From positions 124,001-188,000 of the forward strand of contig NZ_GL833118.1 in the NCBI RefSeq assembly GCF_000185145.2: 64,000 nucleotides of DNA, read 5' to 3'. The notes under the pieces were generated by a model, which did no database searches, was not told the DNA's origin, and saw only the letters and a program-made list of their open reading frames with translations. Position 1 is the stretch's first letter. Each line of letters begins with the position of its first letter. The stretch is from Hoylesella oralis ATCC 33269. GTDB taxonomy: Bacteria; Bacteroidota; Bacteroidia; Bacteroidales; Bacteroidaceae. Shown here piece by piece: positions 1-64,000 of the stretch. The translations under genes were made by a program, and so were the position numbers.

Positions 1-391
1 TGCCCTCGTATCCCGCTGCTTTAAGACCGGTAGCTGCCACGAGCGGCAGGTATTGGCTATAGTTGTCGGTCTCGTTGTGGAACTCATAAACGAATTTATT
101 GCGCAGGTCACGGAAGTTTTTACGGTCTCTCCGCAGTAGGATGCCGGCCGTAATCCACGGGATACTTGTCAGAGATACGTCGCTTTTAAAGCTGTGCTGT
201 TGTGTTTGGTATGCTGTTTGTATCGAATGGAAAGCATGGATAAGTGTATCGGGCGTGGCAAGTGTACCCCTTGTGCCTTGTATAATAGGCTGAAGAGTAT
301 CGGGTGTTTGGATGCTGTCGGAAGGGACTTGTGCCGAAAGCGTAATTAAGCAGATGAATTGTATGAGTAAAGTAGTTATTATAAATTTCAT
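1..391 (-). CDS. PAP2-family phosphatase, N-terminal part (runs off the window)
   Basis: The minus strand is open from an ATG at 391 to the window edge, giving 130 residues of the N-terminus. It starts with a signal peptide (MKFIITTLLIQFICLITLSA, then Q), followed by a Thr/Pro-rich stretch and the segment IPWITAGILLRRDRKNFRDL…NKFVYEFHNETDNYSQY. This layout matches the N-terminus of Bacteroidales membrane-associated PAP2 phosphatases, which dephosphorylate phosphatidic acid or undecaprenyl pyrophosphate type lipids; the catalytic motifs would lie beyond the edge. The family call comes from remembered N-terminal similarity only. A TAnnTTTG-type box lies just upstream. The gene is divergent from the CCA-adding enzyme. 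Confidence 0.6.
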   Translation of the reverse strand, partial: MKFIITTLLIQFICLITLSAQVPSDSIQTPDTLQPIIQGTRGTLATPDTLIHAFHSIQTAYQTQQHSFKSDVSLTSIPWITAGILLRRDRKNFRDLRNKFVYEFHNETDNYSQYLPLVAATGLKAAGYEG

Positions 392-409
392 CCCATTACC
401 GTTTAGGTG

Positions 410-417
410 CAAAATTA
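410..417 (-). promoter_or_regulatory. Candidate -7 box for the PAP2 gene
   Basis: Read on the minus strand this is TAATTTTG, a match to the Bacteroidota -7 consensus TAnnTTTG, 18 bp before the ATG at 391. No clear -33 TTTG was found. Confidence 0.4.
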
Positions 418-546
418 ATGATATAATTATGCATACTCTTGTGGTTTTACTTGATTTAGTTATTTTTAACTCCTGTATTGGTTTTCTGCATTCTTCCGTG
501 CAGGCATAATTCTGCTATAATGGTTCTATGAACCGAAAAATATTCG

Positions 547-554
547 TATCTTTG
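547..554 (+). promoter_or_regulatory. Candidate -7 box for the CCA-adding enzyme
   Basis: TATCTTTG matches the Bacteroidota -7 consensus TAnnTTTG and lies 24 bp before the ATG at 579. A good -33 TTTG at the usual spacing is not seen. Confidence 0.5.
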
Positions 555-578
555 CATCGCTAAAGCGTAATATTTGTA

Positions 579-2009
579 ATGAAACTATTTTCTGATGCCG
601 ATTTGGCACGCATTCTCGATAAAGACATATTCCATAAAATTTCCTTGGCAGCCGACTCTCTCGGCATGGAATGCTATGTGGTGGGCGGTTATGTGAGAGA
701 CATATTCCTCGAGCGCCCCTCTAACGATATCGATGTAGTGGTGGTGGGAAGCGGTATACAGGTAGCCGATGCGCTGAAAAAACTACTTGGCAGGCGTGCT
801 CATATTTCTGTTTTCCGTAATTTCGGTACGGCTCAAGTGAAGTTCGGCAGTATGGAAATCGAGTTTGTGGGGGCACGTAAGGAGAGTTACAGTCACGATT
901 CGCGCAAGCCGGCAGTGGAGAACGGTACGCTTGAAGATGACCAAAATCGCCGCGACTTTACTATTAATGCTTTAGCAATATGCCTGAATAAAGAACGTTT
1001 CGGTGAGTTGATAGATCCTTTCGGTGGGCTTGAAGACATGGAAGACGGCATTATACGGACGCCACTTGATCCGGATATCACCTTTTCAGATGATCCCTTG
1101 CGTATGATGAGATGCGTAAGGTTTGCCGCACAACTTAATTTCTTTATCGAAGATGCGACTTTCGAGGCGCTTAGGCGTAATGCCGACCGCATAAAGATCG
1201 TGAGTGCAGAACGCATAGCCGACGAACTGCACAAGATAATGATGACGCCTGTGCCGAGTAAAGGGTTCTTCGAACTCTATCGTTCGGGTTTGTTAGAGAT
1301 CATACTGCCCGAACTTTGCGCCCTCGATGTGGTGGATACGCGGAACGGAAAGGCACATAAGAATAATTTTTATCATACGCTTGAGGTCGTCGATAATATC
1401 GCCAAGCATACCGATAACCTGTGGCTGAGGTGGGCTGCTTTGTTCCATGACATCGGAAAACCTCGCAGCAAACGGTGGAACCCTGCCGTGGGATGGACGT
1501 TTCATAACCATAACTTTATCGGTGCAAAGATGCTTCCGGGCATTTTCAGACGGTTAAAGTTTCCGATGGATGCCAAACTGAAGTTCGTTCAGAAATTGGT
1601 GGATATGCACATGAGGCCCATTACGATAGCAGATGATGAGGTAACCGACAGTGCCGTACGCCGTTTGATGAATGATGCAGGCGACGATGTAAACGATTTG
1701 ATGTTACTTTGCGAGGCCGATATTACAAGCAAGAATGCGCAGCGAAAGCAGCGTTTTTTGGATAATTTCCGTATTGTTCGCGAGAAATTGAAGAACTTGG
1801 AAGAGCGTGATTACAAGCGTTTGTTGCAGCCGTGCATCGATGGTAACGAAATTATGGAGATGTTTCATCTGCAGCCTTCGCGCGAGGTGGGGGCGCTGAA
1901 GCAGAGTCTTAAGGATGCCGTTCTTGATAATAAGGTGCCCAATGAGCGGGAACCGTTACTCGAATTGCTGCGTAAGAAAGCAAAATCTATGGGACTTATG
2001 GACCGATAG
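579..2009 (+). CDS. cca: CCA tRNA nucleotidyltransferase with HD domain
   Basis: 476 residues. It adds or repairs the 3'-terminal CCA of tRNAs in the cytoplasm. The N-terminal nucleotidyltransferase head shows GGYVRD (about residues 36-41) and the metal-binding NDIDVVVVG motif, followed by the RRDFTINAL neck-domain motif and the ERI..EL region. The C-terminal half carries an HD phosphohydrolase signature (LFHDIGKPR), as in the HD-containing class II enzymes. Length is normal for the HD-bearing family. It stands alone between the divergent PAP2 gene and the efflux operon. The nearest alternative is poly(A) polymerase, which is less likely in this phylum. Confidence 0.92.
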   Translation: MKLFSDADLARILDKDIFHKISLAADSLGMECYVVGGYVRDIFLERPSNDIDVVVVGSGIQVADALKKLLGRRAHISVFRNFGTAQVKFGSMEIEFVGARKESYSHDSRKPAVENGTLEDDQNRRDFTINALAICLNKERFGELIDPFGGLEDMEDGIIRTPLDPDITFSDDPLRMMRCVRFAAQLNFFIEDATFEALRRNADRIKIVSAERIADELHKIMMTPVPSKGFFELYRSGLLEIILPELCALDVVDTRNGKAHKNNFYHTLEVVDNIAKHTDNLWLRWAALFHDIGKPRSKRWNPAVGWTFHNHNFIGAKMLPGIFRRLKFPMDAKLKFVQKLVDMHMRPITIADDEVTDSAVRRLMNDAGDDVNDLMLLCEADITSKNAQRKQRFLDNFRIVREKLKNLEERDYKRLLQPCIDGNEIMEMFHLQPSREVGALKQSLKDAVLDNKVPNEREPLLELLRKKAKSMGLMDR

Positions 2010-2116
2010 ATGTAAGAAAAAGAAGAAACGTCTTTACTTTTTTTTGCTTAAATTTGTTTCTTTATAATAATTGTTAAAAGTAATGTAACTTGTGAACATA
2101 GTTACTAAGGAATGAT

Positions 2117-2124
2117 TATTTTTG
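2117..2124 (+). promoter_or_regulatory. Candidate -7 box for the RND efflux operon
   Basis: TATTTTTG fits TAnnTTTG and lies 88 bp before the adaptor ATG at 2212, leaving a fairly long 5' leader. The intergenic stretch 2010-2211 otherwise contains a T-run near 2036-2044 after cca and no recognised regulator site. Confidence 0.4.
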
Positions 2125-2211
2125 CATCGTAAAACTTTTCTAAGTGTAGAAGTTTTGTCTTGTGGTCAGGTTTTTAGTATCGAGATTATAAATTATAATA
2201 TTTAAATAGGT

Positions 2212-3399
2212 ATGAAGATTAAGAGTGTTTTATGCTTTATGGTTGCTGCAACGCTAATGGCGTGTGGTGGAAAGAGTTCCATGAAGATGGGTGATAATCA
2301 GTTTCCGATTAGGACGATCGGTTCTTCTAATGCGGATTTGCAAACCACCTATCCCGCAGCTGTCAAGGGTGTTCAGGATGTGGAGATACGTCCTAAGGTC
2401 TCCGGATTTATCACAAAAGTGTGTGTACATGAAGGTCAAACCGTTTCGGCAGGCCAGTTGTTGTTCGTTATAGACAACGAAACGTATCAGTCGGCAGTGC
2501 GTCAAGCCCGTGCAGCAGTAAATACTTCGCGTGCTCAACTGAATACTGCGAAGCTGACGTATGATAATAATAAGAAACTATTTGATAGGAATATTATCGG
2601 GCAGTATGAACTTTCAACGGCTCAAAATAGTTATGAAACGGCTCGTGCAGCCCTTGCTCAAGCGCAGGCTTCGTTAGCTTCGGCCAAGGAAACACTGGCT
2701 TATTGCTTCGTGAAAAGTCCTACTGCCGGCGTTATCGGTAGTCTTCCTTATAAACAGGGAGCCTTGGTAAGTGCTTCGAATACGCAGCCTTTGACCACGG
2801 TTTCTAATATCAGTACCGTAGAAGTTTACTTCTCTATGACAGAAAAAGATATCATGAACCTGACCAAGATGACCGGCGGAATTAATGAAGCTATTGCGAA
2901 ATTCCCGCCTGTAAAGCTGCAATTGGCGGACGGGACGGTTTATAATCAGCCCGGAAAAGTGGTGAAGATGAGCGGTGTTATCGATGCTTCAACAGGTGCA
3001 GCAAGTATGATTGCCCGTTTTCCCAATCCCGATAAACTGTTGAAGAGCGGTGCTTCGGGACAGATCGTTGTAACATCTAATAGCAGTAACGCTATCGTAA
3101 TTCCTCAAGAGGCTACCTCAGAAGTGCAGGATAAAGTATTTGTTTATCTTGTTGGTAAAGATAATAAGGTGAAATATACGGAGATTAAAGTCGATCCGCA
3201 GAACGATGGAAAGAACTATATTGTTACGAGTGGTCTTTCCGTAGGCGACCGTATAGTAACGAAAGGACTTACCAAACTGTCTGATGGAATGGAAATTAAG
3301 CCGATTACAGAAGAGCAGTATCAGAAGAATTTAGATGATGCAGTGAAGAAAGGTGAAGCCAACAGCAGTTCAAGTAAGTTTATCGATGCCATGAAGTAA
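2212..3399 (+). CDS. RND efflux pump periplasmic adaptor (membrane fusion protein), lipoprotein
   Basis: 395 residues. It bridges the inner-membrane RND permease and the outer-membrane channel of a tripartite drug efflux pump. The N-terminus is a lipoprotein signal (MKIKSVLCFMVAATLMACGG) with lipobox LMAC. A lipoyl-type half motif (PKVSGFITKVCVHEGQTVSAGQLLFVID) is followed by a helical hairpin rich in Ala/Gln and the second lipoyl half (VKSPTAGVIGSLPYKQGALV), then barrel and membrane-proximal domains, as in AcrA/MexA. The permease follows after 65 bp and the outer-membrane factor directly after that, so all three parts are co-transcribed. The substrate cannot be told from sequence. Confidence 0.92.
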   Translation: MKIKSVLCFMVAATLMACGGKSSMKMGDNQFPIRTIGSSNADLQTTYPAAVKGVQDVEIRPKVSGFITKVCVHEGQTVSAGQLLFVIDNETYQSAVRQARAAVNTSRAQLNTAKLTYDNNKKLFDRNIIGQYELSTAQNSYETARAALAQAQASLASAKETLAYCFVKSPTAGVIGSLPYKQGALVSASNTQPLTTVSNISTVEVYFSMTEKDIMNLTKMTGGINEAIAKFPPVKLQLADGTVYNQPGKVVKMSGVIDASTGAASMIARFPNPDKLLKSGASGQIVVTSNSSNAIVIPQEATSEVQDKVFVYLVGKDNKVKYTEIKVDPQNDGKNYIVTSGLSVGDRIVTKGLTKLSDGMEIKPITEEQYQKNLDDAVKKGEANSSSSKFIDAMK

Positions 3400-3464
3400 T
3401 TCCTCATACGAGGATATTATATATGTGCAGATAAACGAATAGGGATAATAATTTCAGATAACTT

Positions 3465-6400
3465 ATGACATTTACACATTTTATCAAGCGTCCGGTACTG
3501 TCTACGGTAATATCGATATTCTTCGTATTATTGGGAGGAATCGGACTTATATCGCTGCCTATCGCGCAGTATCCTGACATTGCACCGCCGACGATCGCGG
3601 TTTCTACGACCTATACCGGTGCCGATGCGCAGACGGTAATGAACTCTGTAGTCACGCCATTGGAGGAAAGTATCAACGGTGTAGAGAACATGACGTACAT
3701 GACTTCGCAGACTACGAACGACGGTTATGCATCAATTACCGTTTATTTCAAGCAGGGAACAAACGCAGATATGGCGGCTGTGAACGTTCAAAACCGTGTG
3801 AGTCAGGCGCAGGCATTGCTACCAGCAGAAGTAACAAGGGTGGGCGTTACCGTTTCTAAACGCCAGTCTTCCCAAGTGTTGATGTATACACTGACTACAG
3901 AAGACGGCAAATACGACGATGAATTCCTTACCAATTACAATAACATCAATATCATTCCGGCTATTAAACGTATCAATGGAGTCGGTGATGTGAATACTCC
4001 CGGTATGAAGACCTACTCTATGAGAATATGGTTGCAGCCGGATAAGATGAAGCAATATGGCCTGATTCCCTCGGATGTGACGGGTGCATTGGCGGAACAG
4101 AATATAGAAGCTGCTCCCGGAAAGTTCGGTGAACAGAGCAATATGGCCTATGAATACGTGATGCGTTATAAAGGTCGTTTGAAAACAGCCGATGAATATG
4201 AGAACATTATCATCAGCAGTGACGCGAACGGACAGACACTGAAATTAAAGGATGTAGCTAAGATTGAGCTGGGAGGATTGCAGTATTCCGTTTCAATGAA
4301 GAACAACAACCAGCCCTCTGTGATGGGTATGGTGCAGCAAATTGCCGGTTCTAACGCCAATGAGATTGCCAAGAATGTGAAGGCAGAGCTCGATAAACAG
4401 GCCAAGAGTTTCCCTCCCGGGATGGAATACAAGATCAATTATGATGTAACAGAGTTCCTTTATGCTTCAATAGAGGAGGTTATCAAGACACTTGTCATTA
4501 CGCTTGTACTGGTATTCTTCGTGGTTTACATCTTTTTGCAGGACATGCGGTCGACGTTAATTCCGCTGATTGCCGTGCCTGTAGCATTGATCGGCTCATT
4601 CTTCTTCCTGTGGGTATTCGGATTTTCCATCAACCTTCTGGTACTTTCGGCATTGTTGTTGGCAATTGCGATAGTGGTGGATGATGCCATAGTCGTGGTG
4701 GAAGCCGTGCATGCCAAACTCGATCAAGGTTACCAAAGTGCACTAACGGCGTCTATAGATGCTATGAACGAAATTTCCGGAGCCATCATTTCTATTACTT
4801 TGGTAATGGCAGCGGTGTTCGTGCCGGTATCGTTTATCGGCGGAACCAGCGGTACTTTCTATCGTGAATTCGGTGTTACGATGGCAGTAAGTATCATCAT
4901 TTCGGCTGTCAACGCATTGACATTATCACCCGCATTGTGTGCCATATTCTTAAAACCCCATGCAGATGAAGAGGGTGAACATAAGTCTACATTCATCAGC
5001 AGGTTCCATGCAGGCTTCAATATCGTATTCGATAAGACAGTCGCTAAATATAAGAAAGGTGTAGAGAAATCCATTAATCGCCGCATTCTTACGGGAGTTA
5101 TTATCCTTATAGGCATCATAGTGCTCGTGGTAACAATGCAGACAACCAAGACAGGCCTTGTGCCCGACGAGGATACAGGCACGCTGTTCGTCACCATATC
5201 TACACCGCCCGCCACCAGTCAGGCACGTACTCAAGAAATTACGAATATCGTAGATAAGATGTTGGCAAGCAATCCTGCTATTCAATCCCGTGAGCAAATC
5301 GTGGGTTACAACTTCATTGCAGGACAAGGTTCCGACCAAGCTACTTTCATTATCAAGCTGAAACCGTTCGAAGAACGCCCCGGTGGATTCTTCCATAACC
5401 TTGCAGGTTTGTGGGAAGGAGACGGTATCAAGCGTTTCTTCATCAACTCTAAGTCGAGCACGGCCGTATTGGGTATGATTTACAAACAGACTGCCTCCAT
5501 CAAAGATGCACAGATCATAGCCTTTCAACCACCTATGATTCCCGGCTTCGGTGCTACCAACGGTGTAACATTCTCTATGCAGGATAAGACGGGAGGCGAC
5601 CTGAATAGGTTCTTCAATATTACCCAAGAATATCTTGCAGAGCTAAACAAACGTCCGGAAATTCAGACGGCTATGACATCTTACAACCCGAACTATCCGC
5701 AGTATATGGTAGATGTGGATGTGTCGAAGTGTAAGCAAAGCGGTATTAGTCCTTCTACTGTGTTGACAACATTGCAAGGTTATTACGGTGGACTTTATGC
5801 CTCCAACTTCAATGCCTACGGCAAGTTGTACCGTGTAATGGTACAGGGCGATGTGGCAAGCCGTATGCGTCCCGACGGTCTTTCCAATATTTACGTGCGC
5901 ACTTCATCGGGCATGGTTCCCATAAGCGAATACGTTAACCTGCGAAGAGTGTACGGTCCGTCGAATATCAACCGCTTTAACCTCTTTACATCTATCAATG
6001 TCAATGTTACTGCAGCCGACGGATATTCGTCCGGTCAGGCCATTAAAGCGGTGGAAGAAGTGGCTGCCCAGATGCTTCCGGAGGGTTATGGACTCGATTA
6101 TTCGGGCCTTACGCGGTCGGAACAAGAATCGAGCAACTCCACTGCAATTATCTTCTTGCTGTGTATAGTGTTCGTTTATCTGATCTTATCTGCACAGTAT
6201 GAGAGTTACATTTTGCCGCTCTCTGTCATCCTGTCTCTGCCGTTCGGTCTTGCCGGAGCATTTATCTTCACGCAGCTCTTCGGCCATTCCAACGATATCT
6301 ACATGCAGATTTCGCTGATTATGTTGATCGGTCTGTTGGCCAAGAACGCCATCTTGATAGTACAGTTTGCCCTTGAGAGGCGCCGTACAGGTATGGCCAT

Positions 6401-6728
6401 TCGCTATAGTGCCATATTGGGAGCCGCCGCACGTCTGCGTCCTATCCTCATGACATCGCTTGCCATGGTTATCGGTTTGCTGCCTTTGATGTTCGCATCC
6501 GGTGTAGGTAAGAACGGTAACCAGACGCTTGGAGCCGCTGCAGTGGGCGGTATGCTCATCGGTACACTGATACAAATCTTCGTTGTACCGTCGCTATTTG
6601 CCGTATTCCAATGGCTGCAAGAGCGGATAACACCGTTGAAGTTCGAGGATGAAAACAATCCCGAAGTAGCTGCGGAGTTAGAACAATATGCCCACGGCAA
6701 GTTCATTCAATGTAAAGAAAAAGAATAA
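3465..6728 (+). CDS. RND efflux permease, HAE1/AcrB family
   Basis: 1087 residues. A proton-driven inner-membrane multidrug exporter of the AcrB/MexB type. The N-terminus FIKRPVLSTVISIFFVLLG is the usual first transmembrane helix; TM4 carries the proton-relay pair Asp406-Asp407 (AIVVDDAIVVVEA), and the TM10 lysine sits in GLLAKNAILIVQFA. Two large periplasmic loops and a second six-helix bundle complete the expected layout, and length is slightly above the usual 1030-1060 because of a charged C-terminal tail. It is the middle gene of the adaptor–permease–outer-membrane-factor operon, and its stop codon is 1 bp before the next ATG. Confidence 0.95.
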   Translation: MTFTHFIKRPVLSTVISIFFVLLGGIGLISLPIAQYPDIAPPTIAVSTTYTGADAQTVMNSVVTPLEESINGVENMTYMTSQTTNDGYASITVYFKQGTNADMAAVNVQNRVSQAQALLPAEVTRVGVTVSKRQSSQVLMYTLTTEDGKYDDEFLTNYNNINIIPAIKRINGVGDVNTPGMKTYSMRIWLQPDKMKQYGLIPSDVTGALAEQNIEAAPGKFGEQSNMAYEYVMRYKGRLKTADEYENIIISSDANGQTLKLKDVAKIELGGLQYSVSMKNNNQPSVMGMVQQIAGSNANEIAKNVKAELDKQAKSFPPGMEYKINYDVTEFLYASIEEVIKTLVITLVLVFFVVYIFLQDMRSTLIPLIAVPVALIGSFFFLWVFGFSINLLVLSALLLAIAIVVDDAIVVVEAVHAKLDQGYQSALTASIDAMNEISGAIISITLVMAAVFVPVSFIGGTSGTFYREFGVTMAVSIIISAVNALTLSPALCAIFLKPHADEEGEHKSTFISRFHAGFNIVFDKTVAKYKKGVEKSINRRILTGVIILIGIIVLVVTMQTTKTGLVPDEDTGTLFVTISTPPATSQARTQEITNIVDKMLASNPAIQSREQIVGYNFIAGQGSDQATFIIKLKPFEERPGGFFHNLAGLWEGDGIKRFFINSKSSTAVLGMIYKQTASIKDAQIIAFQPPMIPGFGATNGVTFSMQDKTGGDLNRFFNITQEYLAELNKRPEIQTAMTSYNPNYPQYMVDVDVSKCKQSGISPSTVLTTLQGYYGGLYASNFNAYGKLYRVMVQGDVASRMRPDGLSNIYVRTSSGMVPISEYVNLRRVYGPSNINRFNLFTSINVNVTAADGYSSGQAIKAVEEVAAQMLPEGYGLDYSGLTRSEQESSNSTAIIFLLCIVFVYLILSAQYESYILPLSVILSLPFGLAGAFIFTQLFGHSNDIYMQISLIMLIGLLAKNAILIVQFALERRRTGMAIRYSAILGAAARLRPILMTSLAMVIGLLPLMFASGVGKNGNQTLGAAAVGGMLIGTLIQIFVVPSLFAVFQWLQERITPLKFEDENNPEVAAELEQYAHGKFIQCKEKE

Positions 6729-6729
6729 A

Positions 6730-8121
6730 ATGAAGAAATTAAATATCATTATAGCAGGTCTTGCAGCGCTGGTTCTTACCGGCTGCAAGAGCCTTTACGG
6801 AAAATATGAGCGCCCCGAAGTACAGACAAGCGGTCTCGTTCGCGATGCTATGTCTGCCGCAGACACCCTTGCCGTCGGAGATACGGCGAGCTTCGGCAAC
6901 CTGCCTTGGCGCAGCGTTTTTACCGATCCGCAGTTACAAGTGCTTATAGAGCGAGGGTTGAACCATAATACCAACCTGCTCAATGCAGCGCTCAACGTGC
7001 AGATAGCAGAGGCTCAACTCAAGTCGGCCAAGCTGGCTTTCTTGCCTTCATTCAGTTTCTCACCGCAAGGAACAATCGCTTCGTGGGATGGAAACAAGGC
7101 TACCAAAACCTATAGCCTGCCTATCAATGCCTCTTGGAGTGTAGACCTCTTCGGCAATCTGCTGTCGCAAAAGCGGGCTGCACAGATAACTTTGCTTCAC
7201 TCGCGCGACTATCAGGTGGCAGTACAGACCAATCTTATTGCCAATATGGCCAACATGTACTACACGCTTTTGATGCTTGATAGGCAGTTGGAACTGGTGT
7301 CTGACATGGAAATATTGACCAAAGACACGTGGGAGATTATGAAAGTACAGAAAGAAGCGGTAAGGGGCGTGCGTTCTACAGCGGTGCAGGCAGCCGAGTC
7401 GAACTACTATTCCGTGCTGACGAGGAAGGCAGATTTGAACCGTCAGGTGCGCGAAACAGAGAATGCACTCTCGCTGCTTGTAGGTCAACAAGTGCAGGCT
7501 ATCCCGCGCGGGAAGTTAGAAAGTCAGTCTTTACCTACCAATCTTTCTACCGGTGTAGGTGTGCAGTTGCTCAACAATCGTGCCGATGTACATGCTGCAG
7601 AGATGTCGCTTGCCCAGTGTTTCTATAATGTAGAAACCGCTCGGTCGCGCTTTTATCCGGCACTGAACCTCAGTGCATCGGGCGCATTTACCAATAGTGC
7701 CGGCGGCATGATTACCAACCCGGGCAAATGGTTGCTCTCTGCTGTGGGTTCGCTTACGCAGCCTATCTTCCAGAACGGTAAGCTCATTGCCGGATTGAAG
7801 GTAGCTAAAGCGCAGTATGAACAGGCATATAATACATGGCAGAACTCTATATTGACCGCCGGAAGCGAGGTTAGTAATGCGCTTGTTTTATACAATACCT
7901 CCGACGAGAAGAGCAAGATAGAGGCCAAACAGATAGAGGTACTCAAGCAAAACGTGGAAGATACCAAGGCTTTAATGGCCAGTGCCGGCAGTACTTACTT
8001 AGAAGTAATCTCCGCACAACAGTCGTTATTGAACACTGAACTATCTAAAGTATCCGACGATTTCAGCAAGATGCAGGCTGTCGTAAATCTGTATTACGCC
8101 TTAGGAGGCGGCGCCAAATAG
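6730..8121 (+). CDS. Outer-membrane efflux channel lipoprotein (OprM/NodT type)
   Basis: 463 residues from the ATG at 6730. That start was chosen over an upstream in-frame ATG at 6688, which lies inside the permease, because it gives a clean lipoprotein signal: MKKLNIIIAGLAALVLTGC, with lipobox LTGC. It forms the trimeric outer-membrane/periplasmic tunnel of the efflux pump. Two repeats of the outer-membrane efflux domain are visible: long helices rich in Ala, Asn and Gln, NASWSVDLFGNL for the first repeat and GSLTQPIFQNGKL for the second. It begins 1 bp after the permease stop, so translation is probably coupled. An LpxA paralogue follows after 30 bp. Confidence 0.93.
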   Translation: MKKLNIIIAGLAALVLTGCKSLYGKYERPEVQTSGLVRDAMSAADTLAVGDTASFGNLPWRSVFTDPQLQVLIERGLNHNTNLLNAALNVQIAEAQLKSAKLAFLPSFSFSPQGTIASWDGNKATKTYSLPINASWSVDLFGNLLSQKRAAQITLLHSRDYQVAVQTNLIANMANMYYTLLMLDRQLELVSDMEILTKDTWEIMKVQKEAVRGVRSTAVQAAESNYYSVLTRKADLNRQVRETENALSLLVGQQVQAIPRGKLESQSLPTNLSTGVGVQLLNNRADVHAAEMSLAQCFYNVETARSRFYPALNLSASGAFTNSAGGMITNPGKWLLSAVGSLTQPIFQNGKLIAGLKVAKAQYEQAYNTWQNSILTAGSEVSNALVLYNTSDEKSKIEAKQIEVLKQNVEDTKALMASAGSTYLEVISAQQSLLNTELSKVSDDFSKMQAVVNLYYALGGGAK

Positions 8122-8151
8122 CGCATAACGTTTAACTTAACAAGAAAAGAT

Positions 8152-8934
8152 ATGGCAAGTGAAATAAGTGCAAGGGCAGAAGTATCCCCCAAGGCCAAGA
8201 TCGGAGATAACTGTAAGATATTTCCTTTCGTCTATATAGAGGATGATGTCGTTATCGGAGATAACTGTATAATATTCCCGTATGTTAGTATCATGAACGG
8301 TACGCGCATGGGAAACGGTAACAAGGTGCACCAATGTACGGTGTTGGCTGCCATTCCTCAGGATTTTAACTTTCGCGGAGAAGAGAGCGAACTGGTTATT
8401 GGAGACAACAATACCATACGCGAGAACGTCGTTATCAACCGTGCCACGCATGCCGGAGGGCGTACTGTACTGGGCAATGACAATATGTTGATGGAGGGAG
8501 TTCATATCTCTCACGACACCAAGGTGGGTAACCATTGCGTGTTCGGTTATGGAACTAAGATTGCCGGAGACTGCGAAATAAGCGACGGGGTGATATTCAG
8601 TTCGTCGGTAATCGCCAATGCTCGCACGCGTGTGGGGAGCGGTTCGATGATACAGGCAGGCACGACATTTTCGAAGGACGTACCGCCTTATATCGTTGCG
8701 GGCGGTGTTCCTGTGAGCTATGGCGGTCCTAATACCACGATGATGACGGCATACGGCGTCGACGAAAAGGTGCAGAAGCACATCGCCAATGCCTATCGGT
8801 TGGTATTCCATGGGCAGAACAGCGTGTTCGATTCTGTGCTCCAAATCAAGGAACAGGTACCCGATTCGCCGGAAATCAGGAATATTATCAGTTTTATAGA
8901 AACCACAAAATTAGGCATTATCAGTAAAATGTAA
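8152..8934 (+). CDS. lpxA: LpxA-like acyl-ACP–UDP-GlcNAc O-acyltransferase paralogue
   Basis: 260 residues. A left-handed beta-helix acyltransferase of the LpxA family with hexapeptide repeats over about residues 10-185 and the C-terminal helical part (KHIANAYRLVF). Family signatures kept: IPQDFNFRGE, the IRENVVI segment, GVHISHD with His121 at the place of the E. coli catalytic His125, and KDVPPYIVAGG. Residues that are His in E. coli LpxA at three other places (IHRGT, LAGH, AVHQF) are here Asn96, an Asp in IAGD, and a non-His residue. This suggests a specialised paralogue that may act on another acceptor or chain. It is the last gene of the efflux operon and ends at a strong terminator. LpxA family membership is certain; its exact substrate is not. 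Confidence 0.82.
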   Translation: MASEISARAEVSPKAKIGDNCKIFPFVYIEDDVVIGDNCIIFPYVSIMNGTRMGNGNKVHQCTVLAAIPQDFNFRGEESELVIGDNNTIRENVVINRATHAGGRTVLGNDNMLMEGVHISHDTKVGNHCVFGYGTKIAGDCEISDGVIFSSSVIANARTRVGSGSMIQAGTTFSKDVPPYIVAGGVPVSYGGPNTTMMTAYGVDEKVQKHIANAYRLVFHGQNSVFDSVLQIKEQVPDSPEIRNIISFIETTKLGIISKM

Positions 8935-8964
8935 TTCATACCTATTACGTTTTATACTGTTATG

Positions 8965-8999
8965 AGAGGGACTGATCGTGAGGTCGGTCCCTCTTTTAT
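8965..8999 (+). terminator. Intrinsic terminator of the efflux–LpxA operon
   Basis: Perfect stem AGAGGGAC (8965-8972) with GTCCCTCT (8987-8994), continued inward by further G-U/G-C pairs, then TTTTATT. It is 30 bp after the LpxA-like stop. Confidence 0.85.
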
Positions 9000-9183
9000 T
9001 GTGATAGGAGTAGAAAATGGCTGTCTCGCCCTGCTTTTTTAAAAGAAACGTAATTCCAATTTGTTTATGCTTCTCCCTTTGGAAAGGGGAGACAGAAAAG
9101 GGGGCAATTCCTTTTGTTCACAACTTAGAATCTCTGTTCAGCCTTTCATTATAGAGCAGAAAAGTACACGGTACCGTAAAAAC

Positions 9184-9252
9184 TTAGCTTGTTTAAGCAC
9201 TCTAAAATGGCCTTTTTCTCAAAATATATGTATAAGAATTTAAACAAGCTAA
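9184..9252. repeat. 13-bp perfect inverted repeat around a 43-bp spacer
   Basis: TTAGCTTGTTTAA at 9184-9196 is the exact reverse complement of TTAAACAAGCTAA at 9240-9252. The spacing and AT-rich content resemble a miniature element remnant, but no target-site duplication is evident. Confidence 0.6.
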
Positions 9253-9316
9253 ATTCCTGTAATCCGTTTAGGTTGTCTGTTTGTCAGCTATAGATGGTGT
9301 GGCTATCTTGATTAAA

Positions 9317-9351
9317 TTATACATCTAACGAAGTTACCTTATACATCTAAC
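9317..9351. repeat. 13-bp direct repeat, two copies
   Basis: TTATACATCTAAC occurs at 9317-9329 and again at 9339-9351, a 22-bp period. It may be a leftover of a tandem array. Confidence 0.6.
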
Positions 9352-9400
9352 CGCCCTAACCTGTTTCTGCCCTCTGTTTAGAGGGGTAAGGTAAGGTTCT

Positions 9401-10180
9401 TTAATACGATGCCGTGCAGGGAATGCCCATAGCTTTAACACGGTCGCGGATGGCGTTCAGTTCTGCGGGAGTAGCTTTCTGTAGGTCGTGATCGGGCGTT
9501 TCGCGGTCGATGGTGTATATCATAACCTCCTTGGGAGCTATGTATCTCACTGCTTTCAGCCACGGTTGTACGAATTCATCGCCCGTGTTATCTACGTTAT
9601 GCACGCCGCTCATGCCTTTCATGAACATGGTTTGTATAATCAATTTGCCGTTGAAAGACTTTAAATCCTCAATGAGTTGCTGTACATCGAAGTGTTTGTT
9701 TACCGGCTGGTCTACCAGTTTAATGTAGTCGGTATTTACTGTATCGAGCTTTAGAATGTTGTTGTCTACCTTCAAAAGAGCGTTGTGTACGGCTTGTTTG
9801 TGTATGAAAGTAGAATTGCTCAGTACCGATATTTTGGCTTCAGGGCAGTATTGGTTGCGCAATCTCACGGTGTCGTCGATGATTTCTGCAAACTCCGGAT
9901 GGCTTGTAGGTTCGCCATTACCCGCAAAGGTCAGCACATCGAGATGCTCGTCGGCCTCGTGCATCTTCTTCAGTTGTGCTTCCAATGCTTTCGATACCTC
10001 TGCTCTTGTAGGGCGTTTCCGTGTAGGTATGCGGTCTTTATTGAACCCGCATTCGCAGTAGATGCAGTCGAAAGTGCAGCTCTTTCCGTCTTCCGGCAGC
10101 AGATTAATGCCTAACGAGAGCCCCAACCGTCGGCTCCTGACAGGCCCGTATATAGGTGCGGGGTAAATTCTTGTACTCAT
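9401..10180 (-). CDS. Radical SAM protein (COG0731-like)
   Basis: 259 residues. It has the radical S-adenosylmethionine cluster motif CxxxCxxC at Cys35, Cys39 and Cys42 (SCTFDCIYC), with a further Cys44, preceded by the GPVRSRRLGLSLGINLLP segment seen in the short radical SAM group related to wybutosine synthesis enzymes. FAGNGEPTSHPEF provides the GGE-type SAM-binding strand. The protein is about as long as the stand-alone family and lacks a flavodoxin domain, so the true substrate is unknown. It is a single-gene unit facing away from ftsX, with its own promoter box at 10216-10223. Confidence 0.85.
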   Translation of the reverse strand: MSTRIYPAPIYGPVRSRRLGLSLGINLLPEDGKSCTFDCIYCECGFNKDRIPTRKRPTRAEVSKALEAQLKKMHEADEHLDVLTFAGNGEPTSHPEFAEIIDDTVRLRNQYCPEAKISVLSNSTFIHKQAVHNALLKVDNNILKLDTVNTDYIKLVDQPVNKHFDVQQLIEDLKSFNGKLIIQTMFMKGMSGVHNVDNTGDEFVQPWLKAVRYIAPKEVMIYTIDRETPDHDLQKATPAELNAIRDRVKAMGIPCTASY

Positions 10181-10215
10181 AATGAAAGGCTTCTCCTTCG
10201 GTTTGTTAAGTCATG

Positions 10216-10223
10216 CAAAGGTA
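10216..10223 (-). promoter_or_regulatory. Candidate -7 box for the radical SAM gene
   Basis: Reads TACCTTTG on the minus strand, matching TAnnTTTG, 35 bp before the ATG at 10180. Confidence 0.5.
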
Positions 10224-10327
10224 AATATTTTTAAAATACGTACGCGTTAATACACGTTAAACTGTCGTTTGGTCATATTTTTTTTTGTTACTTTGCAACA
10301 AAATTGGACTGTTATATCCTTTTTGAT

Positions 10328-11206
10328 ATGGGAAAGAAGCGAAAGAAAACCGGCAGTCGTTACGGATTGCAGGGCGTAACTCTATGTATAAGTATTGCAT
10401 TGGTGCTCATTTTATTGGGAATGATAGTGTTTTCGGTGCTTACTGCACGTAATCTGTCTGCCTCGATCAAGGAAAATCTTTTGGTAACCATGGTGCTTCA
10501 GGAAGATATTACGAACCCGGAAGCTCGCCAAATATGCAAGACATTACGCACGAAATCCTATATCAACAGTATAGAGTATCTTAGCAAGGAACAAGTTCTT
10601 CGTACGCAAAGCAAGCTGATGGGTGCCGATCCTTCGGAGTTTATCGGCAGCAATCCCTATCTGGGATTTATAGAATTGCGTATGAATGCCGACTATGCCA
10701 ACAGCGATTCGTTGCGCTGGATTGTCAAGGAACTTAAGAAATATCCCAAGGTTGGTGAAGTTACTTATCAGCAAGACCTGATGGATAGTGTGAATGAAAA
10801 CCTGAGTAAGGTAAGTTTCGTGCTGCTCATTTTGGCAGTATTGCTCACTTTCGTGTCGTTCACATTGATTAATAACACCATAAGACTCAGCGTTTATGCC
10901 CGCAGGTTCTCTATACATACTATGAAACTTGTGGGGGCATCATGGTCGTTTATTCGCGGTCCTTTTATAAGGCGTGCCGTGTGTTTCGGACTGATAGCTT
11001 CCGTATTGGCCGTTTTAGTGCTGTCAGGATGCTTCTATGGGCTTTATAGATATACCCCCGATATCCTCAATGTGGCCACATGGGAGGTGTTGACGGTCAC
11101 TGTAGCGTCGGTATTTGTATTTGGAATGGTTATAACTGGTACATGTGCCAGCATTTCAGTAAACAAGTTCCTGAAGATGACGGCAGGAGAACTCTACAAA
11201 ATCTGA
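10328..11206 (+). CDS. ftsX: Cell division ABC permease FtsX
   Basis: 292 residues from the ATG at 10328; an earlier in-frame start at 10304 adds only MDCYILFD and lies very close to the promoter-like TTACTTTG (10288-10295). FtsX works with the ATPase FtsE at the septum to activate cell-wall hydrolases. Visible features are a basic N-terminus (GKKRKK), TM1 (LCISIALVLILLGMIVFSVL), a periplasmic domain with the FtsX pattern SIKENLLVTMVLQEDI, then three more membrane segments in the C-terminal half. ftsE is not adjacent, as is usual in Bacteroidota. It is the first gene of the ftsX–DUF3098–uppP–truB–queA–folK series. Confidence 0.9.
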   Translation: MGKKRKKTGSRYGLQGVTLCISIALVLILLGMIVFSVLTARNLSASIKENLLVTMVLQEDITNPEARQICKTLRTKSYINSIEYLSKEQVLRTQSKLMGADPSEFIGSNPYLGFIELRMNADYANSDSLRWIVKELKKYPKVGEVTYQQDLMDSVNENLSKVSFVLLILAVLLTFVSFTLINNTIRLSVYARRFSIHTMKLVGASWSFIRGPFIRRAVCFGLIASVLAVLVLSGCFYGLYRYTPDILNVATWEVLTVTVASVFVFGMVITGTCASISVNKFLKMTAGELYKI

Positions 11207-11349
11207 CGGTCTGTTGCCGGAAAGGTGGCTGTATAGCGTGGGCCGAAGGTGCTTATATGTTTTGAAATAAAAGGAATAACAATTAATAGTAAGAAAACCT
11301 GAGTGCTTCGGGAGCTCTGTGCTCCTGTGGCAGACGGATAAACTTGAAT

Positions 11350-11580
11350 ATGGATAAAAGGAATTTAGCATTCGATAAAGTCAACTTTATCATGTTGGCA
11401 ATCGGCATGTGTGTGGTCATTCTCGGCTTTATATTGATGAGCGGCAGTGGTTCTACGGAGACTACTTTCGATCCGGAAATCTTCAGTACTGTACGTATAA
11501 AGGTTGCGCCTGCCCTGTGTTTCATCGGTTTTGTATCGATGATTTACAGCATTATCCGTAAACCGAAAGATAAACAGTAA
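11350..11580 (+). CDS. DUF3098 small membrane protein
   Basis: 76 residues from the ATG at 11350; a TTG two codons earlier is a poorer start. It has two predicted membrane helices (FIMLAIGMCVVILGFILMSG and a second near residues 52-66) separated by TTFDPEIFSTVRIKVAP, which is the DUF3098 pattern. Function is unknown. Its fixed place between ftsX and uppP in Bacteroidota suggests a role in envelope assembly, but that is inference. Confidence 0.85.
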   Translation: MDKRNLAFDKVNFIMLAIGMCVVILGFILMSGSGSTETTFDPEIFSTVRIKVAPALCFIGFVSMIYSIIRKPKDKQ

Positions 11581-11609
11581 ACATCTGTCACGTCATCTAA
11601 TTTCATATA

Positions 11610-12473
11610 ATGACCGTATTACAAACGATTATTCTGGCAATCGTAGAAGGATTGACCGAGTTTTTACCCGTTTCGTCGACGGGACACATGATTATTACCC
11701 AAGGATTATTGGGTATAGAAAGCACACCTTTTGTAAAGGCGTTTACCATTATTATACAGTTTGGCGCCATTCTCTCGGTGGTGTGTCTTTATTGGAGGCG
11801 CTTTTTCCGTCTCGATCATACGCCTGTACCGCCGAATAGTTCGGTATTCAAGGCGTTTATCCATAAGTGGAATTTTTACTGGAAGCTGCTTGTAGCTTTC
11901 GTACCGGCCATGGTTATCGGTTTTGTCGGTAAGATGTCGGGGCTTATCGACCGCTTTTTGGAAAGCGTAGAAGTCGTTGCAATAATGTTAGTTGTGGGAG
12001 GTATCTTCATGATATTCTGCGACAAACTGTTCAATAAGGGCAAAGAAGAAACGGTACTTACCGAAAGGAGGGCATTTAATATCGGCCTCTTCCAGTGCAT
12101 TGCCATGATTCCGGGCGTGTCGCGCTCTATGGCTACCATCGTCGGAGGGATGTCTCAGAGGCTTACAAGGCGTGCCGCAGCCGAGTTCTCGTTCTTTCTT
12201 GCCGTGCCAACCATGGCAGCTGCTACCGCTCTTGATGTATGGGAAGTGTTCTTCGGCAGCGATGCAAACACCTCGTGGGCCACACCTGACAATCTTGCCA
12301 TGCTCGCCTTGGGCTGCGTGGTGGCATTCGTAGTGGCGCTGCTTGCCATGAAATGGTTCGTTGCTTTCCTTACCAAATACGGATTTAAGTCCTTCGGAGT
12401 CTACCGAATTATTGTGGGCGGCTTCATTCTTTTATGGCTTTTATTGGGACATAACTTATCGATGGTAAGCTGA
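11610..12473 (+). CDS. uppP: Undecaprenyl-diphosphate phosphatase UppP (BacA family)
   Basis: 287 residues. It recycles the lipid carrier for peptidoglycan and other envelope polymers by removing a phosphate from undecaprenyl pyrophosphate in the inner membrane. Both family motifs are present: EGLTEFLPVSSTGHM near the N-terminus and PGVSRSMATIVGG near residue 170. Several hydrophobic helices follow. Its TGA overlaps the truB ATG by one base, so the two are translationally coupled. A phosphatase of this family also gives low-level bacitracin tolerance. Confidence 0.96.
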   Translation: MTVLQTIILAIVEGLTEFLPVSSTGHMIITQGLLGIESTPFVKAFTIIIQFGAILSVVCLYWRRFFRLDHTPVPPNSSVFKAFIHKWNFYWKLLVAFVPAMVIGFVGKMSGLIDRFLESVEVVAIMLVVGGIFMIFCDKLFNKGKEETVLTERRAFNIGLFQCIAMIPGVSRSMATIVGGMSQRLTRRAAAEFSFFLAVPTMAAATALDVWEVFFGSDANTSWATPDNLAMLALGCVVAFVVALLAMKWFVAFLTKYGFKSFGVYRIIVGGFILLWLLLGHNLSMVS

Positions 12474-13186
12474 TGAACTTCTTCCAAGGAGAGATTATTG
12501 CCATCGACAAGCCTTTAGGCATAACAAGTTTCGGGGCTTTGGCACACATCCGTTACCTGCTCACCCGACGTATGGGGGGGACAAAGGTAAAGGTCGGGCA
12601 TGCTGGAACACTCGATCCGCTGGCCACGGGGGTATTGATACTTTGCACAGGGCGTGCTACCAAGCAGATCGAAAGCCTGCAGGCGCATACCAAGGAATAT
12701 GTGGCAACGCTGCAACTTGGTGCAACTACGGCCAGTTATGATTGCGAACATGAGGAGAATGCGGCCTTTCCGACGGCACATATTACGCGGGAAGCAGTCT
12801 TGAAAGCTATTGATGGCTTCGTCGGAGATATAGAACAGGTTCCGCCTTCGTACAGTGCATGCAAGATAGATGGCGAACGAGCTTATACATTAAGGCGTTC
12901 CGGCGAGAACGTAACACTGAAACCGAAACGCATAAGGATAGATGCAATAGAATTGATCGGTTTCGATACCGCTACTATGCGGCTGACCATTCGTGTTGTC
13001 TGCGGCAAAGGAACCTATATAAGGGCGCTTGCGCGGGACTTGGGACGGGCACTCGATAGCGGTGCGTACCTCGTTTCTCTGCGCCGTACACGAGTAGGAG
13101 CCATCCGAGTTGAAGACTGTATCGATTACGACCGCTTCGATGAATGGCTCGATAAACAAGAAATAGAAAGAGAACATAATATATGA
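12473..13186 (+). CDS. truB: tRNA pseudouridine(55) synthase TruB
   Basis: 237 residues. It converts U55 to pseudouridine in the T-loop of tRNAs. The catalytic aspartate is Asp48 in [22 protein letters not shown] and the [16 protein letters not shown] segment are the other family marks, and [15 protein letters not shown] is near the C-terminus. It is slightly short because the C-terminal PUA extension of the E. coli enzyme is missing, which is common in this phylum. It overlaps uppP by one base and queA by four (ATGA). Confidence 0.96.
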
Positions 13187-14349
13187 AGTTATCACAATTC
13201 AAATTTAAACTGCCCGAAGAGCAGGTGGCATTGTATCCTCATAGCTTCGAACGTAAGTTCAAGAACGAGGATGGAACGAAAGAAACGTTTAGGGTTACTC
13301 GTCGTGATGAGAGCCGATTAATGGTGCTTCATAAGAAAACACAGGCCATAGAGATGTTCAAGAAAGATAAAAAAGGTAAGCCCATCGAGGGCGATTACCT
13401 TGATTTTCGGAACATATTGGACTATTTCGACGAAGGCGATACATTCATTTTCAACGATACGAAGGTATTTCCGGCACGCTTGTACGGTACCAAAGAAAAG
13501 ACCGATGCTAAGATAGAAGTGTTTCTTTTGCGCGAACTGAATGAGGAAATGCGGCTTTGGGACGTGCTTGTAGAACCTGCCCGTAAGATACGTATCGGCA
13601 ATAAACTTTTTTTCGATGATACGAGTACCATGGTTGCAGAGGTCATAGACAATACTACGAGCCGTGGTAGAACGCTGCGATTTCTGTACGATTGTCCGCA
13701 CGAAGAGTTCAAACGCGAGCTCTTTGCATTGGGTGAAGCGCCGCTTCCCCGATATATTATCGATAATAGAGAGAACCATCATGCCGTCAAGGAGGATTTG
13801 GAGAACTTCCAGTGCATCTTTGCAAAGCACGAAGGTGCCGTAACTGCTCCTGCTACAGGTTTGCACTTCAGCCGCGAACTGATGAAGCGAATGGAGATAC
13901 GCGGTATCAATTTCGCTTTTATTACCCTGCATTGCGGTCTCGGAAACTTCCATGAGATAGAGGTAGAAGACCTGACCAAGCATAAAATGGACTCCGAACA
14001 AATGATTATCGATGCCGAGGCGTGTGAGGTAGTCAATGCTACTAAGAAAGGCGGCCACCGCATCTGTGCCGTGGGTACGAGTGTGGTAAAGGCCACGGAA
14101 ACGGCAGTCGGTACCGATGGAATGCTTAAAGAGTTCTCCGGATGGACTAATAAATTCATCTTTCCCCCATACGATTTCGGGCTTGCCAATACGATGATTG
14201 CCAATTTCTATCATCCCCTTTCAACGTTGCTGATGCAGACAGCTGCATTCGGAGGCTACGATTTGGTGATGCAGGCCTACGAAATGGCTGTAGAAAACGG
14301 CTATAAGTTCGGTTGTTTCGGCGATTCCTTGCTTATTTTAGACGATTAA
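13183..14349 (+). CDS. queA: S-adenosylmethionine:tRNA ribosyltransferase-isomerase QueA
   Basis: 388 residues. It transfers and rearranges the ribosyl part of SAM onto preQ1 in tRNA to make epoxyqueuosine. Signatures include [13 protein letters not shown] at the N-terminus, [13 protein letters not shown], the [14 protein letters not shown] block and the C-terminal FIFPPYDF…[18 protein letters not shown]. The protein carries an insertion of about 40 charged residues after residue 20 compared with the E. coli enzyme, which I take to be normal for Bacteroidota. It sits inside the truB–queA–folK overlap chain; its stop is directly followed by the folK ATG. Confidence 0.95.
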
Positions 14350-14757
14350 ATGCACAAGGTATATCTTGGTTTGGGTGCAAACATAGGTAATCGCAAGCGA
14401 ACCATTCGGCAGGCTATAGAACGCATAGAGGAACTGATCGGCACGGTTGAATGTCGATCGGCTCTTTATGAAACTAAGCCGTGGGGCTTCAATTCGCCCA
14501 ATGATTTCATCAATGCCTGCGTGTGTTGTTCTACTGTTCTTAGTCCGCGACAGGTCTTGGTATCGTCTCAACGGATAGAAAAAGAGCTCGGTCGTACGCA
14601 TAAGTCTGTAGGCAGTGTGTATCAGGATCGTGTGATAGACATCGATATTCTGCTGTACGATGATATCAGACTGAACGAACCCGACCTGAAAATTCCGCAC
14701 CCGTTGATGCAAGAGCGCGATTTCGTGATGATACCTCTGCAAGAGTGTCTTGAATAG
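14350..14757 (+). CDS. folK: 2-amino-4-hydroxy-6-hydroxymethyldihydropteridine pyrophosphokinase FolK
   Basis: 135 residues. It transfers pyrophosphate from ATP to the pterin in folate synthesis. The sequence shows LGLGANIGNRKRTI, the acceptor loop YETKPWGF, and the DRVIDIDILLYDD signature with the PHPLMQERDFVM block near the C-terminus. It starts on the base after the queA stop and closes the ftsX-to-folK series. FolB, the preceding pathway step, is encoded at 41502-41882. A weak hairpin (14754-14770) follows. Confidence 0.96.
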   Translation: MHKVYLGLGANIGNRKRTIRQAIERIEELIGTVECRSALYETKPWGFNSPNDFINACVCCSTVLSPRQVLVSSQRIEKELGRTHKSVGSVYQDRVIDIDILLYDDIRLNEPDLKIPHPLMQERDFVMIPLQECLE

Positions 14758-14883
14758 AGGTTATCTCTATCGTTGCTACATCATATATCTGCTATGATTA
14801 GATGCAGTGCCTGTTTGGGTTAAGTATTGCATCTATTTATTGAAAAAGTTTTGTTTTTGTAAACAGGTTAACATGTATTTTTA

Positions 14884-14891
14884 TACCTTTG
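14884..14891 (+). promoter_or_regulatory. Candidate -7 box for the SGNH–MBOAT pair
   Basis: TACCTTTG matches TAnnTTTG, 48 bp before the ATG at 14940; TTTG elements upstream (14850-14859) are spaced wider than the optimum. Confidence 0.45.
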
Positions 14892-14939
14892 CGCCCGATT
14901 ACGGTTGTGAGATATGGCTTTAAAATGTGATATAATTAA

Positions 14940-16328
14940 ATGAATCAGCCCGCAAAGACGTTTTCTTTAATCGGCATTGTCGTATTTTTGTTGTTGATGA
15001 TGCACCAGTTGCCCACGCTGTCGGTCGAAGGTACCGAGCTTAGGCATGTCAACATTTTGAGCTTGTTGTTGCCCGAACCCGAAGAAAAGGAGACCGATGT
15101 CGTTCCTATTCCTAAGGCTCCCAAACCGTTGATGGCGGTAACGACGGCGGGAAAGCATGTACGTTTCGTTGAAAAATGGGACAAAGGTGTGACACCTATC
15201 GTAGACTATTCGGGCGGAAAGGCCGGAGGTATGAGCCATTTCTATGCCATGCTCGACAGCGTGAAGCAGCTTAAACGGCCGGTACGTATTGCCTATTACG
15301 GCGATTCGTATATCGAAGGCGACATTCTTACGGCAGATCTGCGAGAGATGTTTCAAGAGAAATTCGGCGGTAATGGCGTGGGATGGGTAGATTGCGGCAC
15401 ACCGATAATCGGTTCGCGTCGCTCTATACAGCAGAAATACAGCGGTATTACCGAGTATGCAGTGGTAAAGAAACCTTTCGACAACAGCCGTCAAAGTCTG
15501 GCAGAACGCTATTATGTACCCACAGAGGGGGCACATGTGTTTACTAAAGCGTCGCGCTTCTATCCTCATTCCAAGAGTTGGACTTCGTCAAAGCTCTTTT
15601 TTCGAACTTTATCTTCATTGTCTATCGAAGCTATTCCCTCATCCGGCACGCCTATATCGCGTGTCTATGGCGGTTCTACAGATGTTCAAATGTTCGAAAC
15701 CGTGGGAAATATGAGCTCTGTCGATTACAGATTTACAGATGTAGGGGCAGGAACAACGCTTTTCGGTATAGCTCTCGAGTCGGCTACGGGTGTGATATTA
15801 GATAATTTCAGTATGCGCGGATCGTCGGGAACCTCGCTGGCCAAGATACCCATGAGTACGCTGCACGATTTCCGTAATATGCGCCCATACGACCTGATCA
15901 TACTGCATTTCGGGCTCAACGTGGCCATAAAAGGCAATCCCATCTCGGTATTGCGGGGCTATACCAATAAAATGAAGAAAGCGGTACAGCACTTTAGAGA
16001 GGCTTTTCCTACGGCAAGTATCATGATAGTGAGCGTTCCGGATCGCGATCAGCGTTCGGATAATGGTATTAAGACGCTGCGCGAGGTAAAGAACCTTGTA
16101 GCTCTGCAAGAACAATTGGCTGCCGATACGCATGTTGCCTTTTATAACTTTTTCCAAGCAATGGGCGGCGAAGAAAGCGTAAAGCAGCTTGTTGATCGCA
16201 ATATGGCCAATAAAGATTATACTCATTTGAGCTTCGGAGGCGGGAAAGCGATAGCTAAAAAGGTGTTTCCCTCGTTTGTTACGGGGCTTAAGAACTACAA
16301 ACGTCGTAAAAATATAGAGCAACAATGA
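14940..16328 (+). CDS. SGNH-hydrolase-like periplasmic O-acetyltransferase partner
   Basis: 462 residues. An N-terminal membrane anchor (FSLIGIVVFLLLMM) and a Pro/Glu-rich linker precede an SGNH/GDSL fold: GDS near residues 121-123 (RIAYYGDSYIEGD), a block III-like segment LILHFGLNVA, and the C-terminal DxxH block DYTHLSFGGG near residue 426. It overlaps the following MBOAT gene by four bases. By analogy to PatA/PatB-type systems, the MBOAT protein would move acetyl groups across the membrane and this protein would place them on, or remove them from, an envelope polymer. The polymer (peptidoglycan, glycan or capsule) is not shown by sequence. Confidence 0.75.
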   Translation: MNQPAKTFSLIGIVVFLLLMMHQLPTLSVEGTELRHVNILSLLLPEPEEKETDVVPIPKAPKPLMAVTTAGKHVRFVEKWDKGVTPIVDYSGGKAGGMSHFYAMLDSVKQLKRPVRIAYYGDSYIEGDILTADLREMFQEKFGGNGVGWVDCGTPIIGSRRSIQQKYSGITEYAVVKKPFDNSRQSLAERYYVPTEGAHVFTKASRFYPHSKSWTSSKLFFRTLSSLSIEAIPSSGTPISRVYGGSTDVQMFETVGNMSSVDYRFTDVGAGTTLFGIALESATGVILDNFSMRGSSGTSLAKIPMSTLHDFRNMRPYDLIILHFGLNVAIKGNPISVLRGYTNKMKKAVQHFREAFPTASIMIVSVPDRDQRSDNGIKTLREVKNLVALQEQLAADTHVAFYNFFQAMGGEESVKQLVDRNMANKDYTHLSFGGGKAIAKKVFPSFVTGLKNYKRRKNIEQQ

Positions 16329-17800
16329 TAGAAAGACTGATATCCGTACTCTCGTACAACCCGAAAGAGCCGATGATATTTTCGAGCGGTACCTTTCTTA
16401 TATTGTTTCTTTTCTTCACGTTTTTCTACATGTTGCTGCAAAAGAAGCTCACTCCACGGCTGTTGTTTGTTACGGCTTTCTCTTATTATTTCTATTACAA
16501 GAGCAGCGGTATGTACTTTGTGTTGCTGGCAATCGTAACGTGCAGCGATTATATTATAGCCGGTTTTATATATCGCAAACGCGAAAATCGAATACTCGGG
16601 CAATGGCTTGTTGCGCTTAGTCTGCTGATCGATCTCGGCTTGCTCGGCTATTTTAAGTACACAAACTTCTTTGCAGGCATGATATCCCAAATGATCGGCA
16701 GCAATTTCCAGCCGTGGGATATCTTCTTACCGGTAGGTATAAGTTTCTTTACCTTTCAGAGTCTCAGCTATACTATCGATGTGTACCGCGGTTCGTTGAA
16801 ACCTCTGCCATCGATACTCGACTATGCTTTCTATGTTTCTTTCTTTCCCCAACTGGTTGCAGGGCCTATTGTAAGGGCGGCAGACTTCGCTCCACAGATA
16901 CGAAAGCCCATTGTTATCACGAACGACATGTTCGCGCACGGGGTGTATTTCATTGTGATAGGACTGTTCAAGAAGGCGGTTATCAGCGATTATATCAGTC
17001 TGAACTTCGTAGATCGCATATTTGATAACCCTACACTTTATAGCGGTGTAGAAAATCTGCTGGGCATCTACGGCTACGCTTTGCAGATTTATTGCGATTT
17101 CAGCGGCTATAGCGATATGGCTATCGGCATAGCCTTGCTGCTGGGTTTCCACTTCCCGTTGAACTTCAATGCGCCCTACAACAGTTCGAGCATTACCGAC
17201 TTTTGGCGACGTTGGCACATTTCGTTGTCGACATGGATACGCGATTATATCTATATATCGCTGGGCGGCAACCGTAGGGGGAAGGTACGCCAGTATTTCA
17301 ATCTGTTTGTAACCATGCTTCTTGGCGGACTTTGGCATGGTGCGAGTCTCAACTTCGTGGCTTGGGGCGGCATGCACGGCCTTGCATTGGTGGCGCATAA
17401 ATTTTTCAGAACAGATGTGTTGCACCGAGATCGGCATTATCGGAGCCATGGATGGCGGCGTTTTGTGGCTGTCGTGCTTACTTTCCATTTCGTATGTTTT
17501 ACGTGGATATTTTTCCGAAGCTCTACGTTTGCTGTTGGATGGAGTATGCTCTGTAGGGTGTTTACGGCTTTCCATCCCGAACTCTTCGTACAGATATTGG
17601 CGGGATATAAATATGTATTTGCTCTTATGCTCTTCGGATATGTAAGTCATTACTTGCCCGATAGATGGCAAGAAGATATTATCGGTGCACTCAAACGCTG
17701 CAATGTAGTGGTATATGCTCTGCTGATAGTAGCCGTAATCTATATTGTCATCCAGATTAAAAGCAGCACCATCCAGCCGTTCATCTACTTCCAGTTCTGA
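16325..17800 (+). CDS. MBOAT-family O-acyltransferase
   Basis: 491 residues with about ten or more hydrophobic segments. This membrane-bound O-acyltransferase family carries acyl groups across the membrane. Signature parts: PVGISFFTFQSLSYTIDVYRG, DFWRRWHISLSTWIRDYIYI and the catalytic-histidine block GGLWHGASLNFVAWGGMHG. This matches the AlgI/DltB/PatA branch. It overlaps the SGNH gene (ATGA), so the two form a functional pair for O-acetylation of an envelope polysaccharide or peptidoglycan. The gene ends in a short intergenic region opposite rpsO. Confidence 0.9.
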   Translation: MIERLISVLSYNPKEPMIFSSGTFLILFLFFTFFYMLLQKKLTPRLLFVTAFSYYFYYKSSGMYFVLLAIVTCSDYIIAGFIYRKRENRILGQWLVALSLLIDLGLLGYFKYTNFFAGMISQMIGSNFQPWDIFLPVGISFFTFQSLSYTIDVYRGSLKPLPSILDYAFYVSFFPQLVAGPIVRAADFAPQIRKPIVITNDMFAHGVYFIVIGLFKKAVISDYISLNFVDRIFDNPTLYSGVENLLGIYGYALQIYCDFSGYSDMAIGIALLLGFHFPLNFNAPYNSSSITDFWRRWHISLSTWIRDYIYISLGGNRRGKVRQYFNLFVTMLLGGLWHGASLNFVAWGGMHGLALVAHKFFRTDVLHRDRHYRSHGWRRFVAVVLTFHFVCFTWIFFRSSTFAVGWSMLCRVFTAFHPELFVQILAGYKYVFALMLFGYVSHYLPDRWQEDIIGALKRCNVVVYALLIVAVIYIVIQIKSSTIQPFIYFQF

Positions 17801-17884
17801 AAAAACGGTATCTCTGACGTCGGTAGAATGCCTGTCTGACCGGCTTGGGATGTATGTGTAGCAAAATCATAGGGTATATATAAC

Positions 17885-17916
17885 AAAAAAGGCGAGCCGT
17901 AACGACTCACCTTTTT
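17885..17916 (-). terminator. Intrinsic terminator of rpsO
   Basis: On the minus strand AAAAAGGTGAGTCGT pairs with ACGGCTCGCCTTTTT using only Watson-Crick and two G-U pairs, followed by a T-run. On the plus strand the same arms have C-A mismatches, so it works best for rpsO. Confidence 0.8.
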
Positions 17917-17938
17917 ACATGCCTTAAACAAAGTAGTA

Positions 17939-18208
17939 CTACTTGCGAAGCCCGAGAGCTTTTATGATTGCACGATATCTCTCTACGTCGCGATCGTACA
18001 AGTAGTCAAGTAATGCCCGACGTTTTCCTACCAGCATTGTCAATGCCCGGGCGGTAGTATGATCTTTACGGTGCGTTTTAAGGTGCTCCGTCAGGTGGGA
18101 AATACGGTATGAAAACAATGCTATCTGGCTCTCTGCAGAACCGGTATCAGAGTTAGACTTTCCGTATTGTCCAAAGATCTCTTCTTTCTTTGTCTTGTCT
18201 AAATACAT
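17939..18208 (-). CDS. rpsO: 30S ribosomal protein S15
   Basis: 89 residues, the normal length. It binds the central domain of 16S rRNA early in small-subunit assembly. The family pattern is clear: GSAESQIALFSYRISHLTEHLKTH, KDHTTARALTMLVGKRRALLDYL and the C-terminal YRAIIKALGLRK. It is transcribed alone, away from typA, with its own promoter box and terminator. Confidence 0.98.
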   Translation of the reverse strand: MYLDKTKKEEIFGQYGKSNSDTGSAESQIALFSYRISHLTEHLKTHRKDHTTARALTMLVGKRRALLDYLYDRDVERYRAIIKALGLRK

Positions 18209-18254
18209 AGAACGTTACTTAAAATTAGTGTTATTAATTTGCAAAATGCGGATG

Positions 18255-18262
18255 CAAAGGTA
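18255..18262 (-). promoter_or_regulatory. Candidate -7 box for rpsO
   Basis: Minus-strand TACCTTTG, 46 bp before the rpsO ATG at 18208. Confidence 0.5.
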
Positions 18263-18304
18263 CAACTTTTTATTGAAACGGCAAATGTTTACGATATTTA
18301 TTTG

Positions 18305-18312
18305 TAACTTTG
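18305..18312 (+). promoter_or_regulatory. Candidate -7 box for typA
   Basis: TAACTTTG fits TAnnTTTG, 36 bp before the typA ATG at 18349; divergent from the rpsO promoter about 45 bp away. Confidence 0.5.
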
Positions 18313-18348
18313 CACGCAATTTCATAAGGTATTTATAGGTAAAAACAA

Positions 18349-20151
18349 ATGCAGGACATCAGAAACATTGCCATTATTGCACACGTTGATCACGGTAAAA
18401 CTACTTTAGTCGACAAGATGATGCTCGCCGGAAAGCTCTTCCGCGAAGGACAGGATAACAGCGCACAGGTATTAGACTCCAACGATTTGGAGCGCGAACG
18501 AGGCATAACCATTCTTTCCAAGAACGTTTCTATTAATTGGAAAGGCTCGAAGATCAATATTATAGACACGCCGGGGCACTCTGATTTCGGCGGTGAAGTG
18601 GAGCGTGTGCTCAATATGGCCGACGGTTGTATCCTCTTAGTGGATGCTTTCGAGGGCCCAATGCCGCAAACTCGCTTCGTTTTACAGAAAGCCTTACAGA
18701 TAGGATTGAAGCCTATTGTGGTGGTAAACAAGGTGGATAAGCCGAATTGCCGGCCCGAAGAAGTCTACGAAATGGTCTTCGACTTGATGTTCTCGCTCAA
18801 TGCAACGGAAGAACAGCTCGACTTTCCCGTTGTTTATGGTAGTGCCAAAAACGGATGGATGGCAGAAGATTGGAAAAAACCTACCGACAATATCGATTAT
18901 CTTCTCGATAAAATCATCGAAATAATCCCTGCTCCAAAGCAGATAGAGGGCAGTCCGCAAATGCTCATCACCTCGCTCGACTACTCTAATTATACGGGTA
19001 GAATTGCGGTAGGTCGCGTTCACCGAGGCACATTGCGTGATGGTATGAACGTTACGATATGCCACCGTGACGGCTCACAGGAGAAAACGAGAATTAAAGA
19101 ACTGCACACTTTCGAAGGTATGGGCCATGTGAAAACCGATCATGTGGACTCCGGGGACATTTGTGCGGTAATAGGACTCGATAAATTCGAGATAGGTGAT
19201 ACCATTTGCGATTACGAAAATCCCGAACCGTTGCCTCCTATAGCAATCGATGAGCCTACGATGAGCATGCTTTTCACTATTAACGATAGTCCTTTCTTCG
19301 GTAAGGAAGGTAAATTCTGCACAAGCCGTCATATCAACGAACGCTTGCAAAAAGAACTCGAAAAGAACCTTGCATTGCGTGTGCGCGCCTTCGACGACAG
19401 CACCGATAAGTGGATAGTAAGCGGCCGAGGTGTACTTCATCTCTCGGTGCTTATCGAGACCATGCGTCGCGAAGGCTATGAACTTCAGGTAGGTCAGCCG
19501 CAGGTAATCTACAAAGAGATAGACGGTGTGCGCTGCGAACCTATCGAAGAGCTCACCATCAACGTGCCCGAAGAGTTCTCAAGCAAGATGATCGACATGG
19601 TTACACGCCGCAAAGGCGAGATGACTTCTATGGAAAGTCAGGGCGAACGTGTGAACATCGAGTTCGATATACCCTCGCGCGGCATCATCGGTTTGCGTAC
19701 AAATGTGCTCACAGCCTCGCAGGGCGAAGCTATCATGGCACATCGTTTCAAAGAGTATCAGCCGTTCAAAGGCGAGATAACCCGCCGCACCAACGGTTCT
19801 ATGATTGCTTTGGAAACGGGCACTGCATACGCTTATTCGATCGATAAACTGCAGGATCGCGGTAAATTCTTTATCGATCCGGGCGAAGAAGTGTATGCCG
19901 GACAGGTGGTAGGAGAGCATGTTCACGACAACGACCTCGTGATCAACGTAACCAAGGCCAAGCAGCTAACCAACGTGCGGGCATCGGGTTCCGACGAAAA
20001 AGCCCGCGTTATTCCCAAAACTGTGATGAGTCTTGAAGAATGTCTCGAATACATTAAGGGCGATGAATACGTAGAAGTAACGCCGAAGAACATGCGTATG
20101 CGTAAGATCATCCTCGACCATTTGGAGCGCAAGCGTGCCGGCAAAGAGTAA
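18349..20151 (+). CDS. typA: Ribosome-associated translational GTPase TypA/BipA
   Basis: 600 residues, the normal length. It is an EF-G-like GTPase that helps 50S subunit assembly and stress adaptation. G1 is AHVDHGKTT (residues 11-19), the switch region has RERGITILSKN, G3 is DTPGHSDFGGEV, G4 is NKVDK; domains II, III, V and the TypA-specific C-terminal domain follow. Its last 50 bases reappear in altered form at 21797-21848, beyond the restriction–modification genes, so the 3' end of this gene marks an insertion boundary. Confidence 0.97.
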   Translation: MQDIRNIAIIAHVDHGKTTLVDKMMLAGKLFREGQDNSAQVLDSNDLERERGITILSKNVSINWKGSKINIIDTPGHSDFGGEVERVLNMADGCILLVDAFEGPMPQTRFVLQKALQIGLKPIVVVNKVDKPNCRPEEVYEMVFDLMFSLNATEEQLDFPVVYGSAKNGWMAEDWKKPTDNIDYLLDKIIEIIPAPKQIEGSPQMLITSLDYSNYTGRIAVGRVHRGTLRDGMNVTICHRDGSQEKTRIKELHTFEGMGHVKTDHVDSGDICAVIGLDKFEIGDTICDYENPEPLPPIAIDEPTMSMLFTINDSPFFGKEGKFCTSRHINERLQKELEKNLALRVRAFDDSTDKWIVSGRGVLHLSVLIETMRREGYELQVGQPQVIYKEIDGVRCEPIEELTINVPEEFSSKMIDMVTRRKGEMTSMESQGERVNIEFDIPSRGIIGLRTNVLTASQGEAIMAHRFKEYQPFKGEITRRTNGSMIALETGTAYAYSIDKLQDRGKFFIDPGEEVYAGQVVGEHVHDNDLVINVTKAKQLTNVRASGSDEKARVIPKTVMSLEECLEYIKGDEYVEVTPKNMRMRKIILDHLERKRAGKE

Positions 20152-20152
20152 A
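20101..20152 (+). repeat. First copy of the typA 3'-end direct repeat
   Basis: These 52 bases align without gaps to 21797-21848 with 43 identities (counted by hand). Here they encode the genuine TypA end RKIILDHLERKRAGKE and its stop. The two copies flank the restriction–modification genes. Confidence 0.9.
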
Positions 20153-20161
20153 TGTAAGATA

Positions 20162-20998
20162 ATGTTAGAGGAATATCTTAATAAAATTATCAATGCTAAT
20201 TGTATGGAAGTTCTGAAAAAACTTCCCAACAACAGCATTGATCTTGTTGTAACATCTCCGCCATATAATCTGAAGAACTCAACAGGAAATGGGATGAAAG
20301 ACGGGCGCGGAGGTAAATGGTCCAATGCAGCTCTTATAAAGGGATACGATAGCTATGATGACTGTATGCCGAATGATGAGTATGCAAAGTGGCAACACGA
20401 AGTATTATTGGAACTTGTTCGTGTTATCAAAGACGACGGAGCCATATTTTATAACCATAAATGGCGCGTACAGAACGGACTTATGCAGGATCGTCACGAT
20501 ATCGTTTATGATGTTCCGCTTCGCCAAATTATTATTTGGAAGCGTAAAGGAGGTATCAATTTTAATGCCGGTTATTTTCTTCCAACATACGAAGTTATCT
20601 ATTTTATCGCTAAAAAAGACTTTAAATTAGCTCCTCATAGCAATAATTATGGTGATGTATGGGAGATTATGCAAGAACAACGCAACGATCATCCGGCTCC
20701 GTTTCCTGTAGAACTTATCGATCGTATCATATCTTCAACTACCTCACAAATAATTTTAGATCCATTTATGGGATCGGGAACTACCGCTGTTGTTGCTGCT
20801 GGTTTAGGGCGGGATTTTATCGGTATAGAAAAATCACCAAAATATTGTGAGGTTGCTATGCAACGGCTTGAGAGGAATAAAATTAATTCGGAAGTTGCAA
20901 AATTCCATCAGCCTACCTTTTTTACAAAACCATTGGCCAAGAAATATAAACCTTCTAAAAGCATGAAAAATGAACAAAGTATTGAAATCGATTTCTAA
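20162..20998 (+). CDS. Type II DNA methyltransferase (N4-cytosine/N6-adenine, beta class)
   Basis: 278 residues from the ATG at 20162; an upstream in-frame start overlaps typA and is not needed. The catalytic motif IV is TSPPYN (residues 31-36) and the SAM-binding motif I is DPFMGSGTT (residues 200-208). The order IV before I puts it in the beta class. The partner endonuclease overlaps its 3' end by 29 bases and belongs to the MvaI/BcnI family, whose methyltransferases modify cytosine N4, so N4-methylcytosine is the likely product. The gene looks AT-richer than typA and uses AT-rich codons, consistent with recent transfer. Confidence 0.9.
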   Translation: MLEEYLNKIINANCMEVLKKLPNNSIDLVVTSPPYNLKNSTGNGMKDGRGGKWSNAALIKGYDSYDDCMPNDEYAKWQHEVLLELVRVIKDDGAIFYNHKWRVQNGLMQDRHDIVYDVPLRQIIIWKRKGGINFNAGYFLPTYEVIYFIAKKDFKLAPHSNNYGDVWEIMQEQRNDHPAPFPVELIDRIISSTTSQIILDPFMGSGTTAVVAAGLGRDFIGIEKSPKYCEVAMQRLERNKINSEVAKFHQPTFFTKPLAKKYKPSKSMKNEQSIEIDF

Positions 20999-21797
20999 AG
21001 AAGAACTAATTAACAGGTTTAATGAAATATATACTCAAGGCTGGATATTAAATCGACGCGGAAATAATGATGGAGCTGTAGGGAATGTTTTAGAGGATTT
21101 GCTTGGCATACCAGAAAACAATTTACCTATTCCAAATGCAGCCGAATGGGAATTGAAGGCACAGAGAGCGAATACTTCATCATTGCTGACGTTATTTCAC
21201 ATGGAACCATCACCGCGTGCATTCAAAGTTGTTCCGAATATCTTGTTACAAAAATATGGCTGGCCTTCTGCTGAGGCAGGTAAAAAATATCCTATTGATG
21301 AGAAATCTTTTAGAGCAACACTTAACGCTAAGAATTTTATTGATCGCGGTTTCAAAGTGAATGTAAATGATGAACAAAAAAGGGTTGAAATTGTTTTCGA
21401 CAGCACTAAAACAGCAGAACGGCACAATGAATGGATACGAACAGTAAAGAAACGTGTAGGGCATACCGATAATTTCGATATCGTTCCTTATTGGGGATTT
21501 GATGATTTATTTCATAAAGCCGGTATAAAATTAATGAATTGCTTTTATGTTCGTGCAGACGAAAAAAGAGAGTACGAAGGTCGTAAGCGCAAAAGTTACT
21601 TTCTCTATAATTATGTATTAAAACTTTCGCAATTCAATCAAAGTAAATTTATAGATGCCATTCGTCAGGGCAAAATATATATTGATTTTGATGCCCGTAC
21701 GGGCCATAACCACGGTACAAAGTTTCGCATGCATTATAACGATATACCTTTGTTATATAAAAACGCAGAAGTTATCATTGATAAAACATCCTTGTAA
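20970..21797 (+). CDS. MvaI/BcnI-family type II restriction endonuclease
   Basis: 275 residues. The N-terminal part follows the pattern of this family: RRGNNDGAVGNVLEDLLGI, then EWELKAQR with the E-x-K pair Glu61/Lys63 expected at a PD-(D/E)xK active site; Glu42 in the preceding helix may also contribute. Family members are known to cut CC(W/S)GG-type sites, often as monomers; the exact site here cannot be read from sequence. The gene starts 29 bases inside the methyltransferase gene, which helps keep expression of the two linked. Its stop codon directly touches the diverged typA tail copy. An Asp immediately ahead of the E-x-K is not obvious. Confidence 0.85.
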   Translation: MNKVLKSISKEELINRFNEIYTQGWILNRRGNNDGAVGNVLEDLLGIPENNLPIPNAAEWELKAQRANTSSLLTLFHMEPSPRAFKVVPNILLQKYGWPSAEAGKKYPIDEKSFRATLNAKNFIDRGFKVNVNDEQKRVEIVFDSTKTAERHNEWIRTVKKRVGHTDNFDIVPYWGFDDLFHKAGIKLMNCFYVRADEKREYEGRKRKSYFLYNYVLKLSQFNQSKFIDAIRQGKIYIDFDARTGHNHGTKFRMHYNDIPLLYKNAEVIIDKTSL

Positions 21798-21848
21798 GCA
21801 AGAGCATCCTCGAACATTTAGAGCGCAAGCATGCCGACAAGGAGCAAA
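21797..21848 (+). repeat. Second copy of the typA 3'-end direct repeat
   Basis: 43 of 52 bases match 20101-20152. The copy begins at the last base of the endonuclease stop codon. Confidence 0.9.
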
Positions 21849-21862
21849 ATTATTATGAATAA
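21800..21862 (+). pseudogene. Displaced typA 3'-terminal fragment
   Basis: In one frame it reads KSILEHLERKHADKEQNYYE then stop, against RKIILDHLERKRAGKE at the true TypA end. The TAA of typA has become CAA here, adding five codons (QNYYE). It has no start codon and is not expressed as a protein on its own. It is best read as the former chromosomal end of typA, left behind when a block carrying a new typA end plus the restriction–modification genes was inserted; alternatively the block brought this copy. Confidence 0.8.
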
Positions 21863-22063
21863 ATATATTTAGTTGTTTTCTTATGCTGTTTTTCATGTCG
21901 GCTCATCATGGCATAAGTATATTTTTGAGTACCAGTAAGTTATGATGTGATAGCAACTGAAAGCATGGCAGAAGAGTTGCTGTCAGCGTATTTACAGAAG
22001 TTCTAAAACATCCGTAACCCATTAAAAGACGGTCTTTATGTTGTAAGGAGACCATCTCTTTAC

Positions 22064-22173
22064 GCTAAGAACCACGGAGGTTGACCGTGCGAAGTACGGA
22101 GGTTGACACGATGAACCACGGAGGTTGACGCTAAGAACCACGGAGGTTGACATTGTGAAGTACGGAGGTTTAC
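22064..22173. repeat. Five tandem 22-bp units
   Basis: Units start at 22064, 22086, 22108, 22130 and 22152. The conserved part is GAA(CC/GT)ACGGAGGTTGAC with a variable first five bases. Units with CCACGG and GTACGG alternate partly (CC, GT, CC, CC, GT); the last unit ends TTTAC. There are no spacers, so this is a minisatellite and not a CRISPR. Confidence 0.9.
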
Positions 22174-22284
22174 CATTAGGAGGTGGCATTTTATTCCGGT
22201 ATGTTTTCCATATACCGCCGACGGATGCGTGGAACGGTTGAAATATCCTCATAATATAGGATTTCATAAATCGACGAATTATTG

Positions 22285-22292
22285 TATTTTTG
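22285..22292 (+). promoter_or_regulatory. Candidate -7 box for the porphyrin operon
   Basis: TATTTTTG matches TAnnTTTG, 34 bp before the ATG at 22327. No Fur-like box was recognised. Confidence 0.45.
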
Positions 22293-22326
22293 TGCCCGAA
22301 CAATAACGAATAAGATTTAAAGTAAA

Positions 22327-24387
22327 ATGCTTTGTACTATTTTGCTGTTGGCTTCGTGCGCACTCGATGGAGGCGCCGGAACGGCAGATACCGCCGCTAT
22401 CAGGACTATGGGACTCGACGAGGTGACCGTTGTAGAGTTCAAACAGAACAGGCGCAACCTTGCTCCGTCGTCTGTTTCGACGGCCGATGCACGCTTTCTG
22501 AATAATCAAGAGATAACGAGTTTGAAAGAACTTACGGCCGTTATGCCCAATTTCTTTATACCCGATTACGGCTCAAGACAGAACACTCCCGTTTATATAC
22601 GTGGCATCGGAGCCAAGACAAAGGGCCCTGCAGTGGGCTTCTATGTAGATGGCGTGCCTCATTTTGAGAATTCTGCCTTCGATATAGATATGTTCGATGT
22701 GGAGTCGGTGGCCGTTTTACGCGGTCCGCAGGGTACGCTTTACGGGCGTAATGCCATCGGCGGTATCATCAACGTGCACACGTTGTCGCCGTTGTATCAC
22801 CAAGGTACGCGTCTTAAAGCGGGTTACGGCAGCAGGAACGATGTAGTTGCACAGTTCTCGCATTATATGAAATTCTCCGACAGATTGGGATTTTCCGCCG
22901 CCGGAGGGTATCATCATAACGACGGTTTCTTTCGTAATCTGTTCACAGGCAATAAGGCCGACGATATGAACGACGGCTTCGGGCGGCTCAACTTCGTGTG
23001 GGCACCGTCTGCACAGTGGACGCTCCGCCTTAACAGCATGCTCGACTATTCCGAACAAGGCGGCTATCCGTATGGAGCGTATAGCCGTACCACGGGCACC
23101 ACATCGCCTGTTAATTATAATAGGTATAGCTCTTATCGCCGCCTGATCTCCACTTCGGGCTTCAATGCGCGGTACGAAGGGCAGTCGTTCGGCTTCAATA
23201 GTCGAACTTCCTACCAGTTCATTAAAGATCATCAGGCCATCGATCAAGACTTCACCCCTAAGGATTTGTATTTTGTCATCAACGAATTGCGGCAGAATAT
23301 GGTAAGTCAAGAGTTCACATTCAAGTCGAATCATACCAGACGTTACCAATGGATATTCGGCATATTCGGCATGCTTCAGAACGTTAACAACACCCTTGAA
23401 ACGCAATATATCGCCAAGGATCAAGCGTTTCCTACGCATTATCGCATACCCGTTTATGCCTTTGCGCTCTATCATCAGTCGTCTTATAACATTTGGCGCG
23501 GCCTTTCGATAACGGCAGGGCTGCGTTTCGATTACGAATATGCCAATCACCGTTATCTTCGGCGCAGCTATCAACTAAGCACAAACGGCAATTGGATGGA
23601 TGTTAAAAGTAACGAGAGCTCCCTTCATTTCAGGCAACTAACGCCGAAATTCGGCCTTCAATACCTTACAGAAGTGCGAAATCTCTATTACATATCGGTT
23701 ACCCGCGGCTATAAGGCAGGCGGTTTCAACCAGTCGTTCCGAACAGACGACGAACGTACATACTCGCCCGAATACAACTGGAACTACGAAGTAGGGGCGA
23801 AACTCAACCTTCTGCGAGGCACGCTGACGGCAGAAACGGCGCTTTTTTATATAGACTGGCGCCATCAGCAGGTTAACCAAACCGTGCCGGGGATAGGGAA
23901 TGTGTTGCATAACGCAGGGCATTCCAGCAGTAAAGGGTTCGAATTGTCGCTCATGGCACGCCCTCTGTCGGGTTTAGAACTCCATTTAAGCTACGGATAT
24001 ACCTATTCTAAGTTCATTGAATATCGAAAGAGCGCAACCGTAGATTATTCCGGAAACAGGTTGCCGATGGTTCCGCGCAACACGTTGGCACTGAACGTGG
24101 CTTATACATGGCGGCCTGCTCGCGGTATCGTCGACAAATGGGTGCTCGGTACAGGCCTTACGGGCGTGGGAAAGATATATTGGGCCGAAGACAATGCCGT
24201 GGCACAAGACTTTTATACGTTGCTCAATGCCAAGATAAGTGCAACGAGCGGCAATTTTACATGGGAGGTGTGGGGCAAAAATCTTACCGATACGAAGTAT
24301 AATACCTACAGCTTTAAGGCGTCTGCCGACTATGCCCAGCTGGGCCGACCGGCACATTTCGGAACGTCTGTAGTAGTAAATTTCTGA
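22327..24387 (+). CDS. TonB-dependent outer-membrane receptor, likely for porphyrin or siderophore
   Basis: 686 residues. A plug domain with a TonB-box-like EVTVVEF near the N-terminus, IRGIGAKTKGPAVGFYVDGV and LRGPQGTLYGRNAIGGIINV, then a 22-strand barrel ending in an aromatic residue (VVVNF). An in-frame stop at 22318 fixes the start. The resulting leader, MLCTILLLASCALDGG, has a lipobox-like LASC but no basic residue, which is unusual. It is not SusC-like. It heads an operon with an MFS carrier and two late heme-synthesis enzymes, so the ligand is probably a tetrapyrrole such as coproporphyrin; this is inferred from context. Confidence 0.85.
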   Translation: MLCTILLLASCALDGGAGTADTAAIRTMGLDEVTVVEFKQNRRNLAPSSVSTADARFLNNQEITSLKELTAVMPNFFIPDYGSRQNTPVYIRGIGAKTKGPAVGFYVDGVPHFENSAFDIDMFDVESVAVLRGPQGTLYGRNAIGGIINVHTLSPLYHQGTRLKAGYGSRNDVVAQFSHYMKFSDRLGFSAAGGYHHNDGFFRNLFTGNKADDMNDGFGRLNFVWAPSAQWTLRLNSMLDYSEQGGYPYGAYSRTTGTTSPVNYNRYSSYRRLISTSGFNARYEGQSFGFNSRTSYQFIKDHQAIDQDFTPKDLYFVINELRQNMVSQEFTFKSNHTRRYQWIFGIFGMLQNVNNTLETQYIAKDQAFPTHYRIPVYAFALYHQSSYNIWRGLSITAGLRFDYEYANHRYLRRSYQLSTNGNWMDVKSNESSLHFRQLTPKFGLQYLTEVRNLYYISVTRGYKAGGFNQSFRTDDERTYSPEYNWNYEVGAKLNLLRGTLTAETALFYIDWRHQQVNQTVPGIGNVLHNAGHSSSKGFELSLMARPLSGLELHLSYGYTYSKFIEYRKSATVDYSGNRLPMVPRNTLALNVAYTWRPARGIVDKWVLGTGLTGVGKIYWAEDNAVAQDFYTLLNAKISATSGNFTWEVWGKNLTDTKYNTYSFKASADYAQLGRPAHFGTSVVVNF

Positions 24388-24392
24388 TACGG

Positions 24393-25628
24393 ATGAACGG
24401 TCTTTCGAAAATATCTGTACGCTCTAATGGCGGCGAAGTGCTTACTTTGGGCACTTTCTTTTGTTTGTATGTGGCACAGTCGGTACCTTCGAGCTTCTTA
24501 TCTACCGCTTTACAGGTGCTCATGCGCGAGAATAACTTCTCTTTATCTACCATCGGACTGTTACAGATGGTAAAACTACCGTGGATATTGAAGTTTCTAT
24601 GGGCGCCGCTGATAGACCGCAATTGCGTTACCGTGGCCCATTACAAGCGTTGCATCATCTCTTCGGAACTGGCTTATGCCGTTATTCTGCTTGTTATGGG
24701 CATGTTTCATATTGCCACCGATATCTATCTGATCATCGCATTGGTAATACTTTCGCTTGTTGCTTCGGGCACACAAGACATCGCAACCGATGCTCTGGCG
24801 GTATTATCTTTTACGAAACGCGATAAAAGCATGGTAAACAGCATGCAGTCTATGGGTGGTTTCGGCGGCACGCTTCTTGGTAGCGGTGTTCTTCTTATAG
24901 TGCTCCACCGTTACGGTTGGAGCGTTGTGTTGCCCTGTCTGTGTATTTTCGTGCTGCTTGCTCTTATTCCCTTGCTGTTCAACAAGCGGCTTACGATTGC
25001 GGAAAAAACTGCAACCGAACGTGCCAGAGCGGCCGATTTCTTGTGGTTCTTTGCCCGAAGAAGCATCTGGCGGCAGGTAGGTTTCCTCCTTATATATTAT
25101 GCCGGCCTTATCGGAATACTATCGATGCTGCGCCCGTATCTTGTAGATAACGGCTATACAATGAGAGATATCGGAATTATGAGTGGTATCTTGGGCACTT
25201 GCATGGCATGTGTATCGTCTTTAGGAGCGGGGTTTATCGTGCGTAGAATAGGCATCTATCGGGCGCGTATCTTATTTGCCGTGCTAACGCTTTGCACTAC
25301 GGTGTTCTTTCTTGCCCAGTCTTTCCTGCCCGTAAATACCGTTTTGCTCTGCTTGGGTATCGTTCTGTTGTGGGGAAGCTATGGGTTTGCCTCTGTTGTG
25401 GTCTATGTTTCGTCGATGAATTGCGTACGTTCGGGGCGCGAAGGAACAGATTTTACCGTGCAAATAGTGCTCACCCATACCAGCGGAATGCTGATGGCAG
25501 CAGTCGCCGGAGCACTGTCCGACCGTATCGGCTACCACGGATTGTTTGCGGCAGAGGTAGCCATAGCAGCACTGTCTTTGGTCTATGTACTTGCTATGTT
25601 CAAGAAAACGGAGGCGAAAAATGAATAA
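24393..25628 (+). CDS. MFS transporter, AmpG/RhtX-FptX-like
   Basis: 411 residues with about 12 membrane helices. The signature MVKLPWILKFLWAPLIDR and the loop ASGTQDIATDALAV place it in the AmpG-like branch of the major facilitator superfamily, which includes the RhtX/FptX single-protein siderophore importers. It starts 5 bp after the TonB receptor and its last 8 bases overlap hemN, so it is very likely the inner-membrane step of uptake for the same ligand. A muropeptide substrate (true AmpG) is the main alternative but does not fit the neighbours. Confidence 0.8.
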   Translation: MNGLSKISVRSNGGEVLTLGTFFCLYVAQSVPSSFLSTALQVLMRENNFSLSTIGLLQMVKLPWILKFLWAPLIDRNCVTVAHYKRCIISSELAYAVILLVMGMFHIATDIYLIIALVILSLVASGTQDIATDALAVLSFTKRDKSMVNSMQSMGGFGGTLLGSGVLLIVLHRYGWSVVLPCLCIFVLLALIPLLFNKRLTIAEKTATERARAADFLWFFARRSIWRQVGFLLIYYAGLIGILSMLRPYLVDNGYTMRDIGIMSGILGTCMACVSSLGAGFIVRRIGIYRARILFAVLTLCTTVFFLAQSFLPVNTVLLCLGIVLLWGSYGFASVVVYVSSMNCVRSGREGTDFTVQIVLTHTSGMLMAAVAGALSDRIGYHGLFAAEVAIAALSLVYVLAMFKKTEAKNE

Positions 25629-26985
25629 AGAACTGATCGAGAAATACAACATACCTGTGCCGAGATATACCAGTTATCCGCCGGCCAACTACTTCTACGA
25701 CCTTTCTGCTGCCGATTATCTTGCCGCAGTAGACGCATCTAACGCAGCTGCAAACAATCTGGTGTCGTTTTACCTCCACATCCCGTTCTGTTCAGACCTG
25801 TGCCATTATTGCGGTTGTAATTCATATTCCATGGGTAAAGATGGCATGTTGGAGCGATATGTGGCAGCTCTGCACAAAGAGATAGATATTATTGCCGCCC
25901 ATATACGGCCGGATAGGAGCATTTCACAGATACACTATGGCGGCGGAAGTCCCACTGCGTTGCCCATACATTATATACATGAGCTGAACGACCACATGCT
26001 CTCGCTGCTTCCGGTAATCGATCGGCCGGAAATAGCCATAGAGTGTCATCCGGGTTATCTTACCGCCTATGACTGGCAGAAGCTCATCGAGTGTGGTTTT
26101 ACACGCTATAGTCTGGGCATACAAGACTTTGACGAGCGCGTTCTGAAGGCTGTTAACCGGCGTCCGTCGTTACTTCCGATTGAGGAAATTCTCCATCTGT
26201 TGCGCTCATCCGGTGCAACTGTCAACCTTGATTTCCTGTTCGGATTACCATATCAAACGCCTCTGAGTTTCCAACATGCCATAGAAATGGGTGCCGAATT
26301 GCAACCTGAGCGCCTTGTAACGTTCAGTTACGGGCACGTGCCATGGGTTCATAAGCGGCAACTTATATTAGAGAAGTACGGTCTTCCTACAGGCCAGACT
26401 AAACAGGAGATGTATCAGCGGGCGGTAGAAGTGCTCTACGGGGCAGGTTATCGCAGTATCGGACTCGATCACTTCGTACTTCCCGACGACGAATTGAGTA
26501 TAGCTCTCGATACTAAGTGCCTGCATCGTAACTTTCAGGGCTACTGCACACAGCGCACAACGGGCCAAGTATATGCCTTTGGGGTAACGGGTATCAGTCA
26601 ATTGGGTTCTGCCTATGCGCAAAACGGTAGGGATATACCGGCTTATATCGATGAAATTGAGAGCGGCAGACTGAATGTCTGTCGCGGATATATCCTCAAC
26701 CGTCGCCAACAGATCGTGCGTGAAGTTATCGAAGCCATGATGTGTAACTATTATATTTCGTGGAGCGAAATAGCCCGAAGGCTGTCGCTGACGCCGAAAG
26801 AGGTAAAAGCTGCCGTGAATTACGATGAGGAACATCTGCGCAGGATGGCCACCGATGGCATTATAGATTATACGCCTGACGCTATTAGTATGACTTCCGA
26901 AGGCTCTCCTTTTGTAAGAAATGTGGTGGCAATACTCGATCCGTTGATGTTGAACACTACAAAGAAATTTTCTAAACCTATTTGA
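25621..26985 (+). CDS. hemN: Oxygen-independent coproporphyrinogen III oxidase HemN
   Basis: 454 residues from the ATG at 25621, which overlaps the MFS gene by 8 bases. A radical SAM enzyme that decarboxylates coproporphyrinogen III to protoporphyrinogen IX without oxygen. The cluster motif CxxxCxxCxC is Cys57, Cys61, Cys64, Cys66. Features that separate true HemN from HemW-like proteins are present: RYTSYPPA at the N-terminus, YGHVPWVHKRQ, GLDHFVLPDDEL, HRNFQGYCTQ and the C-terminal domain. It therefore should be a real heme-pathway enzyme. The earlier pathway genes are not seen nearby. Confidence 0.93.
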   Translation: MNKELIEKYNIPVPRYTSYPPANYFYDLSAADYLAAVDASNAAANNLVSFYLHIPFCSDLCHYCGCNSYSMGKDGMLERYVAALHKEIDIIAAHIRPDRSISQIHYGGGSPTALPIHYIHELNDHMLSLLPVIDRPEIAIECHPGYLTAYDWQKLIECGFTRYSLGIQDFDERVLKAVNRRPSLLPIEEILHLLRSSGATVNLDFLFGLPYQTPLSFQHAIEMGAELQPERLVTFSYGHVPWVHKRQLILEKYGLPTGQTKQEMYQRAVEVLYGAGYRSIGLDHFVLPDDELSIALDTKCLHRNFQGYCTQRTTGQVYAFGVTGISQLGSAYAQNGRDIPAYIDEIESGRLNVCRGYILNRRQQIVREVIEAMMCNYYISWSEIARRLSLTPKEVKAAVNYDEEHLRRMATDGIIDYTPDAISMTSEGSPFVRNVVAILDPLMLNTTKKFSKPI

Positions 26986-26990
26986 AAACG

Positions 26991-28370
26991 ATGGAGAAAC
27001 AATCTTTCAGAGAACGTGAAGCCGTGGTGATCGGGGCCGGAATCACCGGTCTGACTGCTGCATTCTATGCTCGTAAGAAGGGTAGGGATGTAGAAGTGCT
27101 CGAACGCGAAGACCGTATAGGTGGCCAAATTGGTACTTATCATGAAGACGGATATACTTTCGAGAGCGGTCCGAATACGGGTGTAGTGTCGTATCCCGAG
27201 GTGGCCGAACTCTTTGCAGACATGGGGGAAGCCTGTCGGTTGGAGCTTGCACGCGGCTCGTCCAAGCGTCGTCTTATCTGGAAAGGTACGCAATTCCACG
27301 CTTTGCCTGCCGGTCTAACGGCTGCATTTCGCACTCCGTTATTCACATGGCATGATAAAATCCGCATTATAGGAGAGCCCTTTCGCAAGAAGGGCGTCGA
27401 TCCGAATGAGACGGTAGGTGAGCTTACCGTTCGCAGATTGGGATATTCGTATCTTAGGTATGCCGTAGATCCGTTCTTGTCTGGCGTTTATGCGGGCGAT
27501 CCCATGCGACTTGTCACCCGTTATGCGTTGCCCAAACTGTACAATCTAGAACAAACATACGGCAGTTTCATACGGGGTGCCGTAGCTAAGGCTAAGGAAC
27601 AGAAGAGCAATCGCGACCGTTTGGCTACGAAAAAGGTGTTCTCTGCGCATGGCGGAATGGGCAATTTGGTGAATGCTTTGGGCGATGCGATAGGCGCAGA
27701 CCGTATAACGATCGGCGCCAGAGATATCGTTCTCGTGCCCGACAGCGGTCGTTGGCGGGTGGAATATACCGATGCCGGCGGCAACGCATGCTGCATACGT
27801 TGCGCCAAGGTGGTAACTACGTGCGGGGCATACAGCCTTCCGGCGCTGCTGCCTTTTGTGGATAAGGAGCGTATGAAGGCTGTGAACAATCTTTACTATG
27901 CCCCCATCGTGCAGGTGGGGGTGGGTGTTGCCGATACTGCAGGCGTCGGTTACAACGCTTTCGGCGGACTTGTACCCTCGTGCGAACGGCAGAATGTGCT
28001 CGGCATTCTTTATCCCTCGGCCTGCTTCGAGGGCCGTGCACCCGAGCGGGGTGCCGTGTTTTCGTTCTTTATGGGCGGTGTTCGTCGCCCCGATTTCGTA
28101 GATAAAAGCGACGAAGAATTGCTGACCATCGTCGATGATGCCCTGCACCGTATGCTCAAGTTGCCCGATATGGTGAAAGCAGATACCGTGCGTATTTTCC
28201 GTCATCGCCGTGCCATCCCGCAATATGAGGGCAATACAGGCGAGCGATATGCCGCTATCGACAGTATCGAACGGCAATACGGCGGACTTAGGATTGCCGG
28301 AAACATCCGCGGAGGCATAGGAATGGCAGACCGTATCAGGCAGGCTGTGGCCGTTGCCGCAAAGCTCTGA
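26991..28370 (+). CDS. hemY: FAD-dependent protoporphyrinogen oxidase (HemY/PPO type)
   Basis: 459 residues from the ATG at 26991; a TTG at 26982 overlapping hemN is less likely. It oxidises protoporphyrinogen IX to protoporphyrin IX. The N-terminal dinucleotide fold is VVIGAGITGLTAAFYA (residues 12-27), followed by the family's VLEREDRIGGQIGT and ESGPNTGV motifs; the C-terminal FAD-binding segment is GLRIAGNIRGGIGMADRI, the usual end of this family. It is the last gene of the receptor–MFS–hemN–hemY operon. A ferrochelatase would be needed to finish heme and is not in the window. Confidence 0.92.
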   Translation: MEKQSFREREAVVIGAGITGLTAAFYARKKGRDVEVLEREDRIGGQIGTYHEDGYTFESGPNTGVVSYPEVAELFADMGEACRLELARGSSKRRLIWKGTQFHALPAGLTAAFRTPLFTWHDKIRIIGEPFRKKGVDPNETVGELTVRRLGYSYLRYAVDPFLSGVYAGDPMRLVTRYALPKLYNLEQTYGSFIRGAVAKAKEQKSNRDRLATKKVFSAHGGMGNLVNALGDAIGADRITIGARDIVLVPDSGRWRVEYTDAGGNACCIRCAKVVTTCGAYSLPALLPFVDKERMKAVNNLYYAPIVQVGVGVADTAGVGYNAFGGLVPSCERQNVLGILYPSACFEGRAPERGAVFSFFMGGVRRPDFVDKSDEELLTIVDDALHRMLKLPDMVKADTVRIFRHRRAIPQYEGNTGERYAAIDSIERQYGGLRIAGNIRGGIGMADRIRQAVAVAAKL

Positions 28371-28387
28371 AACGATTGGCGGGCCAT

Positions 28388-28403
28388 AAAAAACATGTTT
28401 TTT
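28388..28403. other. Perfect 16-bp palindrome after the porphyrin operon
   Basis: AAAAAACATGTTTTTT is self-complementary and may act as a weak terminator for the operon, or as a protein site upstream of the ECF sigma gene. Confidence 0.35.
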
Positions 28404-28451
28404 CTTTCATTTAAATGTCACACAGTTGCTTTCTGAGTGTATTATATGTAG

Positions 28452-28928
28452 ATGATGGAGCAAAAAGACTTCGAGATATTCGTCTTACAGACGCGGCTTA
28501 AGCTGCTCAGGTCGGCCGAAATCCTGCTGAAGGATGCCGATGATGCAGAAGATGCGGTGCAGGACACGGTATTTAAACTGTGGGCCATGCGTAATCGGCT
28601 GGACGAATATCGGTCGGTAGAGGCTCTGTCGATGGTGGTGCTGCGCCGTATCTGTCTGAACCGTTTGCGCCGTGCAAATTTCGATTTGCCGCCGACTGTT
28701 CCCGATACGGAGCCCTCTGCAGAACAACGGCTCATAGGAAGAGAGGAGACAGAGCGTGTGGAAAAGCTCATTGCATTGCTGCCCGACAAGCAGCAGACCG
28801 TATTGAGAATGAAACATGCAGACGGACTTGAAACCGCTACAATAGCCCAACTCACGGGCATTAGCGAAGAGGCAGTGAGGCAAAATCTATCGCGTGCCCG
28901 CCGCAGGATATTAAAATATTTCGAATGA
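28452..28928 (+). CDS. ECF-type RNA polymerase sigma factor
   Basis: 158 residues. Region 2 has the DAEDAVQDTVFKLW motif for core binding and -10 recognition, and region 4 has ALLPDKQQTVLRMKHADGLETATIAQLTGISEEAVRQNLSRARRRI, a helix-turn-helix for -35 recognition. It overlaps the next gene by four bases (ATGA), and that gene has one membrane helix, so a sigma/anti-sigma pair is likely. The upstream region lacks a TAnnTTTG box, compatible with self-control. The signal sensed is unknown. Confidence 0.93.
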   Translation: MMEQKDFEIFVLQTRLKLLRSAEILLKDADDAEDAVQDTVFKLWAMRNRLDEYRSVEALSMVVLRRICLNRLRRANFDLPPTVPDTEPSAEQRLIGREETERVEKLIALLPDKQQTVLRMKHADGLETATIAQLTGISEEAVRQNLSRARRRILKYFE

Positions 28929-29395
28929 TGGAAAAAGAGAATATAGACAGAATGAGGTTCTTGGTGGAACGTTTTATGGATGGAGCCACCACGAATGGCG
29001 AAGAACAAGAGTTGTATGAGCTTTTCAGAAGCGACGGCGTGCCTGCCGACCTGCGCAAGTTGCGCCCCATGTTTGCATGGTATGCCGGCGGCATGCAGGC
29101 TCCGTTGCCCGTCCGCCGCCCGTTGAGGCGCCGCCTGTTTACGGTAATTGGCGTTGCAGCGGCGGTATTGCTGCTTTTCGGAGCCGGCTTAAGTATAAGG
29201 CGGCACATGGAGAACGAACGGATGTACGAGATATATGCCGGCAGTTACGTTATTAGAGGCGGCAAAAAGATTACCGATCTGCGGAAGATAATGCCCGAAC
29301 TGCAACGGAATGCCGACCGTGCGGAGCGCATCTGCAGCGAATTGAGCAATGGCACGTATGCTGTAAACAATGAAACCAATATTCCAACGATATGA
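28925..29395 (+). CDS. Single-pass membrane protein, probable anti-sigma factor
   Basis: 156 residues. An N-terminal cytoplasmic part with the short-helix pattern of anti-sigma domains (DRMRFLVERFMDGATTNGEEQELYELF), one membrane helix at about residues 71-90, and a periplasmic tail of about 65 residues. It overlaps the ECF gene by four bases and the next gene by four. Function is inferred from this position and topology; no catalytic motif is seen. Confidence 0.65.
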   Translation: MMEKENIDRMRFLVERFMDGATTNGEEQELYELFRSDGVPADLRKLRPMFAWYAGGMQAPLPVRRPLRRRLFTVIGVAAAVLLLFGAGLSIRRHMENERMYEIYAGSYVIRGGKKITDLRKIMPELQRNADRAERICSELSNGTYAVNNETNIPTI

Positions 29396-30030
29396 AAAAA
29401 CTGTTATTGATCCTCTTTGCTGCGGCCCTTGCCATGCCCATGTCGGCGCAGCAGCGCATAGGAAAAATAGTGAAAGAGCTCGAAAGCAAGGGTATTGAGG
29501 GTTCTTTGGTAATGAAACGGAACCGGCAGACGAAGAAGGTGTATATGCGTTCGCAGAGCTTTATATTTATCAGTAAAGAGAACAACTATGCCAACATGCT
29601 CGTAAAAGCCTTTAAAGACGAAAGCGAAAATGCCGACGAGTGTTACCTTAACCAGTCGGCTCAAACGCTGATGGGAGAGTTAGGTAAAGGCTTTACAATG
29701 GGCAATATGCGTAAATACACCTTGGTTTTTTCTGAAGGAGATGTACAAACAACGTATATACTCAAGGTAGAAACTAAAGACGTGCCCAACAAATACGTTA
29801 TTTTGCAGATTATTACACGTTACAAATCGGTGCCGGCCGACGAGCTTTCTCTTGATTTCAGTCCGGGCAGTATGAACGATGGAACGGAGATAGACCTAAG
29901 TTCTATCGGCGATATGTTGGCCGATATCGACCTTTCCGGTTGGAACTATGGCAAGAATATGCACATGGAAGATGTGAAAAAAAGTATAGAAAACCTGAAA
30001 AAACAACAGCAGAAGCGGCTGAAACGGTAA
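29392..30030 (+). CDS. Secreted protein of unknown function in the ECF operon
   Basis: 212 residues. A signal peptide (MKKLLLILFAAALAMPMSAQ) is followed by a mixed alpha/beta domain (residues about 20-150) and a Lys/Gln-rich C-terminus ending in KKQQQKRLKR. It resembles the small secreted DUF4252/DUF5024-type proteins that often follow ECF sigma/anti-sigma genes in Bacteroidales, but I cannot assign the family firmly. The ATGA overlap with the anti-sigma gene shows co-expression. It could be a periplasmic signal input or an output of the regulon. Confidence 0.7.
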   Translation: MKKLLLILFAAALAMPMSAQQRIGKIVKELESKGIEGSLVMKRNRQTKKVYMRSQSFIFISKENNYANMLVKAFKDESENADECYLNQSAQTLMGELGKGFTMGNMRKYTLVFSEGDVQTTYILKVETKDVPNKYVILQIITRYKSVPADELSLDFSPGSMNDGTEIDLSSIGDMLADIDLSGWNYGKNMHMEDVKKSIENLKKQQQKRLKR

Positions 30031-30064
30031 GTTCCGAAATCTCTCTCTTTAATTGATAACGAAA

Positions 30065-30126
30065 CAACCCCATCGCGGTTGCGCTTACAGAGGTAAATGG
30101 TAAGGGCGCAACATGCGGCGGGGTTG
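30065..30126. terminator. Large bipartite hairpin between convergent genes
   Basis: CAACCCC (30065-30071) pairs with GGGGTTG (30120-30126), and inside it GTTGCGCTTA pairs with TAAG…GCGCAAC (30101-30112). It probably stops transcription from both sides; there is no clear U-run. A second small hairpin CAGACG/CGTCTG lies near 30198-30212. Confidence 0.5.
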
Positions 30127-30223
30127 TGCATTATAGGTACTGTATGTGGGAGGTAGGCCGTATGCCTGTCGGGCGTAGAAGTATGCCGTAACGGCGACAG
30201 ACGATACGTCTGTACGCCTCGTG

Positions 30224-30688
30224 TTATTGCTTAACGAGCTTTACGTGCGCCCTTTCGTATTTTTTGTCGACCACGATAAGGAGCATAGGTTGCATAGACG
30301 ACGTCATTTCTTCGCCCACCCGCTCGTGATAGATAAACGTAAGCGTGTCGCCATTTGCCGAAAGGTCTAACGGTGTGAGCTCGGTATTGCGGTTGGTGAT
30401 GGGCGAAACAACTGCGATAACGAACTGGTGTTTGAAGTTTACCTGTGTGGGGATGCCGTCTTCGCCCATGTGTGCGGCCATGCCGAACATACGGCCGAAT
30501 TCTTTCAGCGTAGTGATCTTCGGGTTGGTGGGCAGCGGTTCGTCGTTAATGAAAAAATAGTTTTGGGCTACTGTGTAGGGAACCTTGGGCACCGGTGCGG
30601 TGGATTTTTTCATCGTGTTGCATGCAAATACGAGAAACAGCAGGCACGCTGCACCCGCTGTCATCATGATTGTTCTAATCTTATTCAT
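30224..30688 (-). CDS. Lipoprotein of unknown function at the end of the Dma-type operon
   Basis: 154 residues. A lipoprotein signal with lipobox VFAC after a hydrophobic stretch, then a small domain with no family I recognise; YFFINDEPLPTNPKITTLKEFGRMFGMAAHM and FKHQFVIAVVSPITNRNTEL are its most distinctive parts. It begins 7 bp after the barrel-type anti-sigma gene and so belongs to the nigD–ECF–anti-sigma operon. It may be an accessory sensor at the outer membrane; this is inference only. Confidence 0.75.
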   Translation of the reverse strand: MNKIRTIMMTAGAACLLFLVFACNTMKKSTAPVPKVPYTVAQNYFFINDEPLPTNPKITTLKEFGRMFGMAAHMGEDGIPTQVNFKHQFVIAVVSPITNRNTELTPLDLSANGDTLTFIYHERVGEEMTSSMQPMLLIVVDKKYERAHVKLVKQ

Positions 30689-30695
30689 ATCTTTT

Positions 30696-31982
30696 TTATT
30701 TAATATTTAGTCTAATTCCGATATTCAGGTTGAAGTTGAGAGGCTTATCTTGATAGATTGTAGCCACGCTGCTTTTATTGTCGAAGTAATAACTAAGGCC
30801 CGGTTCGGCGAAGATACTGAACCGTTTATCGACCTTGAACTCGGCACCTATCGCCCCCGTAGCAGAAAACTGTAGGCGATTCATGCTTATATCTTCGTCG
30901 GTAATGGCCGATACTTTGTCGTCTACAATGGTGTTGGTAGTGGCTTTTCCCTTAACCATTTTCTCCACAGTGCCCCCTCCCGATGCATACAGGTTGAACC
31001 AGCGATTGCTCCATAGGCGGTAATTCACATTGACAGGTATGCCCATGTACGAGAGTTTCTGTTTGGTTTTGTAGGCGTAGGCCTCGGATTTTCGAGAGAT
31101 ATCCGAGGCAAGATAGGTGTACGAAACGCCTCCTTCGATGCTCCATCTGTCGTTTATATTATATCTCAATGACAATCCGAAGCGCACAGGTTGGCGGTGA
31201 TGCACCTCTGTATGGATATCATTCTCGCGGTTCATAACGGCATAAGTGCCTTTACCATCCATATCTTTGCCGTGCATACCGATGGGATCGGCTGCTGCAA
31301 GCATTGGTACGTTGTTGGCAGAATGGTTCTGCGCTGTTGCTACATTCGATACGAAAGCGCTTGCCATAAGTCGGTTGTCGGCGGTTGTCGACGGGGTGTA
31401 CTCCGGCATAGGTACGGGGTAAGAAGGATATTGTTGCCGTTGAGGCCGGTTATGCTGCTGCTCTTTCTTCTCTGTTTCCTGTTTATGTGGAGCGGGAACG
31501 ATGGTTACAGACTTCTCAGATGGGGAGTCTTGCACAGTTGCATCTGTGCTTTGTGTGGTATTGTTTGCCAGATGTGGTATTTCTGTAGCGGCGGTCTGTG
31601 TTGCCGATGTTACTGTAGTGTTGCCTGTAGGGGCGTGTCTTGCGGGCGATGCTGTGCCTGCAGAACCGGTCGATGATGCGAGTGTAGGCGTGATGGGGGC
31701 GGCAGTCGGCGTTGCAGGAGAGACGGTTTGCCCCCTGTTCAGGGAAGCTGTGTTCGAGGTGTGCGGCTTGTCTGCATGTCGATAATAGAGGATGAAGCCG
31801 CTCCCGCAGATGAATATAATCATGGCAGCTGCGGCAATACGTCGCCATACAAGCGGTATCTGCGTGGCAGACCTCTTGCTTTTAGCAACGGCTTTCTCAA
31901 CTTCTGCCCACGACACCTCGGGCGCCGGTTGGCGATAACCGGCGAGCTTTTGCTGCATTTCTTTTCTCCATTGTTCTTTCAT
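30696..31982 (-). CDS. Anti-sigma factor spanning both membranes (Dma type)
   Basis: 428 residues with three parts: a cytoplasmic N-terminus of about 48 residues ending in a basic patch; one inner-membrane helix (about 49-67); a linker of about 190 residues rich in Thr, Ser, Pro, Ala and Gln with no fold; and a C-terminal outer-membrane beta-barrel (about 264-428, VRFGLSLRYNINDRWSIEGG to NLNIGIRLNIK). The linker is long enough to cross the periplasm, so one chain could link the outer membrane to the sigma factor. Dual membrane-spanning anti-sigma factors of this plan have been described in Bacteroides thetaiotaomicron. It overlaps the ECF gene by four bases. Confidence 0.82.
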   Translation of the reverse strand: MKEQWRKEMQQKLAGYRQPAPEVSWAEVEKAVAKSKRSATQIPLVWRRIAAAAMIIFICGSGFILYYRHADKPHTSNTASLNRGQTVSPATPTAAPITPTLASSTGSAGTASPARHAPTGNTTVTSATQTAATEIPHLANNTTQSTDATVQDSPSEKSVTIVPAPHKQETEKKEQQHNRPQRQQYPSYPVPMPEYTPSTTADNRLMASAFVSNVATAQNHSANNVPMLAAADPIGMHGKDMDGKGTYAVMNRENDIHTEVHHRQPVRFGLSLRYNINDRWSIEGGVSYTYLASDISRKSEAYAYKTKQKLSYMGIPVNVNYRLWSNRWFNLYASGGGTVEKMVKGKATTNTIVDDKVSAITDEDISMNRLQFSATGAIGAEFKVDKRFSIFAEPGLSYYFDNKSSVATIYQDKPLNFNLNIGIRLNIK

Positions 31983-32563
31983 CGTGCCTTTTGTTTTGAG
32001 GTGTTGTATTGTTCTATTTTCTTTGCAAGCAGGTTCTTCGCCCGATGCAGCTGCGATGCCGAGCTGTCTTTCTTAATGCCTAATGTAGCTGCAATCTCTT
32101 GATGGCTCTTGTTTTCGAATACATAAAGGTTGAAAACCGTGCGGTATCCTGTGGGCAGTTCTGTAATAAAGCGGTGTATAACGTCGGGAGGAATGTCGCT
32201 GATCGGCGGATCTTCTTCGTCTTCCCTGTATTTCTCGCTGTCGGGAACATCCCATTCTAATGTGACGAACTCACCGTGTTTCTGCTCTTTCAGGAACTTT
32301 AAAGACTGGTTTACGGCGATCTTCGTGGCCCATGCCTGCAGGGAACCGGCACCACGATACTCGAATTCACCCACATGAGTAATGATATTGACCAGACAGT
32401 CTTGCAGAACATCTTTCAGAGAGTCGCCGTTTCCCACGTATCGGGCACATATTCCGGTGAGATAGTCGGCATAAAGAGCATAGAAATCGTGCATCGCCGT
32501 GCTGTTTCCATGGCGAAGTTGTTTTACCAATTTCTTCTCTTTGTCTCCGATAAAGAAGTTCAC
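31979..32563 (-). CDS. ECF-type sigma factor paired with the barrel-type anti-sigma
   Basis: 194 residues. Region 2 shows YVGNGDSLKDVLQDCLVNIITHVGEFEYRG in two parts with the core-binding pattern and W-A-x-K-I-A-V-N; region 4 shows LPTGYRTVFNLYVFENKSHQEIAATLGIKKDSSASQLHRAKNLL. It is the sigma partner expected to be held by the following gene, with which it overlaps by four bases. It starts 5 bp after the NigD-like gene. A 12-mer shared upstream of this operon and the divergent DUF4840 gene is a candidate target. Confidence 0.92.
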   Translation of the reverse strand: MNFFIGDKEKKLVKQLRHGNSTAMHDFYALYADYLTGICARYVGNGDSLKDVLQDCLVNIITHVGEFEYRGAGSLQAWATKIAVNQSLKFLKEQKHGEFVTLEWDVPDSEKYREDEEDPPISDIPPDVIHRFITELPTGYRTVFNLYVFENKSHQEIAATLGIKKDSSASQLHRAKNLLAKKIEQYNTSKQKAR

Positions 32564-32568
32564 CGTTT

Positions 32569-33306
32569 TTAGTTGACGTATTTTATCAGCGTACCGAATG
32601 CAATGTTTGCCGATGAATTAGTGGCCTTACGTGTGCAGTATTTGAACTTTGCCGTCTTCTTTCCGCTATATGCATTCCACTCAAGAGTAAGGTCTACCGT
32701 TTTTCCATGCGTATCGGGAAGGTCGTTGAGACGGAATGCAACGATGGCATCTCCTACAGCTCCCCAGCGATCACCTTGTGCATTGTGGTAGAAGGTTACC
32801 TTGTAAGGCTCTTTATTGCTACCGGTTGCCACCAGATTAACTATGTGGCGGCTGCCGTTGCTCCAACGTGTACGGAAGCGAAGTGTAAGGTATCCGTCTT
32901 CTGCAATGGTCACCCAATCGTTCACGATCTCCACCGGATCGACTCCGTAGGTACTTGTATTCTTATCGCCCAGTGTAACTGCCATTCGTTTAGTTAGGAT
33001 ACTGTCTATCCAGTTGATATTAACAGCACGGCCAGAATGCATTGTAGGACGGTCAACCATAGTGTAATTTACCAGTGCACGCACCTCCTTTTTGCCGAAG
33101 GGCGATGCTTTCATATTGGCAGGCAGCAGTGTTGTCGAGTCATTTAGTTGCATGTAAAACGACGAGTTGTCGCTGTTGGGCTTCACGGTGACAAGGGCTG
33201 TTGGGTAAAGACGACTGTAATCGTTGTCATCGTCGGAGCATGATTGAAGACCGAAAGCACCGGCTATCAGCGCAAGAGCTAAGGTCCATAACGTTAATTT
33301 TTTCAT
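32569..33306 (-). CDS. NigD-like lipoprotein
   Basis: 245 residues. Lipoprotein signal MKKLTLWTLALALIAGAF…LQSC with a Cys followed by SDDDND, a typical export signal for Bacteroidota surface lipoproteins. The N-terminal beta domain (LVTVKPNSDNSSFYMQLNDSTTLLP) and the C-terminal beta domain (DGYLTLRFRTRWSNGSRHIVNL) follow the NigD-like pattern. The molecular role of the family is unclear; NigD-like genes are linked to Dma-type sigma control in B. thetaiotaomicron as I recall. It heads the minus-strand operon. Confidence 0.85.
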   Translation of the reverse strand: MKKLTLWTLALALIAGAFGLQSCSDDDNDYSRLYPTALVTVKPNSDNSSFYMQLNDSTTLLPANMKASPFGKKEVRALVNYTMVDRPTMHSGRAVNINWIDSILTKRMAVTLGDKNTSTYGVDPVEIVNDWVTIAEDGYLTLRFRTRWSNGSRHIVNLVATGSNKEPYKVTFYHNAQGDRWGAVGDAIVAFRLNDLPDTHGKTVDLTLEWNAYSGKKTAKFKYCTRKATNSSANIAFGTLIKYVN

Positions 33307-33357
33307 AATTTCTTCGGTTTAAATGTTGTCTTTGCCCATTTAAATTACAATATTACG

Positions 33358-33369
33358 AAAACTTGCATC
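33358..33369 (-). promoter_or_regulatory. Candidate ECF promoter element for the nigD operon
   Basis: On the minus strand this reads GATGCAAGTTTT, 51 bp before the NigD-like ATG at 33306. It is identical to the element at 33467-33478 that faces the other way. No TAnnTTTG box is present in this intergenic region, so a different sigma factor is plausible. Confidence 0.5.
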
Positions 33370-33466
33370 AAGAATATGCCTTTTTTTCTTAAAATATTTT
33401 AAAGTAAGGTCTATCGCCCGAGTTTGAAAGTTGGTATATCTGATTATGATTTATTAACATAATAAG

Positions 33467-33478
33467 GATGCAAGTTTT
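33467..33478 (+). promoter_or_regulatory. Candidate ECF promoter element for the DUF4840 gene
   Basis: GATGCAAGTTTT, then ACGAAAT, 61 bp before the ATG at 33540; the minus copy continues CGTAAT, so similarity extends past the 12-mer with a one-base gap. Confidence 0.5.
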
Positions 33479-33539
33479 ACGAAATACCCCATTTATAGGA
33501 CAAAAGCAATTAATCGTTATAACTCAAAAAACAAAGACA

Positions 33540-34145
33540 ATGAAAACATTTAAGATTTTTACAGTAGCATTATTAGGTTTAGTAACAATGGCTTTTACGG
33601 CTTGTAACAGCGATGATAATTCTTACAAGCAGCTTACCAAAGAGGAGATTGCGCAGTGCCTGCTTACGGTAAAGGGCAGTTATGAGGGTAATCTGATCTA
33701 TAAAAGCGAGAACAAAAAGAACCCTAAAGATATGACAGATACAGTTGCCGTAAAGTGGACTATTACCAACGACAGCACGTTAACGATTAGTAAATTCCCG
33801 TCGAAAGTACTGGCTTTCAACGTTACCGATGCGGAATTGAAGAAGGCTTTGGAGGAGGCAGCAGACCAAGACATGACATGTCGTATCGGTTTCATTAAGA
33901 CCTCGCCGGTTACTTTCTTGGTTAATCCTGTAACACCCAGTTTCGATTTGACCTACGGAGGTAAGAAACATAAGGTGCAGGTTGCCTTTGCTGTTAACAA
34001 CTTCTCATCGTATGGCGTATACAACGCTACCAAAAAAGTGCTCGGTATGCAGATTGTAGAAGGGCTGATAGGTGTAGACGGCACTCGTACAAATTATCTC
34101 AAGCAGGTGGTTCCGTTCGTTCTACAATCGACAAAGAAGATATAA
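33540..34145 (+). CDS. DUF4840 lipoprotein
   Basis: 201 residues from the ATG at 33540; an earlier in-frame start (33468) lies within the promoter element and gives no signal peptide. Lipoprotein signal MKTFKIFTVALLGLVTMAFTAC followed by NSDDNSYKQLTKEEIAQCLLTVKGSYEGNLIY, the start of the DUF4840 domain. Function is unknown. It diverges from the nigD–ECF operon and shares the 12-mer, so it may be a member of that regulon. It ends at a strong terminator. Confidence 0.85.
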   Translation: MKTFKIFTVALLGLVTMAFTACNSDDNSYKQLTKEEIAQCLLTVKGSYEGNLIYKSENKKNPKDMTDTVAVKWTITNDSTLTISKFPSKVLAFNVTDAELKKALEEAADQDMTCRIGFIKTSPVTFLVNPVTPSFDLTYGGKKHKVQVAFAVNNFSSYGVYNATKKVLGMQIVEGLIGVDGTRTNYLKQVVPFVLQSTKKI

Positions 34146-34228
34146 AGATTCAGTATGACACTTATTTCTGACGAACATAAACAGTAATTAATAATCATTC
34201 AATTCGACTTTAGTTTATGTAGAAATGA

Positions 34229-34262
34229 AGCGCAGTGGACGTTGATGTCCGTTGCGCTTTTT
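34229..34262 (+). terminator. Intrinsic terminator of the DUF4840 gene
   Basis: AGCGCAGTGGAC (34229-34240) pairs with GTCCGTTGCGCT (34247-34258), with two G-U pairs, loop of six, then TTTT. Confidence 0.88.
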
Positions 34263-34348
34263 CCATATAAGATAAACGTCTCTTTTCGAAAATGAGCAGA
34301 ATTATAATAAAATGCGTAAAAAACCGTTTTAAAGTAAAACAGTATCAC

Positions 34349-35050
34349 ATGAAAAAGTATATTTTTGCAACCTTATTATATTTGGTTTCTTTGGATAGTC
34401 TTGCACAGAGCCTCGCCGGAACGTTCTCTCTGATACCCCGTCTCGGCGTAAATGTTTCCACTTTATCGGGCAATTCGTATTACTACGTGGCGAGTTCGTC
34501 GGAGCAAGGAATAGAGGATAAACCCGTTATGAAGGGAAGTTTTACTGGCGGAGTAGACCTGATGTATCAGTTTACCGATGTGCTCGGCGGTTCCATAGGT
34601 GTATTCTATTCCCTGCAGGGGTGCCGTTATAAGGATCATGAAGAATATTACGACAACGCTAAATTGCTTCATGGCGTGCGTAGGAATGTAGTGAACTTGC
34701 ACTGTTTGAATGTTCCGTTGATGCTGCATGGGTATGTTGCCGAAGGTCTTTCTGTCAATGTAGGCCTGCAGGTGGGCTTCCCGCTCCACGCAAAGTCGAG
34801 GCATGAGTGGGAAGAATATACCGTAGATGCTAAAGGGAAGCGTACTTTCAGCGCGGAAGGCGTATTCGATGCCAATGTTACAGGAAACTTCAAGAAAGTG
34901 GAATTGGCAGTTCCGATGGGCATATCTTATGAATATATGAACGTTGTTCTTGATGCCCGTTACAATTTGGGCATCACAAATATCGCGAAAGTGGATAACG
35001 TTAAGGACAATGGTTTTATGTTCACCGTGGGTTATAAGTTCGACCTGTGA
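34349..35050 (+). CDS. Outer-membrane beta-barrel protein (porin family, PorT-like)
   Basis: 233 residues from the ATG at 34349, chosen because it begins a normal signal peptide (MKKYIFATLLYLVSLDSLAQ). The rest is a small eight-stranded barrel: alternating strands such as IPRLGVNVSTL, GGVDLMYQFTDVLGGSIGVFYSLQGCRY, LNVPLMLHGYVAEGLSVNVGLQVGF, ending in MFTVGYKFDL with a hydrophobic C-terminal residue. This is the common Bacteroidales outer-membrane beta-barrel family; its role (adhesin, immunity, envelope integrity) cannot be told. It has similarity in style, though not clearly in sequence, to the barrel of the anti-sigma protein nearby. Confidence 0.8.
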   Translation: MKKYIFATLLYLVSLDSLAQSLAGTFSLIPRLGVNVSTLSGNSYYYVASSSEQGIEDKPVMKGSFTGGVDLMYQFTDVLGGSIGVFYSLQGCRYKDHEEYYDNAKLLHGVRRNVVNLHCLNVPLMLHGYVAEGLSVNVGLQVGFPLHAKSRHEWEEYTVDAKGKRTFSAEGVFDANVTGNFKKVELAVPMGISYEYMNVVLDARYNLGITNIAKVDNVKDNGFMFTVGYKFDL

Positions 35051-35427
35051 TTTTAAAAAGTGAAGGAGAAGGGAGAAAGACTGCAAGGACAATTAAGATA
35101 TACCTATGGTATAAGCCGGATAGACAGGCAATCTAAGATGCTTAAAATGCCTATGTAAAATACTTAGGCCATACGAGTCTTTACGTTGTGGCATACTCTT
35201 CTTTCTTGAGAATGGCACAGGGGAAGGGGATGGCTTGCTTGCATGGCGGCGATGCACCTATAATATATGCTAAAAATAATAGGCGAAAAATAATTCAATC
35301 TCTTTGCCGTAAGTGGGAAAAGGAGTATCTTTGCACTCGGTCGGTGGGCTATGAGGCAGCGCGAAATACGGATTTCGTGGCTGTCGGCTGCACCGTCTTG
35401 ATAAGAGAATTAAATATAATAAGGGCT
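35051..35427. other. Intergenic region before murF-alr
   Basis: No gene seen. The murF-alr frame stays open upstream to 35188, but a full promoter (35303-35333) lies inside that extension, so the upstream part is not coding. The rest is featureless. Confidence 0.6.
35303..35333 (+). promoter_or_regulatory. Promoter of murF-alr
   Basis: TTTG at 35303-35306 and TATCTTTG at 35326-35333 with a 19-bp spacer, a full match to the Bacteroidota primary-sigma promoter. Confidence 0.8.
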
Positions 35428-37902
35428 ATGACTTATACTATCGAAAGGGTTGCAACGCTGATCGGAGCGCATCGATACGGCAACAGAGATGCCAATATCG
35501 GCTTTCTTTTAACCGACAGTCGTTCGCTTTGTTTCGCAGAAGAAACGTTGTTTTTCGCTTTAAAGACCGATCGCAACGATGGTCAACACTTCATCGGCGA
35601 CCTGTATCGTCGCGGTGTATTCAATTTTGTGGTAGAACATTTGCCCGATAATTACGACACGCTTTACCCCGATGTCAACTTCCTGAAAGTGGTAAACCCG
35701 CTCGGTGCGCTGCAAAGGCTGGCCGAACGCCATCGCGACGAGTTCGATATTCCGGTCGTGGGCATCACGGGCAGCAACGGCAAGACTATGGTGAAAGAGT
35801 GGCTCTACCAGCTGCTATCGCCGCAAATGGTCGTTACACGAAGCCCAAGAAGCTATAATTCGCAGATTGGAGTGCCCCTCTCGGTGTGGCTCATGAACGA
35901 ACTGACGCAGATAGGTGTATTCGAAGCCGGCATCAGTATGCCCGGCGAGATGGCCTCGCTGCGCAGTATCATACAGCCCACCATCGGGGTTCTTACCGGT
36001 ATAGGTACCGCCCATCAGGAGAACTTTGCCTCGATGGAGGAGAAATGCAGCGAAAAACTCAAGCTATTCCACGACTCTGAAGCCGTTATCTATAATGCCG
36101 ACGATGATCTGATTGCCCGCTGCATGGAGCAATCCGGCTATAAAGGCCGGCGTATGGGCTGGTCGCAGAAAGACCGGAACGCCCCGCTGTTCGTAAAAAC
36201 CATAGAAAAGAAAGAAAACACTACCACCGTTACTTATGTATATAATGGTAAAGAAGGGCAGTACTCCATACCGTTTATCGACAGCGCATCGGTTGTAAAT
36301 TCCATTACCTGCATGGCTGTGAGCCTGTATCTCGGGCTGTCTGCCGACGATTTAGACCGCAGAATGCAGCGGTTGGAACCCGTAGCGATGCGCTTGGAGG
36401 TGAAGACCGGTCAGCACGGGTGCACCCTTATCAACGATTCTTATAACTCTGATGTGAAATCACTTGATATAGCTCTCGACTTTATGAACCGCAGACCGGA
36501 CCACAAGGGGCGCCGACATACACTCATATTGAGTGATATTTACCAAAGCGGAGAGTCGCCCCGTGAGCTGTACAGAGAGGTTTCGACGCTTGTACAAGGC
36601 CGTGGAGTGGAGAAATTCATAGGTATCGGCCCCGAAATATCGGCACAGTCGGACGAGATAAAGGTAAGAGAAAAGTTCTTCTTCGAGTCGGTCGACAGCT
36701 TTATAAGCAGCGAAGTGTTCCGCTCTCTGCGCGATGAAGTGATCTTATTGAAAGGCTCTCGCAGCTTTGGGTTCGATCTGTTGACCGAGCTTTTGGCCCA
36801 AAAGGTGCACGAAACCATACTTGAAGTGAACTTAAATGCCGTTGTAGACAACTTAAACCATTATCGTAGCTTCATGAAACCGACCACCAAACTCGTTTGT
36901 ATGATAAAGGCAGACGGCTATGGTGCGGGGGCTGTAGAGATAGCAAAGACGCTGCAAGACCACAGAGTGGACTATCTTGCCGTGGCAGTTGCCGATGAAG
37001 GCGTTACTTTACGTAAGAACGGAATAACTTCGAACATCATGATAATGAACCCGGAAATGACGGCTTTCAAGACTATGTTCGATTATGATTTGGAACCCGA
37101 GGTATATTCGTTCCGGCTGTTGGAGGCGCTTATCAAGGCTGCAGAGAAGGAAGGAGTCGCCGGTTTCCCCGTCCATGTCAAATTGGATACGGGTATGCAC
37201 CGCTTAGGTTTCGATCCTAATAAGGATATCGACCGACTTATCGCCCGTATGCAGCACCAGAACGCCGTAATTCCGCGCTCTGTATTCTCGCATTTCGTAG
37301 GTTCCGACAGCGACAGCTTCGATGAATTTTCGGCACGGCAGTTCGCCCTGTTCGATGAAGGCAGCCGTAAACTGCAGGCTGCATTCCCGCATAAGATACT
37401 TAGGCATATAGACAATTCCGCCGGCATAGAGCATTTTCCGGAGCGACAACTTGATATGTGCCGGCTCGGATTGGGGCTTTATGGCATCGATTCGCGCAAC
37501 AACCATATTATAAATAATGTGTGTACGCTGAAGACAACTATCCTTCAGCTGCGCCACGTGCCGGCAGGAGACACGGTGGGTTATTCGCGTAAGGGTGTTA
37601 TCGACCGCGACAGTGTGATTGCAGCCATACCTATAGGCTACGCAGACGGGCTGAACCGCAGGCTCGGAAACCGGCGATGCTATTGCTTGGTGGGCGGTAA
37701 AAGGGCAGAATACGTAGGCAATATTTGCATGGATGTGACCATGATAGACGTGACAGGTATCGACTGTAAGGAGGGCGACAGTGTGGAAATATTCGGCGAC
37801 CATCTGCCTGTAACAGTGTTGAGCGATGCTCTCGACACCATTCCATACGAGGTTCTTACATGTATCAGCAACCGTGTAAAGCGGGTGTATTTTCAAGATT
37901 AG
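35428..37902 (+). CDS. murF-alr: Bifunctional MurF ligase – alanine racemase
   Basis: 824 residues from the ATG at 35428 (MTYTIERVATL); longer versions would include the promoter. The N-terminal half is UDP-N-acetylmuramoyl-tripeptide:D-Ala-D-Ala ligase, with the ATP loop GITGSNGKTMVKEWLY and the Mur-family LINDSYNSDVKS; the C-terminal half is a PLP-dependent alanine racemase with the lysine in VCMIKADGYGAGAVE, the HIDNSAGIEHFPE segment, and the tyrosine in VGYSRKG. One chain thus makes D-Ala and adds D-Ala-D-Ala to the peptidoglycan precursor. This fusion is normal in Bacteroidota. It ends at a perfect terminator. Confidence 0.95.
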   Translation: MTYTIERVATLIGAHRYGNRDANIGFLLTDSRSLCFAEETLFFALKTDRNDGQHFIGDLYRRGVFNFVVEHLPDNYDTLYPDVNFLKVVNPLGALQRLAERHRDEFDIPVVGITGSNGKTMVKEWLYQLLSPQMVVTRSPRSYNSQIGVPLSVWLMNELTQIGVFEAGISMPGEMASLRSIIQPTIGVLTGIGTAHQENFASMEEKCSEKLKLFHDSEAVIYNADDDLIARCMEQSGYKGRRMGWSQKDRNAPLFVKTIEKKENTTTVTYVYNGKEGQYSIPFIDSASVVNSITCMAVSLYLGLSADDLDRRMQRLEPVAMRLEVKTGQHGCTLINDSYNSDVKSLDIALDFMNRRPDHKGRRHTLILSDIYQSGESPRELYREVSTLVQGRGVEKFIGIGPEISAQSDEIKVREKFFFESVDSFISSEVFRSLRDEVILLKGSRSFGFDLLTELLAQKVHETILEVNLNAVVDNLNHYRSFMKPTTKLVCMIKADGYGAGAVEIAKTLQDHRVDYLAVAVADEGVTLRKNGITSNIMIMNPEMTAFKTMFDYDLEPEVYSFRLLEALIKAAEKEGVAGFPVHVKLDTGMHRLGFDPNKDIDRLIARMQHQNAVIPRSVFSHFVGSDSDSFDEFSARQFALFDEGSRKLQAAFPHKILRHIDNSAGIEHFPERQLDMCRLGLGLYGIDSRNNHIINNVCTLKTTILQLRHVPAGDTVGYSRKGVIDRDSVIAAIPIGYADGLNRRLGNRRCYCLVGGKRAEYVGNICMDVTMIDVTGIDCKEGDSVEIFGDHLPVTVLSDALDTIPYEVLTCISNRVKRVYFQD

Positions 37903-37930
37903 CCGAAAATTACACCTTATTATATATAAT

Positions 37931-37972
37931 AAGCGTGGCGTTCATGCAATATGAACGCCACGCTTGTTTTTT
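37931..37972. terminator. Perfect terminator after murF-alr
   Basis: AAGCGTGGCGTTCAT (37931-37945) and ATGAACGCCACGCTT (37951-37965) form a 15-bp perfect stem with loop GCAAT, then GTTTTTT. It can also serve the convergent nitroreductase gene. Confidence 0.93.
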
Positions 37973-37993
37973 GCAGGAGCTCCGTGTAAGGTG

Positions 37994-38734
37994 TTAATCC
38001 ATGAAACCCTGTCGGCGAAGAGCGGCGAGCAGAGTTTGCGAAAGTGCCTCGTTATCTTTCTTGGTATAACGAATATCGGTGAACACTTGTGCGAGTGTTT
38101 CCTTATGATTGATTGCTACAAATTGCCTGTTTTGGGGAAGTTCTTCTTTCGGAGTGTAGAACCGATCGATCATTTCGGGCGAATAATCGTGATAAGTTTC
38201 GCTGTGTATGATTGCATTTAATGGCAATCGATCCGATTGGGCGGGCATCTCGTCGGGCCATCCCAAGGTAATTGTTGCAATCGGCATAACCAATTTGGGC
38301 AACTTCAGTATGTCTATAATCTTTTCGGGCATATAAACCGTGGTGCCGAGATAGCATAAGCCGAGCCCTTGTTCTTCGGCAATGTTGCAGAAAGTTTGGC
38401 AATATAACAGTGTATCAGAGGCCGCATTGACGAATGAAAGGAAATTGCTGTAACCGGGATTTGCCATGCGTTCCTCGGCCCAAAGGGTAGTACGTCGGAA
38501 GTCTGCACAGAAAGTAAGCACCACAGGAGCACCCTCTACCATCGGTTGATTGAAATGTATCGGCGATAGTTGACGTTTTTTTTCACGGTCGCGGGTAATG
38601 ATAACGGAATAAAGTTGCAGGTTTCCCATCGTTTGAGTGTGCTCGGAATCGGCCAAGAGTCGGTGAAGAAGTTCATCGGATACATCCTCTTTAGTGTATT
38701 TACGGATGCTTCGTCTGCTTAATAGTGATTTCAT
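37994..38734 (-). CDS. Nitroreductase-family FMN oxidoreductase
   Basis: 246 residues. FMN-dependent NAD(P)H oxidoreductase of the nitroreductase superfamily. The N-terminal FMN-binding stretch is LSRRSIRKYTKEDVSDELLHRLL; a substrate-side helix region (DTLLYCQTFCNIAEEQGLGLCYLGTTVYMPEKI) and the IATITLGWPDEMP loop follow. The extended C-terminus after the core resembles the NfsA branch. The physiological substrate is unknown; the family can reduce nitroaromatics and quinones. It faces murF-alr and has its own divergent promoter region shared with nrdJ. Confidence 0.9.
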   Translation of the reverse strand: MKSLLSRRSIRKYTKEDVSDELLHRLLADSEHTQTMGNLQLYSVIITRDREKKRQLSPIHFNQPMVEGAPVVLTFCADFRRTTLWAEERMANPGYSNFLSFVNAASDTLLYCQTFCNIAEEQGLGLCYLGTTVYMPEKIIDILKLPKLVMPIATITLGWPDEMPAQSDRLPLNAIIHSETYHDYSPEMIDRFYTPKEELPQNRQFVAINHKETLAQVFTDIRYTKKDNEALSQTLLAALRRQGFMD

Positions 38735-38851
38735 TTTTTGATCATTTTATTTCTACAAAGTTAGTAAAAGTTTCCTGTTTTGGCGAACTTCTTAGTATTT
38801 TATTTATATAAAATATATGGGAAATAGTTTTAGTATGTGGAAATAAAATCG

Positions 38852-38859
38852 TAGTTTTG
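38852..38859 (+). promoter_or_regulatory. Candidate -7 box for nrdJ
   Basis: TAGTTTTG fits TAnnTTTG, 47 bp before the ATG at 38907. No cobalamin riboswitch was recognised in the 172-bp gap. Confidence 0.45.
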
Positions 38860-38906
38860 CACACACTGGACTAAAACAAGAACATAATATTTAAGATATA
38901 CGTATA

Positions 38907-41495
38907 ATGGAAAATCAGAAAACTTACTCTTTTGAGGAGGCGTTTGGCGCTTCGTTGGAATACTTTGGTGGGGATGAGCTCGCTGCACGTGTATGGGTGA
39001 ACAAATATGCGATGAAAGATAGCTTCGGAAACATATTCGAGAAGTCGCCTGAAGATATGTATTGGCGCATCGCGAACGAGATTGCAAGGATCGAAAAAAA
39101 GTATGCCAATCCGCTTAAAGCAAAGGAAATATTCGAACTTTTAGACCATTTTCGGTACATAGTGCCTGCAGGTAGCCCAATGACAGGTATCGGAAACGAT
39201 CATCAGGTGGCCTCGCTGAGTAACTGTTTCGTAATAGGTCTCGACGGCGATGCCGACTCCTACGGGGCCATTATGCGCATTGATGAGGAGCAAGTTCAGC
39301 TGATGAAGCGCCGTGGGGGGGTGGGCCACGACCTGAGTCACATACGTCCGAAAGGCTCACCTGTTAATAACTCGGCTCTTACAAGTACCGGATTGGTGCC
39401 TTTTATGGAGAGATATAGCAATTCCACACGCGAAGTAGCGCAAGATGGTCGCCGTGGAGCGTTGATGTTGAGTGTAAGTATCAAGCATCCGGATAGCGAA
39501 TTATTCATTGATGCTAAGATGACAGAGGGGAAAGTTACGGGAGCTAACGTGTCTGTAAAGATAGACGACGAGTTTATGAATGCCGCTATAAGCGACAAAC
39601 CTTATACGCAGCAATTCCCTATAGATAGTAAGAACCCTCAGTGTACCAATAGTATATCGGCGAAAAAGCTCTGGGAAAAGATCGTACACAATGCATGGAA
39701 GAGCGCCGAACCCGGGGTGTTGTTTTGGGATACCATTATTCGGGAGAGCATACCCGACTGTTATGCCGACCTTGGTTTCCATACCGTAAGCACCAATCCG
39801 TGTGGTGAAATCCCATTATGTCCGTATGACAGTTGCCGTCTGTTGTGTATCAACCTCTATTCTTATGTGGTAAATCCGTTTACAAAGGATGCTTATTTCG
39901 ACTTCGATACCTTTAAGAAGCATGTACAGATAGCACAGCGAATCATGGACGACATCGTGGATCTCGAGCTTGAAAAGATAGACAAGATCATGGAAAAGAT
40001 AACTATTGATCCGCAAAGCGATGAAGTGAAGGGAGCTGAATACCATCTCTGGGAGAAGATAAAGTACAAAAGTGGGCTTGGAAGGCGTACAGGTGTGGGC
40101 ATTACAGCGGAAGGCGACATGCTTGCAGCTATGGGATTGCGCTACGGGACACAAGAAGCGACAGACTTCTCCGTAAGTGTTCACCGCGCTTTAGCGTTGG
40201 GGGCTTACCGCTCTTCGGTAACGATGGCGAAAGAACGCGGTGCATTCGAGGTTTACGATGCTAAGCGAGAGGAGCGCAATCCGTTTATCCTGCGCTTGAA
40301 AGAAGCCGATCCCGAACTTTACAGAGATATGGTGCAATACGGTCGTCGTAACATTGCGTGCCTGACAATTGCACCAACCGGCACCACTTCTCTTATGACA
40401 CAGACCACAAGCGGCATAGAGCCAGTATTCATGCCCGTATATAAACGCCGCAGAAAAGTGAACCCCAACGACACCGATGTGCACGTTGATTTCGTGGATG
40501 AGGTAGGAGATTCGTTCGAAGAATACATCGTTTATCACAAGAAGTTCCTTGAGTGGATGCGGATAAACGGTATCGATTCTACCAAAAAATATACTCAAGA
40601 AGAGATCGACGAGCTCGTTGCAAAATCACCATATTATAAAGCTACGGCAAATGATGTGGACTGGTTGATGAAGGTTCGCATGCAAGGAGCCATCCAAAAG
40701 TGGGTAGATCACTCCATCAGCGTAACCGTTAACCTGCCCAATGAAGTGGATGAAGCGCTGGTGAACCGCCTGTATGTGGAGGCTTGGAGGAGCGGATGCA
40801 AAGGCTGCACCATCTATCGAGACGGAAGTCGCGCAGGGGTTATGATCTCCGTATCGAAGAAAGATAAGAAAAAGAATGAAGATGGAGAGGCGGTAAAAGA
40901 TAATAATATGGAGCAACTCGGTATGCCCCCGTGCCAACATCCGCAAGTAACAGAGGTGAGACCAAAGGAACTTGCCTGCGATGTGGTACGTTTCCAGAAC
41001 AACAAAGATAAGTGGGTTGCTTTCGTAGGTCTATTGGATGGCTATCCTTATGAGATATTCACCGGCTTACAGGATGATGAAGAAGGCATCGTATTGCCCA
41101 AGACTGTGACCAAAGGAAAGATCATTAAGCAGACTAATGAGGATGGAACACACCGTTATGATTTCCAATTTGAGAATAAAAGAGGCTATAAGACTACCGT
41201 TGAAGGGCTGAGCGAGAAGTTCAATCCGGAGTATTGGAACTATGCAAAGCTAATATCCGGCGTGCTTAGATACCGTATGCCGATCGACCATGTGATTAAA
41301 CTTGTGGGCTCGCTCCAACTGAAAGACGAGAGTATAAATACTTGGAAGAACGGCGTGGAACGTGCTCTGAAGAAGTATATCGTAGACGGTACCGAGGCCA
41401 AAGGGCAAAAATGTCCGGTTTGCGGGCACGAAACACTTATCTATCAAGAGGGATGTTTAATCTGTAAAAACTGCGGAGCATCGCGTTGCGGATAG
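38907..41495 (+). CDS. nrdJ: Adenosylcobalamin-dependent (class II) ribonucleotide reductase
   Basis: 862 residues. It reduces ribonucleotides to deoxyribonucleotides using a B12-derived radical, independent of oxygen. Active-site residues N297, C299 and E301 are seen in NPCGEIPLCPYDSCRLL; SNCFVIGLDGDADSYG gives the first redox cysteine; TIAPTGTTSLMTQTTSGIEPVF is the phosphate-binding block. The C-terminus ends with a zinc-ribbon CPVCGHETLIYQEGCLICKN then CGASRCG, as in the long NrdJ proteins. folB follows after 6 bp. Confidence 0.95.
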   Translation: MENQKTYSFEEAFGASLEYFGGDELAARVWVNKYAMKDSFGNIFEKSPEDMYWRIANEIARIEKKYANPLKAKEIFELLDHFRYIVPAGSPMTGIGNDHQVASLSNCFVIGLDGDADSYGAIMRIDEEQVQLMKRRGGVGHDLSHIRPKGSPVNNSALTSTGLVPFMERYSNSTREVAQDGRRGALMLSVSIKHPDSELFIDAKMTEGKVTGANVSVKIDDEFMNAAISDKPYTQQFPIDSKNPQCTNSISAKKLWEKIVHNAWKSAEPGVLFWDTIIRESIPDCYADLGFHTVSTNPCGEIPLCPYDSCRLLCINLYSYVVNPFTKDAYFDFDTFKKHVQIAQRIMDDIVDLELEKIDKIMEKITIDPQSDEVKGAEYHLWEKIKYKSGLGRRTGVGITAEGDMLAAMGLRYGTQEATDFSVSVHRALALGAYRSSVTMAKERGAFEVYDAKREERNPFILRLKEADPELYRDMVQYGRRNIACLTIAPTGTTSLMTQTTSGIEPVFMPVYKRRRKVNPNDTDVHVDFVDEVGDSFEEYIVYHKKFLEWMRINGIDSTKKYTQEEIDELVAKSPYYKATANDVDWLMKVRMQGAIQKWVDHSISVTVNLPNEVDEALVNRLYVEAWRSGCKGCTIYRDGSRAGVMISVSKKDKKKNEDGEAVKDNNMEQLGMPPCQHPQVTEVRPKELACDVVRFQNNKDKWVAFVGLLDGYPYEIFTGLQDDEEGIVLPKTVTKGKIIKQTNEDGTHRYDFQFENKRGYKTTVEGLSEKFNPEYWNYAKLISGVLRYRMPIDHVIKLVGSLQLKDESINTWKNGVERALKKYIVDGTEAKGQKCPVCGHETLIYQEGCLICKNCGASRCG

Positions 41496-41501
41496 GGTGG
41501 A

Positions 41502-41882
41502 ATGAAAGTACATTCAAGTTATATTTATGTTCGAAACCTGCGGTGCCATGCCTATCATGGCGTGATGCCGCAAGAACATGTTATAGGCAACGACTATAGA
41601 GTGAATGTCTGTATCGCTTATAACATAGGTGTAGCGATGTTATCCGATATGCTTACCGATACTATCAGTTATGCCTGTGTTTGCGATATCATCAAAATAG
41701 AGATGGCGGAAGTCTCTCAATTGCTCGAAAACGTGGCATATAGAATAGGCAGGCACCTGTTCCGACAGTTCCCCAATATAGAAAAAATAGACATAGATAT
41801 TGCCAAAATCAATCCTCCGATGGGTGCGGATTGCGATTGTGCCGGTGTAGAATTACACTTAATAAATGATAAAACCCTTTAG
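41502..41882 (+). CDS. folB: Dihydroneopterin aldolase FolB
   Basis: 126 residues. Makes the hydroxymethyl pterin used by FolK in folate synthesis. The pattern IYVRNLRCHAYHGVMPQEHVIGNDYRVNV is typical, with the conserved glutamate region SQLLENVAYRI and the C-terminal PPMGADCDCAGVEL. It follows nrdJ by 6 bp, which links folate and deoxynucleotide supply in one transcript. Length is normal. Confidence 0.95.
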   Translation: MKVHSSYIYVRNLRCHAYHGVMPQEHVIGNDYRVNVCIAYNIGVAMLSDMLTDTISYACVCDIIKIEMAEVSQLLENVAYRIGRHLFRQFPNIEKIDIDIAKINPPMGADCDCAGVELHLINDKTL

Positions 41883-41926
41883 ATAATAACGGTTTTCTCA
41901 CATTATTTAATTACTTTTGTAACGAT

Positions 41927-43117
41927 ATGGGCAGAAAGTCGTTAATTTCTCTGATAACTCTTATTGTATTTGCAACTATGTCTATGGCTGCAAATAAGCG
42001 TTTTACCCTTGTTATCGATCCCGGGCACGGCGGGCATGATGCCGGTGCATTGGGTGCGATATCCAAGGAGAAAGAAATCAACCTTACCGTTGCGTTGGCT
42101 TTCGGACGATATGTAGAGCGGAATTGTCCTGATGTTAGAGTTATTTATACGCGTAGAAACGACGTGTTTATCCCACTGATGGAGCGGGCAAACATAGCCA
42201 ATCGCAATAAAGCAGACCTCTTTATCTCCGTTCATACGAACGCTCTGCCGGCAGGAAAGCAGGCACGCGGCTTCGAAACATATACCTTGGGTATGCACCG
42301 CGCAAAGGATAATCTCGACGTAGCCATGCGCGAAAACTCCGTTATCTCTATGGAGAAAGGCTATCAGCAGACGTATCAAGGCTTCAATCCCCGATCATCC
42401 GAGAGCTATATCATGTTCGAATTCATCCAAGGGAAGAACATGGAAAAGAGCATAGAACTCGCTAAAATGATACAAAGCAATGTGTGTAGCACTGCTAATC
42501 GGCCCGATAAAGGCGTGCACCAAGCCGGTTTCCTCGTGTTGCGCGAAACATCTATGCCCAGTTGTCTGATAGAACTCGGCTTCATCACCACGCCGGATGA
42601 AGAACGTACACTGAACAACAATGGTCAGGTAGATGCCATTGCAAGGGGCATATACAATGCTTTTATACAGTATAAGAGCAAGCACGACGGCAAGATAGTG
42701 GTGCCCTATAAGGCCGAAAAGGCAGAACCTGTCGATATTCCGACCGTGGTTCCGCAACCTTACAAACCGGTAAACGATCCCGAAAAAGTTGTTCCTAACA
42801 CAGAAGAACAGCCCGTTGAGGCACCGTCTGAGCAGCCTGTAGCCAGCGTACCTGTATTCAAGATACAGATTTTTGCCGTCAGTCGTAAGCTCCGTCCGGA
42901 CGATGCTCATTTAAAAGGCATTACCGATTACGACAGTTACGAGGAGGGCAACCTGTACAAATATACCTATGGAGCTTCCACAGATTATAACGAAATCAAC
43001 AATCTTCGCAAGCAGATTGCCGACAAGTTCCCACAAGCGTTTATCGTAGCCTTTAAAGATGGCAGGCGAGTAGATATCAACGAAGCCGTCAAGGAATTCA
43101 GATTAAATAAAAAATAG
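41927..43117 (+). CDS. N-acetylmuramoyl-L-alanine amidase (Amidase_3) with C-terminal SPOR-like domain
   Basis: 396 residues. A signal peptide (MGRKSLISLITLIVFATMSMAA), then the zinc amidase domain with IDPGHGGHDAGA (first zinc His), the glutamate in KEKEINL, FISVHTNAL and the catalytic glutamate in SCLIELGFIT. A Pro/Glu-rich linker (about 250-305) leads to a C-terminal SPOR-like domain (VFKIQIFAVSRKLRPDD to INEAVKEFRLNKK). It cuts the peptide from peptidoglycan in the periplasm, likely at division sites. An MCE protein follows after 6 bp. Confidence 0.93.
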   Translation: MGRKSLISLITLIVFATMSMAANKRFTLVIDPGHGGHDAGALGAISKEKEINLTVALAFGRYVERNCPDVRVIYTRRNDVFIPLMERANIANRNKADLFISVHTNALPAGKQARGFETYTLGMHRAKDNLDVAMRENSVISMEKGYQQTYQGFNPRSSESYIMFEFIQGKNMEKSIELAKMIQSNVCSTANRPDKGVHQAGFLVLRETSMPSCLIELGFITTPDEERTLNNNGQVDAIARGIYNAFIQYKSKHDGKIVVPYKAEKAEPVDIPTVVPQPYKPVNDPEKVVPNTEEQPVEAPSEQPVASVPVFKIQIFAVSRKLRPDDAHLKGITDYDSYEEGNLYKYTYGASTDYNEINNLRKQIADKFPQAFIVAFKDGRRVDINEAVKEFRLNKK

Positions 43118-43123
43118 ATAACA

Positions 43124-44023
43124 ATGAAGTTTACAAAAGAGATAAAGATAGCCGTCGTTGCCATCGTTGGAATAATCGTACTTTTCTATGGTATGAACTT
43201 TCTGAAGGGGCTTACCTTGTTCTCTGAAGACAATATATATTACATAGCCTTTAAAGATATCAGCGGTTTATCGTCGTCCAGTCCTATTTATGCCGATGGA
43301 TATCAGGTCGGAGTGGTTAAAGGAATAGAGTACGACTATAGCCATAAGAAGGATACAAGGGTTATCATCGGCGTAGACAAAGGCATGCGGATACCCAAGG
43401 GCAGTTCGGCCGAGATCGTTAGCGATATGCTCGGTAACGTAAAGGTGAACCTTCTACTTGCCAATAACCCGAGAGAGAGGGTTAATCCGGGTGAGACCAT
43501 CAACGGCAATATCAATAATGGAGCCTTGGGAAAGCTATCGTCAATGGTGCCTTCAATAGAGAAAATGCTGCCGAAACTCGACTCTATAATGTCGAGTCTC
43601 AATATGCTTTTGGCCGATCCGGCTATCGCACAATCGCTTCATAATGTGCAGACCGTAGCCTCGAACCTTACCACTACCACACGACAACTGAATATATTGA
43701 CGGCCAATCTGAACCATAATGTACCGGTAATGATGAGGAAAGCTAACGGTATACTCGATAACACAGACCGGTTAACAACCAACTTAGCTGCCATAGATGT
43801 CGCAGGAACGATGGAACAGGTAAACCATACCATCGCCAACGTGAAGGAACTCACGGCACGCCTGAACAGCAATCAAGGCTCGCTTGGCCTGTTGATGAAC
43901 GATGCAAGCCTCTATAACAATATGAATTCGGTAATGCGAAATGCCGATTCTCTGATGGTTAACCTGCGTCAGCACCCTAAACGTTATGTTCACTTCTCAC
44001 TCTTTGGCAGGAAAGACAAATAA
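43124..44023 (+). CDS. MlaD/MCE-family protein
   Basis: 299 residues. One N-terminal membrane anchor (EIKIAVVAIVGIIVLFYGMNFLKG) and a single MCE domain (about 36-115, IAFKDISGLSSSSPIYADGYQVGVVKGIEYD), then a long helical tail rich in Asn, Leu and Thr. MCE proteins carry phospholipid between the membranes with an MlaE/MlaF ABC partner, which is not in the window. It lies 6 bp after the amidase, the common arrangement in Bacteroidales, and ends at a strong terminator. Confidence 0.9.
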   Translation: MKFTKEIKIAVVAIVGIIVLFYGMNFLKGLTLFSEDNIYYIAFKDISGLSSSSPIYADGYQVGVVKGIEYDYSHKKDTRVIIGVDKGMRIPKGSSAEIVSDMLGNVKVNLLLANNPRERVNPGETINGNINNGALGKLSSMVPSIEKMLPKLDSIMSSLNMLLADPAIAQSLHNVQTVASNLTTTTRQLNILTANLNHNVPVMMRKANGILDNTDRLTTNLAAIDVAGTMEQVNHTIANVKELTARLNSNQGSLGLLMNDASLYNNMNSVMRNADSLMVNLRQHPKRYVHFSLFGRKDK

Positions 44024-44174
44024 TCCGTCCCCGATAGGGCTTATATCTGTTTTCTACAGGCGATAGGTCTAAGGGCGAAAGGCCGTATATCTATCTTCGA
44101 TGGAACTATCGGATAATATCGTTAGGTGGTACTCTTAATTAAAATTAGTCTAAATAGTGGCGCTAATGTTTCAC

Positions 44175-44208
44175 GGCTTCGGGCAAACTGTCCGAAGCCT
44201 TTATTTTT
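44175..44208 (+). terminator. Terminator of the amidase–MCE unit
   Basis: GGCTTCGGGCA (44175-44185) pairs with TGTCCGAAGCC (44189-44199) with one G-U pair, then TTTATTTTT. Confidence 0.92.
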
Positions 44209-44404
44209 ATTTGCTTTTCCGCCTTGTTTCAATATGTTTCACTGTTATTTCTCATATCTTTATCAAATGTGCTTTAAATAGCTCGATATCAGGATGTTAC
44301 AAAATACAAAATCTACTTTTTTGTATACCGTTTGACAGAAACATGTAAAGTCGGTAAAATAAGCACTTTATGCATTTATCATTAAAAATTTATAAATCCG
44401 TTTA

Positions 44405-44436
44405 TTTGTTTTATATAAAATTCTTTTTTAATTTTG
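44405..44436 (+). promoter_or_regulatory. Promoter of dnaA
   Basis: TTTG at 44405-44408 and TAATTTTG at 44429-44436 with a 20-bp spacer. Confidence 0.75.
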
Positions 44437-44449
44437 CACTTACGTTACA

Positions 44450-44491
44450 ATGAAAAATATGTCGGAAGACGTATCTAAAGTCGTTTTATAG
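44450..44491 (+). CDS. Possible 13-codon leader peptide touching dnaA
   Basis: ATG at 44450 reads MKNMSEDVSKVVL and stops at TAG (44489-44491), directly followed by the dnaA ATG at 44492 in the same frame. It lies about 14 bp after the promoter box. It may be a leader for coupled translation; or the ATG may simply not be used. Confidence 0.3.
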   Translation: MKNMSEDVSKVVL

Positions 44492-45901
44492 ATGAAAGTA
44501 AGCCCTAATTCCTGTTGGGAAAACGCCCTTGCGCTTATTCGTGAGAACGTTACAGAACAACAATATAGTACATGGTTCAAGCCCATTGTATTCGAATCGT
44601 ACGACGAAACGAAGAAAACAGTGCTGGTAAAAGTACCGAGTACGTTTGTTTATGAGTATTTGGAAGAGAATTATGTAGACTTACTGAAGAAAGTGCTTGG
44701 CCGTGTATTCAGCAAAAACGTGAACCTTGGTTACCGTATAATGGCCGATAAAGAGCATAACATTACGACTGTTGTAGAGGGTGTTGTGGGAGATACCGAT
44801 CCTAAACCGAAGGCAATCAGCCGAGGAAACCAATCTCCGTCGCTCATGGATGCGGTAAAAATGCAGCCATTAGACTCGCAACTCAACCCTCATCAAACGT
44901 TTGCAAACTACATAGAGGGCGACAGTAACAAACTTCCGCGGTCTATCGGACTGTCTATAGCAGAGCATCCGAACACGGCACAATTCAATCCGATGTTCAT
45001 ATACGGCCCGTCTGGCTGCGGTAAAACGCATCTTATCAATGCTATAGGTATGAAAATCCGCGAACATTACCCACGGAAACGGGTGCTATATGTCAGTGCG
45101 CGGCTCTTTCAAGTACAGTTTAGCAACGCTACATTGCGAAACAGCGTAAACGATTTTATCAACTTCTACCAAACGATAGACGTTCTAATCGTGGATGATA
45201 TACAGGAGTGGATTACTGCAGTAAAAACACAGAACACATTCTTCCATATTTTTAATCATCTATTTAAGAACGGTAAGCGTATTATTCTTGCCAGCGATCG
45301 CCCTCCGGTAGACCTCGAAGGCATGAACGACCGCCTGCTTACCCGTTTTTCTTGTGGGCTTATTGCCGAATTGGAGCAGCCTAATGTAAAGCTATGTATC
45401 GATATCTTGAATAATAAGATACACCGCGACGGGCTGGATATCCCCAAAGAAGTGGTTGAATTTATAGCCTCTTCGGCTAATGGGAGCGTGCGCGATTTGC
45501 AGGGAGTGGTTAATTCGTTGCTGGCATACAGCGTGGTTTACAACAGCAGCATCGATATGCGTTTGGCCGAGAGAGTGATTAAACGTGCCGTAAAGATAGA
45601 CGACAAGCCCCTTACTATCGACGATATTCTCGATTCGGTGTGCAATCATTTCAACGTATCCGCAACGGCCGTCAACAGCAGGAGCCGTAAACACGACCTC
45701 GTAGTGGCCCGCCAAGTGTCGATGTATCTTGCACAGAAGTACACTAAAATGCCCGCTTCGCGCATCGGCAAGCTCGTCGGAGGGCGCGATCATTCCACGG
45801 TTATCCACAGTTGTTCGCAGGTAGAACAACGGTTGAAGATAGATCGCCTGTTTTCAGACGAGATACAAAGCATCGAAAACTCATTCAAAATCAAGCGGTA
45901 G
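44492..45901 (+). CDS. dnaA: Chromosomal replication initiator DnaA
   Basis: 469 residues. Binds DnaA boxes and opens the origin. Domain I (SCWENALALIRENVTEQQYSTWFKPIVFE) is followed by a linker, then the AAA+ domain with Walker A GPSGCGKTH (near residue 172) and Walker B VLIVDDIQE, and domain IV with the DNA-binding signature GGRDHSTVIHSCSQVEQRL. A perfect DnaA box (TTATCCACA, 45801-45809) falls inside its own coding region. The neighbours are not dnaN or recF, which is normal in this phylum. Confidence 0.97.
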   Translation: MKVSPNSCWENALALIRENVTEQQYSTWFKPIVFESYDETKKTVLVKVPSTFVYEYLEENYVDLLKKVLGRVFSKNVNLGYRIMADKEHNITTVVEGVVGDTDPKPKAISRGNQSPSLMDAVKMQPLDSQLNPHQTFANYIEGDSNKLPRSIGLSIAEHPNTAQFNPMFIYGPSGCGKTHLINAIGMKIREHYPRKRVLYVSARLFQVQFSNATLRNSVNDFINFYQTIDVLIVDDIQEWITAVKTQNTFFHIFNHLFKNGKRIILASDRPPVDLEGMNDRLLTRFSCGLIAELEQPNVKLCIDILNNKIHRDGLDIPKEVVEFIASSANGSVRDLQGVVNSLLAYSVVYNSSIDMRLAERVIKRAVKIDDKPLTIDDILDSVCNHFNVSATAVNSRSRKHDLVVARQVSMYLAQKYTKMPASRIGKLVGGRDHSTVIHSCSQVEQRLKIDRLFSDEIQSIENSFKIKR

Positions 45902-45979
45902 GTTACCTGTTCGGAAAACTTACACATGGCGGATATGCGCGATAAAAGTAGGGTGTATCCGCGATACATATACTGTATA

Positions 45980-45996
45980 AGGTGGATAAACCACCT
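45980..45996 (+). terminator. Weak hairpin after dnaA
   Basis: AGGTGG pairs with CCACCT across the loop ATAAA, followed by ATTTATT. It also contains an 8/9 match to a DnaA box on the minus strand, explained by the stem. Confidence 0.45.
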
Positions 45997-46061
45997 ATTT
46001 ATTCTTCCGATTTCATCGAAAGATAATCGCGAAAGCGCATGGTTGTTTTAAAAAGATGTTT

Positions 46062-46069
46062 TATCTTTG
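46062..46069 (+). promoter_or_regulatory. Candidate -7 box for the gene at 46103
   Basis: TATCTTTG, 33 bp before the ATG at 46103. Confidence 0.45.
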
Positions 46070-46102
46070 TCTTCGAAACCTTTATATTAAAACCGAAAAA
46101 CA

Positions 46103-46597
46103 ATGATAAAAGATGCGACAAACACTCTGAACATCAGGCGAAGAGCCTTATTCCGCCTTGCCGTTTTACTGCCGATAATACTTATATCCATAGCTGTTAC
46201 GGCACAAAAAACGCAAGGGCGTAAGGGTACTTTCATAGTTCCGAACCGTAAATGTGCAGTAGATTTCCTGATTTCAGATATCGAAGCAAAATCTTTAAAA
46301 CACAATGCAGAGGACGAAGAGGCCTTTTATGTGTCGCAAGATGATGGGATGTATTACTCAGTGGTATCTTGGGAATGCTTGGAAAAGCATCGTATCAAGA
46401 TCGTCAGAGTGCCCGCAACTTACAAATATGCCAAGTTCCCTGATGGAACAGTTATGCCGTTGAGCGCTGATAACCAGTTCACCATCATGCTCTATATGCC
46501 CGGACGAAAGCCCAAGGAGGCCGATACAACGACGATGGAAGATGAGATTAAGGATTATTTCCGCCCCGTCGAGCCTAAGAAAACACAAAGAAAATAA
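46103..46597 (+). CDS. Hypothetical exported or anchored protein
   Basis: 164 residues. A basic N-terminus (INIRRR-like, NTLNIRRRALFR) and a hydrophobic stretch (LAVLLPIILISIAVTAQ) form a signal peptide or anchor. The mature part is mixed alpha/beta with no family I recognise (GTFIVPNRKCAVDFLISDIEAKSL, EEAFYVSQDDGMYYSVVSWECLEKHRIKIVRV) and a charged C-terminus. It sits alone between dnaA and the thiamine operon with its own promoter box. Confidence 0.7.
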   Translation: MIKDATNTLNIRRRALFRLAVLLPIILISIAVTAQKTQGRKGTFIVPNRKCAVDFLISDIEAKSLKHNAEDEEAFYVSQDDGMYYSVVSWECLEKHRIKIVRVPATYKYAKFPDGTVMPLSADNQFTIMLYMPGRKPKEADTTTMEDEIKDYFRPVEPKKTQRK

Positions 46598-46609
46598 ATT
46601 AAGTTTTAT

Positions 46610-46640
46610 TTTGTTTCTTCAAGAAAACGCCTTATCTTTG
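46610..46640 (+). promoter_or_regulatory. Promoter of the thiamine operon
   Basis: TTTG at 46610-46613 and TATCTTTG at 46633-46640 with a 19-bp spacer, just ahead of the TPP riboswitch. Confidence 0.82.
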
Positions 46641-46661
46641 CATCCGACTTGCAAAAGGTAA

Positions 46662-46744
46662 GTTAAGGGGTGCTGCGATATTTCGCGGCTGAGATCAAAC
46701 CCTATGACCTGATCCGGGTAATGCCGGCGTAGGAAGGCACACAG
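46662..46744 (+). ncRNA. TPP (THI-box) riboswitch
   Basis: Shows the conserved blocks of the thiamine pyrophosphate aptamer in order: AGGGGTGC at the 5' side, GCTGAGAT, ACCCTATGACCTGATC, and CCGGGTAATGCCGGCGTAGGAAGGC. It lies between the promoter and the thiamine TonB receptor, so it should lower expression of the receptor, PnuT and ThiN when TPP is plentiful. Confidence 0.96.
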
Positions 46745-46764
46745 TGTGTGAAAAACGAACCTCA

Positions 46765-46801
46765 AGCATTGAACCCCAAGTTCATGCTCCTTTCCCCCTT
46801 T
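46765..46801 (+). terminator. Hairpin downstream of the TPP riboswitch, possible regulated terminator
   Basis: AGCATTGAAC (46765-46774) pairs with GTTCATGCT (46780-46788), with one bulged T, followed by the pyrimidine-rich CCTTTCCCCCTTTTA. It is placed as an expression platform would be, 28 bp before the receptor ATG; the U-run is interrupted by C. Confidence 0.5.
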
Positions 46802-46828
46802 TATTTATTCATTTAAATTAAGGTATTT

Positions 46829-49111
46829 ATGAACAAAAGTGCATTAACGATTGCAATACTTGCGTGTGTTGCAACGGCTAACGCGGCCAATCCTAAGACC
46901 GAAAAGATCGATACGCTAAAGGCGTATGAATTACAGAACGTGCAGGTGGTGGCCACACGGGCCGACAAAAAGACGCCGATGACCTATTCAGACCTGAACA
47001 AACGGCAGATCAGCGCCGTTAACCACGGCAAAGACGTGCCGCAGTTGCTGGAGATGACGCCGTCGGTTACCGTTTCGTCAGACGCAGGTATGGGTATTGG
47101 CTATACTGGAATACATGTTCGTGGCACCGATCCCACGCGTATAAACATCACAACCGACGGAATTCCGATGAATGATGCGGAGAGTTCGGCCGTTTTCTGG
47201 GTAAACATGGGCGACTTTGTTTCCAGTGTAGAGAGCATACAGATACAACGTGGCGCAGGTACATCGACCAACGGCGCCGGCGCTTTCGGCGCTACGATCA
47301 ACATGCAGACCGAGAGTATCGGCATCAAACCTTTTGGCAGTATCGACCTTTCGGGCGGTTCATACGGCACGCACAAAGAAACTTTCCGCTTCGGAACGGG
47401 CCTCTTGGGCGATCATTGGGGCTTTCAAGGTCGGCTATCCAATATCGGTAGCGACGGTTATATAGACAGAGCATCGACACGTTTGAACTCTTATTTCATG
47501 CAAGGAGGCTATTTCAACGATAATACCGTGGTGAAGTTCATCACCTTCAACGGCACAGAAAAGACTTATCATGCATGGGATTACGCTTCTAAAGCCGACA
47601 TGAAGAAGTACGGGAGGCGCTATAATCCAAGCGGAAAATATAAGGATGCCGCCGGTAACACGGTCTTTTACGACAACCAGACCGACAATTACCACCAACA
47701 GCACTATTATCTGATATGGAACCAACGACTGTCTAACGCTTGGAAACTGAATGCCTCGCTGCATTACACCCACGGTTTCGGCTACTATGAGCAGTATAAA
47801 GCCGACAGCGAAGATAGCCATGTGAAGCTCTACAAGTACCTGCTATCGAGCACGCTCGGCAAGTATAGCGACCTTATCCGTCGCAAACAGATGCGCAACA
47901 ACTTCTACGGAGCCGTCGCATCCGTGAGTTATGATGCCCGTAAAGGGCTGTCTGCTATCCTTGGAGGTGGTTGGAACAAGTACGATGGCGACCATTTCGG
48001 TAACGTAATATGGGTGCGTAGCTTTAACGGAAGCATCGATCCGAACCACAAATACTATGATAATAACGCCCGAAAAACCGATGCCAACATCTACGGAAAG
48101 GTGAACTACGAGTTCTTGCCCGGCCTTAATGCTTATGCAGACATGCAATATCGCCGTATTACATATAGGCTCCAAGGCTCTTCTCAGGAGTTCGACAACA
48201 ACAAGAAGCAACTCCCGTTGGACTTGGATCGCACGTACAATTTCTTCAATCCCAAGTTCGGTTTGGTCTACACTGCCGGCCCGAACCACACGCTATATGT
48301 CTCTTACGCCATTGCACATAAGGAACCGACGCGCAATGACTTCGAGAATATGCTGGCAGAAACCAAGCCTGTTGCTCCTAAAGCCGAAAGACTGAACGAT
48401 TTGGAGGTAGGTTATAAGTACCAAGGCAGTATTTTCAGCGCCGGCGCCAACTTCTATTACATGGATTACGATAATCAGTTCGTGCCGACAGGCGCGCAGG
48501 ATGCCAACGGCGAAATGGTATCTCGCAACATCAAGGACAGCTACCGAATGGGCGTAGAACTTACGGCCGGTCTCAATCCTTTTAGGGGATTTAACTGGAA
48601 CATCAATGCTACATGGAGCAAAAACCGTGCAAAGAACGTCGATGTAACGACAATCGATCCGGTTACATGGGCCGAATCGACCGCCAATGTGGGCACTACA
48701 CACCTTGCATATTCACCCGATTTCATCCTCGGCAATATGTTCAGTTACGAATACAAGGGCTTCACGGCATCGCTGCAAAGCAAGTTCGTGGGCGAACAAT
48801 ATATGACCAACTCCAACTTCCGCAGCTATGCAGAGAAAGATGGCAGCCAAACCAGCGCCATGATAGATAGCTATTTCGTGAGCAACTTCGACCTTTCGTA
48901 TACCTTCAAGCTGCGCGGTATCAAGAGCGCAACGGTGGGATTGACCGTTTATAACCTGTTTAACGAGGAGTATGAGAGTAACGGTAGCTGCTCTATGAAT
49001 TTCAAACAAGACGGCAATAAGATAGTTGCATATAACGCAGGTTGGGCATGGACCACCTATTCGGCACAGGCCCCGACGCATCTGATGGCGCACCTGTCGA
49101 TTAACTTCTGA
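46829..49111 (+). CDS. TonB-dependent receptor for thiamine
   Basis: 760 residues. A signal peptide (MNKSALTIAILACVATANA), a TonB-box-like LQNVQVVATRA segment, a plug domain (DVPQLLEMTPSVTVSSDAGMG split over residues 75-95; IHVRGTDPTRINITTDGIPMND; IQIQRGAGTSTNGAGAFGATINMQT) and a 22-strand barrel ending with MAHLSINF. Placement behind a TPP riboswitch and ahead of PnuT and thiamine pyrophosphokinase identifies the ligand as thiamine or a thiamine derivative. This agrees with described riboswitch-controlled outer-membrane thiamine receptors of Bacteroides. Confidence 0.92.
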   Translation: MNKSALTIAILACVATANAANPKTEKIDTLKAYELQNVQVVATRADKKTPMTYSDLNKRQISAVNHGKDVPQLLEMTPSVTVSSDAGMGIGYTGIHVRGTDPTRINITTDGIPMNDAESSAVFWVNMGDFVSSVESIQIQRGAGTSTNGAGAFGATINMQTESIGIKPFGSIDLSGGSYGTHKETFRFGTGLLGDHWGFQGRLSNIGSDGYIDRASTRLNSYFMQGGYFNDNTVVKFITFNGTEKTYHAWDYASKADMKKYGRRYNPSGKYKDAAGNTVFYDNQTDNYHQQHYYLIWNQRLSNAWKLNASLHYTHGFGYYEQYKADSEDSHVKLYKYLLSSTLGKYSDLIRRKQMRNNFYGAVASVSYDARKGLSAILGGGWNKYDGDHFGNVIWVRSFNGSIDPNHKYYDNNARKTDANIYGKVNYEFLPGLNAYADMQYRRITYRLQGSSQEFDNNKKQLPLDLDRTYNFFNPKFGLVYTAGPNHTLYVSYAIAHKEPTRNDFENMLAETKPVAPKAERLNDLEVGYKYQGSIFSAGANFYYMDYDNQFVPTGAQDANGEMVSRNIKDSYRMGVELTAGLNPFRGFNWNINATWSKNRAKNVDVTTIDPVTWAESTANVGTTHLAYSPDFILGNMFSYEYKGFTASLQSKFVGEQYMTNSNFRSYAEKDGSQTSAMIDSYFVSNFDLSYTFKLRGIKSATVGLTVYNLFNEEYESNGSCSMNFKQDGNKIVAYNAGWAWTTYSAQAPTHLMAHLSINF

Positions 49112-49117
49112 TCGCCT

Positions 49118-49720
49118 ATGGCCGATATACAGACATTTCTTGCCGAGCATTGGCTCGATATGTTGAGTACAGTGCTCGGCATTATCTATATTATCCTCGA
49201 GTACAAAGCCCACATAGCCTTATGGCTTGTGGGTATCGTTATGCCTGCCATCGACATTTATCTGTTCTGGTCGGTGGGGCTCTATGCCGACTTCGGCATG
49301 GCCATTTACTATACCTTTGCCGCCCTTTACGGCTATGCAGTCTGGAAATTCGGGCGGAAGAAGAACCAAAAAGCCAACGAACAACTGCCCATAACACACT
49401 TTAAACAAAGTCTTATCTTGCCCTCTGTTCTCGTTTTCTTGGCTGCTTGGTTGGGTATTTACGAAATTCTGATCCACTTCACCAACTCTGATGTCCCCGT
49501 TACAGATAGCTTTATCAACGCGTTGAGCTTCATCGGACTGTGGGCACTTGCACGGAAATACCTCGAACAATGGGCTGTCTGGATCGTGGTGGATGCCGTA
49601 AGTGCAGCGTTATATGCCTATAAGGGCATCCCTTTCAAGGCCGGTCTTTACGCTCTTTACGTAGTAATAGCGGTGATGGGGTACTGCAAATGGCGAAAAA
49701 TGATGACGGAGAACCGCTGA
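49118..49720 (+). CDS. pnuT: PnuC-family thiamine transporter PnuT
   Basis: 200 residues with about seven membrane helices. PnuC-family facilitators move vitamin substrates down a gradient kept by phosphorylation. The family block EQWAVWIVVDAVSAALYAYKG carries the W-x-x-W substrate motif and is near the C-terminus. The riboswitch context and the adjacent thiamine pyrophosphokinase make thiamine the substrate, not nicotinamide riboside. It starts 6 bp after the receptor stop; its stop directly touches the thiN ATG. Confidence 0.92.
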   Translation: MADIQTFLAEHWLDMLSTVLGIIYIILEYKAHIALWLVGIVMPAIDIYLFWSVGLYADFGMAIYYTFAALYGYAVWKFGRKKNQKANEQLPITHFKQSLILPSVLVFLAAWLGIYEILIHFTNSDVPVTDSFINALSFIGLWALARKYLEQWAVWIVVDAVSAALYAYKGIPFKAGLYALYVVIAVMGYCKWRKMMTENR

Positions 49721-50371
49721 ATGAACTATCCTCTGCTTACGCCCGATGCGTCGTTCGACACCGTTATCCTCGGCAACGGCTACTTTCCGAAACATGCTCT
49801 TGCCCTGCAATTGCTGGCACATACGCCGTATATCTGCTGCTGCGACGGCGCCGCCACGCATGCCATAGAACAGGGATATATGCCCCATGCCATCGTTGGC
49901 GACGGCGACTCGCTGCCACAGGAGCTTAAAATAAAATACCGAGATATACTTCATATCGTCAGCGAACAGAGCGACAACGACCTTACCAAGGCCACGCGCC
50001 ACTGCAGTGCCTTGGGTATGCGCCGCATACTCTACCTTGGCGTTACGGGTAAGCGCGAGGATCACACGCTGGCCAACGTCTCTCTGATGGTGCATTATCA
50101 TCGCGACATGGGCATTGTGCCCCTGCTCTTGACCGATTACGGTTACTTTGTAACGGCAGAAGGCAGCCATACGTTCGGCTCGTTCTGCCGACAACAGGTA
50201 AGTATCTTTAACTTCGGATGCACACAGATGGCAGGTTCGGGCCTGAAATGGGCACCTGTTACGCCCGAAAGTTGGTGGGAAGGAACACTCAACGAGGCCG
50301 TCGGAGACAGTTTCACCCTCCGAGGAAACGGCCTGTATATGGTGTTCCGCACCCTCGAACCCAAGAAGTAA
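49721..50371 (+). CDS. thiN: Thiamine pyrophosphokinase
   Basis: 216 residues. Transfers pyrophosphate from ATP to thiamine, making TPP and trapping the imported vitamin. Motifs: CCCDGAATHAI, IVGDGDSLPQ, SDNDLTKATRH and GKREDHTLANVSLM, which together form the ATP and metal site; the C-terminal beta-sandwich includes NEAVGDSFTLRGNGLYMVF. It is the last gene of the riboswitch operon and starts on the base after the pnuT stop. Confidence 0.95.
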   Translation: MNYPLLTPDASFDTVILGNGYFPKHALALQLLAHTPYICCCDGAATHAIEQGYMPHAIVGDGDSLPQELKIKYRDILHIVSEQSDNDLTKATRHCSALGMRRILYLGVTGKREDHTLANVSLMVHYHRDMGIVPLLLTDYGYFVTAEGSHTFGSFCRQQVSIFNFGCTQMAGSGLKWAPVTPESWWEGTLNEAVGDSFTLRGNGLYMVFRTLEPKK

Positions 50372-50485
50372 GAAAGCCGTTCGTTAGGTGTTTCTTGGCA
50401 ATATATATTGTCTATCGCCGATAGGCAGTACAGGTATGTTCGTTAACAAATACATCTGTTTGAAATATACAATAAACCTACGACG

Positions 50486-50517
50486 TTTGCAAGTATTGCA
50501 ATAAAGTGCTATCTTTG
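50486..50517 (+). promoter_or_regulatory. Promoter of the EamA–acyltransferase pair
   Basis: TTTG at 50486-50489 and TATCTTTG at 50510-50517 with a 20-bp spacer. This lies at the first start codon of the longer EamA reading frame, so the later start at 50542 is right. Confidence 0.75.
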
Positions 50518-50541
50518 CAGGCGGTTTTTCATTTCTATATC

Positions 50542-51447
50542 ATGCACAATCATAAGATACAGGCCCATGCGGCCATACTCTCGGCAAACATCATCTTCGG
50601 ACTGGGCGTACCGGTTACCAAGATGCTGCTCGATCAGTGGGTATCGCCCATGGCTTACATGGCTACACGCTGCATCGGGGCGGCATTGATATTCTGGCTG
50701 ATAGGGCTGTTTCTCCCTCGAGAGAGGGTAGAGCGTAAAGATTTACTCGTTATCATGGCTGGCGGACTGTGCGGTTTCGTAGTTTCTCAAACGCTTACGG
50801 CATGGGCTTTAACCTATACCACGCCCGTTTACTTTTCGCTCATTGCCACACTAACGCCGGTAGCCACCATGCTCATGGCGGTTGTATTCTTGAATGAAGG
50901 TATCAGCCGTATGAAGACAATCGGCGTGTTTGTGGGCGTTGCGGGCGCTATAATCATGGTTATTGCGAGCTGGCAGGGCGGTGCGGGGCGGAATGATGTG
51001 CTGGGTATTGCGCTCACCTTGCTCAGTTTGCTCACGTGGGTGGTATATCTTATCATCACGCGCAAGGTATCGCAGAAGTATAGCGCCGTAACGCAGATGA
51101 AATGGGTGTTCCTCGTATCGACCGTGGCTGTGCTTCCTTTCGCGTGGAAAGAGTTGCCCTTGCAGCCTCTCTACATGGGTAATTACGGGGCAGAAGGCCT
51201 TTCGGGCGTGTTGGGCATGGCTTTTATCGTGGTATTTGCTACGGTGTTGGGCTATTTCACCATTCCTTTTGCCATGAAATATCTGCGTGCCACAACCGTG
51301 AGCGTATATACCAATCTGCAGCCGGTAGTGGCTTCGGTGGTGGCTTTTGCCGTAGGTCAGGATGCTCTTACGTGGGACAAACCCGTGGCAGCGGTGCTTG
51401 TATTGCTGAGTGCCTATATGGTTACCAAGTCTGCCGATGGCGGATAA
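50542..51447 (+). CDS. EamA-family (DMT) metabolite transporter
   Basis: 301 residues from the ATG at 50542. Ten membrane helices in two EamA repeats, with the typical N-terminal AAILSANIIFGLGVPVTKMLL and the second-repeat signature AMKYLRATTVSVYTNLQPVVASVVA. Drug/metabolite transporters export amino acids, nucleotides or other metabolites; the substrate is unknown. The next gene begins directly after its stop codon. Confidence 0.93.
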   Translation: MHNHKIQAHAAILSANIIFGLGVPVTKMLLDQWVSPMAYMATRCIGAALIFWLIGLFLPRERVERKDLLVIMAGGLCGFVVSQTLTAWALTYTTPVYFSLIATLTPVATMLMAVVFLNEGISRMKTIGVFVGVAGAIIMVIASWQGGAGRNDVLGIALTLLSLLTWVVYLIITRKVSQKYSAVTQMKWVFLVSTVAVLPFAWKELPLQPLYMGNYGAEGLSGVLGMAFIVVFATVLGYFTIPFAMKYLRATTVSVYTNLQPVVASVVAFAVGQDALTWDKPVAAVLVLLSAYMVTKSADGG

Positions 51448-52431
51448 ATGTTTTTATTGTCTGGAACGATGGTAGTGCAAGAGGCAGAAAAGACCGGAAG
51501 AGTGGCCGAAATAGACTTCGTGAAGTGTGTGCTGATCGTATTGATGATAGCCTTTCACTTGGTTTTCATCGGCGACAGCTATCCTTATGCCAAGCAAGTG
51601 GTTTACACGTTTCATATGCCCGGCTTTCTTGTTATATCGGGGTATCTGCTCAATGTGGGCAAACCGTGGCGCAAGTTTCTGCGCACTATGCTGTGGATAT
51701 TTGTTCCCTATGCCGTGATGGAGAGCGGTTATACGGCGATGGCAGCGGTGTTGCCCATTCGTGAACATATCGATTCGCTCACCTTTTCTTTATATATAAA
51801 TAAAGTATTGCTTCATCCTTTGGGGCCGTATTGGTATTTGCATACGCTTTTGTTGTGCAGCACGGTCTATTATGGTGTAGCGCGTTGCGGGCATATCGGG
51901 CCGCTCGGGCGCCTTGTGGCGGTGGCTCTGTTGTATGGTCTGTTATGGTATATCGGAATTGTCTCGTTGCCCTGTGCGCTGTATTTCCTCGGCGGAGCGG
52001 CGGTAAGGTTGCGGGGTGTGCGGTTTACGCGTTTCTTCCGACCGTCGTTGTGGGCGCTTTTGCCCATGGCGATACTGGCATTTTTCCCCGTTAATATGGA
52101 TAAAGGTTCAATCGGTGGCGTACTTTTTGTTTACCTGTCTGTGTGCTTTATCCTCGGTATTTACCGTGTTTTGCAGCAATGGGGCGCACGACTGTTGCCG
52201 ACAATGCTCTTTGTCGGACGGAACACCCTGCTGTTGCTGCTCTTTTCGCCCGTGTTTACAGCCTTGGCAAAGCTATGGCAACCTATGCTTGTTGGTATCG
52301 ACCGTTCTGGCATGGTGTTTCTTGTAGTGTCGGTAACTGTAGCTGTTGCGGGCAGCATAGCGATAGGGTGGGTGCTGGACAAACTGCATCTGTCGCGTTT
52401 CATCTTTGGGAAAAGACGGGTTGTGGGCTGA
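51448..52431 (+). CDS. Acyltransferase-3-family membrane protein
   Basis: 327 residues with about ten hydrophobic helices. The N-terminal motif AEIDFVKCVLIVLMIAFHL carries the conserved Asp/Lys and the catalytic-type His of acyltransferase 3; YTFHMPGFLVISGYLL is the second conserved block, and GPYWYLHTLLL the third. It may O-acetylate a surface glycan. The ATG at 51448 abuts the EamA stop; a second ATG at 51469 is possible. The C-terminus is basic (FGKRRVVG). Confidence 0.88.
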   Translation: MFLLSGTMVVQEAEKTGRVAEIDFVKCVLIVLMIAFHLVFIGDSYPYAKQVVYTFHMPGFLVISGYLLNVGKPWRKFLRTMLWIFVPYAVMESGYTAMAAVLPIREHIDSLTFSLYINKVLLHPLGPYWYLHTLLLCSTVYYGVARCGHIGPLGRLVAVALLYGLLWYIGIVSLPCALYFLGGAAVRLRGVRFTRFFRPSLWALLPMAILAFFPVNMDKGSIGGVLFVYLSVCFILGIYRVLQQWGARLLPTMLFVGRNTLLLLLFSPVFTALAKLWQPMLVGIDRSGMVFLVVSVTVAVAGSIAIGWVLDKLHLSRFIFGKRRVVG

Positions 52432-52452
52432 TGCTGTAGCCTGTAAACAACA

Positions 52453-52493
52453 ATGCCGATGCCCCGAAACATATTATCAGGGAGCATCGGCAT
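52453..52493 (-). terminator. Terminator of the glycan operon, between convergent genes
   Basis: ATGCCGATGC (52453-52462) and GCATCGGCAT (52484-52493) are perfect complements, strengthened by CCC/GGG inside. On the minus strand it is followed by TGTTGTTT. It may act for both directions. Confidence 0.72.
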
Positions 52494-52532
52494 CATGGTG
52501 TTACCGGAACAAGCGGAATTTCTTCGTCTGTT

Positions 52533-53186
52533 TTATTCGAAGTCCAGTTCGCCGAAGAAGTCGGGGCGGTGGAAATCGGGCTTGGGTATGTTGATGGCAT
52601 TCCATGAAAGGAAGTGCGGTGTTTGCAGCTTGTCGCCGCATTTGTAGAAGTTTCCGCGCATGCTATGTCCGCTAAACGTGGACAGCCGATGGCGGAAGAA
52701 GGCCGAAAGGGGTACTATCAATGCCAGTTGCCAAGCATGTCTGCCCGTTTTTTCCTCGAAAGGCGTGCGTCCTAAAGAAGCCCAGCGATCTACCTGCGAA
52801 AGCACTTCGGCGGGTGCCAAAGTCCGTCCTTCGCGCGTAGGGCCGCAGCCTATGAGCAACGTTCCCGCACAGTTGCACTCGATGTTGTAATAGATATCGT
52901 CGCCGGCCGGCCGAGAAAAGAACTCGCAACATGCGTCTTCCCATACATGACCGTTATCATGAGGTGCCACGGCACGCACACTGTTTTCCTTAACACTGTA
53001 TTCTATGAGGATCGTGTCGCCCGTATGAGCTATGCGGAAGTTTGCTTCGGGTGCGTAAGGATAGGCTTCCGCCCAGTTCACTTGGTCGATGGCATGGCGC
53101 TCGATGCCTGCTTTATCGAACAAAGCAGGGATATCTGCCGCCGATGCAGGGTGCTCCTGCAGGCGTTTTACACAAAGTTTTTTCAT
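52533..53186 (-). CDS. Carbohydrate-binding family 9-like protein
   Basis: 217 residues. A CBM9-like beta-sandwich without a signal peptide: FRIAHTGDTILIEYSVKENSVRAV, VWEDACCEFFSRPAGDD, YYNIECNCAGTLL, GHSMRGNFYKCGDKLQTPHFLSW. CBM9 domains bind the reducing ends of sugars. The lack of an export signal suggests a cytoplasmic role or an unseen route. It is the last gene of the glycan operon, 6 bp after the kinase. Confidence 0.85.
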   Translation of the reverse strand: MKKLCVKRLQEHPASAADIPALFDKAGIERHAIDQVNWAEAYPYAPEANFRIAHTGDTILIEYSVKENSVRAVAPHDNGHVWEDACCEFFSRPAGDDIYYNIECNCAGTLLIGCGPTREGRTLAPAEVLSQVDRWASLGRTPFEEKTGRHAWQLALIVPLSAFFRHRLSTFSGHSMRGNFYKCGDKLQTPHFLSWNAINIPKPDFHRPDFFGELDFE

Positions 53187-53192
53187 TATTCT

Positions 53193-54281
53193 TTATAGTT
53201 TTCGGATGATTGAGTGCATCTCCTCGGTGTGGCGCAGTACATCGTTGAAGAGGCAAAGTTGGTTCTTCGCCCGCACGAGGTTGTGCTCCTTATACTTGAT
53301 TTTATAGTACACATCGCCGTTCAGGTAGTCGGTCAGGAAGCGCACGCACTGCATATACGGGAATAAGGCCGCCGCATAAGGCAGGTTATCGCGTTCGACC
53401 GACGTAAGAAAACTGTGCGAACCTTCGACATAGCCACGCGTGAAAGCGGTGAAAATCTGCATGTCGAACGATACTTTCTGCAAGTCCTGTTCGTCTTCGG
53501 CAGCCGTGTTGGCGCCCGTACGCAGGAAGTCTCCGTAGTCTGAAAACACGAAAGAGGGCATCACGGTGTCCAAATCGATTACGCAAAGCACACGACCTTC
53601 CTTGTCGAACATCATATTGTTGACCTTCGTGTCGCAATGACAAATGCGCTTGGGCAGTATGCCTTCGCGGTACATTCGCTCGGCCTTGCACATTTCGTAG
53701 GCATGTTTCTGCAGCTCGTCTATCATGCTTTGTACCTCTTTCACGCGCCCTGCGGCATCGGTATCGATGGCATCTTGGAACTGCAGGTTACGCAACTCCA
53801 TGTTGTGGAAGTCGGGTATGGTCTCGCCGATTGTGTCGGGTATGTCGACAAGCAGTGCCTCGAAATTGGCGAAAGACTTGCCTGCATGGTAAGAATACTC
53901 CGGGGTTACGGCCTCATAGGTAACCGCATCGGGGATGAAGACGGCTATTCTCCAATAGTTATCGGCCTCGTCTTTCCAATACGTTTTGCCGTTTTCAGCA
54001 GGGATAAAACGCAGCACTTTGCGTTCTATATCGGTCTCTTTGCGCTCTTCCAACTTGTGTCTGATGTGGTTTGTCACTGCCTCTATGTTGTGTTGAAGCA
54101 GGTCTACGTCGCAGAACACCTTATTGTTGATGCGCTGAAGCACATAGTCCGGACTACCTGTTTCCTTCGTTTTAATTTTGAAGGTATCGTTGATAAGTCC
54201 GTTACCAAGTGCGGAAATGGTGTCTGCACTTCCCTTTATCGAGAAGTGAGACACCACCTTGCGCAGTTGTTCCGTATTCAT
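53193..54281 (-). CDS. nahK: NahK-like N-acetylhexosamine 1-kinase
   Basis: 362 residues. An aminoglycoside-phosphotransferase-fold kinase closely resembling bifidobacterial NahK, which phosphorylates GlcNAc or GalNAc at C1. Matching blocks: GNGLINDTF, the catalytic CHCDTKVNN (His215, Asp217, Asn222), VIDLDTVMPSFVFSDYGD (Asp236, Asp238), NTAAEDEQDLQKVSF, RFLTDYLNGDVYY and KEHNLVRAKNQL. It starts 3 bp after the NagB-like/PIG-L gene. In this operon it would use GlcNAc released by the GH130 phosphorylase. Such proteins are often mislabelled as mucin desulfatase. Confidence 0.87.
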   Translation of the reverse strand: MNTEQLRKVVSHFSIKGSADTISALGNGLINDTFKIKTKETGSPDYVLQRINNKVFCDVDLLQHNIEAVTNHIRHKLEERKETDIERKVLRFIPAENGKTYWKDEADNYWRIAVFIPDAVTYEAVTPEYSYHAGKSFANFEALLVDIPDTIGETIPDFHNMELRNLQFQDAIDTDAAGRVKEVQSMIDELQKHAYEMCKAERMYREGILPKRICHCDTKVNNMMFDKEGRVLCVIDLDTVMPSFVFSDYGDFLRTGANTAAEDEQDLQKVSFDMQIFTAFTRGYVEGSHSFLTSVERDNLPYAAALFPYMQCVRFLTDYLNGDVYYKIKYKEHNLVRAKNQLCLFNDVLRHTEEMHSIIRKL

Positions 54282-54284
54282 ATG

Positions 54285-56276
54285 TTAGAGAGGCTTATAT
54301 TCTTTGAATGCTTCCATAGCCTCGTAGCAGGCCAATCCTAAGCGGTCGTAAAGCGCAGCCGTTGCATGATTGCGGTCTTCGGCACGTTGCCAGAACAGAC
54401 GTTCGTCGCTTCCGAGGAAGGGAGCACTCTCCATTTGTGACTGATGTTTGAGGATACTGTTGCGCTTAGCACGCAGTTCTTCCGGACTCATCGGTACGCA
54501 CATTTCGATATTTTCGATCTCCCATTCGGCCCAAGCCCCGCGGTACATCCAAATTCTACAGTCTTTCAACCATGCCTCACCAGCCTCTTTTTCGAGATCG
54601 ATCGCGGCAAGTACCGCATCCGTACACTTGCGGTGTGTGCCGTGGGGATCGGCGAGATCGCCGGCAACATATATCTGATGGGGCTTTACTTTTCGAAGTA
54701 ACGCCCTTACAATGTTGACATCTTTCTCCGTCATGGGCAGTTTTTCGATGGTACCCGACTCGTAGAAGGGCAGATCAAGGAAGTGCACGCGATCTAAGGG
54801 GATATTGTTAAAGGTGCAAGCCGTGCGTGCTTCGCCGCGTCGGATGAGGCCTTTAATAGTCAGGATGTCGCGTGTATCGAGGTCGTCTTCTTTCTTTTTC
54901 ATGAGAAATTGCTTGATCTCTTTGTACTTCTTGCGTATGGTTTCGTCTTTATCGTTATCGAAAAGCTGGTTGAAACCGTTGATAAAGTGCATGAAGCGCG
55001 TTACTTCTTCATCGCCGACAGCTATGTTTCCGCTGGTTTCGTAGGCTACGTGTACTTCGTGACCTTGCTGTACGAGGCGGCGGAGCGTGCCGCCCATCGA
55101 GATTACATCGTCGTCGGGATGGGGCGAGAATACGATGACACGCTTGGGATATGGCGTGGCTCTCTCCGGTCTATAGGTATCATCGGCGTTCGGTTTGCCC
55201 CCCGGCCAACCGGTAATGGTATGCTGTAGGTCGTTAAAAATCTTGATATTGGCGTTATAGGCCGAACCGTAAAGGGCCAAAAGTTCACTCAATCCGTTCT
55301 CATTATAGTCCTTGTTGGTGAGCTTCAAGATAGGTTTGCCGGTAATCTGGCAGAGCCATACCAAAGCTGAGCGTACCAGCTTGTCGGTCCATTCGCACGA
55401 TTTAACGAGCCAAGGATGAACAATTCGGGTGAGTTGACTTGCTGCAGACAGGTCGATGATTACATGGGCATCGTTGTGAGTTTGCAGGAATGAGGCCGGA
55501 ATGGCATCGGTTATCTTGCCTTCGATGGTCTTCTGAATGATTTCGGCCTTTTCTTCTCCCCATGCTACAAGGTATATCTTGCGTGAACGGAGAATGGTGG
55601 AAATGCCCATAGTTATCGAACAAGGAGGCACAGGTTCACTGGTTCCGAAGCTCATAGTCATCTCCTGTCGCGACACTTGGTCAAGAAGAATAATCCTTGA
55701 AGTAGAAGTTAATCCCGATCCGGGCTCGTTCGTAGCGATATTCCCGATACGTCCGATACCGAGGAGCATAATGTCTATTCCACCGAAACTCTCGATACGT
55801 TGCTCGTAAAGGCGGCAATGCTCCTGCACTTTATCCTGTGCAACGCTGCCATCCGGTGTGAATATGTTCTGCGGATTGATATCTATGTGGTTTAGAAAGC
55901 GCTCGCGTAGCTGGTTGATGGCGCTATTGCGGGTGTCTTTGGACAGTTGAAAGTACTCATAAGCATTGAATACCACCACATTATGGAAACTTAACTTCTT
56001 TACTTTGTGGCGATGAATCAGCTCTTCGTATACTGGAGAGAGCGAAAGACCGGTGCCTAAGCCGAGTACACAGAACTTACCTTCGTGTTGTTTGGTCTTG
56101 ATTTCGTTCTCGATAGCATCGGCGATGCTTTTTGCACCGTCTTCAATCTTAGGGAAAATATCGGTAGGAATTTTCTCACAACGTGTGATTTCCGAGCGAT
56201 CAACGGCTGTTTTGGGGCTATAGATCTCTACAGGAACCTTGTTCAATACAATCTCTGATGTTAGATTCAGTTTCAT
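54285..56276 (-). CDS. Degenerate NagB-like domain fused to a PIG-L/LmbE deacetylase
   Basis: 663 residues. The N-terminal half (about 30-300) is related to glucosamine-6-phosphate deaminase, but catalytic positions known from NagB are changed: Asp72 of NMDEY is Tyr106 (FNAYEY), Asp141 is Ile177 and His143 is Asn179 (GIGRIGNIATNEP); only the glutamate (Glu184) remains. The C-terminal half (about 378-620) is a PIG-L-type zinc deacetylase with SPHPDDD (386-390 for HPDDD) and LADPHGTHRKC. Such domains remove acetyl from GlcNAc derivatives. A complete NagB is encoded nearby. It is likely a deacetylase with a sugar-binding NagB-like part, not a deaminase. Confidence 0.85.
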   Translation of the reverse strand: MKLNLTSEIVLNKVPVEIYSPKTAVDRSEITRCEKIPTDIFPKIEDGAKSIADAIENEIKTKQHEGKFCVLGLGTGLSLSPVYEELIHRHKVKKLSFHNVVVFNAYEYFQLSKDTRNSAINQLRERFLNHIDINPQNIFTPDGSVAQDKVQEHCRLYEQRIESFGGIDIMLLGIGRIGNIATNEPGSGLTSTSRIILLDQVSRQEMTMSFGTSEPVPPCSITMGISTILRSRKIYLVAWGEEKAEIIQKTIEGKITDAIPASFLQTHNDAHVIIDLSAASQLTRIVHPWLVKSCEWTDKLVRSALVWLCQITGKPILKLTNKDYNENGLSELLALYGSAYNANIKIFNDLQHTITGWPGGKPNADDTYRPERATPYPKRVIVFSPHPDDDVISMGGTLRRLVQQGHEVHVAYETSGNIAVGDEEVTRFMHFINGFNQLFDNDKDETIRKKYKEIKQFLMKKKEDDLDTRDILTIKGLIRRGEARTACTFNNIPLDRVHFLDLPFYESGTIEKLPMTEKDVNIVRALLRKVKPHQIYVAGDLADPHGTHRKCTDAVLAAIDLEKEAGEAWLKDCRIWMYRGAWAEWEIENIEMCVPMSPEELRAKRNSILKHQSQMESAPFLGSDERLFWQRAEDRNHATAALYDRLGLACYEAMEAFKEYKPL

Positions 56277-56319
56277 TTTATTAGTTCCTTTCTTATATTT
56301 AAAAATGATATGTTGAAAT

Positions 56320-57318
56320 TTAGATAATGCTATTCTTTTTGGTGAACTCGATAATTTCGGGTATATAGCCGAACGCGATACCCGTTACAGTATCGGCACA
56401 TCCGTAATATACGGCAACTCTTCCGGTCTCCGGATCGTGTAATTCGGCACATGGGAAACACACGTTCGGTACATCTCCCATGCATTCATAGAGTTTTTGC
56501 GGCGATATAAGGTATGGGCCGGAGCGATAGATGGTCTTCCAAGGCCGTTCCAAATCAAGGAGTGCCGAACCGAAACTGTATACATATCCGTTACAGGAGC
56601 GCAACACGCCGTGGTAGAACAGCAACCAACCTTCGGAAGTTTCTATGGGTATTGGGCCTGCACCTATCTTCATGCACTGCCAAGCACTCTGTTCAAAGGC
56701 GGCAGGAGACATTACATGGCGATGATGTCCCCAATATACCAAGTCTGGAGATTCGCTGTAAAAGATGTCACCGAATGGTGTATGTCCGGTATCGCTTGGA
56801 CGGCTCAGCATTGCGAAGCGCCCATTGATCTTTTTGGGGAACATTACACCGTTGCGATTGTAGGGAAGGAAAGCGTTTTCAAGTTGGTGGAAGGTCTTGA
56901 AGTCCTTAGTCCAAGCGACGCCGATCGTAGGCCCGAAGTAACCGTTACACCATGTTATATAGTAACGGTCTTCTATAAAACAGACGCGAGGATCATATCC
57001 ATACACCCATGTACCTATTTCCTTGTCGTCGCATTCGAAGCGTAAAGGCTCTTCATTGATATTCCATTTCAGTCCATCTTTACTGAAACCGACGTGCAAG
57101 ACCATTCGTCTGTTGGTATCGTCACAGCGGAATACGCCTGCGTAACCGTCGCCATAAGGCACGACAGCACTGTTGAAAATGCTGTTGGATGTAGGCAACA
57201 GATCGCGAGGAATAATAGGATTTTCGGAATAGCGCCACATAACAGCCTTGCTGTCTGTAGGTCTTTCTTCCCACGGCATGCCGGGCAACGGCTTGCCTTG
57301 TATTAGTAATTTGCTCAT
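56320..57318 (-). CDS. GH130 beta-1,4-mannosyl-N-acetylglucosamine phosphorylase
   Basis: 332 residues. A five-bladed propeller phosphorylase of family GH130. Visible signatures: [100 protein letters not shown] and [14 protein letters not shown]. These match the subgroup that splits Man-beta-1,4-GlcNAc with phosphate to mannose-1-phosphate and GlcNAc, known from B. thetaiotaomicron N-glycan use. No signal peptide, so it acts in the cytoplasm on the imported disaccharide. It follows the MFS gene by 11 bp. Confidence 0.93.
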
Positions 57319-57329
57319 ATTGTTTAAAG

Positions 57330-58607
57330 TTAATTGTTTTGATCAGAATATGTAAATGGCACAAACCACGTTATAAGCAATGCAGGTATGGCACATACGA
57401 GCACAAAGATAAAGAAATTCCGGTATCCGAGTGCCGTGCTAATCTCTCCGCTCATCATTCCGGGGAGCATAACTCCGAGGTTCATAATGCCTGAAGCAAA
57501 TGCGTAATGCGACATTTTATGCTTGCCGGGAGCGATTTGCTGCATCATAAACAGCGTAAGACCTACGAAACCGAAGCCATAGCCGAAGTATTCGAGGACG
57601 ATACCTGTACCGATCAGCCAAAGACTTTCGGGCTGATAAACCGCTAAGAGGGTATATGCAACGAAAGGAATGTTGAATATAAGCGCCAAAGAGAATAGAC
57701 TTTTCTGCAGTCCACGGCGTGCAATGTAGTTGCCTCCGAGTATGGAACCGAGCACAAATGCCGCAGCTCCGAACGTTCCATAGCACAAACCAATCTCTTG
57801 TTCAGACATTCCAAGCCCCTGATCTGCACGAGATGCTTTCAGAAAAAGGGGAACTATCTTGATCGCAAAGCCTTCTGCAAAGCGGTAGAGTATAATAAAA
57901 GCGATGTAATACCAAATGTGTTTCTTTTTAAAAAACTCTGCAAAAACACCGATGAGATCATGCATAGTCTCGCTGAACGTCTTCTTTTGCTCCGACGCAT
58001 GGCCGTCGGACGGCAATACAAAGAAATGATAACAGCTGATTATGCACATGATAACGGCGATAATCAGCATGATGAACATCCACGCCTTGGTAACACCGAA
58101 CTCATCTATGAATACTCCGGCAAGGTAAACCAGTCCGCCTGTCGCTGCAATTTTGGCAACATTGTAGAACGCTCCCTGCCATCCGATCCACTTCGCCTGC
58201 TCTTCATTCGACAATACAGCCATGTAAGTGCCGTCTGCTGCAATATCGTGAGTGGCCCCGCTCAGGGCTATTACCGCAAACATAGCAATGGTGATGGCAA
58301 AGAAAGAGGGCAGATTCAGGGCGAAAGCTATCAGGGCGAACATTATTCCTGATAGCATCTGGGTGAGCACAACAAAGAATTTCTTGGTCTTATACATCTC
58401 GAGGAACGGACTCCAAAGCGGTTTCAATGTCCACGGCAGCATAATAAGAGAAGCCCAAAAGGTAATTTGCGCGTCGGATACCCCCATACCCTTGTACATC
58501 AAGGTGCTAACCATGTTGAGCACAACGAATGGCATTCCCATGGCAAAATACAATGTAGGAACCCACAATACGGGATTAACGCGCCGAATATCAGATTTAT
58601 TTTCCAT
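57330..58607 (-). CDS. MFS transporter, probable Man-GlcNAc importer
   Basis: 425 residues from the ATG at 58607; a longer version would run through the terminator at 58654-58693. About 12 membrane helices, with AmpG-like MFS marks ([38 protein letters not shown]). It sits next to the GH130 phosphorylase; the same arrangement occurs in N-glycan loci of Bacteroides. The likely substrate is the N-glycan core disaccharide Man-beta-1,4-GlcNAc or a related oligosaccharide, which the phosphorylase then splits inside the cell. Confidence 0.85.
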
Positions 58608-58653
58608 ACTATTTTTATGAGTATAACAACTAAAGAGCTGCGAACTCACCATT

Positions 58654-58693
58654 AAAAAAACTAAGAATGAGTTAACAGAAGCCAACCCATTCT
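58654..58693 (-). terminator. Intrinsic terminator between nagB and the MFS gene
   Basis: On the minus strand AGAATGGGTT (58693-58684) pairs with AACTCATTCT (58673-58664) with one G-U pair and a 10-base loop, followed by TAGTTTTTTT. It splits the cluster into GH20–nagB and MFS-to-CBM9 units, or limits read-through. Confidence 0.82.
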
Positions 58694-58703
58694 CGTACTA
58701 TCT

Positions 58704-59495
58704 TTACAGATTATCTTTTTCGATGTCCTTGAAGTAGCGGTATGTTCCCACCTTCAGTTCATCCGTGGCAGGCTCATCGCAAACGATAATGCCATGCTCA
58801 TGCAGCTGTAGAGCACTGATCGTCCACATTTGGGTGATACCTCCTTCTACGGCAGCTCGCAATGCACGGGCTTTATGGTGTCCGTTTACGAGGATCATTA
58901 CCTCGCGTGCATCCATCACGGTGCCCACTCCAACAGTCAAGGCATGCTTGGGTACCTTATTTATATCGTTACCGAAGAAGCGGCTGTTGGCAATGATAGT
59001 ATCGGTAGTCAGCGTTTTAACGCGCGTACGCGATGCAAGCGACGAGCACGGTTCGTTGAAAGCGATGTGCCCGTCGGGCCCTATACCGCCGATAAACAGG
59101 TCTATGCCGCCCGCTTCACGTATCATCTGTTCGTAGTGTTTGCACTCTTCGGCAAGGTCGGGAGCGTTTCCGTTGAGGATATGCACGTTCTCTTTCGGGC
59201 AATCGATGTGGTCGAAAAGATTACGGGCCATAAAGGAATGATAGCTTTCGGGATGCTCTACGGGCAATGCCACGTATTCATCCATGTTGAAGGTTACCAC
59301 ATTTTTAAACGAAACGCGCCCCTCTTTGTAGGCTTTAACCAGCTCTGAGTACATTCCTTCGGGCGAAGAACCGGTGGGAAGTCCCAGAACAAACTTGCGT
59401 TCAGCTGTGGGTTTGAATTCGTTGATGCGACGTACGACGTGCTCGGCTGCCCAGTGCGACAGCGCTGCATAGTCGGGTTCTATGATTAATCTCAT
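58704..59495 (-). CDS. nagB: Glucosamine-6-phosphate deaminase
   Basis: 263 residues from the ATG at 59495 ([12 protein letters not shown]), the standard NagB start; the open frame runs much further upstream, overlapping GH20, without NagB similarity. It converts glucosamine-6-phosphate to fructose-6-phosphate and ammonia. Catalytic residues occur at the E. coli positions: Asp72 (FNMDEY), Asp141, His143 and Glu148 ([13 protein letters not shown]); the phosphate loop is [12 protein letters not shown]. It is 34 bp after the GH20 gene. The intact active site contrasts with the NagB-like half of the fusion protein. Confidence 0.96.
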
Positions 59496-59529
59496 GATTT
59501 TGAAGTTTATATAATTGTATTCTTTATTC

Positions 59530-61158
59530 TTAATCTGCTGCATTTTCGCGCTCATGACGTTCCGGCCAAAGGTGTTTGGCATAGGTAAGATGATACAGAT
59601 CGTACATCTCCGTGAAACGTGTAAGGCGGTTCTTGAACGCTTCGAAGTCTTTTTTAGCGTTGCTCCACTGTACTTCTGCCAGTGCAGACATGCGCGGAAG
59701 CACCATATATTCGGCGAAATTCTCGTTGCCGATATACTCTGTCCATAGGTTGGCCTGCACACCCAAGATATGTTTCTGCACCTCCGGAGCCACATCATTG
59801 GGCAGCGGATCGTAGCTATATACCTTTTCTACGGGCAGAAAACCGCCGATCGACAGAGGTTCTTTCCATGTGTCTTTTACCTGATAGTAATCGAAATAAG
59901 CGTAATCTACGGGACTCATGATTACGTCGTGCCCCTTATGAGCCGCCTTGATGCCCGGTTCGAGCCCTCTCCAGCTCATTACCATCGCACTTTGATTAAT
60001 GTCCCCGTCGAGTATTTCGTCCCATCCGAGTATCCTACGTCCTTTAGAATTAACAAATTTCTCTATGCGATTAGTGAAATATCCCTGCAGTTTTTTTACG
60101 TCAATTCCCAATTCAGCCATCTTAGCCTTACACTTCGGGCACTGTTCCCAACGGCGGTGCGGGGCTTCGTCGCCGCCTATGTGGACGATTTTCGAAGGGA
60201 ATATCTGCATCAGCTCGTCCAGTACGTTCTGACAGAAGGCGTAAGTCTGCTCGTTACCAAGGCAGAGTACCTCGTCTGAAATGCCCCATATGCGGCGCAC
60301 TTCATACGGTCCGCCCGTGCAACCCAGCTCCGGATAGCATGCAAGAGCGGCCTGCATGTGGCCCGGCATGTCTATTTCGGGTATCACGGTGATATATCTG
60401 TCGGCCGCATATTTCACGATTTCGCGTGCTTCGTCTTGCGTATAATAGCCGCCGTAAGGCATGCCGTCGTACACATCCGAGTTGCGTCCCATCACTGTTT
60501 CGGTACGTTTCGAGCCGAAGTCGGTAAGTCTTGGATACTTCTTTATCTCAATTCGCCATCCTTGATCTTCTGTCAGATGCCAATGAAAAGTATTCATATT
60601 GTGCATAGCAAGCAGATCAATGTACTTCTTAACGAAAGATATCGGGAAAAAGTGGCGCCCGCAATCCAAGTGCATGCCCCTATAGCCGAAGCGCGGAGCG
60701 TCTTTGATGACGACAGCAGGAAGCTCTACTTGTGCAATACCATTGCCCACGGGCAGCGATTTGCGCAATGTTTGTATGCCATAGAACACACCTTGCGGCG
60801 TACTGCCCGATATGAGTACCTCTTTGGCCGTTACCCTGATGGTGTAACCCTCGGCTTGTGCCGCCTTTTTATCTAAGGCGAGTTTTATTCCGCTCTTGCC
60901 TTTTGCGGAGGTAACTTGCAAGTTCAGCCCCGTGTTGTCTTTGATATATCCGGCAAGAAAGTCGGCATTGCGTTGCATATCGGCATTGCCTTCCGGATAT
61001 ACGATGGCCGTAGAAGCGTTTAAAACAAAGGGTGCTTTGGCCGTAAGCGATACCTCTTGCGGTAGAGGAATTACCTGATAGTCAGCGGTAAAGTCGGCAG
61101 CTGCCACAAATAGACATTGCATGCCCGTTAGGATTAGCATTAATATTTTTCTCTTCAT
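59530..61158 (-). CDS. GH20 beta-N-acetylhexosaminidase
   Basis: 542 residues. A signal peptide ([20 protein letters not shown]) sends it to the periplasm or surface. A GH20b N-terminal domain (about 25-150) precedes the catalytic TIM barrel with the DE pair Asp330-Glu331 ([12 protein letters not shown]), [20 protein letters not shown] split around residue 165-185, [26 protein letters not shown] and [18 protein letters not shown] near the end. It removes terminal GlcNAc or GalNAc from glycans, feeding nagB and the downstream operon. It is the first gene of the cluster. Confidence 0.95.
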
Positions 61159-61186
61159 TGATAGTAATATGTTTTAAGTTTCCTTG

Positions 61187-61194
61187 CAAAGATA
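61187..61194 (-). promoter_or_regulatory. Candidate -7 box for GH20–nagB
   Basis: Minus-strand TATCTTTG, 28 bp before the ATG at 61158; no TTTG at -33. Confidence 0.5.
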
Positions 61195-61572
61195 CGAAAA
61201 AAAATATTTTTTCACTATGTTAAATCTATTTTTCTTTCTCGTTTTGAAAGTTCTATTTTCCTAACAGGTGCACCACCTTGTAAATCTGTTCTTTACAATC
61301 GGGTGATACAGAGGGCCTGTCTAAGGTTGGCAGAGTGGCTCTCTATGCCTGTCGGACGGCATGTTTGTCGGTGTTACATGGCAGGCCTATCATGGACAGA
61401 TATATGGTCTTTCTGTTACGTTTGTTCCGTCTGTCTTTTTCGTGTTGTCTGCCTGTTAACCGTAGATGCTTGTGATAGCTGTCGCCTACAGTGTTTGTAG
61501 CACGTCATTTCTGCCCGTTCGCGCCTGTCAAAAAAATCGGATAGGCATGATGATATAACAGAATAATTTTCG

Positions 61573-61580
61573 TAACTTTG
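61573..61580 (+). promoter_or_regulatory. Candidate -7 box for hflX
   Basis: TAACTTTG matches TAnnTTTG, 28 bp before the ATG at 61609. Confidence 0.5.
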
Positions 61581-61608
61581 CAACATTATATATATGGAAC
61601 GTTGAAGG

Positions 61609-62853
61609 ATGAAAGAATTTGTTATATCCGAGGTGAAGGCGGAAACCGCTGTATTGGTGGGACTTATTACCAAAGAGCAAGACGAAGCTAAGACCAAGGA
61701 GTATCTCGACGAACTTGAATTTCTGGCAGACACGGCAGGTGCCGTTACTGTAAGGCGCTTCACACAGAAGGTGGGAGGCCCTAATTCGGTAACGTATGTG
61801 GGAACCGGCAAGCTCGAAGAGATAAAGCAATATATAAAGGACGAAGAAGAAGCCGAACGACCTGTGGGGATGGTGATCTTCGATGATGAGCTCTCGGCCA
61901 AACAGATACGCGTAATAGAGAAGGAACTCGGCGTGAAGATACTCGACCGAACGTCGCTTATTCTCGATATCTTTGCCATGCGTGCCCAGACAGCCAATGC
62001 TAAAACGCAGGTAGAGCTGGCGCAATATCGCTATATGTTGCCGCGATTGCAGCGTTTGTGGACGCACCTCGAACGCCAAGGCGGCGGCTCCGGATCGGGT
62101 GGAGGCAAGGGATCGGTGGGCTTGAGGGGCCCGGGAGAGACGCAACTCGAAATGGACAGGCGGATTATTCTGCAACGGATGAGTCTGCTGAAGCGCCGCC
62201 TTGAAGAAATAGACAAGCAGAAAACCACCCAAAGAAAGAACCGCGGACGCATGATCCGCGTAGCTCTGGTGGGCTACACCAATGTGGGTAAGTCTACAAT
62301 CATGAACCTTTTGGCCAAGAGCGAGGTGTTTGCAGAGAACAAACTCTTTGCAACGCTCGATACTACAGTGCGCAAAGTGGTGGTGGATAACCTGCCTTTT
62401 CTGCTGGCAGACACCGTGGGCTTTATCCGTAAACTGCCGACCGACTTGGTCGATTCGTTCAAATCGACGCTCGATGAGGTACGTGAAGCCGACTTACTCC
62501 TACATGTCGTCGACATTTCACACCCCGACTTCGAAGAACAGATTACGGTGGTAGAGAACACACTGAAGGAACTTGGCTGCGCCGAAAAGCCGTCTATGAT
62601 CGTTTTCAATAAGATAGACAACTATAAATGGGTGGAGAAAGAGGAAGACGACCTTACGCCTATGACCAAAGAAAACGTAACCTTGGACGAATTGAAGCGT
62701 ACTTGGATGGCACGGCTCAATGAGAATTGCCTGTTTATTTCGGCCCGCGAGCGGCTCAACATAGACGAGTTCCGCGAGATACTTTATAAAAAGGTGCGCG
62801 AATTGCACGTGCAGAAATATCCCTACAACGATTTTCTGTATCCTGTGGAATAA
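61609..62853 (+). CDS. hflX: GTPase HflX
   Basis: 414 residues. A ribosome-splitting GTPase active under stress. The N-terminal HflX domain (about 1-180) has the GGPNSVTYVGTGKLEEIK segment and a Gly-rich loop (GGGSGSGGGKGSVGLRGPGE), then a coiled-coil region with LKRRLEEI, then the G domain: G1 GYTNVGKST, G3 DTVGFIRKLP, G4 NKID. Length is normal. A DUF4954 gene follows after 29 bp. Confidence 0.96.
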   Translation: MKEFVISEVKAETAVLVGLITKEQDEAKTKEYLDELEFLADTAGAVTVRRFTQKVGGPNSVTYVGTGKLEEIKQYIKDEEEAERPVGMVIFDDELSAKQIRVIEKELGVKILDRTSLILDIFAMRAQTANAKTQVELAQYRYMLPRLQRLWTHLERQGGGSGSGGGKGSVGLRGPGETQLEMDRRIILQRMSLLKRRLEEIDKQKTTQRKNRGRMIRVALVGYTNVGKSTIMNLLAKSEVFAENKLFATLDTTVRKVVVDNLPFLLADTVGFIRKLPTDLVDSFKSTLDEVREADLLLHVVDISHPDFEEQITVVENTLKELGCAEKPSMIVFNKIDNYKWVEKEEDDLTPMTKENVTLDELKRTWMARLNENCLFISARERLNIDEFREILYKKVRELHVQKYPYNDFLYPVE

Positions 62854-62882
62854 CTAATCATTACTAATCCCCCGTCCCTATT

Positions 62883-64000
62883 ATGGAATATAGAGCACTG
62901 ACCGAAGAGGAAATACTGGTCCTCGAGAACCGCAATTGTTGGGCTGAAGCGTGGAACAACGTACATGTTGCCGACGGTTTCGAGCCGAGGTTTCTGCACC
63001 ATGTGTTGTTTTATGGCAGCGTATATCTTGGTGTTTTCGATAAAAGCATTGAGGTGAGTAAGGGCTTCATGAAGCATTCGGGCATCAATAATGCCACACT
63101 TCGCAACGTTACCATCGGCGACAATTGCCTGATAGAGAATATCGGAAACTATATGAACAACTATCGTGTGGGTAACGACTGCTATATCTCGAACGTGTGC
63201 ACCATCGAGACGACTGAGGGAGCTACCTATGGCGAAGGTAATATGATATCGGTATTGAACGAGGTGGGCGATGGTAATGTGGTGCTGTTTAAGGATCTAA
63301 ACAGCCAATTTGCTGCGTTTATGGTAAATCATTGCCATGACAAAGAATTGAAGGATGCCATCCGACGGTTGATAAACGAGGAGATTGAGTTCAATACACC
63401 GGAATGCGGCACGATTGGAGATAATGTGAAGATCGTGAATACCAAGGAAATAACCAATACGGTGGTGTACAATGAGTGCGAAATCAGTGGTGCCTCGCGC
63501 ATTAGCGACTGCACTATTCTTAGTTCGCCCAATGCAAGTGTCTATATCGGTACGGGGGTAATCTGCGAGAATACCATCATTTCAGACGGCTCGTCTATCA
63601 TCAACAGCGTGAAGATACAAGATTGCTTCGTGGGCGAGGCATGCCAACTTGCCAACGGATTTACGGCATCTGCGAGCGTATTCTTTGCCAACAGTTTCAT
63701 GTCTAACGGCGAGGCGTGTGCGGCGTTCTGCGGGCCTTTCACCGCCAGTCATCACAAGAGTTCGCTGCTCATCGGCGGTATGTTCTCGTTCTACAACGCG
63801 GGTTCGGCCACCAACTTCAGCAATCATGCCTACAAGATGGGCCCCATGCACTACGGATTCCTTGAACGTGGCACCAAAACAGCGAGTGGTGCTTACCTGT
63901 TGATGCCTGCTCATATCGGCACGTTCTCGGTATGTTTCGGCAAATTGATGCACCATCCGGATACGCGAAACCTACCTTTTTCTTATCTTATAGCGCGTGG
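62883..64000 (+). CDS. DUF4954 protein with hexapeptide repeats, 5' part
   Basis: Open from the ATG at 62883 to the window edge (372 full codons, no stop). It begins MEYRALTEEEILVLENRNCW and contains many left-handed beta-helix repeats (NATLRNVTIGDNCLIENIG; NVCTIETTEGATYGEGN; VYIGTGVICENTIISDGSSI), followed by MLLIGGMFSFYNAG-like and GPMHYGFLERG segments. This is the Bacteroidota DUF4954 family, in which the repeat region resembles sugar-phosphate nucleotidyl- or acyl-transferases. The catalytic role is unknown. The protein should continue beyond the window; full members are about 650 residues as I recall. Confidence 0.85.
   Translation, partial: MEYRALTEEEILVLENRNCWAEAWNNVHVADGFEPRFLHHVLFYGSVYLGVFDKSIEVSKGFMKHSGINNATLRNVTIGDNCLIENIGNYMNNYRVGNDCYISNVCTIETTEGATYGEGNMISVLNEVGDGNVVLFKDLNSQFAAFMVNHCHDKELKDAIRRLINEEIEFNTPECGTIGDNVKIVNTKEITNTVVYNECEISGASRISDCTILSSPNASVYIGTGVICENTIISDGSSIINSVKIQDCFVGEACQLANGFTASASVFFANSFMSNGEACAAFCGPFTASHHKSSLLIGGMFSFYNAGSATNFSNHAYKMGPMHYGFLERGTKTASGAYLLMPAHIGTFSVCFGKLMHHPDTRNLPFSYLIAR

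What the first reader, a model, noticed from the sequence alone, without database searches (positions are those of the whole stretch)
22327..28370. Putative coproporphyrin-salvage operon: TonB receptor, MFS carrier, HemN, protoporphyrinogen oxidase
Four genes with spacing of 5, -8 and 5 bases couple an outer-membrane receptor and an RhtX/FptX-like inner-membrane carrier to the last-but-one and last-but-two steps of heme synthesis. HemN has all marks of a true coproporphyrinogen oxidase. The simplest reading is import of a tetrapyrrole intermediate (coproporphyrinogen or coproporphyrin made by other microbes or the host) followed by its conversion to protoporphyrin IX. This would be a route distinct from heme uptake by HmuR-type systems.
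Basis: partly seen in the sequence, partly recalled or inferred. Interest (0 to 1): 0.7.

Follow-up and report, generated by a model that had tools for sequence, protein, structure and literature searches.

The report
Heme-precursor import and finishing operon
A bacterium that seems unable to start making heme carries a four-gene unit that looks built to take in an unfinished heme precursor made by others and finish it, a pattern that recurs widely in its bacterial order.

Summary
In detail: a TonB-dependent receptor, an MFS carrier, a true HemN and a HemY-type protoporphyrinogen oxidase lie in one operon (gaps 5, -8, 5). In this genome (99% complete) no HemA, HemB, HemC, HemE or HemH was found.
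Comparative evidence favours precursor import. The carrier occurs in 40 of 295 Bacteroidales genomes, in 26 families. Among 242 without HemB, HemN occurs in 32 of 36 carriers and 1 of 206 non-carriers, and that one has HemE and HemA beside it. Of 119 partly overlapping carrier loci, 105 have HemN nearby, 31 have HemH, none has HemA or HemC. In 11 of 15 hand-picked de novo loci the hemA-to-hemE block leads into hemN; here receptor and carrier take that place.
Best reading: import of coproporphyrinogen III (or coproporphyrin III), which HemN and PPO turn into protoporphyrin IX. The ligand, its redox state and the missing ferrochelatase are unproven, and the transporter folds resemble siderophore receptors and AmpG. 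Ten paper searches showed no report of this operon.

The parts
22285..22292 (+). TATTTTTG, a match to the Bacteroidales -7 promoter element TAnnTTTG (consensus recalled), 34 bases before the receptor start codon; possible promoter
   Evidence: a second match lies at 21920, so chance is not excluded
22327..24387 (+). TonB-dependent outer-membrane receptor, 686 aa, proposed receptor for coproporphyrin(ogen)
   Evidence: Pfam Plug and barrel; model pLDDT 87.4, best structural match FyuA 4epa, Z 44.0, rmsd 2.2, 615 aligned
24393..25628 (+). MFS inner-membrane carrier, 411 aa, AmpG / RhtX-FptX type but below the cut-offs of both curated families
   Evidence: model pLDDT 90.5, Foldseek best match AmpG 8zbb
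25621..26985 (+). HemN, oxygen-independent coproporphyrinogen III oxidase, 454 aa (longest ORF starts at 25585; ATG 25621 preferred)
   Evidence: TIGR00538 over cut-off; 1olt E 4e-80 with CxxxCxxC kept
26991..28370 (+). HemY-type protoporphyrinogen oxidase, 459 aa (longest ORF starts with TTG 26982; ATG 26991 preferred)
   Evidence: TIGR00562 over cut-off; 2ivd E 4e-53

Best explanation
It is a precursor-salvage operon. The receptor (with TonB) takes a tetracarboxylic tetrapyrrole, most likely coproporphyrinogen III or coproporphyrin III released by other microbes or the host, across the outer membrane; the MFS carrier brings it into the cytoplasm; HemN decarboxylates coproporphyrinogen III to protoporphyrinogen IX; PPO oxidises that to protoporphyrin IX. 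Iron is then inserted by HemH where the genome has it (in 13 of the 28 sampled carriers with HemH it lies in the fetched neighbourhood); in this genome by an unidentified chelatase. Shown here: gene identity, operon structure, no detectable HemA/B/C/E/H, and the genome-wide and positional association. Inferred: ligand, direction of transport, redox state of the ligand, the last step.
For: (1) No HemB and no HemA, HemC, HemE in the genome, so HemN has no internally made substrate. (2) Over 295 Bacteroidales, 242 lack HemB: HemN in 32 of 36 carriers against 1 of 206 non-carriers; PPO 32 of 36 against 3 of 206; HemH 26 of 36 against 7 of 206 (inputs). The one HemN exception, G115, has HemN-PPO-HemE-HemA in a row, a biosynthetic-type cluster. 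(3) In 119 partly overlapping loci chosen for the carrier, nearby on the same strand: receptor 111, HemN 105, PPO 92, all four 83; anywhere in the locus: HemA 0, HemC 0, HemB 1, HemE 3, HemD-like 7, HemH 31. Entry is thus best placed at HemN. (4) Of 19 hand-picked other hem loci, 15 have HemA, C, D, B and L together and 14 of these HemE; HemN follows on the same strand in 11 of the 15, PPO in 9, HemH in 8. Receptor and carrier stand where that block stands. (5) HemN of importer operons does not form its own branch but mixes with HemN of other hem loci, and in three HemB-positive carriers (G073, G158, G319) the only HemN found is the one beside the carrier: ordinary HemN. (6) Over 52 receptors no plug His or Met is conserved to 85%; only H383 (96%), in a barrel strand, which fits an iron-free ligand. 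(7) P. [quoted passage not shown]
Against: No ligand data. HemH is missing in this genome and in 12 of 40 carriers in all, and a CobN-like protein is found in only one of those 12, this one, so the last step is unexplained. Four of 36 HemB-less carriers lack HemN (G092, G133, G217, G299; all four keep PPO) and four lack PPO (G079, G189, G327, G337). Four of 40 carriers have HemB, and carriers are not significantly poorer in HemB (4 of 40 against 49 of 255, p 0.19), so they are not all auxotrophs. In 4 of 15 de novo loci HemN does not follow the block (L161, L166, L172; L164 stops at a contig end). Receptor and carrier are closest to FyuA and AmpG, not to a porphyrin transporter. Genomes are related, so the p-values overstate independence, and 51 of the 295 sampled genomes are outside the tool's class of at least 90% complete and at most 5% contaminated. 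HemN needs the reduced porphyrinogen, which is unstable in air (general knowledge).
Confidence: 0.77

Rival explanations
1. Receptor and carrier import a ferric siderophore (yersiniabactin/pyochelin type) and are only co-transcribed with heme genes because both answer to iron or heme need.
For: Best sequence and structure neighbour of the receptor is FyuA; the carrier's best-scoring family is RhtX/FptX.
Against: Neither protein reaches a siderophore family cut-off. HemN and PPO in HemB-less genomes are almost confined to carriers, and this reading leaves HemN without substrate. Where HemN is not nearby the pair can sit beside HemD (L098, L092) and HemE (L092), again tetrapyrrole genes; L127 has neither that I could see.
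Confidence: 0.1
2. The imported compound is protoporphyrin(ogen) IX or heme, entering after HemN; HemN is incidental.
For: Four HemB-less carriers lack HemN but keep PPO; Bacteroides can use protoporphyrin IX (PMC4696147 and PMC6460266, passages).
Against: HemN is nearby in 105 of 119 loci and absent from 205 of 206 HemB-less non-carriers. This genome also has hmuY, a second receptor and hmuS for heme, and the window receptor shares only 24% over 370 residues with that second receptor.
Confidence: 0.07
3. The module handles a metal-coproporphyrin (for example zinc or copper) as a metal source, or exports porphyrins for detoxification.
For: Titles in the reference list of PMC10881299 treat coproporphyrin III as a possible copper-acquisition compound and describe a zinc form (passages).
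Against: Does not explain why HemN and PPO, and in part HemH, are in the operon; TonB-dependent receptors are importers by general knowledge.
Confidence: 0.04

Closest known systems
P. gingivalis porphyrin use with late genes HemN, HemG, HemH and the Hus hemophore
   Same: Heme auxotroph of the same order that keeps the late steps (PMC13227078, passages) and grows on coproporphyrin III (PMC6173696, passages)
   Different: [quoted passage not shown] the passages I saw name no importer for it. I could not test whether P. gingivalis has this operon.
Heme uptake Hmu (HmuY, HmuR, HmuS) of Bacteroidota
   Same: TonB-dependent uptake of a tetrapyrrole; present in this genome at another locus
   Different: No HmuY or CobN-like chelatase in the window operon; receptors share 24% over 370 residues; the cargo here would be iron-free and not yet protoporphyrin.
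FyuA/FptA receptors and RhtX/FptX-type MFS carriers (siderophore import)
   Same: Receptor plus single-protein MFS route; closest fold for the receptor
   Different: Below family cut-offs; tied to heme-synthesis genes.
De novo heme cluster of other Bacteroidales (hemA-C-D-B-L-E, hemN, PPO, often hemH)
   Same: Same HemN and PPO, often HemH
   Different: hemA to hemE replaced by receptor and carrier.
Coproporphyrin-fed Leucobacter (Sphingopyxis cross-feeding)
   Same: Coproporphyrins as growth factors between species (one sentence in PMC11139205)
   Different: Recipient without outer membrane (general knowledge); uptake mechanism not seen by me.

Membership tests
Oxygen-independent coproporphyrinogen III oxidase HemN (TIGR00538) | Score over curated cut-off; radical-SAM CxxxCxxC | tested here: met
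   394 against 325 bits; motif aligned with 1olt
Protoporphyrinogen oxidase HemY type (TIGR00562) | Score over curated cut-off, FAD-binding Rossmann domain | tested here: met
   232 against 97.85 bits; NAD_binding_8 and Amino_oxidase over cut-off
RhtX/FptX siderophore transporter (TIGR02718) | Score over curated cut-off 356.15 | tested here: not met
   165.1 bits
AmpG muropeptide transporter (TIGR00901) | Score over curated cut-off 350 | tested here: not met
   127.1 bits
TonB-dependent siderophore receptor (TIGR01783) | Score over curated cut-off 223.5 | tested here: not met
   174.6 bits
TonB-dependent heme/hemoglobin receptor (TIGR01785) | Score over curated cut-off 316.85 | tested here: not met
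   61.8 bits
Complete heme biosynthesis in this genome | HemA, HemB, HemC, HemE present | tested here: not met
   0 matches in G000 with controls ringing
Complete heme biosynthesis in this genome | HemD and HemL present | not tested
   no search was run for them in G000
Complete heme biosynthesis in this genome | Ferrochelatase HemH (PF00762) | tested here: not met
   0 in G000; 1 of 61 in its family sample; 8 of 14 control genomes rang
Coproporphyrin(ogen) importer | Binds and transports coproporphyrin(ogen) | not testable with these tools
   needs binding and growth assays
Hmu heme system | HmuY and CobN-like HmuS in the operon | tested here: not met
   Not among the window operon's genes; they are at another locus

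The most novel reading that the evidence does not exclude
A dedicated coproporphyrinogen importer, outer-membrane receptor plus MFS carrier, has more than once replaced the first half of heme synthesis (hemA to hemE) in Bacteroidales, turning an oxygen-sensitive intermediate into a shared nutrient of anaerobic communities, with a still unknown ferrochelatase finishing the job where HemH is missing.
Probability: 0.55. Interest if true: 0.85.

Novelty: new variant of a known kind. Interest (0 to 1): 0.68.

Why it matters
Host-associated Bacteroidales are widely heme auxotrophs (PMC6460266, passages), and E. coli feeds porphyrins to B. thetaiotaomicron; heme was among the compounds released (PMC4696147, passages), but the passages I saw do not say which intermediates are traded. 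A receptor-carrier pair for a heme precursor would give a genetic handle on that trade, explain why HemN and PPO survive in genomes that cannot make their substrate, and offer a candidate importer for the coproporphyrin III growth seen in P. gingivalis if that genome has it. It also sharpens the open question of which enzyme inserts iron in Bacteroidales without HemH.

Tried and rejected
HmuS as a general substitute for HemH: rejected, only 1 of 12 HemH-less carriers has a PF02514 match. A distinct salvage type of HemN: not supported, the tree mixes both kinds, 9 changes, at least 6 forced by starred branches (quick method, 35 of 72 inner branches open; 113 rows thinned to 75 at 68% identity, hits of 1150 bases or less dropped; one very long branch, L070). 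An upstream small membrane protein as a shared marker of importer and de novo operons: a profile search from one seed found only itself and a strict N-terminal pattern gave 8 of 102 and 1 of 15; a C-terminal PPP filter then gave 35 ORFs before the anchor genes and 12 elsewhere, so it is kept as a side observation, not as support. Depletion of HemB in carriers as such is not significant. Recalled, not used as evidence: the 1965 study by Caldwell and others of B. ruminicola (not held; seen only as a citation), which I recall as reporting use of coproporphyrinogen but not of coproporphyrin. Paper searches listed no report of this operon; subscription journals are mostly not in that library. Promoter and terminator scans gave no more than shuffles.

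Rows dropped before counts: four HemH matches under the family cut-off (G125, G249, G283, G341). A1 used 36 of 40 carriers, A2 31 receptors, A3 52 and A4 40 of those available. The 39 sample loci and the 80 named loci overlap in at least three contigs judged by equal length (75296, 36229 and 31838 bases), so 119 is not 119 different genomes. That the order searches saw one and the same set of 295 genomes is inferred from equal numbers and handles. The 19 comparison loci were picked by me from tables that showed HemB or HemN positions, so their gene order is no unbiased sample.

Full report
Observation. The four genes are there, on the + strand, with the spacing that was reported: receptor 22327-24387, carrier 24393-25628, HemN 25621-26985, PPO 26991-28370. 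HemN and PPO pass the curated equivalog cut-offs and align over nearly their full length with the solved coproporphyrinogen III oxidase 1olt and protoporphyrinogen oxidase 2ivd. Receptor and carrier belong to the TonB-dependent and MFS superfamilies but pass no NCBIfam cut-off among the matches listed.

Own genome. The window lies in a 2.84 Mb genome of 4 contigs, 99.18% complete. HemB (PF00490) and ferrochelatase (PF00762) were not found. A joined HemA+HemC+HemE query gave nothing in it or in 7 other carriers and found all three in 4 of 4 HemB-positive controls. HemD and HemL were not tested. There is one CobN-like protein, after HmuY and a second TonB receptor, that is an Hmu-type heme operon. 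So the window operon would be a second tetrapyrrole route beside heme uptake. The nearest named relative of the carrier is in Hoylesella pleuritidis, 74% (in which the own genome may be left out).

Distribution. Of 295 Bacteroidales genomes 40 have the MFS protein at E 1e-20 or better, in 31 of 184 genera and, by my count of the table, 26 families. What appears to be the same sample was searched for HemB (53 genomes), HemH (77, of them 73 over cut-off and used), HemN (78) and PPO (82). Among the 242 without HemB, HemN is in 32 of 36 carriers and 1 of 206 non-carriers; PPO in 32 of 36 and 3 of 206; HemH in 26 of 36 and 7 of 206. The single HemN exception, G115, has HemN, PPO, HemE and HemA in a row, and a genome of the same genus, G313, has HemB, so it may be a biosynthetic genome with a gap. 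In plain words: in this sample a genome without HemB keeps HemN almost only if it has this carrier. Against this, carriers as such are not significantly poorer in HemB (4 of 40 against 49 of 255). The genomes are related by descent, so the Fisher values are not true probabilities, but the spread over 26 families argues against a single inherited accident.

Neighbourhood. I read 39 sample loci and 80 named loci found with a carrier alignment alone. Receptor, HemN and PPO are nearby on the same strand in 36, 35 and 31 of 39, and in 75, 70 and 61 of 80; all four genes in 26 and 57. Some of the rest are contig ends; in L099, L102 and L109 HemN and PPO lie nearby on the other strand. Ferrochelatase is found in 31 of the 119 loci, HemA and HemC in none, HemB in one, HemE in three, HemD-like in seven. 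L098 and L092 lack HemN but have HemD beside the carrier, and L092 also HemE beside the receptor; L127 has the pair with no hem gene that I could see. The entry point, judged by what is kept and what is missing, is HemN.

De novo comparison. Nineteen further hem-gene loci of the order, picked by me, were read. Fifteen have HemA, C, D, B and L together and 14 of these HemE; HemN follows on the same strand in 11, PPO in 9 and HemH in 8 of the 15. In L158 the row is hemA-C-D-B-L-E-N, PPO, HemF, HemH. The importer operon has the same tail, with receptor and carrier in place of the head. HemN sequences of both kinds are mixed in the tree, and in three HemB-positive carriers the only HemN found lies beside the carrier, so it should serve the ordinary reaction there.

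Transporters. The receptor model (pLDDT 87.4) is closest to FyuA (Foldseek E 4e-43; Z 44.0, rmsd 2.2, 615 aligned), then to other siderophore, cobalamin and PQQ receptors; the heme receptor ChuA comes lower (Z about 33). Over 52 receptors no His or Met of the plug is conserved to 85%; H383 is at 96%, in a barrel strand. That fits an iron-free ligand but does not name it. The carrier model (pLDDT 90.5) is closest to AmpG. These data alone would suggest a siderophore; it is the company of HemN, PPO and HemH that points to a porphyrin.

Physiology from papers. In P. [quoted passage not shown] Bacteroides and Prevotella are said to lack HemH homologues and to insert iron by an unidentified ferrochelatase (PMC6460266, passages); the searches here show that some Bacteroidales do have HemH. 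E. coli but not its hemA mutant stimulates B. thetaiotaomicron through porphyrins (PMC4696147, passages). HmuS is described as a de-chelatase (PMC12583661, passages).

Judgement. Import of coproporphyrinogen III or coproporphyrin III with completion to protoporphyrin IX is the best reading (0.77). Weak points are the unproven ligand, the redox problem (HemN needs the reduced form), carriers without HemN or PPO, and the missing ferrochelatase in this and 11 other carriers, for which HmuS is not the general answer.

Noticed in passing
Upstream of the receptor (in L064 of the carrier) in 32 carrier loci, e.g. L047, L048, L133, L155, and of hemA in L158 and L175; not in the window: A small protein of about 110-150 aa with an N-terminal hydrophobic segment (often MFxxGxFxxxxPY) and a C-terminal PPP, mostly RPPP; no Pfam match for the one member tested. 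Found before importer and de novo heme operons, and before a second receptor in L153. Possibly a regulatory leader.
   Followed up: partly
L092 (Prevotella sp. RUI040) and L098 (Prevotellaceae SUG2085): Receptor and carrier without HemN nearby but with HemD after the carrier (opposite strand in L092), and HemE beside the receptor in L092: the importer may be coupled to other entry points.
   Followed up: partly
L137, L138, L149: A divergent ferrochelatase (about 25% to the usual one; Pfam-confirmed for L149) sits between HemN and PPO.
   Followed up: partly
window 20135-21797: DNA methylase and MvaI/BcnI-type restriction endonuclease upstream of the operon, a likely restriction-modification pair.
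   Followed up: no
window 28452-30030: ECF sigma factor over the cut-off of the GFO_1088/PG0214 model, then a 156 aa protein with no family match and a DUF5024 protein, directly downstream.
   Followed up: no
G000:C1:58000-77000 (L177 5669-14662): HmuY, a TonB receptor, a CobN-like chelatase, an unassigned 233 aa gene, a MotA/ExbB-family protein and a DUF2149 protein: an Hmu-type heme operon of this genome.
   Followed up: partly
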